A stretch of 55,174 bases of DNA from an uncultured Pseudomonadota bacterium (lineage in GTDB: Bacteria > Pseudomonadota > Gammaproteobacteria > Methylococcales > Methylomonadaceae): the NCBI GenBank assembly GCA_903928965.1, contig CAIYSZ010000077.1:1-55174 (forward strand). Reading direction: 5' to 3'. The notes beneath the pieces were generated by a model that saw only the letters and a program-made list of their open reading frames with translations, was not told the origin of the DNA and searched no databases. Both the position numbers and the translations under genes were made by a program. Shown here in pieces: positions 1 through 55,174 of the stretch (position 1 is the first letter of the stretch; the number at the start of each line of letters is the position of its first letter).

Positions 1-332
1 ATGACTTATAAAAATCAAAGACATGGAAACATCTCGCCGGCAATTGCGACAAAATCAAGCCAAATTTCGCCAAACGCATTTCAAAAACATGGGGACAAAC
101 AGAAGGGAAAAAGAATCAAGCGCTAAAACGCTCTAGGCGGGAAATATAAAAAATAAGCAGACATAGGTTATAACCTAACCGCAATAAAAAAAGACCTGCA
201 ATCAGGCTAAACAGAAAGAGAAGGACAACGAATCGAGTAAAAATCAACCAAACGCAAGCAGATTAAGCTCGGTCAACAAACCGAGCCGCTAAAAGCGGCT
301 CGGCTTAAGAAACCCGAACATAACGCGAATCA
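1..332. other. Gene-free left edge of the window
   Basis: No convincing gene is seen here. The stretch is AT-rich and holds a perfect 14-bp palindrome at 164-177, a weak 4-bp hairpin followed on the minus strand by a T-run near 190-215, and the bfd terminator at 281-303. A 41-codon frame opens at base 1 but has no recognisable product or ribosome-binding site. Confidence 0.5.
281..303 (-). terminator. Terminator after bfd
   Basis: Perfect 10-bp stem CCGAGCCGCT/AGCGGCTCGG with a 3-nt loop, about 30 bases past the bfd stop. Read on the minus strand it is followed by TTTGTT, a weak U-tract. It probably ends the bfd transcript. Confidence 0.6.
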
Positions 333-530
333 TCAGGCGGCAACGCTATTACCCGCTTGCCGCGCCTCGGACTTGGCGCTACGCAGGCATTTAATGGCGC
401 TAGACATACAACGGCCGCAAGCGCTGCCCACTTCTAAATCCCGGCGCAAATCCCGCAAGTTTTTTGCGCCATTGGCAACGGCTTGAGCAATTTGACCATC
501 AGTCACTGCTTGACAAACACAGATATACAC
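333..530 (-). CDS. bfd: Bacterioferritin-associated ferredoxin
   Basis: A 65-residue [2Fe-2S] protein of the Bfd family. Bfd docks on bacterioferritin and passes electrons to its haem, reducing and releasing stored iron into the cytoplasm. Cys4 and Cys6 (C-x-C) near the N-terminus and Cys38 and Cys41 (C-x2-C) supply the four cluster ligands in the usual Bfd spacing, and the length is typical. It lies directly downstream of two bacterioferritin genes on the same strand, 75 bases after the nearer one, but that gap contains its own promoter overlapped by a Fur-like palindrome. It is therefore probably induced by iron starvation independently of the bfr genes. Confidence in the family is high; the regulation is inferred. 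Confidence 0.93.
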   Translation of the reverse strand: MYICVCQAVTDGQIAQAVANGAKNLRDLRRDLEVGSACGRCMSSAIKCLRSAKSEARQAGNSVAA

Positions 531-559
531 AAAACACTCCTACGACTAAACAACATCAT

Positions 560-596
560 TGAGAAGCATTCTCATTTACTTGCCAAAAAATGTCAA
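560..596 (-). promoter_or_regulatory. bfd promoter overlapped by Fur-like box
   Basis: On the minus strand a perfect -35 TTGACA (596-591) is followed after 17 bases by GAGAAT (573-568). The palindrome TGAGAA-GCA-TTCTCA at 560-574 covers that -10. It matches the AATGAGAAT...TTCTCATT style of Fur box. The predicted transcription start near 561 lies about 30 bases from the bfd start codon. Confidence 0.55.
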
Positions 597-605
597 GTAA
601 AAAAA

Positions 606-1088
606 CTAATCGCCGCCATGCTCCATATGCGACTGCAAATAATTGGCCAAGCTGACGTTTTTAATCAAATCTTGCTGCGTCTCCAACCAATCTATCGCTT
701 CCTCGCAATGCTCCAACAATTCAACCAATAAATCCCGGCTGACGAAATCCTGCAATTCCTCGCATTGCGCCACCGCATCGACTAACAATGGTCGTTGCAC
801 GTTTTGCTCGTATTCCAAATCGCCGCTCAAACATTCCGGCGGATTTTCGCCAATCAACAACTTGCCCAGATTTTGCAGATTCGGCAAGCCTTCCAAAAAC
901 AGAATGCGTTCGATCAACGCGTCCGCTTCCTTCATCACCCGGATAGACTGTTTATAGTGATAATCGTTCAGTTTTTCCAAGCCCCAATTGCGAAACATGC
1001 GGGCATGCAAAAAATATTGATTGATCGCCGTCAATTCGTTCTTTAAGGCCTTATTCAGGATTTCAATGACCTTTTTATCGCCTTTCAT
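606..1088 (-). CDS. bfr: Bacterioferritin, haem-binding subunit lacking ferroxidase ligands
   Basis: A 160-residue ferritin-like four-helix protein that aligns with E. coli Bfr almost without gaps. The haem ligand Met52 is kept, as are Glu18, Tyr25 and Glu94. The remaining di-iron ligands are gone: positions equivalent to Glu51, His54, Glu127 and His130 of E. coli are Val51, Glu54, Cys128 and Ala131. The subunit should bind haem at dimer interfaces and accept electrons from Bfd, but should not oxidise iron by itself. Its start codon overlaps the stop of the upstream bacterioferritin (ATGA), so the two are translationally coupled and probably co-assemble. Comparable division of labour is known for BfrA/BfrB of Neisseria. 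The loss of ligands is seen directly; the heteropolymer is inferred. Confidence 0.93.
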
Positions 1089-1579
1089 AGACTCGCCCCC
1101 TTATCACCCGGCTGCATTTGGCTTTGCAAATAATTTTCTAAACCGGTCAACTTAATTAAACGCAGCTGCCGTTCCAGCCAATAAGCATGATCCATTTCCG
1201 TTTCGTCGAGTTGAGACGCCAACACTTCCCGCGTCACAAAATCCTGTGACGCTTCGCAAACCGCAATCGCCTTCTTCAACTCGCCAACTACCTTGTATTC
1301 CAAGCGCAAATCGGCTTCCAACATATCCACAATCGAAGCGCCGTCGACAATAGGCTCGCGCCTGGACATATCGGGCCGGCCTTCCAAAAACAGAATTCGC
1401 TGCATCAAAGCCCGTGCATGCATTCTTTCATGCTCCGACTCATGATTAGCCTTGGCGGCCAAGTGATGCAAACCCGCATCGGCGTAAACTTCCGCATGCA
1501 ACAAATACTGATCCGAAGCGCTCAATTCACCAGCCAGCAAATCGTTCAATATTTCTAGAATCTTAACATCACCTTTCAT
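1085..1579 (-). CDS. bfr: Bacterioferritin, ferroxidase subunit lacking the haem Met
   Basis: A 164-residue bacterioferritin, first gene of the iron-storage cluster. The ferroxidase ligands are kept: Glu18, Tyr25, Glu51, His54, a Glu near position 94 and the Glu-x2-His pair close to residue 130. The residue at the haem-ligand position is Arg52 instead of Met (a Met follows at 53). This subunit should oxidise Fe(II) and mineralise it in the core but probably cannot bind haem in the normal way. The next gene is the mirror image, with haem Met but no ferroxidase site, and overlaps it by four bases. A GGAG ribosome-binding sequence precedes the ATG. A GATAATAAC-like AT-rich stretch upstream may hold the promoter but was not resolved. 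Confidence 0.93.
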
Positions 1580-1679
1580 GTAAAACGCTCCAAACGAGTT
1601 AAGGTCATTACGTCATAAACTTGTAAAGATAATAACAGAATTAAACGACAAGAAAAACTTATAACCTTGCGTCAACCGG

Positions 1680-2714
1680 CTACTGACGGGTGACCCGCAC
1701 GTTCTCCCACACCCGCTCTATGAACGCTTTATCCATGGGCGGTTGTCCTGCCCGCAACCACTCGACGATGATTTTCGCCACATTCGGATAAGTCACCTCC
1801 ACCGCCTGATGGTTGTGCAACCATTCATCAATAACCGCCACATCGATTTCGTACATGGTGCGGCCATAGCCCAAATCAGTCAATGCCGCGGCGTTGGAAA
1901 TCTGCTCCATTTGCATATGCAACGGTTTCGCCAAAATCTTCTTGCCCAGATACAAAGATTCGCTGGCCAACTCAAACCCGGCGTTACTAATAATACCGCC
2001 GCAATCGTACAAATCCCGCTGAAAACCCTCGCGCGACAATGGATTGCAGACGATATGCGCATAGGGAGACGCCACCGGCTCCGGCGCGTAAAGATGAAAC
2101 TCGAAGCTAGTAAATGAAGACAGTTGCCTAATGACGAACGCCGGGTCTTCAAATGGCAAATAAACGATAATCTTATCTTCTCGCATCCGCGTCGGCGGTT
2201 CCGGCGTTTCAATAATCGGCGGCAAAATCGGCTGGCCGAAATGATGCCAGTGCAAACCGACCCCGGTGGTGACCGGCGCGAAATTATTCATGACTAGATT
2301 CGCTAAAGGGTCCGACCCCTTGCGCGGAATAGGATGAGAAAACGCATATTGGTGACCGATGCCGACCACCGGCTTTTTCCTGAGACGCGCCGCCCAAGCC
2401 GTTACCGGCTCGAAATCGCAGATAATTAAATCATAGCCGGAAAAATCCAAATTGGAAATGTCCCGGTAAAACTGCGCCGGCTTGGCTTGCAAAGCCGTCT
2501 TTAGATACGAGACTTGACCTTTGGCGGTATTAAAGGTCAAACCGTTACGCGTTTCGTAATCGTTGAAAACCGCCATGTCGAAATATTTATCCGCCGGTCT
2601 TCCGCTAAATAGAAAAGTGACGTCGAAGTTCGCCGCGGCCAATTCTTTGGCCATGACGCGCGCCCGAGTAATATGACCATTACCCGTGCCCTGCACACCA
2701 TAAAAAACTTTCAT
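1680..2714 (-). CDS. MJ1255/VC2487-family glycosyltransferase
   Basis: A 344-residue protein of the glycosyltransferase family typified by MJ1255 and VC2487, a GT-B fold relative of the MurG/UGT enzymes. The N-terminus has the glycine-rich GVQGTGNGHITRA loop. The C-terminal half has ISNAGFELASESLYLGKK, the nucleotide-sugar binding region that in this fold recognises a UDP-sugar donor. The acceptor is unknown. The gene overlaps the upstream PAP2 phosphatase by four bases (ATGA), so both are probably made from one message. The pairing suggests modification of a lipid or lipid-linked sugar at the inner membrane, but the sequence does not show the substrate. Confidence 0.8.
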   Translation of the reverse strand: MKVFYGVQGTGNGHITRARVMAKELAAANFDVTFLFSGRPADKYFDMAVFNDYETRNGLTFNTAKGQVSYLKTALQAKPAQFYRDISNLDFSGYDLIICDFEPVTAWAARLRKKPVVGIGHQYAFSHPIPRKGSDPLANLVMNNFAPVTTGVGLHWHHFGQPILPPIIETPEPPTRMREDKIIVYLPFEDPAFVIRQLSSFTSFEFHLYAPEPVASPYAHIVCNPLSREGFQRDLYDCGGIISNAGFELASESLYLGKKILAKPLHMQMEQISNAAALTDLGYGRTMYEIDVAVIDEWLHNHQAVEVTYPNVAKIIVEWLRAGQPPMDKAFIERVWENVRVTRQ

Positions 2715-3235
2715 AAACCCAATAAATTCAAGCTAAAAACCGCGGTTGCAAAACCCAACAAAGCGCCCATGGCCGTATCGGTCGGGAAATGCACGCCCAA
2801 AATCACGCGGGAAAACCCGACCATCGCCGTCCACGCGTAAAGCGCCGCCGTCAGCGGCGGGTAAAAATATGCCAGTAAAGTCGCCACCATGCAAGCTGCC
2901 GATGTATGTCCGGATGGAAAACTGAAATGGTCGGAAGGCGTAATCAGGCTACGGAAATTCTGTAATGCCTGCTGCGGGCGATGGCGTTTAAAACCGTTTT
3001 TTAACGCAAAATAGGTCGGCCGCTCAAACGCGAACCCCAGCAACAGACATTGCAACAACTTATCGTCCGCGCCGTACCCTATGAACAACCACCCGCCCAG
3101 GGCAATATATAACAAACCGTCGCCGGTTTTTGAAATATAACGCGCAAACCAAGCCAGCGTCGAGTGTATGGCGATGTTATTCAGCCAAACGAACATGAAC
3201 ACATCGTATTTATGAATGGAATATATCAATTTCAT
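2711..3235 (-). CDS. PAP2-family membrane phosphatase
   Basis: A 174-residue membrane protein with all three signature motifs of the PAP2/haloperoxidase-type phosphatases: K79-x6-R86-P87, PSGH (107-110) and SR142-143 with His149 and Asp153. The catalytic histidines are therefore His110 and His149. Several hydrophobic segments flank these motifs (about 41-54, 112-128, 130-147, 155-171). Likely substrates are phosphatidic acid or undecaprenyl/phosphatidylglycerol phosphates, with the active site facing the periplasm. It is the first gene of a two-gene unit with the glycosyltransferase. Confidence 0.88.
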   Translation of the reverse strand: MKLIYSIHKYDVFMFVWLNNIAIHSTLAWFARYISKTGDGLLYIALGGWLFIGYGADDKLLQCLLLGFAFERPTYFALKNGFKRHRPQQALQNFRSLITPSDHFSFPSGHTSAACMVATLLAYFYPPLTAALYAWTAMVGFSRVILGVHFPTDTAMGALLGFATAVFSLNLLGL

Positions 3236-3427
3236 GACAATACCCTCTCGCCGCGCAAATCAGACCGCTCAATCGCCACGACGCTAAAACTAAAGGGGGT
3301 TTATCCGTATTCGGTCTTTATCCTGAGGAGAGTTAGCTTAGAAAAGCGATATGACAATAAGATGAAGGTTTGTTGAAAATTTAATGACACCCTCGTTCCG
3401 TCCTGATATTCCAAGCCGCCAGCCCCC

Positions 3428-3436
3428 TGCTATAAT
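3428..3436 (+). promoter_or_regulatory. Extended -10 promoter for the VOC gene
   Basis: TGCTATAAT is a perfect extended -10 element; no good -35 is seen. A start near 3443 would leave only about 12 bases of leader before the ATG at 3455, or 30 before the ATG at 3473. Confidence 0.4.
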
Positions 3437-3454
3437 GACATAAATTAAGCTACC

Positions 3455-3853
3455 ATGGGTCCCTTGCCAGCCATGTCTAAACACAATTTCACGTTACATC
3501 ATGCCAGTCTTATCGTCTCCGATACACGGGAATCCCTGAAATTCTATTGTGGCGTACTCGGCATGCGCCTGACCGACCGCCCCAACCTGAATTTCCCCGG
3601 GGCATGGTTGGAACTCGGCGCGCAGCAAATCCACTTACTGGAACTGGAAAACCCCGATCCCACCACCGGCCGACCGGCGCATGGCGGACGCGACCGGCAC
3701 GTCGCCTTACTGGTAGACTCAGTGGCGGAGCTGCGCGAAGACCTGGAACAAGCCGGCCTACCGTTCACCCTAAGCATCTCAGGGCGCAAAGCGCTGTTTT
3801 GCCGCGACCGCGACGGCAACGCGCTGGAATTTATAGAACGAATCACATTTTAA
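3455..3853 (+). CDS. VOC-family protein (glyoxalase/dioxygenase fold)
   Basis: A 132-residue single-domain member of the vicinal oxygen chelate superfamily. Two beta-alpha-beta-beta-beta modules can be traced. The first begins at HHASLIVSD and runs through SLKFYCGVLGMRL. The second begins at GRDRHVALLVDS and ends NALEFIERI, where His and Glu are the usual metal ligands. The protein resembles the short lactoylglutathione lyase-like proteins (YaeR type), but the reaction cannot be read from the sequence. There are two candidate starts, ATG at 3455 and ATG at 3473; neither has a clear ribosome-binding site, and the second gives an N-terminus (MSKHNF) more like other family members. Confidence 0.8.
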   Translation: MGPLPAMSKHNFTLHHASLIVSDTRESLKFYCGVLGMRLTDRPNLNFPGAWLELGAQQIHLLELENPDPTTGRPAHGGRDRHVALLVDSVAELREDLEQAGLPFTLSISGRKALFCRDRDGNALEFIERITF

Positions 3854-3891
3854 ATCCAAATAGACCCGCAACCATGCCGATATTTTAAACC

Positions 3892-4428
3892 ATGCCCTCC
3901 GGCCGCCGCCTATTCCAAGCCAGTCTTGCCGCCGCCAGCGCCGCCATGCTGCTGTTCCTCGGCGGATACCTCGGCGGCCGCCTCGGCTTAGGCGCGCTAA
4001 GCGGCTTAATTTACCAGTCCGCCGCAAAACTACTGCTGCTTTCCTTCGCCGCTACCGGCCTGCTCGGACTGGCCGCCGCCGCCGCCAATCTGCGCCGCGA
4101 CCTAAACTGCTATTTTAGCCGCGAAGCCGCCGCCCTGCGCCGGCTGTCGGCCAATTACCACCTCATACTGCGGCAAAAACAAACCCAGCGCGAACAACGC
4201 CGGCAATTGGCCTACCGTTACAACGCGCGCCGCCAAAAAATGGCCGCCCGAGATGAAAGCAAACAACTGGCCCGGCTGCACCGAGCCGTCAAACAAGAAC
4301 TGAACGCAGCCAAAGATAAGCTGTCGCCGGAACACTATCGCCAATACCGTCAAAACTTGCGCCGCTACCGCGGGCAATTCGACGCCAAGGCCATGCTCGA
4401 CCTGCGGGAGCGGCTGCCATGTCGCTGA
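3892..4428 (+). CDS. Unrecognised membrane-anchored coiled-coil protein
   Basis: I do not recognise this 178-residue protein. Two alanine- and leucine-rich membrane segments lie at about 10-30 and 43-66. They are followed by a long, very basic, Arg/Gln-rich helical tail (about 68-178) that is probably cytoplasmic. There is no signal peptidase site and no catalytic motif. The gene overlaps the next one by ten bases, so the two are likely made together, and the next protein is also a soluble coiled coil; a two-part structural complex at the inner membrane is possible. No clear ribosome-binding site precedes the ATG. Confidence 0.65.
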   Translation: MPSGRRLFQASLAAASAAMLLFLGGYLGGRLGLGALSGLIYQSAAKLLLLSFAATGLLGLAAAAANLRRDLNCYFSREAAALRRLSANYHLILRQKQTQREQRRQLAYRYNARRQKMAARDESKQLARLHRAVKQELNAAKDKLSPEHYRQYRQNLRRYRGQFDAKAMLDLRERLPCR

Positions 4429-5003
4429 TCGGCCGCTGGCTCGGCGCGGCCCAACACTGGTGGCAAGGCAGCCGTGACGCCGAATTGAACTGGCGACTAG
4501 CCCGGCAACACAACGCCGCCGAATGGCGTAAACGGCAAGCCTTGGACGAAGCCGAGCTGGCCGCCGAATTGCGCAAGCGGGCGCAACAACTGGCGCACGA
4601 ACTGACGCTCCTGGAAACCCGCCACCAAAACGAACTCGCCATGCTCAAAATCCGCTGCCAACAAGATTTGCAAGACTACAAGCACTATCTGGCGGCACTG
4701 GACAAACTGAAAATCTCCTTACGCCAAAACCACGCGCATCTGCCGGAAGCCTTGGCCTACACCCTGCACCACCACGCCAAGCAACTGCTGAACCGGCTAT
4801 GGGAATGCGACGAAGCGGCGGAAAAACTTAAAATTGAAATGCAATTGTTGGAATTCATGGCCGCGGTGCATGAAGACAACCGCAACAACGGCCACGGCAA
4901 CGGCCTGCCGCGCAACGCCCTAGCGCTTATAAGCGGCGGAGATACGCCGCGTCTTTATGAGTCGGAGCCTAAATCGGCTGAAAAAACCCTTCAATCGCCT
5001 TGA
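4419..5003 (+). CDS. Unrecognised coiled-coil protein
   Basis: A 194-residue protein that I cannot assign. It is mostly alpha-helical, with a Glu/Arg/Leu-rich coiled coil at about 20-90 and a second helical stretch at about 100-150, then a disordered Gly/Asn-rich tail. It has no signal peptide or membrane segment. It starts ten bases inside the preceding membrane-coiled-coil gene, which suggests translational coupling and joint function. Its 3' end runs 35 bases into the 3' end of the convergent trkA gene, and no terminator separates them. Confidence 0.62.
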   Translation: MSLIGRWLGAAQHWWQGSRDAELNWRLARQHNAAEWRKRQALDEAELAAELRKRAQQLAHELTLLETRHQNELAMLKIRCQQDLQDYKHYLAALDKLKISLRQNHAHLPEALAYTLHHHAKQLLNRLWECDEAAEKLKIEMQLLEFMAAVHEDNRNNGHGNGLPRNALALISGGDTPRLYESEPKSAEKTLQSP

Positions 5004-6324
5004 TCAAGCGTTTATTCAAAGCGAACATCACCACATGATCGCCCTCGGCGAACACCGTATCATGATGGACCGGAATCACCTCATTCTCGCGGATCAGCGC
5101 CCCCAAAATCACGCCGTCCGGCAAATTGACCTGATCCACGCGCAACCCCACCACCGAGGAACTATGCTTGCCCCGGTGCGCGATAGCCTCAATCGCCTCC
5201 GCGCTGCCGCCGCAGACGGAACTCACCCCCGCGACGTCGCATTTGCGCACGTGCTTCAAAATACTGCCCAAGGTTTCCAGCTTAGGTTGAATCGCCACAT
5301 CAATGTCCGCGCCCTCCACCAATTTCAGATAGGCGTTATTGTTCACTAAACAAATCGCCCGCCGCGCGCCCAATTTCTTGGCCAAACCGGCCGAAATCAA
5401 ATTAATGCCATCATTATTGGTCAAGGCGCAAAACAAATCCATATTCTCGATCATCTCCTCGCGCAGCAAGGCTTCGTCGGTGCAATCTCCGTTCAATATC
5501 ATGGTATTACGCAAACTATTCGCAATATCCTTGGCTCTGGCGGCATCCAACTCAATCACCTTGACCTGATGCTTGCTCTCCAGCGCCATCGCCAGCCGCT
5601 TACCGACATGGCCGCCGCCGGCGATCATCACCGTCCGGATGGGATCATCCAACTTATGCAAGGCGCTTAAAGTTTTTCTAACCTTATCGCGCGGCCCCAT
5701 GAAAAACACTTCGTCGCCGGTAGCGATCACCGCCTCGCCGTTGACGGCGATAGCCGCGCCATTACGGAAAATCGCCGCCACCCGAATCATGTCGTCGGCC
5801 AACTGCTCCTTCACCGCGTGTATCCGTTTGCCGGTCAAAAAACCGGTGGCCGCCACCCGAATCGAAAACAAGCGCACCAAACCGTTCGCGAACTCAGACA
5901 CGTGCAGGGCGCCGGGAAACCGGACCAGATTATGCAAGGATTCGGTGATAATTTGTTCCGGACTAATGACGATATCAATGCCGCCCGGAGCGAACAATTG
6001 AGGATGGTTCAAAAAATCCAGCGCCCGCACCCTGGCGATGGTTTTCGGTTTATTGTATAAGGTATTGATCACGTGGCAAGCCAACATATTGGTTTCATCG
6101 CGGTCGGTGACCGCAATGACCATATCGGCGTCTTTCACCCCCGCCTGCGCCAATATCGTGGGATGCGTGGCATTGCCTTCAATCACCGCGATATCCAGAC
6201 GCGACTTCAACGCGGTCAGCAAATGCGGTTTTTGATCAATCACCACAATATCGTTTTCCTCGCTGGCCAGAGCCCCGGCGACGGAAGAACCGGTGACCCC
6301 GGCTCCAAGAATGACAATTTTCAT
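4969..6324 (-). CDS. trkA: Trk potassium uptake system NAD-binding protein TrkA
   Basis: A 451-residue cytoplasmic regulator of the Trk potassium channel (TrkH/TrkG). Two tandem Rossmann RCK domains are visible: the first nucleotide-binding loop is ILGAGVTGSSVA at the N-terminus, the second MIAGGGHVGKRLA near residue 233. Each is followed by a TrkA-C ligand-binding domain. The length matches E. coli TrkA (458). The reading frame is open for 69 more codons upstream, but MKIVILGAGVTG is the conserved N-terminus, so the start is set at 6324. No trkH lies in the window. The gene diverges from secA, and its 3' end overlaps the convergent coiled-coil gene. Confidence 0.94.
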   Translation of the reverse strand: MKIVILGAGVTGSSVAGALASEENDIVVIDQKPHLLTALKSRLDIAVIEGNATHPTILAQAGVKDADMVIAVTDRDETNMLACHVINTLYNKPKTIARVRALDFLNHPQLFAPGGIDIVISPEQIITESLHNLVRFPGALHVSEFANGLVRLFSIRVAATGFLTGKRIHAVKEQLADDMIRVAAIFRNGAAIAVNGEAVIATGDEVFFMGPRDKVRKTLSALHKLDDPIRTVMIAGGGHVGKRLAMALESKHQVKVIELDAARAKDIANSLRNTMILNGDCTDEALLREEMIENMDLFCALTNNDGINLISAGLAKKLGARRAICLVNNNAYLKLVEGADIDVAIQPKLETLGSILKHVRKCDVAGVSSVCGGSAEAIEAIAHRGKHSSSVVGLRVDQVNLPDGVILGALIRENEVIPVHHDTVFAEGDHVVMFALNKRLIKAIEGFFQPI

Positions 6325-6490
6325 ACAAATTTTACATCCCACCACTATGCGACGGCACTCAATTATACGCGCATAAATCCCGCCGTTCACGTGTAAATTG
6401 TCCCGCGCCCTAAAAGGTAACGCGAGGCCAGCGCCAGCGCGGGCATTCTGATTCAGCGCCGGGGCCGGAGGAATTAATCGCTTGTTTCTG

Positions 6491-6518
6491 GTGACATTAG
6501 CCGAGTAGGCGTTATAAT
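6491..6518 (+). promoter_or_regulatory. secA promoter
   Basis: GTGACA (6491-6496, five of six to consensus), a 16-base spacer and a perfect TATAAT (6513-6518). The predicted start near 6525 leaves about 32 bases of leader. No secM-like gene lies upstream, so the SecM arrest control of E. coli is not evident here. Confidence 0.55.
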
Positions 6519-6556
6519 TGAGTGTTTCCATAATTCAAACTGACACTGGATGTATC

Positions 6557-9304
6557 ATGCTGGGCAAGCTGGTTAAAATTATTGTAGGCAGCCGCAACGA
6601 AAGGCTAATCAAGAAAAAACGCAAACTGGTCAAAAAGATCAATGCGCTGGCCGCCGAATACGAAAAGCTGCCGGACGAAGCCCTGACGCTTAAAACCCAG
6701 GAATTCCGCGACCGTCTGGCGGGCGGAGAAGCGCTGGACGACTTATTGCCGGAAGCGTTCGCCACCGTCAGGGAGGCCTCCACCCGCGTGTTCGGCATGC
6801 GCCATTTCGACGTGCAATTGATCGGCGGCATGGTGCTCAACAGCGGCAAAATCGCCGAAATGAAAACCGGCGAAGGCAAAACCCTGATGGCCACGCTGGC
6901 CGCCTATTTGAACGCCTTGCCCGGACGCGGCGTGCACGTGGTCACCGTCAACGACTATTTGGCGCGACGCGACGCGGAATGGATGGGCAAGCTATACGGC
7001 TTCCTGGGCTTGGAAACCGGCGTCATCGTCAGCGACCTGAGCCACGACCAGCGTAAAGCCGCCTACGCCGCCGACATCACCTACGGCACCAACAACGAAT
7101 TCGGCTTCGATTACCTGCGCGACAACATGGCGTTCAATCTGGAGCAAAAAGTTCAGCGCGACCTGCATTTCGCCATTGTCGACGAAGTCGACTCCATCCT
7201 GATCGACGAAGCGCGCACGCCGCTGATTATTTCCGGTCAGGCCGACGGCAACACCGACATCTACCTGGTCGCCAACCAAATCATCCCGCGGCTGGAAAAA
7301 CAGGAAAAAGCCGACGATCCGGAAAAACAAGACGACATGCCCGGCGACTATTCCGTCGATGAAAAATCCCGGCAAATTCATCTGACCGAAGCCGGCTACG
7401 AAAAAGTCGAACACCTGCTCACCGAAGTTGGCCTGATTAAACCCGGCGAATCGCTATACGACGCCGGTAACATCCGCCTGATGCACTACTTAAACGCCTC
7501 TCTTCGCGCCCACATCCTATTCCAGCGCGACGTCGACTACGTAGTGCACAACGGCCAGATCATCATCGTCGACGAATTCACCGGCCGCATGATGACCGGC
7601 CGCCGCTGGTCCGAAGGCTTGCACCAGGCGGTAGAGGCCAAGGAAGGCGTGCCCATTCAAAACGAAAACCAAACCCTGGCCTCGATCACCTTCCAAAACT
7701 ACTTCCGGCTATACCAAAAACTCTCCGGCATGACCGGCACCGCCGATACCGAAGCCTTTGAATTGAATAAAATCTACGGCCTGGAAGTGGTGGTCATCCC
7801 CACTCACCGGCCCATGGTGCGCAAAGACCACGGCGACGTGGTATTCCTCACCGCTCGCGAAAAATACAACGCCGTCATTGAAGACATCAAAGACTGCGTC
7901 GTCCGCCAGCAACCGGTACTGGTCGGCACCACCTCAATAGAAAACTCCGAACTCATCTCCAACTTGCTGAAACAGCAAGGCATCGCCCACGAAGTGCTCA
8001 ACGCCAAACAACACGAACGCGAGGCGCACATTATCGAACGCGCCGGCCTGCCCGGCGCGGTGACCATCGCCACCAACATGGCCGGCCGCGGCACCGACAT
8101 CGTGCTCGGCGGCAACCTAACCGCCGAATTGGCCGCCCTACCGGCCGAAGCCAGCCCAGAACTACGCGAGCAAGTGCGCGAAGCCTGGCTGAAGCGGCAC
8201 GAAAAAGCCGTGCAAAGCGGCGGCCTGCACGTCATCGGCTCCGAGCGTCACGAATCGCGCCGCATCGACAACCAGCTGCGCGGCCGCTCCGGCCGGCAAG
8301 GCGACCCCGGCTCCTCGCGTTTTTACCTTTCGCTGGAAGACGACTTAATGCGCATCTTCGCCTCCGACCGCGTCGCGGGCCTGATGCAAAAACTCGGCAT
8401 GCAAGAAGGCGAAGCCATCGAACACCCCTGGGTCACCCGCGCCATCGAAAACGCGCAACGCAAGGTCGAAAGCCGCAACTTCGACATCCGCAAGGAAATT
8501 CTGGCCTACGACGACGTCGCCAACGACCAACGCAAAGTCATCTACGCTCAGCGTAATGAACTAATGGCCGCCGACGACATCAGCGACATCATCGCCGCCA
8601 TCCGCGCCGACGTCATCAATAGCGCCATAGACCTTTACATCCCGGAAAAAACCATGCAGGAGCAATGGGACATCCACGGCCTGGAAACGCATCTGCAACA
8701 AGACTTCAACCTGCACGCGCCGGTCAGTCAATGGCTTGCGGAAGACCTCACGTTGACGGAACCCAAGCTGCGCAAAAAAATCACCGAGCTGGCCGAGGAA
8801 GAAAGCCGCCAAAAAGCGACCGCCATCAGCCCGGAAATCCTGCGTCATTTTGAAAAATCCGTTATGTTGCAAGTGCTGGACAATGCTTGGAAGGAGCATT
8901 TAGCGGCCATGGACCAATTGCGGCAAGGCATCCATTTGCGCGGCTACGCGCAAAAAGACCCGAAACAGGAATACAAACGCGAAGCGTTCAATATGTTCAA
9001 CGACTTGCTGACCCATATCAAGCAAGAAGTGGTCGGCATTCTGGCCAGGGTGCAAGTCAACCGCGAGGAAGACGTACAAGCGCTGGACGAACAACGGCTA
9101 GCGCCGGTGGATTTGCATTTTGAACATGCCGAAGCGCATTCCCCTTACGAAACAGGCCTCGCCCAACCGGAACCGGGACTAAACGAAACCGCCCCGGCCG
9201 CGGGCGCGCAACCCTACACCCGCAACGACCCCAAGGTCGGCCGCAACGACCCTTGCCCGTGCGGCTCCGGCAAAAAATACAAGCACTGCCACGGCGCGCT
9301 GTAA
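6557..9304 (+). CDS. secA: Preprotein translocase ATPase SecA
   Basis: A 915-residue SecA, the cytoplasmic motor that drives preproteins through SecYEG using ATP. The start is placed at the ATG giving [16 protein letters not shown], the conserved N-terminus; an upstream ATG at 6518 would add 13 non-conserved residues and lies on the promoter -10. Visible features are the Walker A region MKTGEGKT, the DEAD-type [15 protein letters not shown] motif, the second nucleotide-binding domain with [16 protein letters not shown], and the C-terminal zinc-binding SEC-C tail [16 protein letters not shown] that binds SecB and lipids. The length is normal (E. coli 901). Confidence 0.98.
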
Positions 9305-9312
9305 GCATCCCG

Positions 9313-9342
9313 CCTTTCCGCCCCGAGCACGGGGCGGAAAGG
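9313..9342 (+). terminator. Strong hairpin after secA
   Basis: Perfect 13-bp stem (9313-9325 with 9330-9342) and AGCA loop, starting eight bases past the secA stop. No run of T follows directly (the first T-rich tract is near 9370), so it is a hairpin stop or 3'-end stabiliser more than a textbook intrinsic terminator. Confidence 0.5.
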
Positions 9343-9454
9343 CCCGTGCTTGGTGTTTGTAGCGAATAAGGTTTTTTGTAAATAATTTGTCTAAACTTTA
9401 GCCATATCCCGCGCGTAAAGCCGGCTAAATCCACCACGAACCGAGTCAAAAACC

Positions 9455-11956
9455 ATGCTGCATAAGATATTTCGCAAAAGCTCACCCAAATCCGATATTA
9501 CCCAACTCCCCAAATTGGGCATGACCAGTCAGGATTTTATCGCCGCGTTCAAACACTATTACAGCAACCGCTTGGGCCGCGATGAAAACTGCCGCTCCCC
9601 GCACTACGCCTATGAAGCGCTGTCGCTAGCCATCAGCGACCGTCTGGCGGAACGCTGGAAAAAAACCTATAACGCCTATCGCCAGCAAGACTGCAAGCGC
9701 GCTTTTTACCTATCCATGGAATTCCTGATGGGCCGCTCATTGAGCAACGCCATGCTCAACCTAGGAGTAGACGACGCCGTACACCAAGCAATGTACGAAC
9801 TGGGCCTGGTCGCCGAGGAACTGCTAGACAGCGAAACAGACGCCGGACTCGGCAACGGCGGCCTCGGCCGTCTGGCCGCCTGCTTCATCGACAGCTGCGC
9901 CACTTTAAAACTGCCGGTCACCGGCTACGGCCTGCGCTACGAATACGGCATGTTCACCCAACAAATCGTCAACGGCGAACAAGTGGAAATGCCCGACCAT
10001 TGGCTGCGTATGGGCAACGTCTGGGAAATCGAGCGTCCTGAATACATCGCCCGCATCAAATTCGGCGGCCGCACCCAATCTCACGTCGACGCCCGCGGCG
10101 TCAAAAAAACCGAATGGGTGGAAACCCAGGATATACTCGCCATTCCCTACGACACCCCGGCTCCCGGCTACAAAAACGGCGTAGTCAACACCTTGCGCCT
10201 ATGGAAAGCCGTCGCCACCGAGGAATTCAATCTCAAGGAATTCAACGCCGGCGATTACGCCGAGGCGGTAGCGCAAAAAAATACCGCCGAAAACATCACC
10301 ATGGTGCTCTACCCGAACGACGCCAATGAAAACGGCAAGGTCTTGCGCCTCAAACAACAATATCTTCTAGCCTCCGCTAGCCTGCAAGACGTGCTGGCCA
10401 ATTGGGTCGGCCGTCACGGCGAGGACTTCTCCAACTTCGCCGAAAAAAACTGCTTTCAATTGAACGACACCCACCCCAGCATCGCCGTGGCCGAATTGAT
10501 GCGGCTATTGATGGACCAGCATGGATTGCCGTGGCGGGAAGCCTGGCGCATCACCAGCGATACCATGGCCTACACCAACCACACCCTGCTGCCGGAAGCC
10601 TTGGAAAAATGGTCGGTTGGCCTGATGCAACATCTATTGCCGCGGCTGATGGAAATCATATTCGACATCAACGCCCAATTCCTAGCCGAAGTCTCGGCCC
10701 ATTGGCCCAACGACAACGAGCGTCTGGCGCGGATGTCGCTGATCGAGGAAAGCCATGACAAACAAGTGCGCATGGCTTATCTGGCCATCGTCGGCAGCTT
10801 CTCGGTCAACGGCGTGGCCGAACTGCACTCTAAATTGCTGCGCGAAGGCCTGTTCAAAGACTTTTACGAATTGTGGCCGCACAAATTCAACAATAAAACC
10901 AACGGCGTCACCCCGCGGCGCTGGCTAGCGGCCTGCAATCCGGCCCTAGCGCGACTCATTACCGACTCCATCGGCGACGGCTGGATCACCGACCTGTCGC
11001 AACTGGAAAAACTCAAACCCTACGCCGACGATCCCGTATTCCGGCAACGCTGGCGCGCCGTCAAACAGGCCAACAAACAACGCCTGATCGACTACAAACG
11101 CGAAGAAGTCAACATCGACATCAACATCAACGCCTTGTTCGACGTACAGGTCAAACGCATCCACGAATACAAGCGGCAAGTGCTTAACGTCCTGCACGTC
11201 ATCCACCTGTATGACCGCATCAAGCGCGGCGACACCGGCGATTGGGTTGCCCGTTGCGTGCTCATCGGCGGCAAGGCCGCGCCCGGTTACGCCATGGCGA
11301 AAAAAATCATCAAACTGATTAATAACGTCGCCAACGTCATTAACCACGATCCGCAAGTCGGCGACAAACTTAAACTGGTATTCCTGCCTAACTACCGGGT
11401 CAGCGCGATGGAAAAAATCTGCCCCGGCACCGATCTATCGGAACAAATTTCCACCGCCGGCAAGGAAGCCTCCGGCACCGGCAACATGAAATTGATGATG
11501 AACGGCGCGCTGACCATCGGCACCCTGGACGGCGCCAATATCGAAATCCGGGAAGAAGTCGGCGCCGAAAACTTCTTCTTGTTCGGCCTCACCGAAGCCG
11601 AGGTGGAACAATTGCGCCACCACTACAACCCGCAAACCTATATTGACCAAGACATCGACTTGCAAAACGTCATCCGCTTATTGGAAAGCGGCCATTTCAA
11701 TCACTTTGAACCCGGCCTGTTCGACGACGTCATTCGCTCCCTGAAAAGCCCGCACGACCCATGGATGACGCTAGCCGACTTCCGAAGCTACATTGACGCG
11801 CAAAAAGAAGTGGAAAACGCCTACCGCGATCAAGAGCGCTGGGTCAAAATGAGCATTTTAAACACCGCGGCTAGCGGCAAATTCTCCACCGACCGCACCA
11901 TCGCCGAATATAACCGCGAAATTTGGCGCCTGACTCCGGTCGAGCTTGAACCCTAA
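9455..11956 (+). CDS. glgP: Glycogen/starch/alpha-glucan phosphorylase
   Basis: An 833-residue GT35 phosphorylase that releases glucose-1-phosphate from glycogen or maltodextrin. The PLP-binding lysine is Lys679 in the signature [14 protein letters not shown]. Other conserved blocks are [14 protein letters not shown], the NDTHPSIAV stretch, TNGVTPRRW and the RIHEYKRQ region. Length and motifs fit the bacterial GlgP/MalP group; GlgP and MalP cannot be told apart from this alone. No other glycogen gene is adjacent. trmL follows after five bases, so the two may be co-transcribed. Confidence 0.95.
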
Positions 11957-11961
11957 TCCGC

Positions 11962-12489
11962 ATGCTGGATATCGTCCTGTTTGAACCGGAAATCCCGGCC
12001 AACACCGGCAACATTATTCGTTTGTGCGCCAATACCGGCGCACACCTGCATTTGATCCATCCGCTCGGCTTTGAACTGGACGACAAGCGTCTGCGCCGCG
12101 CCGGCCTGGATTACCACGAATGGGTCAATATCCGGCATTACGCCACCCTGGACGACTATTTGCAACGCGCCAAGCCGCGCCGTCTCTACGCGCTGACCAC
12201 CAAAGGCGCTATCATTTACAGTGACGCCGCGTTTCAGCCCGGCGACGCCCTATTGTTCGGCCCGGAAAGCCGCGGCCTGCCGGCCGGCCTGCTAGCCCGG
12301 CTGCCGCCGGAGCAAAAACTGTATCTGCCGATGCGGGTCGAGAGCCGCAGCCTAAACCTATCCAACTGCGTCGCCGCCATGCTCTACGAATGCCTGCGCC
12401 AGCTCAATTTTCCCGGCGCGCGGATCAAACCAAAACTAGAACCCGCGCTAGAAACCAAGCCGGACGGCAAACCGGAACCCTTATTCTGA
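11962..12489 (+). CDS. trmL: tRNA (cytidine/uridine-34-2'-O)-methyltransferase TrmL
   Basis: A 175-residue SPOUT methyltransferase of the TrmL (YibK) type. The enzyme uses S-adenosylmethionine to methylate the ribose of the wobble base in tRNA-Leu isoacceptors. The start [18 protein letters not shown], the FGPESRGLP loop and the trefoil-knot end [13 protein letters not shown] are all present. It is about 18 residues longer than E. coli TrmL because of a Lys/Glu/Pro-rich tail after the knot. It begins five bases after glgP, and a short degenerate tandem repeat lies just past its stop. Confidence 0.95.
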
Positions 12490-12541
12490 AAACCCTAGCC
12501 CTGAAAACCAAACCCTGAAAACTAAGCCTCGAAAACCAACC
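12486..12541. repeat. Four imperfect 14-15-bp tandem repeats between trmL and proS
   Basis: CTGAAAACCCTAGCC (12486-12500), CTGAAAACCAAACC (12501-12514), CTGAAAACTAAGCC (12515-12528) and a fourth decayed copy from 12529. The first copy overlaps the trmL stop codon. No function is evident; replication slippage in a short spacer is a simple explanation. Confidence 0.65.
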
Positions 12542-12572
12542 TTTTTCCAAAAAAACAAACTAAAGCAACGTC

Positions 12573-14285
12573 ATGCGTACATCACAGTTCCCCCTGAACA
12601 CCATTAAAGAAACGCCCGCCGACGCCGAGATCGCCAGCCATAAATTGATGCTGCGCGCCGGACTGATCCGCAAACTAGCCGCCGGCGTCTATATCTGGCT
12701 GCCGCTAGGCCTCAGGGTATTGCGTAAAGTAGAGCGCATCGTGCGCGAGGAAATGGACAAATCCGGCGCGCTGGAAGTGCTGATGCCCGCCCTGCAACCC
12801 GCCGAACTGTGGCAGGAAACCGGCCGCTGGGAACAATACGGCCCGGAACTGGCGCGGCTGAAAGACCGACATGAGCGCGACTTCTGCCTCGGCCCCACGC
12901 ACGAGGAAATCATTACCGATCTGGCGCGCAACGAACTGAAAAGTTACAAACAACTGCCGGTGATTTACTATCAAATCCAAACCAAATTCCGCGACGAAAT
13001 CCGCCCCCGCTTCGGCGTCATGCGCTCGCGCGAATTCATCATGAAGGACGCCTACTCCTTCCACTTGGAAGAAGCCTGTCTGCGGCAAACCTACGAGCTG
13101 ATGCACCAAACCTACATCCATATATTCAACCGCTTCGGCCTCAAATTCCGCGCCGTCATCGCCGACTCCGGTTCCATCGGCGGCGCGGTATCGCACGAAT
13201 TCCACGTACTGGCCGAGTCCGGAGAAGACGCCATCGCCTTCTCCGACGCCAGTCAATACGCCGCCAACGTGGAAAAAGCCGAAGCCCTGCCGCCCACGGG
13301 CCAACGCCCCGCGCCCGACCAAGCGCTGACCCTGACCGACACGCCCGAGCAACATAGCATCGCCGAAGTCAGCGCCTTTTTCGGCATCGAGCCTAAACAA
13401 TGCCTCAAGACCCTGATCGTGCGTGGTCAGGACGAAACCCTCATCGCCATCTTGCTGCGCGGCGACCACGAGTTGAACCCGATCAAGGCCGCTAAAATCG
13501 AAGGTCTGGCCAGCCCGCTGCAATTCGCCAGCGAAGCCGAAATTCAAGCCGCCTGCGGCTGCAAACCCGGCTCCATCGGCCCGCTCGGCTTGAACCTACG
13601 CATCGTCGCCGACCATGCGGCGGCGCATCTGGCCAACTTCGTTTGCGGCGCCAACCAAGACGGCAAGCACTACCAAGGCGTCAACTGGGAGCGCGACCTG
13701 CCGCCGCCGGAAACGCGGCTAGACCTGCGCAACGTGGTCGACGGCGACCCCAGCCCCGACGGGCAAGGCCAAATTCACATCGCCCGCGGCATTGAAGTCG
13801 GCCACATCTTTCAACTCGGCGGCAAATACAGCGCCGCCATGGCCGCCGCCGTGGTCAACGAAGCCGGCAAAACCCAAACCATGATCATGGGCTGTTACGG
13901 CATCGGCGTCTCCCGCGTGGTGGCCGCCGCCATCGAACAAGGTCACGACGAGCGCGGCATCATCTGGCCGCCGGAAATCGCCCCGTTCCAGGTCGCCATT
14001 TGCCCGATGAACCTGCACAAATCCGACCGCCTGCCGGAATTGGTGGATAAAATCCAGCAAGACCTCACCGCCGCCGGTATCGAAGTCTTGATCGACGACC
14101 GCAAAGTGCGCGCCGGCTTCATGTTCTCCGACATGGAACTGATCGGCATCCCGCACCGCATCGTCGTCAGCGACCGCGGACTGGACAGCGGCACCTTTGA
14201 ATACCAAGGCCGGCTAGACGCCGCCAGCCAAGAAGCCCCGCTGGCCGAGCTAGTCAGCTTCATCCTGGAAAAACTGGGCCGCTAG
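12573..14285 (+). CDS. proS: Prolyl-tRNA synthetase (bacterial type)
   Basis: A 570-residue class II synthetase that charges tRNA-Pro. Motif 1 lies in the [16 protein letters not shown] region, motif 2 in [18 protein letters not shown], and motif 3 in [17 protein letters not shown]. The INS editing domain, which hydrolyses Ala-tRNA-Pro, sits between motifs 2 and 3 (about residues 230-385). The C-terminal anticodon-binding domain begins near [10 protein letters not shown]. Length and order match E. coli ProS (572). It ends at a strong terminator and is preceded by an 83-base spacer with short repeats. Confidence 0.97.
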
Positions 14286-14302
14286 CTTCCGCGCCGCCTA
14301 AC

Positions 14303-14335
14303 AAAAAAAAACGCCGGCGTCAGCCGGCGTTTTTT
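14303..14335 (+). terminator. Bidirectional terminator after proS
   Basis: Perfect 8-bp stem ACGCCGGC/GCCGGCGT with a GTCA loop at 14311-14330. It is flanked by an A-run (14303-14311) and a T-run (14330-14335), so it can act for proS and for the minus-strand fragment that ends at 14402. Confidence 0.85.
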
Positions 14336-14401
14336 ATTCACAAAAAGGCTTAAGGTCACTCATCCGCGCGACCGTGACGAACCCGCCCCGGAACATCCAG
14401 G

Positions 14402-14752
14402 TCAACCTTTCTCAAACACCTCATCCACGCTTTTAGCATCCAACTCCCGATCAAACCAGTTCTCGATCTGCTCAACACTGGCGCAGGCGATCCTCGCTTC
14501 AATGTCCGCCGGCAAAGCGCCAAATCGTCTTAACAATCGCCGTTTTAGCAAAATGGCTTCACCCTCGGCCCTGCCTCTGGCTTCGCCCTCGGCTCTTCCC
14601 CTAGCCTCATATTCCTCGGCGATTTCCTGAAAAAATCGGGTTTGCTGTAATTCAATTTCATGAATCCCAAGCATTTTTCTAATCCCCTCGCAGCCTAAGC
14701 CCGGAAACTTATAAACCAAAACCGTTACAATCAAATCTAAGTCGTAGAGCAT
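14402..14752 (-). pseudogene. C-terminal fragment of an Rpn-family (PD-(D/E)XK) protein
   Basis: The 116-residue product resembles only the C-terminal part of Rpn/transposase-like nucleases with DUF2887/DUF4351-type tails. It begins MLYDLDLIVTVLVYKFPGLG, has a repeated EARGRAEGE linker and ends LLRRFGALPADIEARI...IENWFDREL. The N-terminal nuclease domain with its catalytic acids is missing. The frame stays open to 14818, but that extension runs through the terminator of the neighbouring rubredoxin gene, so the gene was probably cut there. A related relic lies at 31438-31530. It is likely a non-functional remnant. Confidence 0.6.
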
Positions 14753-14788
14753 GCGTTTAACCTGTCCCTCCCTACGCCCGCAAACAAA

Positions 14789-14810
14789 GACGCCGGCTAA
14801 AGCCGGCGTC
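14789..14810 (-). terminator. Terminator after the rubredoxin gene
   Basis: Perfect 10-bp stem GACGCCGGCT/AGCCGGCGTC separated by AA. On the minus strand it is followed by TTTGTTTG, and it lies 31 bases past the rubredoxin stop. Confidence 0.75.
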
Positions 14811-14840
14811 AAAAGCAAGCAATGCTAGATAAAGCAAAAC

Positions 14841-15011
14841 TTACGAACGCACCAAAGTGAACATAGCTTTCACCGCGCCGCATTTTGGGCAACCCCAATC
14901 ATCGGGCACATCTTCCCAACGAGTGCCCGGAGCAATGCCTTGTCTCGGATCGCCTTTTTCTTCGTCATAAACATGACCGCAAGTCTTGCACTTATATTTT
15001 CTGTATTCCAT
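14841..15011 (-). CDS. Rubredoxin
   Basis: A 56-residue iron protein. The two knuckles that bind the single Fe are C8-K-T-C11-G and C41-P-K-C44-G, and the aromatic core (Tyr4, Tyr15, Trp32, Trp39) and the [11 protein letters not shown] loop are typical. It carries single electrons in the cytoplasm, for example to alkane or other hydroxylases or to oxygen and peroxide-reducing enzymes; no partner lies next to it. A GAGGA ribosome-binding sequence sits nine bases before the ATG. It stands alone between its own terminator and the divergent HD-GYP gene. Confidence 0.93.
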
Positions 15012-15162
15012 GGTCTGTCCTCGTTATAGTGATACATGAAAAAACAACTCCATTTTATCCGATACCGGTAACCGAAAAAACCATGAAATAATTATTGTCG
15101 TTTCAAACTTCAAACCTCATCCCGCTTAGCGCGTCACGGCAAACCCCAAAAATGATATGAAA

Positions 15163-15171
15163 TGCTATTAT
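15163..15171 (+). promoter_or_regulatory. Possible extended -10 promoter for the HD-GYP gene
   Basis: TGCTATTAT, one base from an ideal extended -10, about 60 bases before the ATG at 15232. No matching -35 is seen. Confidence 0.33.
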
Positions 15172-15231
15172 TAAACCAACTCAAGCCCGAGACATCCGCC
15201 AGCAACCCTTCCCCGGCAAAATTCACGAACC

Positions 15232-16464
15232 ATGTCCAAATATCATTTAAACATTCGTCAGGTCATTTACTCCTTATCTGACGCACTAGACTTAGTAGGC
15301 GTCAATCATATCCATCACGGCAAAAGAGTCGCCTACATCGCCGCCGAAATCGGCAAACGCCTGGGCTGGGAGCCGAATCGACTGGACGATCTCTACAACG
15401 CCGCGATATTGCATGATTGCGGCGTATCCAAAACCATCGTGCATGCGCATCTGGCGCAAATGGAATGGGAATTTGAAAACGAACATTGCGCCCTAGGCGC
15501 CAGCCTTTTGCAAAACTGCCCGGCCTTGCGCGACCTATCCGAAATCGTACGCCATCATCACACCCATTGGTCGCAACTCAAGCAACTTGATCTGCCGCAA
15601 GCCGTCAAACTCAACGCCAATTGCATTTATTTGGCCGACCGAACCGATATCCTGACCCTGGCCGCCTTGATGGAATGCCCCAACATCCTGTTGGGCAAGG
15701 ACAAAATCAGAGACGCCATCAAGCAGCTTAGCGGCGATTGGTTTGCGCCCGAACTCGTGGACGCCTTTCTGGAAATATCCAAATCCGAAGCATTTTGGTT
15801 TAGCCTAGAAAGCGAACATGTGAACGATTACGCACTGACCTGGGTGTTACGCGACAGCAAACGCACCATTGAATTTGAAGCGCTCAGATCGCTGGTGCAT
15901 ATCTTCAGCATTATTGTGGACGCCAAAAGCCCGTTCACTAAGGAACATTCCGACGGCGTGGCCCGCTTGGCCAGATTTCTCGGCGCCAAACTGCACCTAC
16001 CGGCCAAAAGCTGCGAAATGTTGGAGCTCGCCGGCCTGCTGCACGATTTGGGCAAACTCCGGGTGCCTGACGAATTATTGGACAAACCCGGCAAACTGAC
16101 CGCCGAGGAATACGCGCAACTACAACGCCACAGCTTCGACTCGTTCAATATCCTGAAAACCGTACATGGTTTGGAGGAAATCGCCGCCTGGGCTTCCGAA
16201 CATCATGAACGGATAGACGGCTCCGGTTATCCGTTTCATTTGAAAAGCCCCAACCTATCCCTAGAATCGCGCATCCTCGCGGTGGCCGACGTGTTTCACG
16301 CCCTGGCGCAAAACCGCCCCTACCGGCCGGCCATGCCGCCCGAACAAGTCATGCACATCCTGCGCCAGGAAGCGGATGCCGAAAAACTGGACAAAACCGT
16401 GGTGGACTGCGTGGAAAACAACCTTCTTGATTGCTGGAAAGCCGCCTTACTCATCAACGCCTAA
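15232..16464 (+). CDS. HD-GYP cyclic-di-GMP phosphodiesterase with two HD domains
   Basis: A 410-residue cytoplasmic protein with two HD-superfamily domains. The first (about 15-165) has HGKRVAYIAAEIG and LHDCG, with further metal-type histidines in VRHHHTHW. The second (about 218-400) is a full HD-GYP domain: HSDGVARLA, H271-D272-L-G-K, and HHERIDGSGYP at 324-334. HD-GYP enzymes hydrolyse cyclic-di-GMP to GMP. No receiver or membrane sensor domain is present, so the first HD domain may be the regulatory part. A GGDEF cyclase lies 3-5 kb away, so both synthesis and breakdown of the messenger are encoded in this region. Confidence 0.88.
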   Translation: MSKYHLNIRQVIYSLSDALDLVGVNHIHHGKRVAYIAAEIGKRLGWEPNRLDDLYNAAILHDCGVSKTIVHAHLAQMEWEFENEHCALGASLLQNCPALRDLSEIVRHHHTHWSQLKQLDLPQAVKLNANCIYLADRTDILTLAALMECPNILLGKDKIRDAIKQLSGDWFAPELVDAFLEISKSEAFWFSLESEHVNDYALTWVLRDSKRTIEFEALRSLVHIFSIIVDAKSPFTKEHSDGVARLARFLGAKLHLPAKSCEMLELAGLLHDLGKLRVPDELLDKPGKLTAEEYAQLQRHSFDSFNILKTVHGLEEIAAWASEHHERIDGSGYPFHLKSPNLSLESRILAVADVFHALAQNRPYRPAMPPEQVMHILRQEADAEKLDKTVVDCVENNLLDCWKAALLINA

Positions 16465-16845
16465 GCCGCCGCTCGGTAAAACCAAAGGCGCCACTCCATT
16501 AAATCCGTCCCGGTTGAAAACGCCAATGAGGCAGCGGAAACAAACCTATTGGCTTGCAAAGTCATTAAACGGAATACTATTTCAAAATTGCCGCACAACC
16601 GGCCTCTATTTCCGTCTAACCCGGCGGGACGAAATTTGCAAACCGCCTACGAACGCCTTGCGGATATATTGAACGAACCCTAGTATTACCGGCCCCCCTA
16701 GCCAACAGCGCCACGAAACCGGCAAGCAATGACGCCGTTAACGACATTTTTAGCTGAACAAACATCTGGTAGTGAATTAGGCTACCCGCCTAAGCCGGGA
16801 CACGTTGTCTTTTGTCATGGATTCACCGCCTAGGTTGCGGGCTGC
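16465..16845. other. Gene-free stretch between the HD-GYP gene and acr3
   Basis: No supported gene. A start-less open frame of 67 codons runs on the plus strand from 16480 to 16683, ending with a helix-like Leu/Glu tail, but it has no ATG and no recognisable homology by eye. No intrinsic terminator was found for either flanking convergent gene. Confidence 0.45.
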
Positions 16846-17898
16846 CTATGAATAAATACGCTCTTTAAAGAAAAACGCCACGTTCACCAATGCAATCATT
16901 ACCGGCGCCTCAATCAGCGGCCCAATAACCGCGGCAAACGCCACGCCGCTTTTAATGCCGAACACGGCGACCGATACCGCGATGGCAAGCTCAAAATTGT
17001 TACTGGCCGCTGTAAACGCCAAGGTCGTGGATTTTCCATAATCGGCCCCTATCATTTTGCCCATAACAAAGCTCACCATAAACATCACCACAAAATAAAG
17101 CAGCAGCGGAACAGCGATTCGCGCCACATCCAGCGGTAATTGCACGATCAAATCGCCTTTCAGCGAAAACATGACGACAATAGTGAACAGCAAAGCAATC
17201 AAGGTCAGCGGGCTGATTTTAGGCAAGAAATCTTGATGATACCAATCTTTGCCTTTGGTTTTAATCAAGAAAAAACGGGTCGTAAAACCGGCGACAAAGG
17301 GGATGCCAAGATAGATGCATACACTCTTGGCGATATCGCCGATGGTCACGGCAACTTGGCATCCTTGCAGACCGAAGTACGGCGGCAGCACGGTAATGAA
17401 TAGCCAGGCGTAAACGCTGAAAAACAGCACCTGGAATAGGCTGTTGAAAGCCACCAAAGCCGCGCAATAATCGTTGTCGCCACGGGCAAGTTCGTTCCAA
17501 ACGATCACCATCGCGATACACCGGGCCAAACCGATCATGATTAAGCCCGTCATATATTCCGGGTAATCCCTTAAAAATACGATGGCCAAAACAAACATCA
17601 AAATCGGGCCGATAACCCAATTTTGAACCAATGACAAACCCAAAATCTTCCAATTGCGAAATACATCGCCTAGCTCTTCATAATGCACCTTGGCTAAAGG
17701 CGGATACATCATCACAATCAAGCCAATCGCTATCGGAATATTGGTCGCGCCGACCGACACGGCGCTATTGAGTAGGTTGACTTGATTCGTAAAAGCAAAT
17801 CCAACCGCAACACCTATTCCCATTGCGATAAAAATCCATAGCGTCAAAAAACGATCCAGGAAGGATAAGCGCGGATTTGGGCAAATGGGTATGTTCAT
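16846..17898 (-). CDS. acr3: ACR3-family arsenite efflux permease
   Basis: A 350-residue inner-membrane protein with about ten hydrophobic segments that exports arsenite, As(OH)3. The family signature [17 protein letters not shown] contains the conserved Cys of the fourth membrane segment, needed for transport in characterised ACR3 proteins. The preceding [14 protein letters not shown] and the later [18 protein letters not shown] segment are also typical. It is the last gene of the arsR-arsC-acr3 set; the 87-base gap to arsC contains no obvious promoter. Confidence 0.93.
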
Positions 17899-17985
17899 GG
17901 CGTTTAAAACTGATGGTTATGCTTGGGATTTTCAACGGCAATAGGCGGATGGAAGCGTGACATTCTAACGGACCTTTGTTTTAAA

Positions 17986-18465
17986 TTAGGGTAGCAGTGC
18001 GCCGATTCTATCCAGCTCAGCTTTGAGCCGATCTTGATTATTTTTCAATTCGCCCAATGGCAATGCCAGGAACTGCTCGATACGATGGCGTAGAATGCGG
18101 TAAGCGGTCATGAATGAAGCGTTGATTTCGTCTTCCGTTCCTTCAACGTGAGCCGGGTCTTCCACGCCCCAATGGCCGCGCAAAACCGGCCCGAGATAAG
18201 CCGGGCAGGTTTCGTTGGCCGCATTGCCGCAAACGCTAATCACAATATCCGGGGTAACCGGCAAATCGTTCCAGGATTTGCTGAAGCAGCCCTCGGTGGA
18301 AATCCCCTCTCTCTCCAATAAAACCAAGGAACGCGGATGCACTTTTCCGGTAGGATTGCTACCGGCGCTTAATGCGCGCCAGCCTTCCGGCGCCAAATGG
18401 TTAAACGTCGCCTCGCCCAGTATGGATCGGCAGGAATTGCCAGTACAAAGGAATAATACATTCAT
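17986..18465 (-). CDS. arsC: Arsenate reductase, low-molecular-weight phosphatase type
   Basis: A 159-residue cytoplasmic enzyme that reduces arsenate to arsenite, supplying the substrate of the adjacent ACR3 pump. The phosphatase-like loop C7-T-G-N-S-C12-R-S holds the nucleophile Cys7. Cys79 and Cys87 in VCGNAANETCP form the thiol relay that ends in a disulphide reduced by thioredoxin, and DPAH later on carries the general-acid Asp. The start is set at ATG 18465 (MNVLFLCTGNS); a TTG start ten codons earlier gives a non-conserved extension. It lies 35 bases after arsR in the same operon. Confidence 0.94.
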   Translation of the reverse strand: MNVLFLCTGNSCRSILGEATFNHLAPEGWRALSAGSNPTGKVHPRSLVLLEREGISTEGCFSKSWNDLPVTPDIVISVCGNAANETCPAYLGPVLRGHWGVEDPAHVEGTEDEINASFMTAYRILRHRIEQFLALPLGELKNNQDRLKAELDRIGALLP

Positions 18466-18500
18466 GTTTAAAGTTTTTTTAAGGTAATAAAACAAGATTT

Positions 18501-18824
18501 TCAGGTTGAAGCCGATCCCGCATCAAAGCACTTTTCCGGGTTTCCGTTGCAGCATTCTGCAGTCAAATAGTCGATCAATGCCTGCATGACCGCCAGATTG
18601 GCTCGATAGCGTTGATAACGGCCTTCTTGCGTAACATTCACCAACCCCGCATGAGTCATCGCCTTCAAATGAAACGACAAATTAGTGGAGGGGATGTCCA
18701 AGCGCGCGGCGATTTCTCCCGCGACTAGCCCTGTAGGCGCATGTTTAACCAGCAAACGAAATACATCTAAGCGTACGCCGGATGCCAAAGATTCAAATAA
18801 GGCGGTTGCGAGCTCTTTGTCCAT
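18501..18824 (-). CDS. arsR: ArsR-family arsenite-responsive repressor
   Basis: A 107-residue winged-helix repressor, first gene of the arsenic operon. The recognition helix region is IPSTNLSFHLKAMTHAGLV and the wing is QEGRYQRYRA. The E. coli-type CVC metal site in helix 3 is absent. Instead three cysteines sit at the C-terminus (Cys91, Cys92, Cys99 in ECCNGNPEKCF), the arrangement described for ArsR of Acidithiobacillus ferrooxidans, where As(III) binds a C-terminal cysteine triad. The ATG at 18824 is preferred over TTG codons six and seven positions earlier. There is no Shine-Dalgarno, and the predicted transcription start falls on the start codon. Confidence 0.93.
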   Translation of the reverse strand: MDKELATALFESLASGVRLDVFRLLVKHAPTGLVAGEIAARLDIPSTNLSFHLKAMTHAGLVNVTQEGRYQRYRANLAVMQALIDYLTAECCNGNPEKCFDAGSAST

Positions 18825-18830
18825 ATTATT

Positions 18831-18859
18831 ACTATACAACAATTATTGAAATATTGAAA
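18831..18859 (-). promoter_or_regulatory. arsR promoter with possible operator
   Basis: On the minus strand TTTCAA (18859-18854), a 17-base spacer and TATAGT (18836-18831). Seven bases further is the A of the arsR ATG, which predicts a leaderless message. The spacer and -35 contain the repeated TTCAATA/TTTCAATAA words, a plausible ArsR operator. Confidence 0.5.
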
Positions 18860-18914
18860 CAAAAGCATAGACCAATGGCTTGAACATAGATTCAAAATCT
18901 TATTTTTCAAAAAA

Positions 18915-19234
18915 CTACAGAGACTTACAATTCAACAACACCCCGTTTTCCTTCGCTACCCGGTGCACCGGCAAATCAGGGTCGCAGCCAGGCCGCCGCA
19001 ACACCACGTCACTATTTGCTCGCCCAAGGCGCGGTGCAAATCCCGCAAAAAACCCAGCTTCGCCAACGCCAAGGCATCCGCGCCCGCAAGTTCGGGCTCT
19101 ATATACAAATCAATATCCCCGCCGCGCGCGGCATCGTCAACTCGCGAGCCGAACAGCCACACTCGCGCCCGAGAGCCGAAGTGCCTGACCGTATAATCGC
19201 AAATCGCGGTTCTCTGCCGCGGCGTCAAACGCAT
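18915..19234 (-). pseudogene. MntA-like nucleotidyltransferase broken by a frameshift
   Basis: The first 70 codons encode a small polymerase-beta-type nucleotidyltransferase with the signature FGSR-x9-GDIDLYI (Gly-Ser with the DxD pair), as in MntA/MNT proteins. After ALGEQ the frame goes off into unrelated Cys/Gly-rich sequence and stops at 18956. In the next frame, from about 19010, the expected ending resumes: DVVLRRP, then DLPVHRVAKENGVLLN, and a stop at 18915-18917. An indel at about 19008-19018 therefore separates the two halves. No HepT partner lies beside it. This is either a true pseudogene or a sequencing error. Confidence 0.72.
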
Positions 19235-19240
19235 GCTCCG

Positions 19241-20122
19241 TTACCCCATGCACACCCGATTCCGCCCTAGCCGCTTGGCCATATACATCGCCTCATCCGC
19301 GCGCTTGATTAATGATTCCGCCGTATCGTTAGGCGTCAAAACACTAATCCCCATACTGGCGGTGATATTAATCGCCTCCATGCCGTAAGCCAGCGTATGC
19401 GCGGCAATATCCTTGCGCAAGCGCTCGGCGATGACGCGCGCATTCTCCGCGTCGGTATTGAACAACATCACCACAAATTCCTCGCCGCCGTAACGGAACA
19501 CCGCGTCGCTGCCGCGCACGCTATCGGTCAACCAACTGGCCACCGAACCCAAAACCGCGTCGCCGCAAGCATGCCCGTATTTGTCGTTAATCGATTTAAA
19601 ATCGTCTAAATCCACAAAGATCAAAGACAAGGGCTGCGTGGTGCGGCTAACCCGCTTGATCTCCCGTTGCAAACAATCGATAAACGCCGCCCGGTTACTG
19701 GTCTTGGTCAACACGTCGGTATACGCCATTTTCAACGCCTGCTGAAACAAAGCGGCGTTGCGCAGCGGATAAATCAGACAACACAATAAACTTTCCAGAT
19801 TGTCCAATTCCTCCTTGGTAAAACTATGCCCGCGCATCAAGCGCAGCTCACCGAGCGGTTTATCTTCAACCTTCAAAGTGTAACTACACGAACAACTGGC
19901 CGACTCGCCATGTTTTAAATGCATGTCAAATTCGCTATTGCAGTATTCCACGCCGCAATGCGGAACTATCGGCTGAATTTTACAACCGAATATCTTAATC
20001 AACTCGTCAAACTCCAAGCTGGTTTGCAAAGCGGTGCTGATATCGTACCGATGCAAATTCACCGCCTGCGCGGATTCAAATTGCTTCTGATTGATCACAT
20101 TCTCATCAATTTTTTGAGACAT
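19241..20122 (-). CDS. GGDEF diguanylate cyclase with an N-terminal sensor domain
   Basis: A 293-residue soluble enzyme that makes cyclic-di-GMP from two GTP. The GGDEF domain (about 133-292) has DVLTKTSNRAAF, VDLDDFKSINDKYGH, the catalytic RYGGEEF loop and ASMGIS. An RGSD motif lies exactly five residues before GGEEF and forms the inhibitory I-site, so product feedback is expected. Residues 1-130 look like a GAF-type sensor with unusually many cysteines (Cys at about 47, 56, 61 and the SCSCS stretch near 77-81, then LLCC). Similar N-termini occur in other gammaproteobacterial cyclases. It is followed closely by the broken nucleotidyltransferase. Confidence 0.9.
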   Translation of the reverse strand: MSQKIDENVINQKQFESAQAVNLHRYDISTALQTSLEFDELIKIFGCKIQPIVPHCGVEYCNSEFDMHLKHGESASCSCSYTLKVEDKPLGELRLMRGHSFTKEELDNLESLLCCLIYPLRNAALFQQALKMAYTDVLTKTSNRAAFIDCLQREIKRVSRTTQPLSLIFVDLDDFKSINDKYGHACGDAVLGSVASWLTDSVRGSDAVFRYGGEEFVVMLFNTDAENARVIAERLRKDIAAHTLAYGMEAINITASMGISVLTPNDTAESLIKRADEAMYMAKRLGRNRVCMG

Positions 20123-20177
20123 CGCCGCTCCTCATCCGGTCTAAATCCATATACACAAGCACGCCGACCATATAGTT

Positions 20178-20579
20178 CTATTTTAGCTCACCGTTGGCGT
20201 CGCGTGGCGGTGCATAAATATTTAACAAGCGCTCCACGCGCGCGACGCTGGCGTCACACGCCTGAATCGACTCCCGTACCCGCGACTGAAAGCGCCAGCT
20301 CATGCTTTCGCCCTCGCTCTCCCGCTCCGCATACTGATTCAACAACTCGCAAGCCTCATCCATCGCATCCTCGGCCTGTGACAACTCCTCGTTATCAGAC
20401 AACTGATCGGCGTCGTTCAACATCATCCAACGGCTGCTGACTTCGTTCTGATGCCGGAACACCGCCTCGGCGTAAACCGAAAAACCGGACCAGCCGGGCA
20501 TGGACGGCGCACCGGCGCAACCGCTCAAAACGCCCGGCAGCAGCAACGTCAGCAGTAATCCCTTCGCGCGGCGGCTCAT
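20178..20579 (-). CDS. Small outer- or inner-membrane lipoprotein
   Basis: A 133-residue lipoprotein of unknown function. The signal peptide has an SRR N-region, a Leu-rich core and the lipobox LSGC, with lipidation predicted at Cys21. The mature part is acidic and helical with two further cysteines (in DEACELL and SIQACDAS) and no catalytic motif. Residue +2 is Ala, so outer-membrane sorting is likely. It starts seven bases after the methyltransferase gene and is probably co-transcribed with it. Confidence 0.75.
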   Translation of the reverse strand: MSRRAKGLLLTLLLPGVLSGCAGAPSMPGWSGFSVYAEAVFRHQNEVSSRWMMLNDADQLSDNEELSQAEDAMDEACELLNQYAERESEGESMSWRFQSRVRESIQACDASVARVERLLNIYAPPRDANGELK

Positions 20580-20586
20580 GTCTAGC

Positions 20587-21504
20587 TCAAGGTTTACCCG
20601 CGGTAAAAATGCAATATTCGGTCAGCTTTTCGTCAAACAACACTTGTTGCGCCAAACCGACTTGATAATTCGCGGTCTGAGCGCCGGTACGCAAACCCAA
20701 GCGGCGGCTCAGCCATTGCACCGGTCGCAAACGCTTGGCCACCCGGTACATATGCCGCACGGACGGCATGGTTTGCTCAGTGATGTCATAAACCTTGGCA
20801 TTATCGAACCCCTGCCGCGCCAACAAAGCGGCAAACTCGTCACGAGCGCAAAGATTCGGCACCGCCCAACCGTTCAAGCAGACCTTGACCTCGCGCCATT
20901 GCCGCGCGTCGAAGCTGCGCCGCAACAAAAACCCGTCGCATACGATCAAGCGACCGCCGGAACGCAACACCCGAAACGCCTCCGCCAGAAAATCCGCTTT
21001 ATTTAAAGCATGACAACTACTCTCCAGCGCCCACACCACATCGAAACTGGCGTCGGCGAACGGCATGGCGCAAAAATCGGCCACTTGAAAATCCACTAGC
21101 TCCGCCACGCCATGCCGTTTCGCATGCTGGGTCGCGTAATACGCTTGCTTGGCGCTAATCGTCACCCCGGTCACCCGGTTGCCATGCTGCTTGGCCATCC
21201 AAATACTGCTGCCGCCGATGCCGCAACCGGCATCCAATACCCGGTGGCCGGTCTCCACGCAGCCCCATTCATATAACACCTGATTCTTGCGCAACAAGGC
21301 TTCGTGTTGCCGGTACGGTTTGTCTACATCCCAAAAACCATAATGCAAGGCCAAATTATCGCGATTACACCAGGCGAACAAATAATCAAAATAACATTCA
21401 TCATAATGCCGAGCCGCCGCGGCTTGCAGCGCGCTTCTGTCGTCTCCGGCCTCTTGCGCCGGGTTAAAATCACGGTAATCCCGATTAGGTTCTAAAATAT
21501 ACAT
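20587..21504 (-). CDS. SAM-dependent methyltransferase
   Basis: A 305-residue class I methyltransferase. The SAM-binding motif VLDAGCGIGGSSIWMA lies at about residues 89-104, followed by VTGVTISAKQ, the acidic loop VADFCAMPFADASFDVVWALES and the post-motif region VLRSGGRLIVCDGFL. The N-terminal LHYGFWD and the GVTIS step resemble the small-molecule methyltransferases related to tocopherol, sarcosine/dimethylglycine and sterol methyltransferases. The substrate is unknown. Quinone methylation is unlikely because ubiE is present separately. A 15-bp tandem repeat lies in the spacer upstream. Confidence 0.8.
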   Translation of the reverse strand: MYILEPNRDYRDFNPAQEAGDDRSALQAAAARHYDECYFDYLFAWCNRDNLALHYGFWDVDKPYRQHEALLRKNQVLYEWGCVETGHRVLDAGCGIGGSSIWMAKQHGNRVTGVTISAKQAYYATQHAKRHGVAELVDFQVADFCAMPFADASFDVVWALESSCHALNKADFLAEAFRVLRSGGRLIVCDGFLLRRSFDARQWREVKVCLNGWAVPNLCARDEFAALLARQGFDNAKVYDITEQTMPSVRHMYRVAKRLRPVQWLSRRLGLRTGAQTANYQVGLAQQVLFDEKLTEYCIFTAGKP

Positions 21505-21536
21505 GCAGAGCGTAAACCAAGGCGTATGACTAAAAA

Positions 21537-21579
21537 ATATCCAACCTGATAATATCCAACCTGATAATATCCAATCAGG
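21537..21579. repeat. 15-bp tandem repeat upstream of the methyltransferase
   Basis: Unit CCAACCTGATAATAT occurs twice exactly (21541-21555, 21556-21570). It is flanked by a partial AATAT on the left and a partial CCAATCAGG on the right. It sits between ubiB (end 21595) and the methyltransferase start (21504) and could contribute GATAAT/TATAAT-like elements to the latter's promoter. Confidence 0.7.
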
Positions 21580-21594
21580 GCCGCATTGTCGCGC

Positions 21595-23166
21595 TTAACG
21601 GATAAAATGCAACCATTGCTGAAATAAAATGCTGGCGCTAATCAACAACGACCCAACCAGCACCGCCCACGCCGCGCCGCGCTGGCTCCGTTTCATCTGC
21701 AAGCGCAACAACTCTAATTCCTGCTGCTGCAACTGCAACTGCTGCCGCGTGTGCGCCGAACTATCCAACGCTCGCCAAACCAAGCTGGGAAACTCAGGCA
21801 AATACTCGGTGATTTCCGGTATTTTTCGCCAAAACTCCAGCAACTTGGCGCGCGGACCCATGCGCTCCTTGAACCAATTCTCCAAAAACGGTTTCGCGGT
21901 TTGCCATAAATCCAAATCCGGATACAACTCGCGGCCCAAGCCTTCGATATTCAACAAAGTCTTTTGCAACAATACCAATTGCGGCTGTACACTCATATCG
22001 AACCGGCGCGCGGTTTGAAACAAACGCAACAACAACAAACCGAACGAAATATCCTTCAACGGTTTCTCGAAAATCGGCTCGCACACGCAACGGATGGCCG
22101 CCTCGAATTCCTCCACCCGAGTATCTTTCGACACCCAGCCGGATTCTATATGCATCTGCGCCACCCGCCGGTAATCATGATGAAAAAAAGCCAGAAAATT
22201 TTCGGCCAAATACCGCTGGTCGCTAGCCGATAAACTGCCGACAATGCCAAAATCCACCGCCAAATACTTATCCGGCAACTCAACGAACACATTACCGGGA
22301 TGCATGTCGGCGTGAAAAAAATTATCCCTGAACACTTGGGTGAAAAAAATCTCCACCCCGCGTTCCGCCAACAACTTAAAATCGGCGCCGCCCTCGCGCA
22401 AGGCCTTGATATCGCCAACCGGAATGCCGCGAATCCGCTCCATCACCATGACCTTGCGCCGAGTCAACGGCCAATGCACCTCAGGGATGTACAACATCGG
22501 CGAATCCTTGAAATTAGAGCGTATGGCGCTGGCATTCGCCGCCTCGCGCAACAAATCCAATTCGTCGATAATGGTCTTCTCAAACTCCATTACCACATCC
22601 ACCGCCCGCAGACGGCGCGCATCGGTCCAAAACCGCTCCGCCAGCCTTGCTAACTCCAAAATTAAGCTGACATCGGAAACAATTTGATCCTCTATCTTCG
22701 GGCGCAAAACCTTCACGATCACTTCCTCGCCGCTGTGCAACGTGGCGGTGTGGACCTGAGCGATTGAAGCGGAAGCCAAAGGCCGGGCCTCAAATTCGGC
22801 GAACGCCACGTCGAGCGTCATGCCCAACTGCTCCTCGATGGTTTTCTTGGCCACCTCAAACGGAAACGGCGGCACCTTATCCTGCAGCTTAACCAACTCC
22901 TCGGAAATATCATCCGGCAACAAATCCTTACGGGTAGACAAGGTTTGACCGAACTTAATGTAAATCGGCCCTAAATCTTCCAACACCTTGCGAATTCGCA
23001 CCCCGCGCGGCTCGCGTTTTTTTTGCAGCCAATAATTCGGGGACAGAAAAGCAATGTAACGGATCGGGCGGAACAAAGGGGTTTTCAGAACAATCTCGTC
23101 CAACCCATGAAAAATCATCACCCAATTAATATAAATCAGGCGTAACACTATCCTAGGGCGTATCAT
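21595..23166 (-). CDS. ubiB: Ubiquinone biosynthesis accessory ATPase/kinase-like protein UbiB
   Basis: A 523-residue UbiB/ABC1 protein needed for aerobic ubiquinone synthesis, acting on the Ubi enzyme complex at the inner membrane. The family-specific KxGQ motif appears as [15 protein letters not shown]. The atypical kinase core has the Ala-rich [11 protein letters not shown] loop, [10 protein letters not shown] with the ATP lysine, [12 protein letters not shown] and the metal motif VDFGIVG. One or two C-terminal membrane helices (about 497-518) anchor it. Its start overlaps the ubiJ stop by four bases, so ubiE, ubiJ and ubiB form one operon as in E. coli. Confidence 0.96.
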
Positions 23167-23846
23167 AACTCAGGTTCGGATGATGGCTCGGATGGCATGA
23201 ACGGAATCAGTCGGTCCGAAGCCTTGGCGGATAATAAATGCTCCAAACGCCGCACGCGGGCTTCAGCGCGCTCCACGGTCAAACGCAGATCATCCACCGC
23301 GGAAAACCACAATTCCGCCTCAGCCTTGGCCGGCAATTGCCGGGTTTCTTCCTGTAAAAATTCCTCGATATTCCAACGCATATGCGTCAAACCCCGCCGC
23401 GTCCATTCAGCGCCGCCACTCAAAAACGCACTCAAGCGGTCGGCGACGTCCTCGCCGGCGTAGCGCGCGATTTTGCCGTGCAAATCGATATCCAATTTGG
23501 CGAATACTCTTTGAAACCGCCCGGCCAAACGCAAATCGCCGCCCAGACGCACATCGCCTCGGTAAAGCGCGCGCATCGGCGTGGCGCTCATCCCCATAAA
23601 ACCTAACGCCCACAAAGACCCTTGCAATTCCGCGTCCGGCTCGCCGGCGTAATGGTCCAAAAACCGCAAACCGGTCGGCGTGGGGCAAATGTACAAGATT
23701 TCGTCGCCCGGCGTAATTTTAAGGCAAATCACCTTGCCCGCCATGGGCGTCAACAAACGCTCCAGATCATCGTCCAAACGCAAATAATGGTTGACCGCCG
23801 CCTCAATGGCGCTTATCAACACCGCTTTAACCGGAAACGCGCTCAT
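23163..23846 (-). CDS. ubiJ: Ubiquinone biosynthesis accessory factor UbiJ
   Basis: A 227-residue protein with an N-terminal SCP2-like lipid-binding domain and a C-terminal coiled coil ([21 protein letters not shown]). UbiJ carries the hydrophobic ubiquinone intermediates within the soluble Ubi complex. Its place between ubiE and ubiB matches E. coli. The longest frame starts at 23888, inside ubiE, but the ATG at 23846 follows the ubiE stop by ten bases and gives the expected [19 protein letters not shown] start, so it is preferred. The last four bases overlap ubiB. Confidence 0.9.
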
Positions 23847-23856
23847 GTCGCGCCGC

Positions 23857-24606
23857 TTAAAACTTGTAACCGCGATGAATGGCGACAATGCCCTGCGTCA
23901 AATTAAAATACTCGCAACGCTCGAAACCGGCATCCAACATCATTTGCTTTAACTCTTCCTGCTTAGGATGCATGCGGATAGACTCGGCCAAATAACGGTA
24001 ACTATCCTCGTCCTTCGCCACCAAGGCCCCGATCCTGGGTAACACGTTAAAAGAGTAAAAATCGTAAACTTTCTCGGTCACCGGGTCCACCGGATGTGAA
24101 AACTCCAGCACAATAGCGCATCCGCCCGGCTTCAACACCCTGAACATCGAACTCAAGGCCGCCGCCTTATCGGTCACGTTGCGCAGGCCAAAGCCTATGC
24201 ACACGCAATCGAAACTATTCTCGGCGAACGGCAAACACTCCGCGTTCACCTGGGCGTAGCGGATATTGCCGCCCAAACCCAGATTCAATAAGCGGTCGCG
24301 GCCGGTGATCAACATTTGCGCATTAATATCCGCCAGCACCACCTGCCCATGTTTGCCCACCCGTTTCTCGAACAAGCAAGTCAAATCCCCGGTGCCTCCG
24401 GCCAAATCCAACACCCGGTAACCCTCGCGCACGTTCGCCAATTCCACTGCAATGCGCTTCCAAATCCGGTGCACGCCGAACGACATCAAATCGTTCATTA
24501 AATCGTACTGACCGGCGACGGAATCGAACACGCCGCGCACCAAACCCGCCTTTTCACCCGCGGGAACTTGCCGGAAGCCAAAATGGGTAGTATTCTCGTT
24601 AGTCAT
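23857..24606 (-). CDS. ubiE: Ubiquinone/menaquinone C-methyltransferase UbiE
   Basis: A 249-residue class I methyltransferase that adds the C-2 methyl group in ubiquinone synthesis (and demethylmenaquinone methylation where that quinone is made). Recognisable blocks are [28 protein letters not shown], the SAM motif [12 protein letters not shown], the [16 protein letters not shown] block and the VLEFSHP region. The length matches E. coli UbiE (251). A GTG two codons upstream is possible, but the ATG at 24606 has a GAG-containing ribosome-binding sequence at normal distance. It is the first of three ubi genes. Confidence 0.97.
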
Positions 24607-24616
24607 AAACACTCGC

Positions 24617-25006
24617 TCAATTATGAAACGGCGACTTGCGGGCCACGCCCGCCGCCGCTAAGGCATCCAAATAATTCGACCAAAACAGAGGGAAATTCGC
24701 CCCTAAGGTATACAACAAATCCCAGGAATAAATCCCCGAGCCATGGCCGTCGCTAAACGTCAAGCCAATGGCGTACAAGCCGACCGGACGGATATCGGTA
24801 ATCACCACATCCTCCTTGCCGACTTGCAGCGTTTCCTGCCCTGGGCCATGCCCCACCGCCTCGGCGGACTGGGTGTAAACCCGCAAATACTCGCTCGGCA
24901 ATTCAAAAATACTGCCATCGTCGAATTGCACTTCCAAGATATTGGAAAGCTTATGATATTTTATTTCCGTCGGTTTACTGCCGCAAGAAGGGATTTCTAT
25001 TCGCAT
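24617..25006 (-). CDS. DUF971 (GBBH-like N-terminal) domain protein
   Basis: A 129-residue single-domain protein of the DUF971/GBBH-like N-terminal family. Typical features are [20 protein letters not shown], the [14 protein letters not shown] block and the [17 protein letters not shown] ending, which contains a His and acidic residues resembling a metal or cofactor site. The role is unknown; related domains occur in gamma-butyrobetaine hydroxylase and in iron-sulphur-associated proteins. The start at 25006 directly follows the hslU stop. It links hslVU with the ubi genes in one minus-strand run, as seen in several gamma- and betaproteobacteria. Confidence 0.85.
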
Positions 25007-25008
25007 AA

Positions 25009-26328
25009 TTATAGAATGTACCTGCTTAAATCCTCGTCGCACGCCAATTCGCGCAAATGCGCGTCCACATAATCCGCGTCAATGCTCACCTGTTTATCAA
25101 CCAATTCACAGGCGTCGAAGGAAATATCCTCCAACAATTTTTCCAAAATCGTATGTAAGCGCCGAGCGCCGATATTCTCGGTTTTCTCGTTCACCTGCCA
25201 GCCCAATTCGGCGATGCGGCGAATGCCGTCCGGCGTAAAACTCAAAGACACGCCCTCCGTCGCCAACAAAGCCTGATATTGCTCGGTCAAGGAAGCGCTA
25301 GGCTCGGTCAAAATCCGCACAAAATCCTCGGCCGACAACGCGCTCAACTCCACCCGGATCGGAAACCGCCCCTGCAACTCCGGTATCAAATCCGACGGCT
25401 TGGTCAAATGAAAAGCGCCGGAAGCGATAAACAAAATATGGTCGGTCTTAATCATGCCGTACTTAGTGCTGACCGTGCACCCTTCCACCAGCGGCAACAA
25501 ATCCCGCTGCACCCCCTCGCGCGACACTTCCCCGCCGCCTATCTCCGAGCGCTTGCAGATTTTGTCGATCTCATCCAGAAACACGATGCCGCGCTGCTCC
25601 ACCGCCCGCGTCGCCTGCTGCTTAATCTCCTCTTCGTTGACCAGCTTGCCGGCTTCCTCTTCTTGCAACAACTTCAACGCATCCTTGATCTTCAGCTTAC
25701 GCGCCTTGGTGCGGCCGCTGCCCAGGTTCTGAAACAAACTTTGCAACTGGCTGGTCATCTCCTCCATGCCCGGAGGGGCCATAATCTCAACCCCTACCGC
25801 CGGCGACGCTACGTCTAATTGAATATCCTTGTCATTCAACTCGCCCTCGCGCAATTTTTTACGCATTTTTTCCCGCGTCTCGGCCTGAGTCTCCGACAAG
25901 GTGCCGCCCTCGGCAGTCGGTAGCAACAAATCCAGAATCCGCTCCTCCGCCAAATCGGCCGCTCGGCTGTGCACCTTCTCCATGGCCGCCACCCGCGTCA
26001 TCTTTACCGCCGTATCCACTAAATCGCGGATAATCGACTCCACGTCTCTTCCGACGTAACCGATCTCGGTAAATTTGGTCGCCTCTATCTTGATGAACGG
26101 CGCATCGGCCAAACGCGCCAAACGGCGAGCGATTTCAGTCTTACCTACGCCGGTGGGGCCTATCATTAAAATATTTTTAGGCGTGATTTCATCACGCAAC
26201 TCCGCGGACACCTGACCGCGCCGCCACCGGTTGCGCAAGGCTATCGCCACGGATCGCTTGGCGGCGTTTTGGCCGACGATATGTTTATCCAGTTCGCTGA
26301 CAATTTCGCGAGGGGTCATTAGACTCAT
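25009..26328 (-). CDS. hslU: HslU ATPase of the HslVU protease
   Basis: A 439-residue AAA+ unfoldase that feeds proteins into the HslV peptidase. Walker A is [13 protein letters not shown], Walker B is VFLDEIDKI, and the substrate-gripping pore motif is GYVGRD. The intermediate (I) domain lies between the ATPase blocks (about 110-240), followed by the sensor-2 region [19 protein letters not shown], and the C-terminus ends SRYIL, the tail that docks into HslV. The start at ATG 26328 follows the hslV stop by four bases and has an AAGAG sequence in front; longer versions would overlap hslV. Confidence 0.97.
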
Positions 26329-26332
26329 GAAT

Positions 26333-26884
26333 TTACTCTTTCTCGGTATCCAGTTCTTCAATGCGCAGATTATGATTAGTGTAAATACAAATATCAGCGG
26401 CGATGTTCAATGATTTTTCGACAATCTCCCGCGCGCTAAGTTCGGTATTTTCCAATAAAGCCCTGGCCGCGCTTTGCGCGTAAGCGCCGCCGGAACCAAT
26501 AGCGACGAAATCGTACTCCGGCTCGATGACGTCGCCGGTGCCGGAAATGACCAAAGAAGATTTGGAGTCGGCGATCACCAGCAAAGCCTCTAGTCGGCGT
26601 AAGGCGCGATCAGTACGCCAATCCTTGGCCATCTCCACCGCCGCCCGCGTCAAATTGCCGCGGTGTTTCTCCAGCTTACCCTCAAAATGCTCGAACAAGG
26701 TAAACGCATCGGCGGTCGCACCGGCAAAACCGGCGATCACCTTATCGTGATACAAACGCCGCACCTTGCGCGCATTGCTCTTCATTATGGTTGCGCCTAG
26801 GGTAACCTGACCGTCGCCGCCGATAACCACCCGCCCTCCGCGCCTAACGGCAAGTATAGTCGTACCTTCCAATTGTATACTCAT
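26333..26884 (-). CDS. hslV: HslV threonine peptidase subunit
   Basis: A 183-residue proteasome-like peptidase. The catalytic threonine is Thr8, in GTTILAVRR, exposed after removal of a seven-residue propeptide (MSIQLEG); E. coli HslV has only the initiator Met before this Thr. IGGDGQVT, the FAGATADAF loop and the [14 protein letters not shown] block are conserved. The ATG at 26884 is preferred to one seven codons earlier because it matches propeptides of other gammaproteobacterial HslV proteins. It leads the hslV-hslU-DUF971-ubiE-ubiJ-ubiB run. A TAAAAT box lies in the 63-base gap upstream, but no clear heat-shock promoter was found. Confidence 0.96.
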
Positions 26885-26947
26885 GCGGTGCGCCCAAAAG
26901 ACCAAAGAGAGGATTTTACCTTTCTATACGGCATTCGGCCAACAATT

Positions 26948-27865
26948 TCATTCCTCGCGCCATCCTTGCAGCCCTCCGCTATGCAAGACCACTATCCGGC
27001 TTCCCGCCGGAAAATAGCCTCGCCGCGCCAAATCGAACACCGCGAACAGCAATTTACCGGTATAAACCGGCTCCAGCCGCACCCCGTGCCGTCGCTGGAA
27101 CTCATGCATGAAATCCAGCAATTCCGTCCGCGCTTTGCCGAAACCGCCGCCGTGATAATCCAGCAACAATTCCCAATTGTCCCGTTTCAATCCCAACTCG
27201 CGCAGCCAATCCGCCACCTGGCCGCGCAAATACCCCGCGTTCTTCAACACCGCCACCCCTAGCACTTTTTGCGGTGGCGGCGTCTCGCCGATCAAACCTG
27301 CCAGAGTCGCCCCCGTACCGCAGGCGCAACAAAAGAAATCGTAACCAAAGGCAATTTCCCGCACGATCTCGCCCACGCCCCGCAAGGCCTGTAAACAAGA
27401 ACCGCCCTCCGGCAGCCAATAATCGCCGGCGGACAACATGGGCAGGCCGCCGGCCGTGTTAAATAAACGCAACTCCCGGTAAGCGTCTCGCGGCGTAAAA
27501 TGCAAAGCCATACCAAAGCCGCGCAAATCCAGCAGCGTCGGACTCAAACGCGCCGGCATTTCGCCGCGCACAAATCCTTGGCTGCACAAACCCAATTCCC
27601 GGCAAGCAAACGCCAAGGCATGCAAAAAATTGGAATACGCCCCGCCCATGCTGACTATGCAACGCGCATCCTGGTGCAAGGCATCGTTCAGACTATACTT
27701 CAATTTGCGCCATTTATTTCCGGAAACCACCGGGTGCAACAAATCATCCCGCTTAATCCATAATTCCAGCTTAAGCCTAGCGAATAAAGGCTCCTCAATC
27801 CGTTGCAAAGTCGAAACGGAAAAACCGCGCTCAAACCGCGCCAATCTGGGATGCAAAACCCGCAT
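26948..27865 (-). CDS. PLP-dependent D-cysteine desulfhydrase/ACC deaminase-like enzyme
   Basis: A 305-residue fold-type II PLP enzyme of the 1-aminocyclopropane-1-carboxylate deaminase/D-cysteine desulfhydrase family. The PLP lysine is in LWIKRDDLLHP...GNKWRKLKYSL (Lys of GNKWRK), the substrate-carboxylate loop is SMGGAYSNFLHALA, and the phosphate-binding loop is ACGTGATLAGLI. The product SGGLQGW closes the domain. True ACC deaminase and D-cysteine desulfhydrase cannot be separated by eye; the latter, or a broader D-amino-acid role, is more common in this setting. The start shares one base with the folP stop (TAATG), so the gene is coupled to folP. Confidence 0.82.
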   Translation of the reverse strand: MRVLHPRLARFERGFSVSTLQRIEEPLFARLKLELWIKRDDLLHPVVSGNKWRKLKYSLNDALHQDARCIVSMGGAYSNFLHALAFACRELGLCSQGFVRGEMPARLSPTLLDLRGFGMALHFTPRDAYRELRLFNTAGGLPMLSAGDYWLPEGGSCLQALRGVGEIVREIAFGYDFFCCACGTGATLAGLIGETPPPQKVLGVAVLKNAGYLRGQVADWLRELGLKRDNWELLLDYHGGGFGKARTELLDFMHEFQRRHGVRLEPVYTGKLLFAVFDLARRGYFPAGSRIVVLHSGGLQGWREE

Positions 27866-28692
27866 TAACGCGCTTGACGAATAGCCCAAGCCAAATCGGC
27901 CGCCTGCCGGTTCGGCGCCACATCATGCACTCGAAACGCACGCACCCCCGCCATTACGCCCAACGCGGTGGCCGCCGCCGTGGCGGTCACCAACGCTTCC
28001 GGATTTTCAATATGCAACAAACCGCCCATGAAACGCTTACGGCTTACACCCAACAACACCGGAAACCCCAGGACCGCGAATTGATCCATATGCGCCAGCA
28101 AATCGATATTATCCTGCCGCCGCTTGCCGAACCCGATGCCGGGATCGACAATAATTTGCTCCCCCCTGACACCAGCCCCTAGCGCCGCCTCTACCCGTTG
28201 CCGCAAAAACGACTTTACTTCCGCCACCACGTCGGTATAAAAGGGATTTTCCTGCATGGTCAGCGGCGCGCCCTGCATGTGCATCAGAACCAGCGGCGCG
28301 CCGCTGTCGGCGGCCAAGCCCAACATCCGCTCGTCCCCCAAGCCCGCCGTCACATCGTTAATCCAATTCGCCCCCGCCGCCAAAGCCGCCGCCGCCACTT
28401 CGGAAGAAGCGGTGTCTATACTGATCGCCGTGCTCGGTAAACGCCCGCGTAGCGCCGCAATCACCGGCGCAACACGCCGTATCTGCTCCGCCGCGCTCAC
28501 CGGCAACGAACCAGGCCGCGTCGATTCGCCGCCCACGTCGATAATATCCGCGCCCTCGGCCACCATCGCCTCGGCCCGCCTTAGCGCAGCCTCAAGTTCG
28601 GTATAACACCCGCCATCCGAAAAACTGTCGGGCGTAATGTTTAATATGCCCATGATTAACGGGCGGCTTGCACTCAATATTTCAATAGTCAA
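27865..28692 (-). CDS. folP: Dihydropteroate synthase
   Basis: A 275-residue TIM-barrel enzyme that joins p-aminobenzoate to the pterin pyrophosphate in folate synthesis, the target of sulphonamides. The pterin-site motif MGILNITPDSFSDGG, the IDVGGESTRPG block, SIDTASSEV, INDVTAGLGD, the VDPGIGFGK loop and the C-terminal RVHDV (His of the phosphate site) are all intact. It is usually followed by glmM; here a PLP enzyme gene overlaps its stop instead, and glmM is not in the window. Confidence 0.97.
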   Translation of the reverse strand: MTIEILSASRPLIMGILNITPDSFSDGGCYTELEAALRRAEAMVAEGADIIDVGGESTRPGSLPVSAAEQIRRVAPVIAALRGRLPSTAISIDTASSEVAAAALAAGANWINDVTAGLGDERMLGLAADSGAPLVLMHMQGAPLTMQENPFYTDVVAEVKSFLRQRVEAALGAGVRGEQIIVDPGIGFGKRRQDNIDLLAHMDQFAVLGFPVLLGVSRKRFMGGLLHIENPEALVTATAAATALGVMAGVRAFRVHDVAPNRQAADLAWAIRQAR

Positions 28693-28911
28693 AACCTATG
28701 CAACCTCCGGAACACTGACACCGTTCGCATTATTTTTAAATTCCAATCATTATCCTAGGCTACCAGTCCAGACCCGGACAGATCGCTAGCTCATTTAAAG
28801 ACTAAGTGCTTCGCAGTAGTTGGTTAGTAATCGACGCATTGTGAATCAATGGATTGAATTACCCAAATAATGCAAACGAACTTTCGGCTGTTTACTTTCC
28901 GGTTTCATGCC

Positions 28912-29018
28912 GGCCTTGGCGACCGGAGGCGATTATCGGGGGCCGCCGTGAATCCGTCCGAGGAAGCTTGGGGTCGGCATCCTTGCCCCCACGCCAACCG
29001 CCTCCGGTCGACAAGGCC
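28912..29018. repeat. Long imperfect inverted repeat
   Basis: Arms GGCCTTGGCGACCGGAGGCG (28912-28931) and its complement at 28999-29018 pair at 19 of 20 positions across 67 bases. Within the loop GGGGGC (28938-28943) can pair with GCCCCC (28985-28990). No coding gene covers it. Confidence 0.75.
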
Positions 29019-29048
29019 TCGGGTGGTTGGACTTGCATTATTTTTGCC

Positions 29049-29080
29049 GCTTTTTGGAGCTGGGAAGCTCCTAAAAAAGC
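29049..29080. repeat. AT-flanked hairpin downstream of the inverted repeat
   Basis: GCTTTTTGGAGCT, a GGGA loop, then AGCTCCTAAAAAAGC. The GGAGCT/AGCTCC core is perfect and the T-run/A-run arms extend the stem with a small bulge. It resembles a bidirectional terminator stem and could end folP-distal or ychJ transcripts, though it lies 59 bases past the ychJ stop with no T-tract beyond the stem. Confidence 0.45.
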
Positions 29081-29139
29081 TTTCGCAAAAACAGCGACTC
29101 ACTACTGATATTAGTCAAGGTTTAGACAGACAAACATTA

Positions 29140-29658
29140 TTAGCTGCCGCAGCAATGCTTAAATTTCTTGCCGCTGCCGCAAGCGCAGGGTTCGTTACGC
29201 CCTTGCTTATCCGCCGACGCGACCGCCGGAGTAGCAGGATTTGACTTAGCCACCGCCTTCACCACTCCGTCCACATAACGCCACTCCGCCCCGGCCTTCA
29301 CAAACCGGCTCAGCTCGTGCAAATAAAATTCCTGACCGGCCTGCTCGTAATAAGCCTTGAACTCCACTAAACCCTTGGTATCCGTAGCGCCGCCTTTTTT
29401 GCATTGCAAAACCTCCAAACGCCGCCACGTCACCTCCTCCTTACTAAAATCAATGCTCGCCGGCCGCTTGGCGCTATCCCAGGTGCGCGACAAATAATCC
29501 GCATCCCGCCGCGCATAAGCGCAAAAACGCGACCGCATCAAAGCCTCCGCGCTGGGAGCCGCGGCCACGCCGGCATGATACCGCGCGCAGCAATCCGCGT
29601 ACGCCAAGCCGCTCCCGCACAAACACAAATCGCTATCCACAAACCCCATCCAGCTCAC
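29140..29658 (-). CDS. ychJ: YchJ-family protein with two SEC-C motifs
   Basis: A 172-residue protein of the YchJ/UPF0225 family. An N-terminal SEC-C zinc motif (DLCLCGSGLAYADCC) and a C-terminal one (EPCACGSGKKFKHCC) flank the central NTF2-like domain, which begins AEALMRSRFCAYARRDADYL. The C-terminal zinc knuckle is nearly the same as that of SecA in this window. The biochemical function is unknown; the zinc motifs suggest binding to protein or ribosome partners. It stands alone between two non-coding stretches. Confidence 0.9.
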   Translation of the reverse strand: MSWMGFVDSDLCLCGSGLAYADCCARYHAGVAAAPSAEALMRSRFCAYARRDADYLSRTWDSAKRPASIDFSKEEVTWRRLEVLQCKKGGATDTKGLVEFKAYYEQAGQEFYLHELSRFVKAGAEWRYVDGVVKAVAKSNPATPAVASADKQGRNEPCACGSGKKFKHCCGS

Positions 29659-29955
29659 GCATCAAAAGCAAAGTATATTAAACCACAGCGCCGTGTTATT
29701 AACAGGCTGTTGAGAAAATTCATTTTGTGAAAAAAAAACGCCACAACACTTTGTGTCCATACGCCTTTCAATTCACCCTATATTGATCAAGTCTGACAAA
29801 TTTTGAGAAAATCGACAACCTCTGTTAAGCCCGCCATTCTAATTGATCATCGCCAAACGCATCACGAACGACTCCTCGCGTCCAGCCGATAGACGCAAGC
29901 TCAACGCATCGGTTAAAATATTTTACGCACATATTCAATCTTAACACCCTTCAAC
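29659..29955. other. Gene-free stretch before the Rpn-family gene
   Basis: About 300 AT-rich bases with no supported gene. The word CAGGCTGTTGAGAAAATT near 29702 resembles the ends of some insertion sequences, so a decayed element is possible, but no matching second end or transposase was found. Confidence 0.35.
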
Positions 29956-30912
29956 ATGAAACATCGCATTAACCCACAAGTAGACTGCGTCTTCAAAGCC
30001 CTACTCGGCGCCGAAAATAATCGCAACCTGCTCATTCACTTCATTAACGCCATGCTGCAAAGCGAATTACCTTCGCCCGTGGCAACCGTTGAACTACTGA
30101 ATCCATACAATGACAAGGAATGGCTAAACGACAAACTCAGCATCGTGAACGTCAAGGCCCGCGATCAGAACGGCAATCTTTACCAACTTGAAATACAACT
30201 GTTAAACTATAAAGCCCTGCCCGCGCGCATGTTGTATACTTGGGCCGACATTTACACGCAACAACTGCAAAACGGCCTCTCGTTTCAAAGCCTGCAACCT
30301 ACCTACGCCATTTGGTTGCTGGCCGAAAACCTATTCAAGGACGACGCCGAATACCGGCACGCGTATAAATTCCGTAATGCCGAAGGCACGCCGCTTATCG
30401 AACACGGCGGCGTTTTGACGCTGGAATTGAACAAATTCCACGCCGCCCAGGTCGAAAACGAGCAACAACGCTGGTTAAAATTTTTCAAGGACGGCGGACA
30501 ACTCAACGATGCCGCCCTGCCCCACTGGATGCAAACCCGGGAGATGATTCAAGCCATGACAACATTAACCCAATTTTCAGACAAAGAACGCGACTACCAC
30601 CGCTACCAAGCCCGGCAAAACTACCTACGCGAACAACTCAGCATTGCTATCGAACAGGAAGCCGTGCGCGAAGAACTTGAAGCAGGGCGCAGGGAACTAG
30701 AAGCAGGGCGCAGAGAACTAGAAGCTGAACGAAGAAAACGAGAAACTCAACTTAAAGAACTAGAAGCTGAACGCAGAGAACGAGAAGCCGAGCGCGAAGC
30801 CAAACTTGCCGCAATGACTAGGGAAACCGCGGAAAGGGAAGCCAAGGAAGCCGCCTTGGCTGAACTGAAGCGCTTAAATGCGCTATTAAAAAACTCAGGC
30901 CTGGAATCGTAA
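29956..30912 (+). CDS. Rpn-family PD-(D/E)XK nuclease/transposase-like protein
   Basis: A 318-residue protein of the Rpn (YhgA-like, DUF4351-associated) family, whose characterised members are DNA endonucleases that promote recombination. The N-terminal nuclease domain begins RINPQVDCVFKALLG, and the core KLSIVNVKARD...YQLEIQ supplies E79-x-Q81. The first metal-binding acid, normally the Asp of a VDVKA-type strand, is Asn65 (codon AAC at 30148), so catalysis may be lost. The C-terminus is a Glu/Arg coiled coil built from seven-residue ELEAGRR repeats. There is no clear ribosome-binding site. A 134-bp duplicate of its 5' end follows, so this is an unstable, probably selfish or accessory gene. 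Confidence 0.8.
   Translation: MKHRINPQVDCVFKALLGAENNRNLLIHFINAMLQSELPSPVATVELLNPYNDKEWLNDKLSIVNVKARDQNGNLYQLEIQLLNYKALPARMLYTWADIYTQQLQNGLSFQSLQPTYAIWLLAENLFKDDAEYRHAYKFRNAEGTPLIEHGGVLTLELNKFHAAQVENEQQRWLKFFKDGGQLNDAALPHWMQTREMIQAMTTLTQFSDKERDYHRYQARQNYLREQLSIAIEQEAVREELEAGRRELEAGRRELEAERRKRETQLKELEAERREREAEREAKLAAMTRETAEREAKEAALAELKRLNALLKNSGLES
30673..30735 (+). repeat. 21-bp in-frame repeats in the Rpn-family gene
   Basis: Three adjacent 21-base units (30673-30693, 30694-30714, 30715-30735) encode ELEAGRR, ELEAGRR and ELEAERR; a further related unit lies near 30757. Repeat-number change here would lengthen or shorten the coiled-coil tail by whole heptads without breaking the frame. Confidence 0.8.
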
Positions 30913-30936
30913 GCAGCCATACGGCCACTAGTCAAC

Positions 30937-31164
30937 ATGAAACATCGCATCAACCCACAAGTAGACTGCGTCTTCAAAGCCCTACTCGGCGCCGAAAATA
31001 ATCGCAACCTGCCCATTCACTTCATTAACGCCATGCTGCAAAGCGAATTACCTTCGCCCGTGGCATCTGGCGCATTACCCACACTCATGGATTCAAATCT
31101 CGACATAACACCCCAACCACCCCTACTTGACGGCTTCAATAATCTGAATTTCACGTTTGAGTAA
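30937..31164 (+). pseudogene. Truncated duplicate of the Rpn-family gene
   Basis: The first 43 codons repeat the N-terminus of the upstream Rpn-family gene nearly exactly; after GTGGCA at 31065 the sequence is unrelated and the frame runs on for 32 codons to a stop. The nuclease core with its catalytic acids is absent. The 3' end overlaps the antitoxin-like gene on the other strand. It probably arose by duplication and deletion and makes no functional enzyme. Confidence 0.8.
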
Positions 31165-31323
31165 ATCATTAGCCACCTCCGAAACCTGTATGCCCTTACG
31201 TATAGCTATACCCGTCAAATAATCTTGCACTTCTTTGTCTAGATACACTGGTATATGCAAAATTAGATTAGGCTGGTAAAATTTTCCGCGTATCGCATGG
31301 CTAAAATTAATTTCAGCCGGCAT
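31123..31323 (-). CDS. Orphan ribbon-helix-helix antitoxin-like protein
   Basis: The reading frame is open from 31515, but only its last 66 codons look like a protein family: MPAEINFSHAIRGKFYQPN, then a ribbon-helix-helix-type segment with HIPVYLDKEVQDYLTGIA and VSEVANDLLKREIQIIEA. This resembles BrnA/CopG-like antitoxins that repress their own operon and bind a toxin. The upstream part of the frame is a frameshifted relic of another gene (31438-31530). No toxin gene lies next to it: downstream is the truncated Rpn copy. The start at 31323 is inferred from the conserved ending; no Shine-Dalgarno is visible. Confidence 0.5.
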   Translation of the reverse strand: MPAEINFSHAIRGKFYQPNLILHIPVYLDKEVQDYLTGIAIRKGIQVSEVANDLLKREIQIIEAVK

Positions 31324-31437
31324 GTCATCGTCATTGTAGAATTGGCGAATGACTGCAAAAATATTAAAAGACCGCAACAAGCCGTTATTGAACATCCATA
31401 GGCACAACCGCGGCGAATCATCGCTGGGTAAATTACA

Positions 31438-31530
31438 GTCAACTTCTCCCAAATACATCTTCCAGACTTTTAGCATTAATTCCCTATCAAACGACATCTT
31501 GATCTGGCCCGACACTGACGAGGAGCTTAA
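31438..31530 (-). pseudogene. Relic of an Rpn-family C-terminus
   Basis: Read on the minus strand, this stretch aligns with the end of the Rpn-family fragment at 14402-14752. CAGATC...TTTGAT-GGGA-TT, ATGCTAAAAG-GTGGA and TTTG-GA-AAG-TTGAC are shared, with small indels. The reading frame is broken, and only QIKMSFDREL keeps the look of QIENWFDREL. It shows that a second, now mostly deleted, Rpn-family gene lay here. Confidence 0.55.
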
Positions 31531-31640
31531 CCACCAACAACCAAACGCTTATCCCTCAACCCCCCCATTCCCCAACAAAACATATGAGAAAATCTCCCTG
31601 CAAACCGGCAACATCCCTCTAAACCCAATAGGAGCCCCCC

Positions 31641-32876
31641 TTGCCTGCTTCCCTCAACGCCCAAATCCTGCTCGGCGCGCTGCTTGGCCTAAGCCTCGGC
31701 GGCCTATTCGCCTATCTCGGCCCTGAAGCAAGCATCGCTCGGCAAGGCCTCTATGTGTGCGACCTCATCGGCACGGTCTTCATCGACATGCTAAAAATGG
31801 TGCTATCGCCGCTGGTATTCAGCTCCATTGTGGTCGGCGTCGCCAATTTGCGCCTGCATAGCCAAATGCACCTAGTCTGGCGTTACACCCTGGGTTTTTT
31901 CCTCTGCTCCTCGGCGCTTGCCATCCTACTCGGCCTCGGCGCCGCCAATCTGTTCGCCCCCGGCAAAGGCCTAAGCTTGGCGCTGTTTACGCAAACCCGG
32001 CAACCGATTACCGCCCAAAACATGAGCTTGAGCGAATTCGCCACTCATTTCTTCCACGGCCTATTCGTCAACCCGTTCGCCGCGTTGGCCCAAGGCAACG
32101 TCATGGCCATCGTCATCTTCGCCCTGCTGGTCGGGGCCGCCATCGTCGCAGGCGGCGAGCGCTACCGCAATATCCTGGTGTTGACGCAAGAATTCCTGGA
32201 ACTCACCCTACGCATAGTCGGCTGGATCATGCGCCTGTCGCCGCTTGGCGTCATGGCCTTGTTGGCCAAGCTAGTGGCCACGCAAAAGCTGGAGCTGATG
32301 CACAGCCTGCTCCAATTCATCGGAGTGGTAGTCGGCACTACTCTCGTCCACGGCTTCATCTTGCTGCCGCTACTGCTCTATCTATTGACCGGCGTCGGTT
32401 TTTTACGTTTTTTTCGCGGCGCGCGCGAAGCCTTAATGACCGCCTTCGCCACCAGCTCCAGCTCCGCTACCCTGCCGGTTACTCTACGCTGCACCGAACA
32501 ACACCTGCACGTCAAGCCGGAAATCGCCGGTTTCGTCGTGCCGCTCGGCGCTACCGCCAATATGGACGGCACCGCGCTCTACGAAGCACAAGCTGCCCTG
32601 TTCGTCGCCAATCTGGCCGGCGTGGACTTGAATTTCGGCCAGCAACTGGCGGTATTTTTCACCAGCATGGTAGCCGCCATCGGCGCGCCCGGCATTCCCA
32701 GCGCCGGCATGGTGACCATGATTATGGTTTTGCAATCGGTCGGCCTGCCGGTGGAAGCCATCGCCATTCTGCTACCGATAGACCGCCTGCTCGACACCGT
32801 GCGCACCATGGTCAACGTCGAGGGTGACATGATAGGCAGTCTGATCGTGCAAAAACTCACCACCGGCCGCAAATAA
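31641..32876 (+). CDS. Dicarboxylate/amino acid:cation symporter (DAACS family)
   Basis: A 411-residue inner-membrane symporter of the GltP/DctA fold that takes up C4-dicarboxylates or acidic amino acids with H+ or Na+. The two re-entrant hairpins are visible: the serine-rich ATSSSSATLP (HP1) and GAPGIPSAG (HP2). The ATANMDGTALYE motif of helix 7 and DRLLDTVRTMVNVEGD of helix 8, with its substrate-binding Asp and Asn, are also present. The start is a TTG at 31641, supported by TAGGAG six bases upstream; no in-frame ATG is suitably placed. rlmH follows three bases after its stop. The exact substrate cannot be read from the sequence. Confidence 0.93.
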   Translation: MPASLNAQILLGALLGLSLGGLFAYLGPEASIARQGLYVCDLIGTVFIDMLKMVLSPLVFSSIVVGVANLRLHSQMHLVWRYTLGFFLCSSALAILLGLGAANLFAPGKGLSLALFTQTRQPITAQNMSLSEFATHFFHGLFVNPFAALAQGNVMAIVIFALLVGAAIVAGGERYRNILVLTQEFLELTLRIVGWIMRLSPLGVMALLAKLVATQKLELMHSLLQFIGVVVGTTLVHGFILLPLLLYLLTGVGFLRFFRGAREALMTAFATSSSSATLPVTLRCTEQHLHVKPEIAGFVVPLGATANMDGTALYEAQAALFVANLAGVDLNFGQQLAVFFTSMVAAIGAPGIPSAGMVTMIMVLQSVGLPVEAIAILLPIDRLLDTVRTMVNVEGDMIGSLIVQKLTTGRK

Positions 32877-32879
32877 AAC

Positions 32880-33347
32880 ATGCAAATACATTTAATCGGC
32901 GTCGGCGACCGCATGCCGGACTGGGTGGAACAAGGCTACCGCGAATACGCCAAGCGCCTGCCGCGCGAATGCGAACTGCTGCTCAAAGAAATCAGCCCCA
33001 ACAAACGCCGCTCCGGCGACATGAACCGCATCGCCCAGGAAGAAGGCGAACGCCTGCTGGCCGCCGCCCCGCCGCGCGCGCATCTGGTCATCCTGGACAT
33101 CGCCGGCAAACCCTGGCGCACCGAAGACGTGGCGCAAGCCCTGGAGCGCTGGCTGCAAAACGGACGGCCGGTCGCCCTGCTGATCGGCGGCCCGGAAGGC
33201 TTGTCCCGGCAAGTCAAGCAGCAAGCCCATGAATCCTGGTGCTTATCGCCGTTGACCTTCCCGCACCCCTTGGTACGCATCATCGTCGCCGAGCAAATCT
33301 ACCGCGCCTGGAGCCTGCTGCGCAACCACCCCTACCACCGCCCCTAA
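32880..33347 (+). CDS. rlmH: 23S rRNA (pseudouridine-1915-N3)-methyltransferase RlmH
   Basis: A 155-residue SPOUT enzyme that methylates pseudouridine 1915 in helix 69 of 23S rRNA on the assembled 70S ribosome. The length equals E. coli RlmH (155). The SAM-binding knot is seen in LLIGGPEGLS and the C-terminal LSPLTFPHPLVRIIVAEQIYRAW with the ending NHPYHRP. It usually neighbours rsfS and nadD; here it follows the symporter gene by three bases. Its stop overlaps the convergent mscK stop by four bases. Confidence 0.97.
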   Translation: MQIHLIGVGDRMPDWVEQGYREYAKRLPRECELLLKEISPNKRRSGDMNRIAQEEGERLLAAAPPRAHLVILDIAGKPWRTEDVAQALERWLQNGRPVALLIGGPEGLSRQVKQQAHESWCLSPLTFPHPLVRIIVAEQIYRAWSLLRNHPYHRP

Positions 33348-36300
33348 CTCCGCTCCCGAATGATGCGCACCACCCGCTGCGGATAAGGAATGCCTATTCC
33401 CCGCGCCCCTAACTCCTGATAAATATGCGTATGCAACTCATGCCGCACTTCAATGCGGTCCAATAACTCGTGCACGAACACATGAATATCAAACATCAAG
33501 GCGCTGTCGCCGAAACCGCTGAAAACCACGTTCGGACGCGGCTCGCTCAGCACCCGATGCGTATTGCGTATCGCCTGGTACAAAGCCTCCTCCACCTCCC
33601 GCACGTCAACCCCGTAATCCACGCCCACTTGCAGCACCAGGCGCGTCACCGTATCCGACAAAGTCCAGTTGATCAAGCGGTCGGTAATGAACAACTTATT
33701 CGGCACCACCAACTCCTTGCGGTCCAAATCCACGATATGCGTGGCCCGCATTTGAATCCGCACCACCCGGCCGGTAACATCGCCCACCGTCACCGTATCG
33801 CCGACCCTAATCGGCCGCTCGAACAGCAAAATAATGCCGGACACCATATTAGCGAAAATCTCCTGCAAGCCGAATCCCATGCCCACGCCCAAGGCGGCCA
33901 CCAACCACTGCACTTGCTCCCAACTGCCGCCCAACTCGTTGGCCACCGCCAGAAAAGCAATGGTTACCAGCGAATAGCGCGTTAACTGAATCAAAGCGTA
34001 ACGGCTGCCGGGACTTAATTCGTATTTGCCCGCCGATAGCAAATCCACCAGGGTTGGAAAATTACTCGCCAAAATAAAACAAATGCAGGCGTAACAGACG
34101 GCCAGCAACAAGTTAATCAACGTCACCTGCTTGAACGCCTCCTTGCCGTCCAAGGTCTCCCGGTACTGCCACAACTCCACTTGATCGAATACCGCAAACG
34201 CCGAAAAAGTCTGGCTCCAAATCATCCAACACCCGGCCAGCAACATCGCCGTTAACACCGTGGTCAACAATTTATGGCTTTCCTGACTGATTTTGGTTAA
34301 ATCCAATAAATTAGGCTCCACCGGCGGACCGCCGTCCGCGGCGGCCTGCACGCCCTGTTTACGTTTTTGCAGGGCATTGCGCGCGGCCAAACGCCGTTTG
34401 GTCAACGCCAACCAACGCTGCGCAAACTCATGTAACAACACCGCGATAATCACCAAACGAAAAGTCATAATCAGTTTTTGCTGCAATTCCAGCGCGCTCT
34501 GATAATATCCGGCCCAAGCAAAACCAATGATTGCCAACGGCAACAACACCAGCCCCGCATGCGCCAAATACGGCGCCCCCTGCCGCCAACCATCCGCCTG
34601 TTTCCCGTAATCGCTTAACAATCCGCCCCTTGGATGCGCCAAACGGTGAAAACTATAAGTCATAGACAGCATCTGCACAATCAAAGCCGCGCGTCCTAAG
34701 GCGTAACTATGCTCGGAAAACACCTCGCCCCCGGTCAAGGCTTCAACAAAGATACACAGCGGGGCCACATAACGCAGCCAGCGAAACTGGGAATACAATA
34801 GCTTGGTGTGCTTGGCGCGCCACTGAAACAACAGCTCCGCCAGGCCAGCGGGTTGAAACAATCTGATGAAAAACTGCAACATAGCCAAGGAAGTCGCGCC
34901 CCCCAGCAACCCCCTGGCAAAAGCATGCGAAAATCCCTCGCCGGAATCGCCCAACAACAAGCACACCGCCAGCAACAAAAACAGCAACGGCCAAGTCAAC
35001 GCCAGCACCAGCAAACACCCCAACCCGGTCAGAATCTGATATAAGCTGGACAAATGCGCGGCGGCGGACTTCGGCGACAATAAAACCCGCAAATTTGAAA
35101 GCGCAAGGCGGCGCAAACGCAAATGCACCCCATAGCAAGCCGCGGCCAAACCCGCCCAAAAGGGATGTTGCTCAACCGCGGTTTGCAGGCTGCTCGCAAT
35201 CCGCGCCCAATGCCCTGCCTCGGCCAACCAAACCAGAGAACTGCCGATTTCACTTAGAAAATATTTATCTATCACCGGCGCGCTCGGCACCCACAACAAG
35301 CGCTGATCCAAAAACTCGCTGTATTTGGCGGATAAGTTCAACACCTGCCGCAAACTAAAATCCACATCGCCCAACACGTGCGCATATTCTGCATTACTAG
35401 TCGACAAACGCTGCGCTAAGTCCTTCTGGTCGCTAAGCAACATGCGTAATTCCGAGCGCAGGCGCAAGCGGTCTGCGTCGCTAAGGTCCGTCAAAAGTTG
35501 CGCATCCATGCGCCGGGACAAAGCCAAATTGATGTCAGCCAGATTTTTCTTGGTTTCCTCCAACTTAAAACTCTCTAGGCTGGTTTTCCCAATCTCGTTC
35601 TGAATATTGTCGTTCAGCTCGCTGAAATTCTTCGCTTGCGGCAGATTACGCCGTTGCTCGCGCAACAAATTTCCCAGCGCCGGGCTCAAACCGGCCAAAT
35701 TGATTTTTTGCTGCGCGCTTTGCGAATCCTTCTCCAACTGTTGATATTGCCCATCCAACTCGTTTTTTTGCGCCAAAAATCGCTCTATGCTGGTGGTAAC
35801 CTCTCGCAAGCGAAAATTGAAATGAATATTTTCCCGCATCGCCTGCTGAATCAAGGTGTGCTTCCCGGCGGCCGCTTTCTCCTCCTGCAACAACTCCGCC
35901 TGCTCGCGGTCGATTTGCTGCTGCCGCCGATCTAACAATAAATTGTCCACATCGGCTATCAACATCGTCTGACTTTGCCTTTGCAAGTTCAGCAAACGCA
36001 TGCGATCCTTCTCCAGCTGCAAGCGCAAGGGCGTGCCTATATTTTCCAACTCCAGGGTTTTCAAGGTCGCGTTAATCAGCTTGTTCTTGATTTCCCAATT
36101 CAGTTGCTTGGCTTCCTTCTCGCCGATATTATCTATTCCGTGCAAAGCGTCGCCGTGCTGAAGCTGCAAATTCAACGCCTGCTTGTTCTTTAACTCGGTC
36201 ATTTTTTCCCGAATCAATTGCATCCGGCTGCTCAACTCGCCAATAGAGGCTTCTACCCGGCCTATCTCGGCGTCCAAATCGCTTAATTCCGTTTTTTCTT

Positions 36301-36715
36301 GAATCAAGCGCAGCTCCAACTCGTCGTTCGGAAAAATCGCCAATTTTTCCGGTTTCCGGTTTTTCAGAGCATTTTCAGAATCATCTATTTGCCGCGCCAA
36401 CTGCTTGGAATCGCCGGGTAAACTCGTCAAGGCCAGCTTTAAAGTCTCCGCCTGCTGCTCTTGCGTCTTCAGCTCGTTAAGATCATTCAAGCTCTCGTTA
36501 TAACTAGCCAGAATCCGCGCCTTAACATCCTCGCTCAGATTTTGCTTGGTCTGCGTTTGCTGAATTTTTTGCTGAATGTCGGCGGCGGTAATCAATTTCC
36601 CCGCGGCATCAGCGGCGGACTCCGCCACCGCCGAGCCAAACCCGCAACCGATTAGCCACAAAGCCAAAAACCACTGAAAAATATTCATCCGCGTTACCAA
36701 AACCCAAAAATCCAT
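33344..36715 (-). CDS. mscK: Large mechanosensitive channel MscK/KefA type
   Basis: An 1123-residue inner-membrane channel (E. coli KefA is 1120) that opens under membrane tension. A signal peptide (hydrophobic core FLALWLIGCGFG, likely cleavage after AVA) is followed by a long Gln/Glu/Leu-rich periplasmic coiled coil (to about residue 480). A multi-helix membrane region comes next (about 490-900). The C-terminal MscS core has the pore helix around LVAALGVGMGFGLQEIFANMVSG, the beta domain GDTVTVGDVTGRV and the cytoplasmic cage. An ATG at 36688 is a possible alternative start; the longer one places Arg9 ahead of the signal core. E. coli MscK also responds to external K+; trkA is in this window, but that link is not shown. 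Confidence 0.92.
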   Translation of the reverse strand: MDFWVLVTRMNIFQWFLALWLIGCGFGSAVAESAADAAGKLITAADIQQKIQQTQTKQNLSEDVKARILASYNESLNDLNELKTQEQQAETLKLALTSLPGDSKQLARQIDDSENALKNRKPEKLAIFPNDELELRLIQEKTELSDLDAEIGRVEASIGELSSRMQLIREKMTELKNKQALNLQLQHGDALHGIDNIGEKEAKQLNWEIKNKLINATLKTLELENIGTPLRLQLEKDRMRLLNLQRQSQTMLIADVDNLLLDRRQQQIDREQAELLQEEKAAAGKHTLIQQAMRENIHFNFRLREVTTSIERFLAQKNELDGQYQQLEKDSQSAQQKINLAGLSPALGNLLREQRRNLPQAKNFSELNDNIQNEIGKTSLESFKLEETKKNLADINLALSRRMDAQLLTDLSDADRLRLRSELRMLLSDQKDLAQRLSTSNAEYAHVLGDVDFSLRQVLNLSAKYSEFLDQRLLWVPSAPVIDKYFLSEIGSSLVWLAEAGHWARIASSLQTAVEQHPFWAGLAAACYGVHLRLRRLALSNLRVLLSPKSAAAHLSSLYQILTGLGCLLVLALTWPLLFLLLAVCLLLGDSGEGFSHAFARGLLGGATSLAMLQFFIRLFQPAGLAELLFQWRAKHTKLLYSQFRWLRYVAPLCIFVEALTGGEVFSEHSYALGRAALIVQMLSMTYSFHRLAHPRGGLLSDYGKQADGWRQGAPYLAHAGLVLLPLAIIGFAWAGYYQSALELQQKLIMTFRLVIIAVLLHEFAQRWLALTKRRLAARNALQKRKQGVQAAADGGPPVEPNLLDLTKISQESHKLLTTVLTAMLLAGCWMIWSQTFSAFAVFDQVELWQYRETLDGKEAFKQVTLINLLLAVCYACICFILASNFPTLVDLLSAGKYELSPGSRYALIQLTRYSLVTIAFLAVANELGGSWEQVQWLVAALGVGMGFGLQEIFANMVSGIILLFERPIRVGDTVTVGDVTGRVVRIQMRATHIVDLDRKELVVPNKLFITDRLINWTLSDTVTRLVLQVGVDYGVDVREVEEALYQAIRNTHRVLSEPRPNVVFSGFGDSALMFDIHVFVHELLDRIEVRHELHTHIYQELGARGIGIPYPQRVVRIIRERS

Positions 36716-36798
36716 AAAGGTGGAACCCAGCTTAAAAGAAACGGAAGGGGGTGATTAAATAATGAGATTGACCGGCCAACCGGCGCTGGCCTTAAGAC

Positions 36799-36827
36799 TT
36801 GAGTAAACCGGCCGCCGGGTATACAAT
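36799..36827 (+). promoter_or_regulatory. grxC promoter
   Basis: TTGAGT (36799-36804), exactly 17 bases, then TACAAT (36822-36827). The predicted start near 36834 leaves about 27 bases before the grxC ATG. Confidence 0.55.
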
Positions 36828-36860
36828 AAACCACTATATTAGCATTTATTAATTTTTCTT

Positions 36861-37115
36861 ATGCCGGAAATATTGATCTACACCACCCGCATCTGCCCTT
36901 ACTGCATCATGGCTAAACGCCTGCTAGAACAGAAAGGCGCGCACTACACCGAAATCAACGTCGACGCCAACCCAGGGCTACGCGAGGAAATGGAGCAAAA
37001 AAGCCGCCGCCGCACCGTGCCGCAAATCTTTATCGGCGAACGCCACATCGGCGGCTTCGACGAGCTCTACGCCCTGGATAAACAGCAGGGCCTAGACCCT
37101 TTGCTGCAAGACTAA
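36861..37115 (+). CDS. grxC: Glutaredoxin 3
   Basis: An 84-residue dithiol glutaredoxin that uses glutathione to reduce disulphides and glutathione mixed disulphides. The active site is C12-P-Y-C15, and the glutathione-binding TVP (in RRTVPQIFIG) and GGFDEL motifs are in place. The length matches E. coli GrxC (83). Its last four bases overlap the end of the convergent metZ gene. In other gammaproteobacteria grxC often precedes secB, which is not here. Confidence 0.96.
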   Translation: MPEILIYTTRICPYCIMAKRLLEQKGAHYTEINVDANPGLREEMEQKSRRRTVPQIFIGERHIGGFDELYALDKQQGLDPLLQD

Positions 37116-38308
37116 AAACCGGCGGCGGCGAAACCGCGCGCCAAATCGGCCTTGATATCCTCCACGTTTTCCAGGCCGACGGAAATCCGCACCAAGCCGT
37201 CCTTAATCCCGGTTTGAGCTCGCTGCTCCGCGCTCAGACGGCCATGCGTAGTCGTGGCCGGATGCGTAATCGTCGTTTTCACGTCGCCCAAATTCGCCGT
37301 CACCGACAACCATTGCATGGCGTCGATAAACCGCCAGGCCTCGGCCTGGCCGCCGTCCAGCTCGAAACTGACCACCCCGCCGAAATATTTTTGCTGCCGT
37401 TTGGCCAACTCGTGCTGCGCATGCGAAGGCAAGCCCGGATAATGCACCGCCTTGACTCCGTTCCGTTGCTCCAACCAAAGCGCTAAAGCAAAGGCATTCT
37501 CGCAATGCGCGCGCATGCGCAAAGCCAAAGTCTCCAAACCGCCCAAGAACACCCAAGCATTGAACGGACTCATGCACGCGCCGCCGGTGCGCAAATACGG
37601 ATACAAATCTTTATCCATCAACTCAGCGCCGCCCGCCACCGCGCCGCCCACGCAACGCCCTTGGCCGTCAATATACTTGGTAGTCGAATGCACCACCAAG
37701 TCAGCGCCCAACGCAAGAGGCTGCTGCAAGACCGGGGTGCAAAACACGTTATCCACCACCAACAAACTGCCATTGCGGTGCGCAATCTCGGCCAGCGCCG
37801 CGATATCGGCGATTTCCATTAAAGGATTCGACGGCGTCTCCACAAACAAAAACCGCGTATTCGGCCTAATCGCCGCCGCCCAAGCATCCAAATCGGTCAG
37901 CGCCGCAAAATCCACCGCCACCCCGAATTTACCGAAGTAATTCTGAAACGCCAGCACCGTATTGCCGAACACGCTGCGCGAGCACAACACATGATCGCCG
38001 GCCTTCAACAACGCCATACCCACCGCCATGATCGCCGCCATGCCGGAAGAAAAGGCCAAGCAACGCTCGCCGCCCTCCAGACTAGCCAAGCGCTCCTGAA
38101 ACGCCGCTACCGTCGGATTGGTGAAACGTGAATAAATATTGCCTTCCTGCTTGCCGGTAAAGCGCAACGCCGCCTGCTCCGCATCGGCGAACACATAGCT
38201 GGAAGTAGCGAAAATCGGGATGCTATGCTCATCCTCCGGGCCGCGCCGGTGTCCGGTCCTGATCGCCCGCGTTTCGGCGGCAACGTCGCTCCAATCGAAT
38301 TCAGTCAT
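37112..38308 (-). CDS. metZ: O-succinylhomoserine sulfhydrylase
   Basis: A 398-residue fold-type I PLP enzyme of the Cys/Met metabolism family that makes homocysteine directly from O-succinylhomoserine and sulphide. The PLP lysine is in VVHSTTKYIDGQGR, the phosphate-binding SSGMAAIMAVG and the VETPSNPLMEIADI stretch are typical, and SVGLENVEDIKADL ends the protein. The position directly after purF is the same as metZ in Pseudomonas, which favours MetZ over MetB. It is the last gene of the ten-gene minus-strand cluster. Confidence 0.93.
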   Translation of the reverse strand: MTEFDWSDVAAETRAIRTGHRRGPEDEHSIPIFATSSYVFADAEQAALRFTGKQEGNIYSRFTNPTVAAFQERLASLEGGERCLAFSSGMAAIMAVGMALLKAGDHVLCSRSVFGNTVLAFQNYFGKFGVAVDFAALTDLDAWAAAIRPNTRFLFVETPSNPLMEIADIAALAEIAHRNGSLLVVDNVFCTPVLQQPLALGADLVVHSTTKYIDGQGRCVGGAVAGGAELMDKDLYPYLRTGGACMSPFNAWVFLGGLETLALRMRAHCENAFALALWLEQRNGVKAVHYPGLPSHAQHELAKRQQKYFGGVVSFELDGGQAEAWRFIDAMQWLSVTANLGDVKTTITHPATTTHGRLSAEQRAQTGIKDGLVRISVGLENVEDIKADLARGFAAAGF

Positions 38309-38329
38309 AAAATCCCCATTAGAAACTCT

Positions 38330-39838
38330 CTATTTAGCATTCTGCAACTCATGCTGACGATTCAAATGCCGCGCCTCTTTCGCGTTGTCGTTGCGTAAAG
38401 CCTCCACCCGCGCCAGATAAGCGTCGTCGATATCGCCGGTAATATAATCCCTCGTAAAGCATGAAGTGTCGAAATGCTTGATGTGCTGATTGCCCCGGCC
38501 CACGGCGTCGATCAAATCCTCGAAATCCTGATAAATCATCCGGTCGGCGCCGATGGCCGCGCACACCTCTTCCTCGCTACGGTCATGCGCGATCAACTCC
38601 TTCACCGCCGGCATGTCGATGCCATAGACATTAGGATAACGCACCGGCGGCGCGGCTGAAGCGAAATACACCTTTCGCGCCCCGGCGGAACGCGCCATCT
38701 GAATAATCTGCTCAGAGGTAGTGCCGCGCACAATCGAATCGTCCACCAACAACACGTTCTTACCGCTAAACTCCAGTGAAATGGCGTTCAGCTTTTGCTT
38801 CACCGATTTCTGGCGCATTTTCTGCCCCGGCATGATAAACGTGCGACCGATATAGCGGTTCTTCATGAAGCCCTCGCGAAACTTGACCCCCAAATCATGC
38901 GCCATCTGCAACGCCGCGGTGCGGCTGGTGTCCGGAATCGGAATGACCACATCGATATCATGATTCGGCCACTCGCGCAAAATCTTGCGCGCCAGCTTTT
39001 TGCCCATGCGCATGCGCGCCTTGTACACCGAAATATTATCAATAATCGAATCCGGCCGCGCGAAATACACATACTCGAAAATACACGGGCAATGATCCGT
39101 TTGCTCGGCGCATTGCCGCACATGCAAAGTGCCGTTGGATTCTATGAATACCGCCTCGCCCGGCGCCAAATCACGGATCAACTGAAAGTCCAGCACATCC
39201 AGCGCCACGCTCTCCGAAGCAATCATATAATCCAGACCGCCGGCGTCGTTGGCGCGCTTGCCAAACACTATCGGCCGAATGCCATGCGGATCGCGAAATC
39301 CCAAAATACCGTAACCGGCAATCATCACCGTCACCGCGTAAGCCCCGCGGCAGCGTTGATGCACCCGCGACACCGCCGCGAACACGTCCTCGGCCGTCAG
39401 CGTCATCTTACGCATCTGCTGCAACTCGTGGGCGAAGACATTCAACAACACCTCGGAATCGGAATCAGTATTGATATGCCGTAAATCGTCCTCGAACAAC
39501 CGCACCTTCAACTCTTCGGTATTGGTCAAATTGCCGTTGTGCGCCAAGGTCAGGCCAAACGGCGAATTCACGTAAAACGGCTGCGCCTCCGCCGAGTTGG
39601 TGCAACCGGCGGTCGGATAACGCACATGACCTATCCCCATATGCCCTTTCAAAAGCATCATTTGATCGGACGAAAACACATCGCGCGCCAAACCGTTATC
39701 CTTGCGCAAGTACAAACGCGAACCATCGCACGTAGCGATGCCGGCCGCGTCTTGCCCACGGTGCTGCAACACGGTGAGGGCATCATACAAATCTTGATTG
39801 ACACTTTGATTTGCAACAATTGCGGCAATACCACACAT
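38330..39838 (-). CDS. purF: Amidophosphoribosyltransferase
   Basis: A 502-residue enzyme for the first committed step of purine synthesis. Removal of Met exposes Cys2 (MCGIAAIV), the glutaminase nucleophile. HRGQDAAGI and GHVRYPTAG belong to the glutaminase domain, and [14 protein letters not shown] is the PRPP-binding loop of the phosphoribosyltransferase domain. There is no propeptide or iron-sulphur cysteine set, so it is of the E. coli type. It lies between cvpA and metZ with gaps of 14 and 21 bases. Confidence 0.98.
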
Positions 39839-39852
39839 AGCTTACTCGGTTG

Positions 39853-40374
39853 TTAACGAAATTTCAGATAGTCCGCCACATTGGACGGCAAGCGGTCTTT
39901 CAGCCACAAGGCCAGATTTTGAAACGGCGGAATTAATTGCGACGCCTTCCACCAAGGGTCTTGCGGCAATGGCGTCAAGCCGGCCAACAAAATCAGCAGC
40001 GCCACCACAAACATGCCGCGGAACAAACCGAAGCCCATGCCTAACAAACGGTCGCTGCCCGTGAGTCCGGTTCTGTCCACCAACTGCGACAACAAGGAAC
40101 TTAACAAACCGGCCACCACCAGCACCAGGAAAAACAACAACATAAACGCCAAGCCGATGCGTAGCGAAGGGTAATCAATTTGTTTCTCAAACAATTGCGC
40201 CAGATCGTGACAATAGTGCATGCCCGTCCACACCGCCGCCGCCCAAGCTAATAAACCGAAGGCTTCCTTAATAAAGCCGCGGAAAAAACCGGTCATCGCC
40301 GATATGAACATGATCCCGGCGATAACATAATCCGCCCAAATCCACTTACTCGTGACCAACAACTCAGTCGTCAT
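39853..40374 (-). CDS. cvpA: CvpA family membrane protein
   Basis: A 173-residue inner-membrane protein with four hydrophobic segments (about 12-34, 35-53, 69-92 and 107-129). The segment FISAMTGFFRGFIKEAFGLLAWAAAVW is typical of the start of CvpA, and DRLLGMGFGLFRGM marks the third helix region. CvpA was first linked to colicin V production and more recently to envelope integrity; its molecular role is open. It is encoded just before purF, as in E. coli and Pseudomonas. Confidence 0.92.
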   Translation of the reverse strand: MTTELLVTSKWIWADYVIAGIMFISAMTGFFRGFIKEAFGLLAWAAAVWTGMHYCHDLAQLFEKQIDYPSLRIGLAFMLLFFLVLVVAGLLSSLLSQLVDRTGLTGSDRLLGMGFGLFRGMFVVALLILLAGLTPLPQDPWWKASQLIPPFQNLALWLKDRLPSNVADYLKFR

Positions 40375-40398
40375 TTTGCCATCCGCATAGCCGCCTGT

Positions 40399-41259
40399 TT
40401 ATTCGTCCGGCGCAACGAAAGTAGGCACATTAATCTGCATCAATTTATTTTTCGTGGCGTGAGCCTTGGCCTTATCTGAAATCGGCCCGATTCTGACCTT
40501 ATACACCACGCCTTTTTCCGACGTCGCTTCCTTTATCGCGGCCGGAAAACCTTGTTGGCTCAAGCGCTCCTGCAAGGCCACGGCATTGGATTTCTGGACA
40601 AAGGTTCCGGCGTTCAAATAAACGCGGGTGCCGCCAGCGGGGGCTTCGGCCGGTTTAGGCGCGGATTCCGCCTCGGGAGTCTGAGCCGGTTTTGCCGGGG
40701 CGGCCACGGCCGAAGAAGCCGGAACCGGTTTAGATGCGGCTGCCGAAGCGGAAGCTTGAGCCGGTTTAGACGCAGTTCCGGAAGCGGAAGCCTGAGCCGA
40801 CGCCTCCGCCGGCTTGACGGCCGGTTTGGCCGGTTTCGGCGCGGCGGCCGGTTTCGGCGGCGAAGTCGCCGGTTCCTCTCCAGCCATAAACCTTGACTCG
40901 CCCGCGCGCCGGGATGCAGACGCTCCGGCGGCTGGATGACGCGCCGGAGCCGCAACGGCATGCGCCGGCGGCTCGCCCTCGTCCTCATCTGGAAACGCAG
41001 GCGCGTTCGCAACCGGAGCGGCCGGCTTCAAAGAATCCTCGGTCGGCGCGTTCAACAACGGGGCCACCGCCTCCTCGGGTTTTTGCGGCAACGGCGCGAT
41101 ATCCACATCCCGCGCCTTGGGCGGGGCATCCGGAATTTTCACTTCCACCGGCTTATTGGGATTTTCTATCGGCTCATCGAACAACATCGGCACAAAAATC
41201 GCCGCCAGCGCAGTGATAATCGCCGCGCCTATCAACCGCTGTTTCAATTCCTGATCCAT
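40399..41259 (-). CDS. dedD: DedD-like SPOR-domain cell division protein
   Basis: A 286-residue bitopic protein. Residues 1-9 are cytoplasmic, and a single membrane helix (about 10-28, IGAAIITALAAIFVPMLF) is followed by a long Pro/Ala/Lys/Ser linker (about 35-208). The C-terminal SPOR domain (about 209-285) begins RVYLNAGTFVQKSNA and includes VVYKVRIGPI. SPOR domains bind denuded septal peptidoglycan, so the protein should collect at the division site. The linker consists of degenerate KPAxA/ASASAAASKP repeats at both DNA and protein level and is the least conserved part. The folC-dedD-cvpA-purF order is the same as in E. coli. Confidence 0.9.
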   Translation of the reverse strand: MDQELKQRLIGAAIITALAAIFVPMLFDEPIENPNKPVEVKIPDAPPKARDVDIAPLPQKPEEAVAPLLNAPTEDSLKPAAPVANAPAFPDEDEGEPPAHAVAAPARHPAAGASASRRAGESRFMAGEEPATSPPKPAAAPKPAKPAVKPAEASAQASASGTASKPAQASASAAASKPVPASSAVAAPAKPAQTPEAESAPKPAEAPAGGTRVYLNAGTFVQKSNAVALQERLSQQGFPAAIKEATSEKGVVYKVRIGPISDKAKAHATKNKLMQINVPTFVAPDE

Positions 41260-41262
41260 GTG

Positions 41263-42537
41263 TTACCTCTGGGAAAATTTAGCCAAATATTCGGACACCA
41301 AAAAAAACGAACCGAAAACCAGAATCAATTCACCGGATTTGGCTTGCGCGCTCGCCGCCGCGAACGCCTCGGAAAAATCGCCGAAATCTTGGCGCACTTG
41401 GGCCACCTCTAGCTGCGCAAACACCCGCCGCATCAAATCCTCGCCGGCGGCGCGCTTATTACCCGGCAAAGGCGCTAAGTACCACATGTGAACATAATCG
41501 CGCATCAAAGCCACCACGCTGGCGATATCCTTATCTTTCATCATAGCAAATACGGCATGGATTGTGGTTTCAGCAAACCTTTCCCGCAAATGCTCGCACA
41601 ATGTCTCAACCGCCTGCGGATTATGCCCCACTTCCAGCAACACCGGCGGTTCGCCGGGAATCAACTGAAAACGGCCTAGCAAACGCGCCTGACCAACGCC
41701 GGCCGCGACCGACGCCGCCGAAACCGGCAAACGCCCCCGCAAACCGACCACCGCCATCACCGACGCCGCGGCATTGCGGTATTGATGCTCGCCCGGAAAC
41801 GCCGGCGGCGGCAAATCCGGCAAACAAACCTCGCCGCCACGCCATTCCCAGCCATTGTCTTGCCTACGGTAATAAAAATCGCGCCCGAATCGCAACAACC
41901 GCGCTCCGGTTTGCCGCGCGCTGTCCAACACGCTTTGCGGCGGCTCGCTTTCGCCGATGATCGCCGGCACGCCGGCGCGAAAAATTCCGGCTTTCTCGCG
42001 GCCTATCGCCTCCACCGTCGCCCCCAGCCAATCCATATGATCCAAGGCCACCGTGGTGATAATGGCCGCGTCCGAATCGACGATATTCACCGCATCCAAT
42101 CGGCCGCCAAGACCAACCTCCAACAAGCGCACGTCGACCTCGGCCTCGGCGAATAAAATCAAGGCGGCCAGGGTGCCGAATTCAAAAAAACTCAAACTGA
42201 CGCCGTCGCGGGCGGCGTCGATGCGTTCAAAGGCATTGCAAATCGCCGCGTCGGAGGCCGGAACCCCGTCGATGCAAATCCGCTCGTTGTAATGCAGAAT
42301 ATGTGGAGAAGTGTAAGCGCCAACCTTATAGCCCTGCGCCCGGTAGATGGCGCTCAACAACGCCACGCAAGAACCTTTGCCGTTGGTGCCGCCGACCGTA
42401 ATGGTCGGCGGCCGGGTCAAATGCAAACCCAATTTAGCGTAAACTTGCGTCACCCTATCCAAACCGAGGTCTACTAACCTAGGGTGCGACTGCTCCTGCC
42501 ATACTAACCAGGCAGACAGGGAATCAAAACGCGCCAT
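41263..42537 (-). CDS. folC: Dihydrofolate synthase/folylpolyglutamate synthase
   Basis: A 424-residue Mur-ligase-fold enzyme that makes dihydrofolate from dihydropteroate and glutamate and extends polyglutamate tails. The P-loop GGTNGKGSCVALLS, the SFFEFGTLAAL block, the VGLGGRLDAVN motif, TTVALDHMDWLG and the C-terminal domain starting near LLGRFQLIP are clear. It follows accD by 14 bases and precedes dedD by 3, so co-transcription is likely. folP, an earlier step of the same pathway, is elsewhere in the window. Confidence 0.95.
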   Translation of the reverse strand: MARFDSLSAWLVWQEQSHPRLVDLGLDRVTQVYAKLGLHLTRPPTITVGGTNGKGSCVALLSAIYRAQGYKVGAYTSPHILHYNERICIDGVPASDAAICNAFERIDAARDGVSLSFFEFGTLAALILFAEAEVDVRLLEVGLGGRLDAVNIVDSDAAIITTVALDHMDWLGATVEAIGREKAGIFRAGVPAIIGESEPPQSVLDSARQTGARLLRFGRDFYYRRQDNGWEWRGGEVCLPDLPPPAFPGEHQYRNAAASVMAVVGLRGRLPVSAASVAAGVGQARLLGRFQLIPGEPPVLLEVGHNPQAVETLCEHLRERFAETTIHAVFAMMKDKDIASVVALMRDYVHMWYLAPLPGNKRAAGEDLMRRVFAQLEVAQVRQDFGDFSEAFAAASAQAKSGELILVFGSFFLVSEYLAKFSQR

Positions 42538-42551
42538 TTCCTGTCAATAGC

Positions 42552-43454
42552 TTAGGCCGGCTGACCTTCGCCGGCGAATACCGCCGGCTCGGAGGGAACA
42601 CGGGCGGCGCATAGAATCGAAAGAATATCCGAAATCTTGTCGCGCATTTCCCGCCGATCAATAATCATATCAATGGCGCCATGCTCCTGCAAAAACTCAC
42701 TGCGTTGAAAACCCTCGGGCAATTTTTCCCGCACCGTCTGTTCGATCACCCGCGGACCCGCGAAACCGATCAAAGCGTCCGGCTCCGCTACGTTCAAATC
42801 GCCCAACATGGCCAAACTCGCGGACACCCCGCCCATGGTCGGATCGGTCATGAAAGAAATATAAGGAATGCCCGCGGCCGCCAACCGGGTCAAGGCGGCG
42901 CTGGTTTTGCTCATCTGAAACAAAGAAAACAAGGACTCCTGCATCCGCGCGCCGCCGCTGGCGCTAAACACGATCAACGGCGATTGGGTGCGCAAGCTCT
43001 CATTAACCGAGCGCACAAAACGCTCGCCGACCACAGAACCCATGGAACCGCCCATGAAACCGAAATCGAACGCCGCCGCCACCACCTCGCGGCCCTTTAG
43101 CAAGCCCTTCATCGCCACCAAAGCCTCGGATTCGCTGCTTTGCTTATGCGCCGCCGCCAAGCGGTCCCGGTACTTCTTACTATCCTTGAACTTTAACGGA
43201 TCGCTAGGTTTCAAATTCGCGCCGATTTCCTGACGGCCTTCCTCGTCCAGAAACATATTCAAGCGCACGCGGGCGGAAATACGCATATGGTGCTCGCACT
43301 TCGGGCAGACATGGTAATTCTTCACCAACTCCGCATTATACAAAATCGCGTCGCAACTAGGGCACTTGCTCCATAAACCCTCCGGCACGCTAAAGCGCTT
43401 CTCGGTAACCTCGGTTCTAATAATGGAGGGAACTAATTTTTCAAACCAACTCAT
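42552..43454 (-). CDS. accD: Acetyl-CoA carboxylase carboxyltransferase subunit beta
   Basis: A 300-residue subunit that, with AccA, moves the carboxyl group from biotin carrier protein to acetyl-CoA to give malonyl-CoA. A four-cysteine zinc ribbon (Cys31, Cys34, Cys50, Cys53) at the N-terminus is followed by the crotonase-like core with [14 protein letters not shown] and [12 protein letters not shown], the acetyl-CoA oxyanion region. The partner accA is also in this window (49209-50180). It sits between trpA and folC. Confidence 0.97.
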
Positions 43455-43477
43455 AAGGCTCTAACTCTAGACATGCT

Positions 43478-44281
43478 TCAACTATCCATCGCCTGCCGCA
43501 TGGATTGTAATAAGGCGATTATTTCCTTCTCAGCCTGTAGTGGATCGTCAAGATGCTGTTCAATTTTACTGATCAAGGCGCTGCCCACCACCACACCGTC
43601 CGCCAGTTTGGCGATAACGGCCGCGGTTTCCGCGTCCTTCACTCCGAAACCGACACAAATCGGCAATTGCGTATTGGCGCGAATTTCCAATAACTTTCGT
43701 TCCACCTCGCCGGTATCCAAATGTCCGGCTCCGGTTACCCCTTTCAAGGATACATAATATAAATAACCACTGCCGGCCGCATCCATTTGCCGAATGCGCT
43801 CAGGGCCGCTATTCGGAGCCAGCAGAAAAATCTGATCGACTTCCCGCTCGCGCAACAAGACTACGCAATTCGCGCACTCCTCCGGCGGCATATCCACCGT
43901 CAACACCCCGTCGATATCCGCGCGCCGCGCCGCGTTGGCGAACGCTTCGTAACCCATGATCTCAATCGGATTCAAATACCCCATCACCACCAGCGGCGTG
44001 GATTGATCCTGCCTCCGAAACTCGGCCGCCAGCGCCAACACTTTGCTCAAGCCAACTTTATGCGCCAAGGCCCGCTCGCTGGCCCGCTGAATCACCGGAC
44101 CGTCCGCCATGGGATCGGAAAACGGCGCGCCCAACTCAATGATATCCACCCCGGCGGCCACCATTTTATGCATCAACGGCACGGTAAACGCCGGATACGG
44201 ATCGCCCGCGGTAATAAACGGAATCAAGGCCTTACGGCCTTGAAGCTTCAATTCGGCAAACTTAGCGGCTAAACGGCTCAT
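43478..44281 (-). CDS. trpA: Tryptophan synthase alpha chain
   Basis: A 267-residue TIM barrel that cleaves indole-3-glycerol phosphate to indole and glyceraldehyde-3-phosphate. The catalytic Glu is in [15 protein letters not shown], which also carries the catalytic Asp, and the phosphate-binding end is [11 protein letters not shown] followed by GVVVGSALI. Its start codon overlaps the trpB stop by four bases, as expected for the coupled alpha-beta complex that channels indole. Confidence 0.97.
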
Positions 44282-45480
44282 AATTTAATTCCCTCGTATT
44301 GCGCGATAGTTTGCATATCCTTGTCGCCGCGTCCCGACAAATTGACGATAATGATTTGATCCTTGGCCATGGTTGGGGCCAACTTGGAGACATAGGCCAT
44401 AGCGTGGCTGGACTCCAACGCCGGGATAATCCCCTCCATTTTGGTCAGCGCGTGAAAACCGCCCAAAGCCTCTTCGTCGGTGATGCTCACGTATTGCGCG
44501 CGGCCGGAGTCCTTCAACCACGCATGTTCAGGACCTACGCCCGGATAATCCAGGCCGGCGGAAATTGAATGCGTCTCAATAATCTCGCCGTCGTCATCCG
44601 CCATCAAATAAGTTCGGTTGCCGTGCAGCACACCCGGCCGGCCGGCGCTCAACGGCGCTGAATGGCGGCCTGTCTCAATCCCGTCGCCGGCGGCCTCCAC
44701 TCCGAACATTTTGACTCCGGCATCGTCGATAAACGGATAAAACAAACCAATCGCGTTGGAACCGCCGCCGACGCAAGCCACCAGCGCATCCGGCAGCCTG
44801 CCGGCTTGCTCCAGGCATTGCTGCTTGGCCTCGCGCCCGATCACCGCCTGAAAATCCCGCACCATCGCCGGATACGGATGCGGCCCGGCCACGGTGCCGA
44901 TAATATAAAAGGTATGGTCGATATTCGTCACCCAATCGCGCAAAGCCTCGTTTAAGGCATCCTTTAGCGTTTTAGAACCCGACTGCACCGGCACAACCGT
45001 CGCCCCCAGCAATTTCATCCGGTAGACATTCAATGACTGCCGCGCCACATCCACCGCGCCCATGTAAACCACGCACTCCAACCCCAGACGCGCCGCCACG
45101 GTGGCGGTCGCCACCCCATGTTGGCCGGCGCCGGTCTCGGCAATGATTCGCGTCTTGCCCATGCGCTTGGCCAACAAGGCCTGACCCACGGTATTATTCA
45201 CCTTATGCGCGCCGGTATGGTTCAAATCCTCGCGCTTCAAATAAATTTGCGCGCCCCCCAGCTCCCGGCTCCAACGCTCGGCATGGTACAAGGGCGACGG
45301 CCGGCCGACGTAATGCTTTAAATCGGCGTCCAATTCGGCGACAAAATCCTGGTCGCTTAAATAATGCTGATAGGCCTGGTTTAATTCAGTGATCGCCGGC
45401 ATTAGCGTTTCCGCCACGAAAATACCGCCATAAGGCCCGAAATGGCCTAAGGCGTCCGGCATATCGTATTTAGCTGTCAT
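44278..45480 (-). CDS. trpB: Tryptophan synthase beta chain
   Basis: A 400-residue PLP enzyme that condenses indole with serine. The PLP lysine is in [15 protein letters not shown], the catalytic Glu in [11 protein letters not shown], and the phosphate loop is [10 protein letters not shown]. Length and motifs match the TrpB1 form that pairs with TrpA, and trpA overlaps it downstream. Its own start overlaps the trpF stop by four bases, so trpF-trpB-trpA are translationally linked. Confidence 0.98.
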
Positions 45481-46109
45481 GTTATTCTAATTGTTTGATA
45501 GGTTTTACTCAAAAATTCGGCCATCTTAGCCGGGTCCTTTATTCCCTTGGCCGCCTCCACCCCGCTGCTGACATCCAGCGCATGAGGATGAACCGCCGCG
45601 ATGGCCGCCGCCGCGTTATCCGCACGCAAACCGCCGGCCAAAATCACCGGCAAGGTCCGCAGCCTGGGAACCAGGCTCCAATCGAAACCGCCGCCGGTTC
45701 CGCCCCGCGCGCCATCCGGGACATAAGCATCCAGCAATAAACCGCGCGCGTCCTGATAACTTTGTTCGATTTCCGGGTAATTGAGTTCCGGCCGCATGCG
45801 TATCGCCTTAATATAAGGTTTCCCGTAACGCCGGCAATCCTCAGGACTCTCGTCGCCGTGAAACTGCAAACAATCCAGCGCCACCTCTCGCAACACCTGC
45901 TCCACATACGCCGGCTCGGCGTTAACAAACAAACCGGTCACGCCGACAAACGCCGGCAAGGCCGCGACGATGCGCCGCGCCTGCTGCAACTCGACGAAAC
46001 GCGGACTCCCTTCATAAAATACCAGGCCAATCGCATCCGCGCCCAACGTCGCCGCGCTCACCGCATCCTCGACCCTGGTAAAGCCGCATATTTTAACGCG
46101 AGTTCGCAT
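45477..46109 (-). CDS. trpF: Phosphoribosylanthranilate isomerase
   Basis: A 210-residue TIM barrel that isomerises N-(5-phosphoribosyl)anthranilate in tryptophan synthesis. The catalytic Cys is in [13 protein letters not shown], the conserved LQFHGDE strand and the LAGGLRADN phosphate site are present, and the general acid is the Asp of ALDVSSGVE. The start at ATG 46109 has GAGG six bases upstream; longer versions lack similarity. It heads the trp-acc-fol-pur-met cluster and borders the DnaA-box region. Confidence 0.95.
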
Positions 46110-46135
46110 CATCCGCCTCATAAAAAAGGCTGTGT

Positions 46136-46144
46136 AGCATACCA
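46136..46144 (-). promoter_or_regulatory. Possible extended -10 promoter for trpF
   Basis: On the minus strand TGGTATGCT (46144-46136) fits TGn plus a -10-like TATGCT, about 27-35 bases before the trpF ATG. There is no convincing -35 and no trp attenuator or Trp-rich leader peptide. Confidence 0.28.
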
Positions 46145-46217
46145 CAGTCCCCTAATAATGCCTCGCCCATTTTTCTTAATCCGAAAGCCGGCACTACACA
46201 GACCGCTACCCACAAAC

Positions 46218-47199
46218 TTATCCACACCCGCCATGATAAACGATAAACCTCCGCCGCCGGCTGCAACCGGCCCGCTCCTTAAACCGCCCCGCCCCGGCAC
46301 GCTACAAGCAAGCGCTCGCCAACAAATCGCACCTACAAAAATAATCAACAACTTAAAAAACAAACCTCAAGTAAAATACAATAGTATCCGCTAAACCCAT
46401 CCGATTGACTAATTTGTAAACAATCCGTCAAAATTCACCGCTCGGCGGCAACTTAGCATCCCAGCGCACCGCTTGCCCACAAACTTATCCACAGCTTTTG
46501 TGGATTAACCCCCATAGCAACGGCATCCCAAAACCACGCATGACAACCGACCGTCTGGCAAAAATGTAATCAATCTGTAACAAGACCAAGCAGCGCAAGA
46601 AGCTACCTTCTAAGCCCACCCGTTACCCACAAACTTATCCACAGCTTTTGTGGATTAACCTCCATAGCGACGGCATCCCAAAACCACGCATGACAACCGA
46701 CCGTCTGGCAAAAATGTAATCAATCTGTAACAAGACCAAGCAGCGCAAGAAGTTACCTTCTAAGCCCACCCGTTACCCACAAACTTATCCACAGCTTTTG
46801 TGGATTAACTCTCATAGCGACGGCATCCCAAAACCACGCATGACAACCGACCGTCTGGCAAAAATGTAATCAATCAGTAACAAGACCAAGCAGCGCAAGA
46901 AGTTACCTTCTAAGCCCACCCGTTACCCACAAACTTATCCACAGCTTCTGGGGATAAGCCTAACCGCCGCCCGCCCCAGCAACGCCGCCTCGCTCAATAG
47001 TGGGTCCCCAAGTCCGGGCGCCGCCACTCGCCCCATAGCCCACAAAAAGTCATATACAAATCATTTAGTTAGATTAAAGCATTCAAATCAGCAATAACAC
47101 ATTTCGCCAAGCGAAATCAATCGCGACCAACCCGACCCGCGCCGACTATCCAACTAAAATCAAGCGCATCGCTACCACCAATGCACAAACTTATCCACA
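46218..47199 (+). promoter_or_regulatory. Cluster of six perfect DnaA boxes
   Basis: TTATCCACA occurs at 46218-46226, 46485-46493, 46635-46643, 46785-46793, 46935-46943 and 47191-47199, all in the same orientation. Each is preceded by CACAAAC, giving a shared 16-mer CACAAACTTATCCACA even in the two boxes outside the repeats. Inverted near-boxes follow the four middle ones: TGTGGATTA (46499-46507 and the equivalent places in copies 2 and 3), and TGGGGATAA at 46949-46957. TTATCCACA is the high-affinity DnaA site of E. coli. Confidence 0.75.
46476..46957 (+). repeat. 150-bp tandem repeat, three copies plus a partial fourth
   Basis: Copies at 46476-46625, 46626-46775 and 46776-46925 have an exact 150-base period with only a few substitutions. 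A fourth copy is limited to the first ~25-30 bases (46926-46957), the part with the DnaA box. Each unit holds one DnaA box, its inverted near-box and a conserved AAAATGTAATCAATCTGTAA tract. No reading frame runs through the array. Confidence 0.95.
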
Positions 47200-47349
47200 G
47201 CTAACATCCCCTCCCAAATGCCCCAAATCTATCATCAAATCCAAAGCCAAGGCATATAAAAGTACCGTACAAAACCAGACATCCAAAAGCCCAGATATCT
47301 GCAACACCAGATACCTGACAATCTCACGCCGCGACACAAAACTGCTGCG

Positions 47350-47550
47350 TCACTCATCCACTCCCAAGCGCCTGTCCCGCTGCAACGGCCACGGCGAGAA
47401 CGCAAACACCCAGATCATAATAATATTGACGACGGGCACCAACAAAATCAGCCCCCACCAACCGTCAAACCCCGCCTTCTCCGCCACTTTATAGGCCAAG
47501 GCCAAACAAAAAATCACGAAAAACGGCAATAGCAGCATAAAAAAATCCAC
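47350..47550 (-). CDS. Small two-helix membrane protein
   Basis: A 66-residue protein with two hydrophobic segments (about 3-20 and 30-52) joined by KVAEKAGFDGWWG; the second helix ends FAFSPWP. This GF-x-GWW-x-LxLxPxxN style occurs in many short uncharacterised bacterial membrane proteins. It lies three bases after a paralogue of similar size (47554-47748) with matching KAG...LPGFGLFL and EWP positions. The role is unknown. The right edge of the DnaA-box region lies just beyond its stop codon. Confidence 0.65.
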   Translation of the reverse strand: MDFFMLLLPFFVIFCLALAYKVAEKAGFDGWWGLILLVPVVNIIMIWVFAFSPWPLQRDRRLGVDE

Positions 47551-47553
47551 GGC

Positions 47554-47748
47554 CTACCCCCTTTTGCCCGATCTGACGTTCGGCCATTCCGTATACGCCA
47601 ATTGCAACAACACCAAAAACAAACCAAACCCCGGCAAAAATACCAAGGCCGCCCACGCCGGATTCAAACCGGCTTTTTTGTATATAAAAAACACCGGCAC
47701 CGCAATCATCATGCCGACTATCATTGCCTGCATAAACTCAGGAATCAT
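47554..47748 (-). CDS. Small two-helix membrane protein, paralogue
   Basis: A 64-residue protein with hydrophobic segments at about 6-23 and 30-50 separated by YKKAGLNPAWAA, ending AYTEWPN. The layout parallels the next gene downstream (KAG, aromatic/Trp, Pro in helix 2, then WP), so the pair probably arose by duplication and may form a hetero-oligomer. A GGGAGGG sequence directly before ATG 47748 selects that start over a GTG four codons upstream. It follows tilS on the same strand. Confidence 0.62.
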   Translation of the reverse strand: MIPEFMQAMIVGMMIAVPVFFIYKKAGLNPAWAALVFLPGFGLFLVLLQLAYTEWPNVRSGKRG

Positions 47749-47779
47749 AATCCCTCCCACATTTCAACAATAACTCCGA

Positions 47780-49135
47780 CTATAGCTCAAACCCGTCCGC
47801 CACGCCGTCAACAAGGTCCACGGGCAGCTCGCGCTCCCAGCTTACCTGAAAACACTCACCCTCGCCGCGCCAGGCCCAACCCGCCACCCACAAGCCGGCC
47901 ACCGCCGCCAAGCGTCCGTCGATATACAACAGCGGCCTAGCCTCACGCTCCCACGGCGGCGTAGCCGCTTCCTGGAACAAACGCTTCAAATTATGGCTGC
48001 CGTCACGCCTTGGCAATTGCAGGGTTTCCCCGCCGCGCCGCCGCCGCAAACAAATCCGGCCCTGCCGCCAAATCTCGCCGCCAATACCGGACTCCGCCGC
48101 AAACACCGCCAAGCGGTAACCGTTGCTCAGCGGCAAAAACGCTTGCCCCGCCGGCCAATCCTGCTCAGCGAACCCGGAAGCAATGCTAGCGGGTAGACAA
48201 TACAAACGCGCACGGTAACGCCGGATCAGCCGATCTCCTAAACGCCATTCAGGAAGCGCATCCTCACGCGCAATAAGCATCTGGCTCAACAAATCCCGTA
48301 GCCGCGCTTGCGCCGGCGACTGTAAACCAAAGCGCCGCAACCAAAGGCGCAACACCCAGGCTTGCCGCTCCGGCTCCAACGCCGACAAACTCCGCAGACA
48401 TAAACTAAGGCCGTCATCCAGCATCAAACTCAATTGATCTGACAAGCAAGCGTTTAATAGACGGTCGGCTGCGGCGCAATGTTCCGCGCTCCGCGACACG
48501 GTTTTATCCATGCGCGGCCAACGCTGCTTCAACAGCGGAATGACATGCATGCGCAAGAAATTACGATCAAACCCATCATCCGCGTTACTGGGGTCCTCCA
48601 CCCAGCGCAATGCGTGCCTACCCGCGTAAGCCAACACCTCGCTTTTCGGCCAATCCAACAACGGGCGCAATACTCGGCCCGCGCCGAAATCAGACGCGAC
48701 AGGCATCGCCGCCAAACCCGCCAGCCCTCCGCCGCGCGCCAACTGCAACAACACCGTCTCCAACTGATCCTCGCGATGCTGCGCCAACAACAACACATCG
48801 CCTGAGCGCAATAAAGGACGCAACGCGGCATAACGCGCGGCCCGCGCCGCCGCCTCCGGACTTTCCCCCGGCCGCGCCCTAGCGTCAACTCTGATCGCCT
48901 GAAAATCCACCCTCCAGTCCGCGCATTGCCGGGCGCAAAACGCCAACCACTCGTCCGCGGCGGCCTGCAAGCCATGATGCACGTGCACCGCGCTCAATCT
49001 GGCGCGCAATTCCGGCTCGGCGGCGGCCCAATGCAACAAAACTTGCGAATCCACGCCGCCGCTGTAACCGATATAAATCCGCCCGCAATCCGCCGGCAAA
49101 TACCCGCTCAAGCGCCGCTCACCCGATTCCGCCAT
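47780..49135 (-). CDS. tilS: tRNA(Ile)-lysidine synthase
   Basis: A 451-residue enzyme that converts C34 of the CAU-anticodon tRNA-Ile to lysidine, changing both its charging and its decoding. The PP-loop is YSGGVDSQVLLHW near residue 24, followed by VHVHHGLQAAADEW and the AQHREDQLETVLLQLARGGG motif. The TilS substrate-binding and C-terminal domains follow (about 220-440). It lies downstream of accA, a neighbour in E. coli as well, but a strong terminator separates them. Confidence 0.95.
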   Translation of the reverse strand: MAESGERRLSGYLPADCGRIYIGYSGGVDSQVLLHWAAAEPELRARLSAVHVHHGLQAAADEWLAFCARQCADWRVDFQAIRVDARARPGESPEAAARAARYAALRPLLRSGDVLLLAQHREDQLETVLLQLARGGGLAGLAAMPVASDFGAGRVLRPLLDWPKSEVLAYAGRHALRWVEDPSNADDGFDRNFLRMHVIPLLKQRWPRMDKTVSRSAEHCAAADRLLNACLSDQLSLMLDDGLSLCLRSLSALEPERQAWVLRLWLRRFGLQSPAQARLRDLLSQMLIAREDALPEWRLGDRLIRRYRARLYCLPASIASGFAEQDWPAGQAFLPLSNGYRLAVFAAESGIGGEIWRQGRICLRRRRGGETLQLPRRDGSHNLKRLFQEAATPPWEREARPLLYIDGRLAAVAGLWVAGWAWRGEGECFQVSWERELPVDLVDGVADGFEL

Positions 49136-49152
49136 GCCTACCCAACCTCAAA

Positions 49153-49182
49153 TCAAAAAAAAGGCCGATAAAATCGGCCTTT
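49153..49182 (-). terminator. Terminator after accA
   Basis: Perfect 10-bp stem AAAGGCCGAT/ATCGGCCTTT with an AAA loop (49160-49182). On the minus strand it is followed by an unbroken T-run (49160-49153 region). It lies 27 bases past the accA stop and just ahead of tilS. Confidence 0.9.
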
Positions 49183-49208
49183 AGTTTATTCTATTAAATA
49201 GCGCCGGA

Positions 49209-50180
49209 TTATTTCGGCTCTTCTAAATAAACCCCATACCGCATAATGCGTTGATAACGCAATTCCAACAAACGATCCATATCCTCGGCCAGGACATTCA
49301 AATCCGCCAAATGCCGGCTTAATGATTCGCGCAGGTTTTCCGACACTTTCTTGAAATCACGATGGCCGCCGCCTATCGGCTCGCGCACCACCTCATCCAA
49401 CAAGCCCTGCTCCCGCACCCGATCTGAGGTGATGCCCATCGCCTCGGCCGCCAATTGCGCCTTATCCGCGCTTTTCCATAAAATGGACGCGCAACCCTCC
49501 GGCGAAATCACCGCATAAGTGCTGTACTCCATCATCAACAAACGGTCGCCCACGCCGATGGCCAACGCGCCGCCGGAGCCGCCCTCGCCGATCACCACGC
49601 ACAAAATCGGCGTTCTTAAGATAGTCATTTCAAACAAATTGCGGGCAATCGCCTCGCTCTGACCGCGCTCCTCGGCCCCGATGCCGGGATAAGCGCCCGG
49701 CGTGTCTATCATGCAAATGATAGGCAATTTGAAGCGCTCGGCCAGCTTCATAACCCGCAACGCCTTACGGTAACCCTCCGGCCGCGGCATGCCGAAATTA
49801 CGGAAAATCTTCTCCTTGGTGTCGCGTCCCTTCTGGTGGCCGATGATCACCACCGGTTGGCCCTCAAAGCGCGCCAAGCCGCAAACGATAGCCGGATCAT
49901 CCGCGTAACTGCGGTCGCCGTGCAGCTCGTAAAAATCAGTGAAAATCAGTGAAATATAATCCAGCGTATACGGCCGGCCAGGATGCCTGGACAATTGCGA
50001 AATCTGCCAATCGCTCAAATCCGAAAAAATCGTCGCGGTCAAGGTTTCGCACTTGTCCTCAAGTTGCTTTAAAGTCTCGGATATATCAAAATGGTTATCC
50101 TGTTCCAACTTATGTAATTCATCGATTTTAGCTTGTAATTCCGCAATCGGTTGTTCGAAATCAAGAAATTTTAAATCCAT
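49209..50180 (-). CDS. accA: Acetyl-CoA carboxylase carboxyltransferase subunit alpha
   Basis: A 323-residue subunit that pairs with AccD to carboxylate acetyl-CoA. The N-terminal helical part ([17 protein letters not shown]) is followed by the crotonase core with [41 protein letters not shown] and the [12 protein letters not shown] carboxybiotin-site loop. The length is close to E. coli AccA (319). It is monocistronic here, with a strong terminator after it and rarA divergent upstream. Confidence 0.98.
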
Positions 50181-50265
50181 GGTGTCTTGGGAAGGCCTTG
50201 TAATAGTTATAATGAAATAGCGCGCATTCTAAATTAAAAACAAGCGATTGCATAATTTTTTATCG

Positions 50266-50289
50266 GCGCTTCGCCGGCCGGCGAAGCGC
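50266..50289. repeat. Perfect 24-bp palindrome upstream of rarA
   Basis: GCGCTTCGCCGG followed immediately by its exact complement CCGGCGAAGCGC, in the 148-base gap between divergent accA and rarA. No T-run follows on either strand, so it is not a standard terminator; it could be a two-fold protein binding site or a mobile palindromic element. Confidence 0.7.
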
Positions 50290-50328
50290 TTCTAAAATCA
50301 AGCCCAGCCGATCAACCGACACTCATCC

Positions 50329-51639
50329 ATGAAACCAGCAAACCATGAAACCCGCGCCAAAACCTCAGACTCATACGCCCCGTTGGCGGCTCGCATGCGG
50401 CCGCGAAACCTGGATGAAGTGGTCGGTCAACAGCACCTGCTAGCGCCGGGGCGCAGCCTGAGAAGCGCCATAGAACAACAAGCGCCCCACTCGCTAGTAT
50501 TTTGGGGCCCGCCGGGAACCGGCAAAACAACGCTGGCCAAAATCATCGCCGCCAACGCCGACTGCCACTTTGTGGAGCTCTCGGCCGTCACCGCCGGAGT
50601 CAAGGAAATCCGCGCCGTCGTCGGCGAAGCCGAGCAATTAAAAGTCCTAGCCCAACAACAAACCGTGCTGTTCATTGACGAAATTCACCGCTTCAACAAA
50701 AGTCAGCAAGATTCCTTGCTGGCCCCCATTGAAAATGGCCAAATCATACTCTTCGGCGCCACCACCGAAAACCCTTCCTTCGAGTTGAATAACGCGCTCC
50801 TGTCCAGATTGCGGATTTATGTCATGCGCAGCCTGAGCGAGGAAGACCTGCGCCAACTGATCGAACGCGTGTTGCTAGACGACCAGCGCGGCCTGGGCGC
50901 GCGCCGGCTGCAAATCGACCCCGCCACTGTCGGCCTGATCTGTCAAGCCGCCGACGGCGACGCCCGCCGTTGCCTGAACATACTGCAAATCGCCGCGGAC
51001 TTAGCCACCGGCAACCGCGTCACGCCTGAAGTAATCGAGGAAACCTTGCAAGGCCATGCCAACCGTTTCGATAAACAAGGCGACATTTTCTACGACCAAA
51101 TTTCCGCGCTGCATAAATCGGTGCGCGGCAGCGATCCGGACGCTTCCTTATACCGGCTATGCCGCATGCTGGCCGGCGGCTGCGACCCGCTCTACATCGG
51201 CCGCCGCGTGATCCGCATGGCCAGCGAGGACATAGGCAATGCCGACCCGCGCGGCTTAGGCATAGCCCTGGAAGCGGTAGCGGCTTACGAAAGACTAGGC
51301 AGCCCGGAAGGCGAACTAGCCTTGGCGCAAGCGGTGGCCTACATGGCCTGCGCCCCCAAAAGCAACGCCGTCTACAACGCCTACAAAGCCGCCATGCACG
51401 ACGCCAAAGCCTCCGGTTCCCTGGAAGTGCCGATACATCTACGTAACGCGCCGACCAAACTCATGAAAGAGCTAGGCCACGGCAAACACTACCGCTACCC
51501 CCACGACGAACCCCACGCCTACGCCGCCGGCGAAACCTATTTACCGGACAAACTAATCGGCCGCCGCTATTATGAACCGGTGGAACGTGGTTTAGAGCAG
51601 AAAATCAAGGAAAAACTCGCGTTTTTGCGTAAATTGTAA
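50329..51639 (+). CDS. rarA: Replication-associated recombination protein A (MgsA/RarA)
   Basis: A 436-residue AAA+ ATPase related to clamp-loader subunits and to eukaryotic WRNIP1, acting at stalled replication forks. Walker A is GPPGTGKTTLAK, Walker B is LFIDEIHRFNK, sensor 1 is GATTENPSFELN, and the C-terminal tetramerisation domain holds CAPKSNAVYNAYKAA and PHDEPHAYAAGETYLP. The family start DSYAPLAARMRPRNLDEVVGQ follows a short variable N-terminus. It often follows lolA in other gammaproteobacteria, but lolA is not present here. Confidence 0.96.
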   Translation: MKPANHETRAKTSDSYAPLAARMRPRNLDEVVGQQHLLAPGRSLRSAIEQQAPHSLVFWGPPGTGKTTLAKIIAANADCHFVELSAVTAGVKEIRAVVGEAEQLKVLAQQQTVLFIDEIHRFNKSQQDSLLAPIENGQIILFGATTENPSFELNNALLSRLRIYVMRSLSEEDLRQLIERVLLDDQRGLGARRLQIDPATVGLICQAADGDARRCLNILQIAADLATGNRVTPEVIEETLQGHANRFDKQGDIFYDQISALHKSVRGSDPDASLYRLCRMLAGGCDPLYIGRRVIRMASEDIGNADPRGLGIALEAVAAYERLGSPEGELALAQAVAYMACAPKSNAVYNAYKAAMHDAKASGSLEVPIHLRNAPTKLMKELGHGKHYRYPHDEPHAYAAGETYLPDKLIGRRYYEPVERGLEQKIKEKLAFLRKL

Positions 51640-51768
51640 ATAATAAGCTTTCAAGCGGGGACAGGTCATTGGACTTGATGAGATTAGGGAGATTCAAACA
51701 ACTCGTATTGTGGAATGCAGCGCGGAACAAAGCGTATCGCACGCGTGAAATAAGCTAAAATCCTAACC

Positions 51769-51798
51769 ATAACTGATTACCAAGGAGTAATCTGTTAT
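51769..51798 (+). promoter_or_regulatory. Hairpin or dyad holding the ribosome-binding site of the leader ORF
   Basis: ATAACTGATTAC (51769-51780) and GTAATCTGTTAT (51787-51798) pair at 11 of 12 positions around the loop CAAGGA. The Shine-Dalgarno AAGGAG (51782-51787) lies in the loop, and the AT of the start codon (51797-51798) is in the stem. A TAAAAT -10-like box at 51756-51761 predicts a transcript that begins right at this hairpin. It could act as an RNA switch for translation or as a DNA operator. Confidence 0.62.
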
Positions 51799-51877
51799 GG
51801 CTAGCGAGACAGAGGAAGGCGCAAGCATTGCAACGTCATCATTTTTTTACAGACGGGATAATCTCAGCACTCAATGA
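51797..51877 (+). CDS. 26-codon leader ORF coupled to the DUF262 gene
   Basis: A short frame with an ideal AAGGAG nine bases before its ATG. It encodes 26 residues beginning MASETEEGASIA and ending RRDNLSTQ. Its stop TGA overlaps the ATG of the DUF262 gene (ATGA), and the DUF262 gene has no ribosome-binding site of its own. Translation of the leader therefore probably delivers ribosomes to the downstream gene. The peptide resembles nothing known to me; it may only serve coupling, or it may be a small functional partner such as an antitoxin. Confidence 0.5.
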   Translation: MASETEEGASIATSSFFYRRDNLSTQ

Positions 51878-53526
51878 CTAGCCGCGATCAACAGCATCAT
51901 CCGCTTCAACTCGAAAACAAGCCCTACGCTCAATCATTCTCTATCGAGGATTTGATGCAGGAGATTCGGCGGGGCAAGGTGCGCATTCCCAATTTTCAAA
52001 GACCCTTCGTATGGAAAAGAGCGGACGCCCAGAAGTTTCTGGATAGTCTGTACCGCGGTTTTCCGGTGGGTACATTATTGTTCTGGGAACGGTCGGCGGA
52101 AGCCGGGGAAAACATGCGTTTTGGCGTGGTTAACATTCCGGTAAGCCGCCGTAGCGACGCCTGGTGGGTGGTTGATGGTCAGCAACGCATTGTATCCTTG
52201 ATCAGGGTATTACTGGCCGGCAAGGACGATAACGATGACTTTGCACTATATTTTGATTTGCAGAAACGCGAAATCGTCTCTCCGCCAGCTTTAAAATCAG
52301 TGCAAGAACAAGCTGCCAGATGGCTGCCACTGACCGAGGCTCTGGATTCAGAAAAATTGCTGGCATGGGCCTATGAAAAATTGAGTGAGCATAAGGAATG
52401 GCGCGAACAAGCTTTCCTACTGGGTAAGAGAATCAGGGAATATTCAATTCCGGCTTATATCGTCCGCGCCAATGATGAAGGCATTCTGCGGGAAATTTTC
52501 AGCCGTATCAATGCCAGTGGTCATCCTTTGCGGGCGGAACAAGTATTTGACGCGCTGAATGGCTCCTTGACCGGCACGCGCCCGGCGTCCATCCGCCAGA
52601 TAGTCCTGGAACTACAAGAAATGGACTTTGGGACTGTTGAAGAACGTCCTCTGTACAAACTGCTCCGCAGCCTGCAAAAAGAACCGGTTATCGAGAATCG
52701 TAAACGCGGCCCCCTTCGATTAAAAGAGAATGCCACCGAAAACGCATTTATTCAAACCAGCCAAGCAGCCGGCCAAGTCATCCGCTTTCTTAAAGTGGAA
52801 GCCGGCATTCCCCATTATGAATTACTACCCTATAAACAATCGATAGTCACCCTGGGCAATTTTTTTCATTATCATTCAACCCCAAGCCCGCGTTCCCGCG
52901 AACTGCTAGTGCGCTGGTTATGGCGCGGAGCCTTGAATGGAGCTCATATGGGCGATACGGTTTCTACCCGCCATGCCTTGCAGCAAATAATCGAGAATGA
53001 AGAAGATGCTTCGGTACGCAATATGCTGGCAATGGTTAGCAAACAGCCATCACAAAATCCCGATGTCGGCGCGGCTTTCAATTTCCGTTCCGCGTCCGGC
53101 AAAATGATAGGGCTGGCATTATTGGAGCTGAAACCCCGGCATCTTTTAACCGGTGAGTCGCTGCATATCGGTGAGTTATTGACCGGTAAACAGCAAGGGG
53201 CGGAAATTCCGCTCTCCATAGCTTTAAACCCCGCAAAAACAAACGCCAAGGAATTCCAGAGCGCCGCCAACCGCTTATTACATCCGGCAATGGAAGGCGG
53301 ATTGCGTAAATTAATCCTTAAGGCGCGGGAGTCGGCGATATTGCTTTCGCACGGAATTACTCCCGAGGCAGTAGACGCATTGCAACATAATGACGCAATC
53401 GGTTTTCTAAATTTACGCCGGCAATTTCTACAAAAGAAATTCGACCTATTTTTTGCTTCCAAGGCCCGCTGGATGGAAAACGACCGGCCAGCGATTGGCA
53501 GTTTGATTATAGAAGACGAGGATTAG
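51874..53526 (+). CDS. DUF262 (GmrSD N-terminal/ParB-like) protein
   Basis: A 550-residue protein. The N-terminal DUF262 domain has IPNFQRPFVWKRAD (39-51 region), the nucleotide-binding V-DGQQR-I motif (101-105) and FSRINASGHPLRAEQVFDAL (209-228). DUF262 proteins include the GmrSD, BrxU and SspE anti-phage nucleases, in which this domain binds or hydrolyses NTP. The C-terminal half (about 260-550) is helical, and I see no HIxP/HNH motif of the usual DUF1524 nuclease partner, so it may be non-nucleolytic or use an unrecognised domain. It is two bases from a HipA-family kinase gene, suggesting a joint complex. The DNA here is visibly more AT-rich than the rarA side, consistent with transfer. 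Confidence 0.8.
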   Translation: MTSRDQQHHPLQLENKPYAQSFSIEDLMQEIRRGKVRIPNFQRPFVWKRADAQKFLDSLYRGFPVGTLLFWERSAEAGENMRFGVVNIPVSRRSDAWWVVDGQQRIVSLIRVLLAGKDDNDDFALYFDLQKREIVSPPALKSVQEQAARWLPLTEALDSEKLLAWAYEKLSEHKEWREQAFLLGKRIREYSIPAYIVRANDEGILREIFSRINASGHPLRAEQVFDALNGSLTGTRPASIRQIVLELQEMDFGTVEERPLYKLLRSLQKEPVIENRKRGPLRLKENATENAFIQTSQAAGQVIRFLKVEAGIPHYELLPYKQSIVTLGNFFHYHSTPSPRSRELLVRWLWRGALNGAHMGDTVSTRHALQQIIENEEDASVRNMLAMVSKQPSQNPDVGAAFNFRSASGKMIGLALLELKPRHLLTGESLHIGELLTGKQQGAEIPLSIALNPAKTNAKEFQSAANRLLHPAMEGGLRKLILKARESAILLSHGITPEAVDALQHNDAIGFLNLRRQFLQKKFDLFFASKARWMENDRPAIGSLIIEDED

Positions 53527-53528
53527 AC

Positions 53529-54761
53529 ATGCCTGTTATCGCTGCCCGGTTAAAAGTACTGTTGAACGATCTACCGGTCGGACGTTTATCCCTGGATGAA
53601 AACGACAGAAGCGAATTCAGATTATTACCTTCCTATCTTACAGCCTACCCGCGTCCAGTGCTCGGTCAATACTTTTTGGACGCAGGAGATTCCGCAGTCC
53701 GCAGCAATGCGCGCTTACCGGCCTGGTTCGCCAATTTGCTGCCTGAAAAGAATGGGCCTCTGCGCAAATTAATCGCTGAAAAGGCGGGCGTTAAACCGGA
53801 ACGGGAGTTTCAACTATTGGCGCTTTTAGGCGAAAATTTACCGGGAGCAGTTCGGGTTATCGCCGATAACGAAGAGCAAGAAGAAAATTTTATCGAAGAC
53901 GGAAGTGATGTGTATCCAGAACATTCCACATCCATGGACACGTCGGGCGAAGGCTGGCGATTTTCGCTGGCTGGCGTGCAACTAAAATTTTCCGCGATTC
54001 GTAGTGGACGCGGTTTGACCATACCGGCCCATGCCCGGAATAGCGATTGGATTGTAAAATTGCCTGATTCGCGTTTTCCGAATGTCCCGGAAAATGAATT
54101 CGCCACCATGCAATGGGCAAAAGACAGCGGCATTAACATCCCGGAAATTGCATTGGTACCTATTGCCGACATCTCGGGCTTACCGCCGGAAATAAACCAG
54201 TCCAGGGAAAATTATGCATTCGCAATCCGCCGTTTTGACCGACCGCAATTCAACCAACGCACCCATATCGAGGATTTTGCACAAATCTTGAATTTGTATC
54301 CCGAAGATAAATATCGGAAATATAATTATGAAACCCTGGGTAAACTGATCCTGGTAATTAGCGGTGAAGCGGCTTTAAAAGAATTTATCCAGCGTTTGAC
54401 ATTTGTAATTCTTTCCGGAAATGGCGACGCGCATCATAAAAACTGGAGTCTACTTTACGACCTTGATGGGGTAAACGCCATGTTGTCGCCAGCCTATGAT
54501 CTGGTTTCCACCATCCAATACATCGAAAAGGATAGTCTAGCGCTGAACTTGGCGAAATCCAAGCAATGGACAGATATCAGTCTGGCCGGATTCAGACGCA
54601 TGGCCCGAAAAATCGATATCGAAGAAAGCAAAATTTTGGATTGGGCAAACACGGCGATAGAGGCCGTGCGGCAAGCCTGGCGAGAAGGGCAAACCGAGTT
54701 TGGCTATACAAAGTCTCAGCGCCATGTGCTGCAACAACACATTGACAGTATTCATTGGTAA
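53529..54761 (+). CDS. HipA-family serine/threonine kinase-like toxin
   Basis: A 410-residue HipA-fold protein. The N-terminal HipA-N1-type subdomain (about 10-110) ends in LLGENLPGAVRV. The kinase part shows the phosphate loop RFSLAGVQLKFSA (144-156), the ATP lysine in WIVKLP (Lys177), Glu190 in NEFATM, the catalytic loop GNGDAHHKN (297-305, Asp300) and the metal motif PAYDL (Asp324). HipA kinases phosphorylate targets such as glutamyl-tRNA synthetase and cause growth arrest. The catalytic residues look intact. No hipB-type helix-turn-helix antitoxin gene lies on either side; the position it normally holds is taken by the DUF262 gene. Target and antitoxin are unknown. Confidence 0.85.
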   Translation: MPVIAARLKVLLNDLPVGRLSLDENDRSEFRLLPSYLTAYPRPVLGQYFLDAGDSAVRSNARLPAWFANLLPEKNGPLRKLIAEKAGVKPEREFQLLALLGENLPGAVRVIADNEEQEENFIEDGSDVYPEHSTSMDTSGEGWRFSLAGVQLKFSAIRSGRGLTIPAHARNSDWIVKLPDSRFPNVPENEFATMQWAKDSGINIPEIALVPIADISGLPPEINQSRENYAFAIRRFDRPQFNQRTHIEDFAQILNLYPEDKYRKYNYETLGKLILVISGEAALKEFIQRLTFVILSGNGDAHHKNWSLLYDLDGVNAMLSPAYDLVSTIQYIEKDSLALNLAKSKQWTDISLAGFRRMARKIDIEESKILDWANTAIEAVRQAWREGQTEFGYTKSQRHVLQQHIDSIHW

Positions 54762-54901
54762 GTACGTAAACAACGAATGCCACATCGTTCGCTTAAAAAA
54801 CCAAGACAGGCGATACTAAAACGAATATCAGCCACATGCATACCAGAAAATTAGAGAGCTCATCAACACATACCCCTTCCTGCAAAGTACTTAGAAAAAT
54901 T

Positions 54902-55123
54902 ATGGTCACAATTGAAGGTTATCTTGTTCAAAAAAAACTTGAGGCAGCCTTGAAACAATTGGTCGGTGATGAAAATTGGTGTGGTCACGAACTACGTGTC
55001 CCTGATAGCAGGTGGCGCTGGGATATGGCTTATCGACTTCAAGGCCAAACAACCGTAGTTGAGTTTGATAGAAATGTACCTGAATCCGTGTTAAATTCAC
55101 GCAAAACGGCCACAAGCATATGA
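54902..55123 (+). pseudogene. Truncated nuclease-like protein
   Basis: A 73-codon frame whose first 56 codons look like the start of a small PD-(D/E)XK-type nuclease: a helical N-terminus, then ELRVPDSRWRWDMAYRLQGQTTVVEFD. In homologous proteins as I recall them, VEFD would be followed by GDxHY and a Lys-rich helix. Here RNVPESVLNSRKT and a stop follow instead, and the nucleotide sequence from about 55072 on looks non-coding. It is probably a 3'-truncated gene, at the right edge of the DUF262/HipA island. Confidence 0.45.
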
Positions 55124-55174
55124 TAAATAAGTTATAATACAGCTTTGCGCTATTCACCCATTTTGACTATGGCA

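Follow-up and report, generated by a model that had tools for sequence, protein, structure and literature searches.

A putative tandem array of four DARS-like DnaA-box modules between trpF and tilS in an uncultured Methylomonadaceae bacterium

Results

The DnaA-box locus and its neighbors

The window examined here, 55,174 bases, is an entire contig (C77) of a 3.25-Mb assembly that is 92% complete. On it a DnaA-box locus lies upstream of trpF, in the gap between trpF (PRAI, PRA isomerase; 45477..46145, minus strand) on the left and tilS (47780..49135, minus strand) on the right. No clear gene was found in this gap; three open reading frames of at least 80 aa reach into it, and none has a Pfam match at E≤1e-5. 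Two short minus strand open frames, 47350-47550 and 47554-47760, lie between the array and tilS and appear hydrophobic by eye. Rfam and tRNA scans of the window returned no matches. Two tracts are rich in A+T, 46320-46440 (67%) and 47040-47110 (70%), compared with 46% for the window. In relatives that have trpF and tilS on one contig the genes are never adjacent, the closest pair being ~47 kb apart by eye, so the gap has no orthologous gap with which it can be compared.

Six exact copies of TTATCCACA, the only ones in the window, occur on the plus strand at 46218, 46485, 46635, 46785, 46935 and 47191. Inverted near-boxes, TAATCCACA and TTATCCCCA, occur on the minus strand at 46499, 46649, 46799 and 46949. 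The initial annotation had reported the gene-free gap, both AT-rich tracts, the six boxes and the inverted near-boxes, and all were recovered here. It had also judged the box density to be far beyond chance. The density is above chance (mean 0.20 and maximum 2 in 100 shuffles), but the count is inflated by tandem duplication. A tandem repeat with a period of 150, 3.2 copies and 97% matches extends over 46476..46955 (plus strand) and holds the modules described below; the apparent copy number of its units is that of a metagenome assembly. Units 2 and 3 are identical at 146/150 positions. Unit 1 is diverged (115/150), and unit 4 (120/150) runs out of the repeat. Judged by these identities, unit 1 is the older copy and units 2-4 are recent copies. 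Because four of the six boxes sit in the repeat they are not independent, and the six represent roughly two to three independent occurrences, multiplied by duplication. Duplication inflates the box count but not the structure within each unit.

A three-box module in each unit

The initial annotation missed a partner box that lies 3 bp upstream of each perfect one. The partners, CTACCCACA, TTGCCCACA, TTACCCACA (three times) and CAATGCACA, have 1-3 mismatches to TTATCCACA. In 4/4 units box III is followed after 3 bp by box II and, after another 5 bp, by inverted box I. The unit reads TTRCCCACA-AAC-TTATCCACA-GCTTY-TGKGGATWA, that is, a near-box, a perfect box and an inverted near-box. All six perfect boxes of the window are box II, while in the units box III is one or two mismatches and box I one mismatch away from TTATCCACA. 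DARS-like core 1, TTGCCCACA-3-TTATCCACA-5-TGTGGATTA (III-II-I), is located at 46473..46507 and matches 24/27 consensus positions. Cores 2 (46623..46657), 3 (46773..46807) and 4 (46923..46957, with TGGGGATAA as box I) each match 25/27, and all four are on the plus strand. No 35-mer with at least 19/27 was found in 300 Markov shuffles of the locus, compared with four at 24-25 in the window. Two incomplete plus strand modules, CTACCCACA-3-TTATCCACA at 46206..46226 and CAATGCACA-3-TTATCCACA at 47179..47199, consist of a III-like box and the perfect box, both modules lacking box I and a Fis site at -66.

Predicted Fis and IHF sites were examined next to the cores, using for Fis the consensus GNNYANNNNNTRNNC given in PMC8682772. 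An exact Fis match, GACTAATTTGTAAAC, starts 66 bp upstream of core 1 (46407..46421), and Fis-like sites with one mismatch occupy the -66 position of core 2 (GGCAAAAATGTAATC, 46557..46571), core 3 (46707..46721) and core 4 (46857..46871), all on the plus strand. From left to right, each unit holds a Fis-like site, a 51-bp interval and three DnaA boxes arranged as in a DARS core. For IHF we scored matches to WATCAANNNNTTR, which we take to be the consensus. An IHF site at -98, a common position across the class (see below), is present in 0/4 window units, where the best match between -84 and -103 has 4 mismatches. An exact match, AATCAACAACTTA, 130 bp upstream of core 1 (46343..46355, plus strand) lies off the class-wide position and may be due to chance; 0.07 exact matches are expected in the shuffled locus. 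A weak IHF-like sequence with one mismatch, AATCAATCTGTAA, at -55 of core 2 (46568..46580, plus strand) overlaps the Fis-like site and is copied in units 3 and 4 (46718 and 46868). Altogether there are five IHF matches with at most one mismatch at the locus versus 1.04 expected, a weak excess as three of the five are copies. We infer binding of Fis and IHF, here and below, from such consensus matches.

Comparison with E. coli DARS and datA

Published descriptions of the DARS core give it three boxes, spaced alike in DARS1 and DARS2, of which box I is opposite in orientation to boxes II and III and head to head with box II (PMC5742627, PMC8682772). The window modules have the order, orientation and spacing of the DARS1 and DARS2 cores, with gaps of 3 and 5 as checked on MG1655. 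In that genome, where we take DARS1 to be located at bioD-uvrB and DARS2 near mutH, DARS1 reads TAATACACA tgg TTATCCACA ggaat AGTGGATAA and DARS2, in the rppH-ygdT gap, reads TTCTTCACA act CTATCCACA gaaaa GGTGAATAA, both with the same core geometry. As a check on the identity of DARS2, the two IHF-like sites beside the core near mutH are 3 bp apart (-87 and -71), in agreement with the 3 bp given for IBS1 and IBS2 in PMC4245941. DARS2 spacing is described as conserved among E. coli-like species (PMC5742627, PMC4245941), and many proteobacteria have similar sequences according to a review (PMC10380432). A blastn search of E. coli genomes with the 35-base module yielded three partial matches, none over 80% of the query. 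A similarity search that gives partial matches only is therefore the wrong tool, and geometry is needed. The E. coli DARS sites are reportedly known biochemically and are two single copies.

The window differs from E. coli in several respects. DARS1 is a single copy, whereas there are four copies in tandem in the window, with a Fis-like site beside every one. In the 420 bp upstream of the DARS1 core there is no IHF match with one mismatch or fewer, and the Fis consensus is absent from -66. A DARS1-type element is defined by a core with no IHF or Fis requirement; the window units have the core and lack IHF at -98. In DARS2, too, the Fis and IHF sites lie beside box III; the order there is core, IHF (-71, -87) and an exact Fis match at -125, beyond IHF. 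In the window units a Fis-like site is at -66 in 4/4, and the IHF site at a conserved distance on the box III side is absent. Because the core feature is present and the IHF feature of DARS2 is absent, the modules are called DARS-like, not DARS2. The locus resembles E. coli datA as a non-coding DnaA-box cluster away from oriC. The datA region itself has only a partial III-II-like pair (18/24 positions) without box I at the threshold used. A datA element has a single IHF site set among several DnaA boxes; at the window locus the IHF matches are weak and the geometry is that of DARS. The initial suggestion of a datA- or DARS-like element is thus supported for DARS by the III-3-II-5-inverted I spacing shared with DARS1 and DARS2, while datA, with its partial III-II pair, is the less apt comparison.

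Conservation of the module

With fixed gaps and at most three mismatches the module was found in 56/61 genomes of the genus and order, and the reversed control in 0. When both gaps were left free (0-30), the 61 genomes gave 77 rows, with 61 at (3,5), 6 at (3,17) and 10 spread over nine other gap combinations, in part second readings of a place already counted. Of the (3,17) rows, five are from G046 and one is from G057; they resemble a four-box form (gaps of 3, 3 and 5), seen in G057 and, as an array of three, in G046 (L172, C1:1550380-1550978). In an even sample of the class, 146/370 genomes match the free-gap (0-20) pattern. Of 150 matches listed, 124 are (3,5), 12 are (1,5), some of these being second readings of a (3,5) place, and 14 are others; the II-I gap is 5 in 149 of the 150. 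The minority (1,5) form (G249, G314, G332, G140) has CACA 1 bp before box II, not 3. The free-gap reversed pattern had 0 matches in the 61 genomes and in the 370-genome class sample. Spacer letters vary between modules, and the spacing is fixed.

At least 117 stretches in a named collection matched the fixed pattern. Eighty were fetched, of which 75 had 220 bp on both sides; other analyses of the named loci, with shorter flank limits, took in 77 or 76 loci. Going by their labels, the loci are presumably gamma- or betaproteobacterial or from unspecified Proteobacteria, except L058 (Planktophila) and L104 (Alphaproteobacteria), both of which are metagenome bins. Allowing one mismatch, Fis is found at -65..-67 in 49/75 loci and IHF at -97..-99 in 34/75. 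Both are present in 23/75, while 26/75 have no Fis-like and 41/75 no IHF site there. Seven shifted positions gave 0-4 for Fis and 0-1 for IHF. By single offset, the Fis consensus occurs at -66 in 42 of the 75 loci with at most one mismatch and in 20 exactly, versus 1.08 and 0.17 per offset, and IHF, in one orientation, at -98 (19), -99 (12) and -97 (3) versus 0.25 per offset. Since Fis piles up at -66 and IHF at -98, the common form in the class is core, Fis, IHF, with Fis and IHF in swapped order relative to E. coli DARS2. The center of the Fis-like site is 86% A+T compared with 51-52% around it (76 modules). Some class-wide modules (L055, L084, L121) also have a TTAG-like motif ~20 bp upstream of box III.

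In 11/11 single modules of relatives examined, a Fis site with no more than one mismatch is found between -65 and -67. IHF is found at -96 to -100 in 20/26 single modules, orthologues being counted apart, from a set of 27 chosen locus ids with scores of at least 24 from relatives and the source genome. The six without it are L183, L184, L036, L009, L012 and L029.

Other modules and arrays

The source assembly contains only six modules at three or fewer mismatches, at three loci. The module between htpG and queA on contig C109 is canonical-looking, with a 27/27 core, an exact Fis match at -66 and an exact IHF match at -96. On contig C33, a module that precedes an MFS gene and guaA has an exact Fis match at -66 and no IHF match (up to two mismatches) between -84 and -103; a one-mismatch match lies at -123. 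This copy is 72% identical over 106 bp. A second, incomplete pair on C33 has a Fis site with one mismatch. Among the loci fetched, single modules recur in the same gene gaps of different Methylomonas, three in dsbB-priA (L173, L174, L175), two in rdgC-darP (L176, L177) and two on the guaA side (L178, L179). By eye, many single modules lie within about 300 kb of dnaN.

Eight other Methylomonas genomes have three modules, 165-178 bp apart, in a gap between epimerase and ABC transporter genes. These triple arrays were found at 7/27 epimerase loci fetched (22 from the genus and 5 from a single genus of a different family, each searched over 1.5 kb to the left and to the right) and in G029, whose contig has the ABC gene and no epimerase hit. 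Compared with the proteins of G027, all seven other genomes have a flanking ABC protein that matches at 78-84%, and six of them an epimerase that matches at 58-70%; by these flanking genes the triple arrays are orthologous. When the eight were aligned, the columns conserved in seven or more coincided largely with boxes, Fis-like sites and IHF-like sites. The sequence TGTTGAAAA downstream of the third module is kept across orthologous arrays (L165-L171). IHF-like sites are located at -42 in 20/24 modules, and Fis-like sites at -66 in 13/21 modules examined, all first or second modules, a count that leaves out the eighth array (L200). The array of three in G046, a genome of another genus, is more widely spaced.

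The triple arrays share the geometry of the window array, but they are at a different locus, their modules are diverged, and they have IHF-like sites at -42. The possibility that both are one locus that moved was considered and is not shown by their similarity, which is at box level only. The epimerase had no hit in the source genome at E≤1e-30. Arrays are therefore found at two unrelated places in the genus, and that of the window is the youngest-looking.

Location of dnaN, dnaA and GC skew

The initial annotation observed that the usual origin neighbors are absent from the window. Of these, dnaN and gyrB are found on contig C42 (as dnaN-recF-gyrB, by Pfam) and dnaA on contig C92. Upstream of dnaN-recF-gyrB are three perfect boxes within 240 bp together with AT-rich DNA, and this cluster is likely oriC. 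The cluster and its genes (L035) lie behind an AI-2E family transporter gene; dnaA (L001 1192-2511; L213) is beside rdgC, apart from dnaN. The relative G027 has dnaA next to dnaN, separated by AT-rich DNA, and no TTATNCACA-form box in its first 5 kb. GC skew changes sign at dnaN in G027, G018 and G021, from between -0.031 and -0.051 on the left to between +0.017 and +0.064 on the right; G014 has 0.0 on the left and +0.032 on the right. Skew on C92 has one sign across dnaA. The skew on C42 alone is too weak to prove that the cluster is oriC.

Discussion

Is the locus an origin, as the initial annotation had proposed in suggesting an origin set apart from dnaA? The box density and the AT-rich tracts are what such an origin might show, and dnaA is indeed separate from dnaN in the source genome. 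Skew in the window is near zero from about 51 kb and slightly positive beyond 52 kb (+0.024, +0.012), so that the cumulative minimum within the window falls near 52-53 kb, ~5 kb right of the locus. Right of that minimum 3 kb of sequence are left, with GmrSD-like and HipA-like genes; skew after 50 kb, the region of these genes, is -0.031. Over 1-50 kb, however, skew is -0.176, and it is negative on both sides of 46.7 kb with no sign change at the locus, contrary to what the proposal of an origin would lead one to expect. This strong negative skew over 1-50000 is seen even with plus strand genes, and skew in the dnaN region is weak by contrast. The oriC-like cluster with its AT-rich DNA precedes dnaN-recF-gyrB on C42, where skew is -0.034 on the left and +0.006 on the right, weak but with the sign seen at dnaN in 3/4 relatives. 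The boxes of the window, moreover, have DARS geometry. An oriC separate from dnaA is therefore unsupported at this locus, and we regard it as extremely improbable.

The structure of the units suggests a different function. The locus is probably a tandem array of four DARS-type elements of a Fis type that would regenerate ATP-DnaA and perhaps also titrate DnaA. By analogy with E. coli biochemistry, ADP-DnaA, which a DARS binds in preference to ATP-DnaA, would bind boxes II and I head to head, plus box III. Fis would bend the flank, leading to release of ADP, and apo-DnaA would leave and take up ATP, so that more ATP-DnaA would be available for oriC. With four units together the DARS dose at this place would be expected to be higher, and DnaA may additionally be held by the array as a reservoir. 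The source genome encodes a DnaA 58% identical to that of E. coli and an Hda-like protein with an Hda_lid domain. Because the IHF site at -98 is missing, the sequences suggest that the window units are not IHF-gated, unlike the htpG-queA copy on C109, and may act as DARS1 does in E. coli or with Fis only.

Other explanations of the array were weighed against DARS-type function. With 12 boxes in four modules and two incomplete pairs within 1 kb, the array could be a pure titration site that sequesters DnaA without nucleotide exchange. Neither a fixed spacing of 3 and 5 bp nor a head-to-head box I nor a phased Fis site is required for titration, and it is just these features that are conserved, which makes titration alone unlikely. 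The local tandem duplication, the dispersal of similar modules in relatives and the similarity of the C33 copy would also be seen if a dispersed REP- or MITE-like repeat that happens to hold DnaA boxes had been amplified locally. The small number of modules in the assembly argues against such a repeat, as does the constancy of the spacing where the spacer letters differ, with the same geometry in E. coli DARS. Module positions also recur between species (dsbB-priA, rdgC-darP and the guaA side), which suggests vertical inheritance, and we consider a mobile repeat very unlikely. Finally, since the array is upstream of trpF, it might regulate trpF transcription as a DnaA-controlled promoter region, or form a terminator or hairpins; 46000-47900 contains 9 terminator-like and 4 promoter-like matches versus shuffle means of 3.7 and 1.8. 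But none of the terminator-like stems (0/9) is the II-I palindrome, and modules elsewhere adjoin unrelated genes. A role in trpF expression thus seems highly improbable.

Among the matches listed in a literature search that covered titles and the beginnings of abstracts, with subscription papers outside its scope, there were no tandem DARS arrays and no methanotroph DARS. The evidence is evenly poised on a broader proposal, that Gammaproteobacteria, including the beta lineages, have a third DARS architecture, core-Fis(-66)-IHF(-98), which Methylomonas has repeatedly arrayed at unrelated loci. IHF would have come to lie at -42 in one array type and be missing in that of the window, and the dose and wiring of DARS, IHF-gated or Fis-only, would be tuned by copy number. 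If this is true, the fixed class-wide layout and the natural tandem arrays would provide simple material on ADP release driven by Fis and IHF, and the arrays would allow one to test whether DARS dose sets the timing of initiation.
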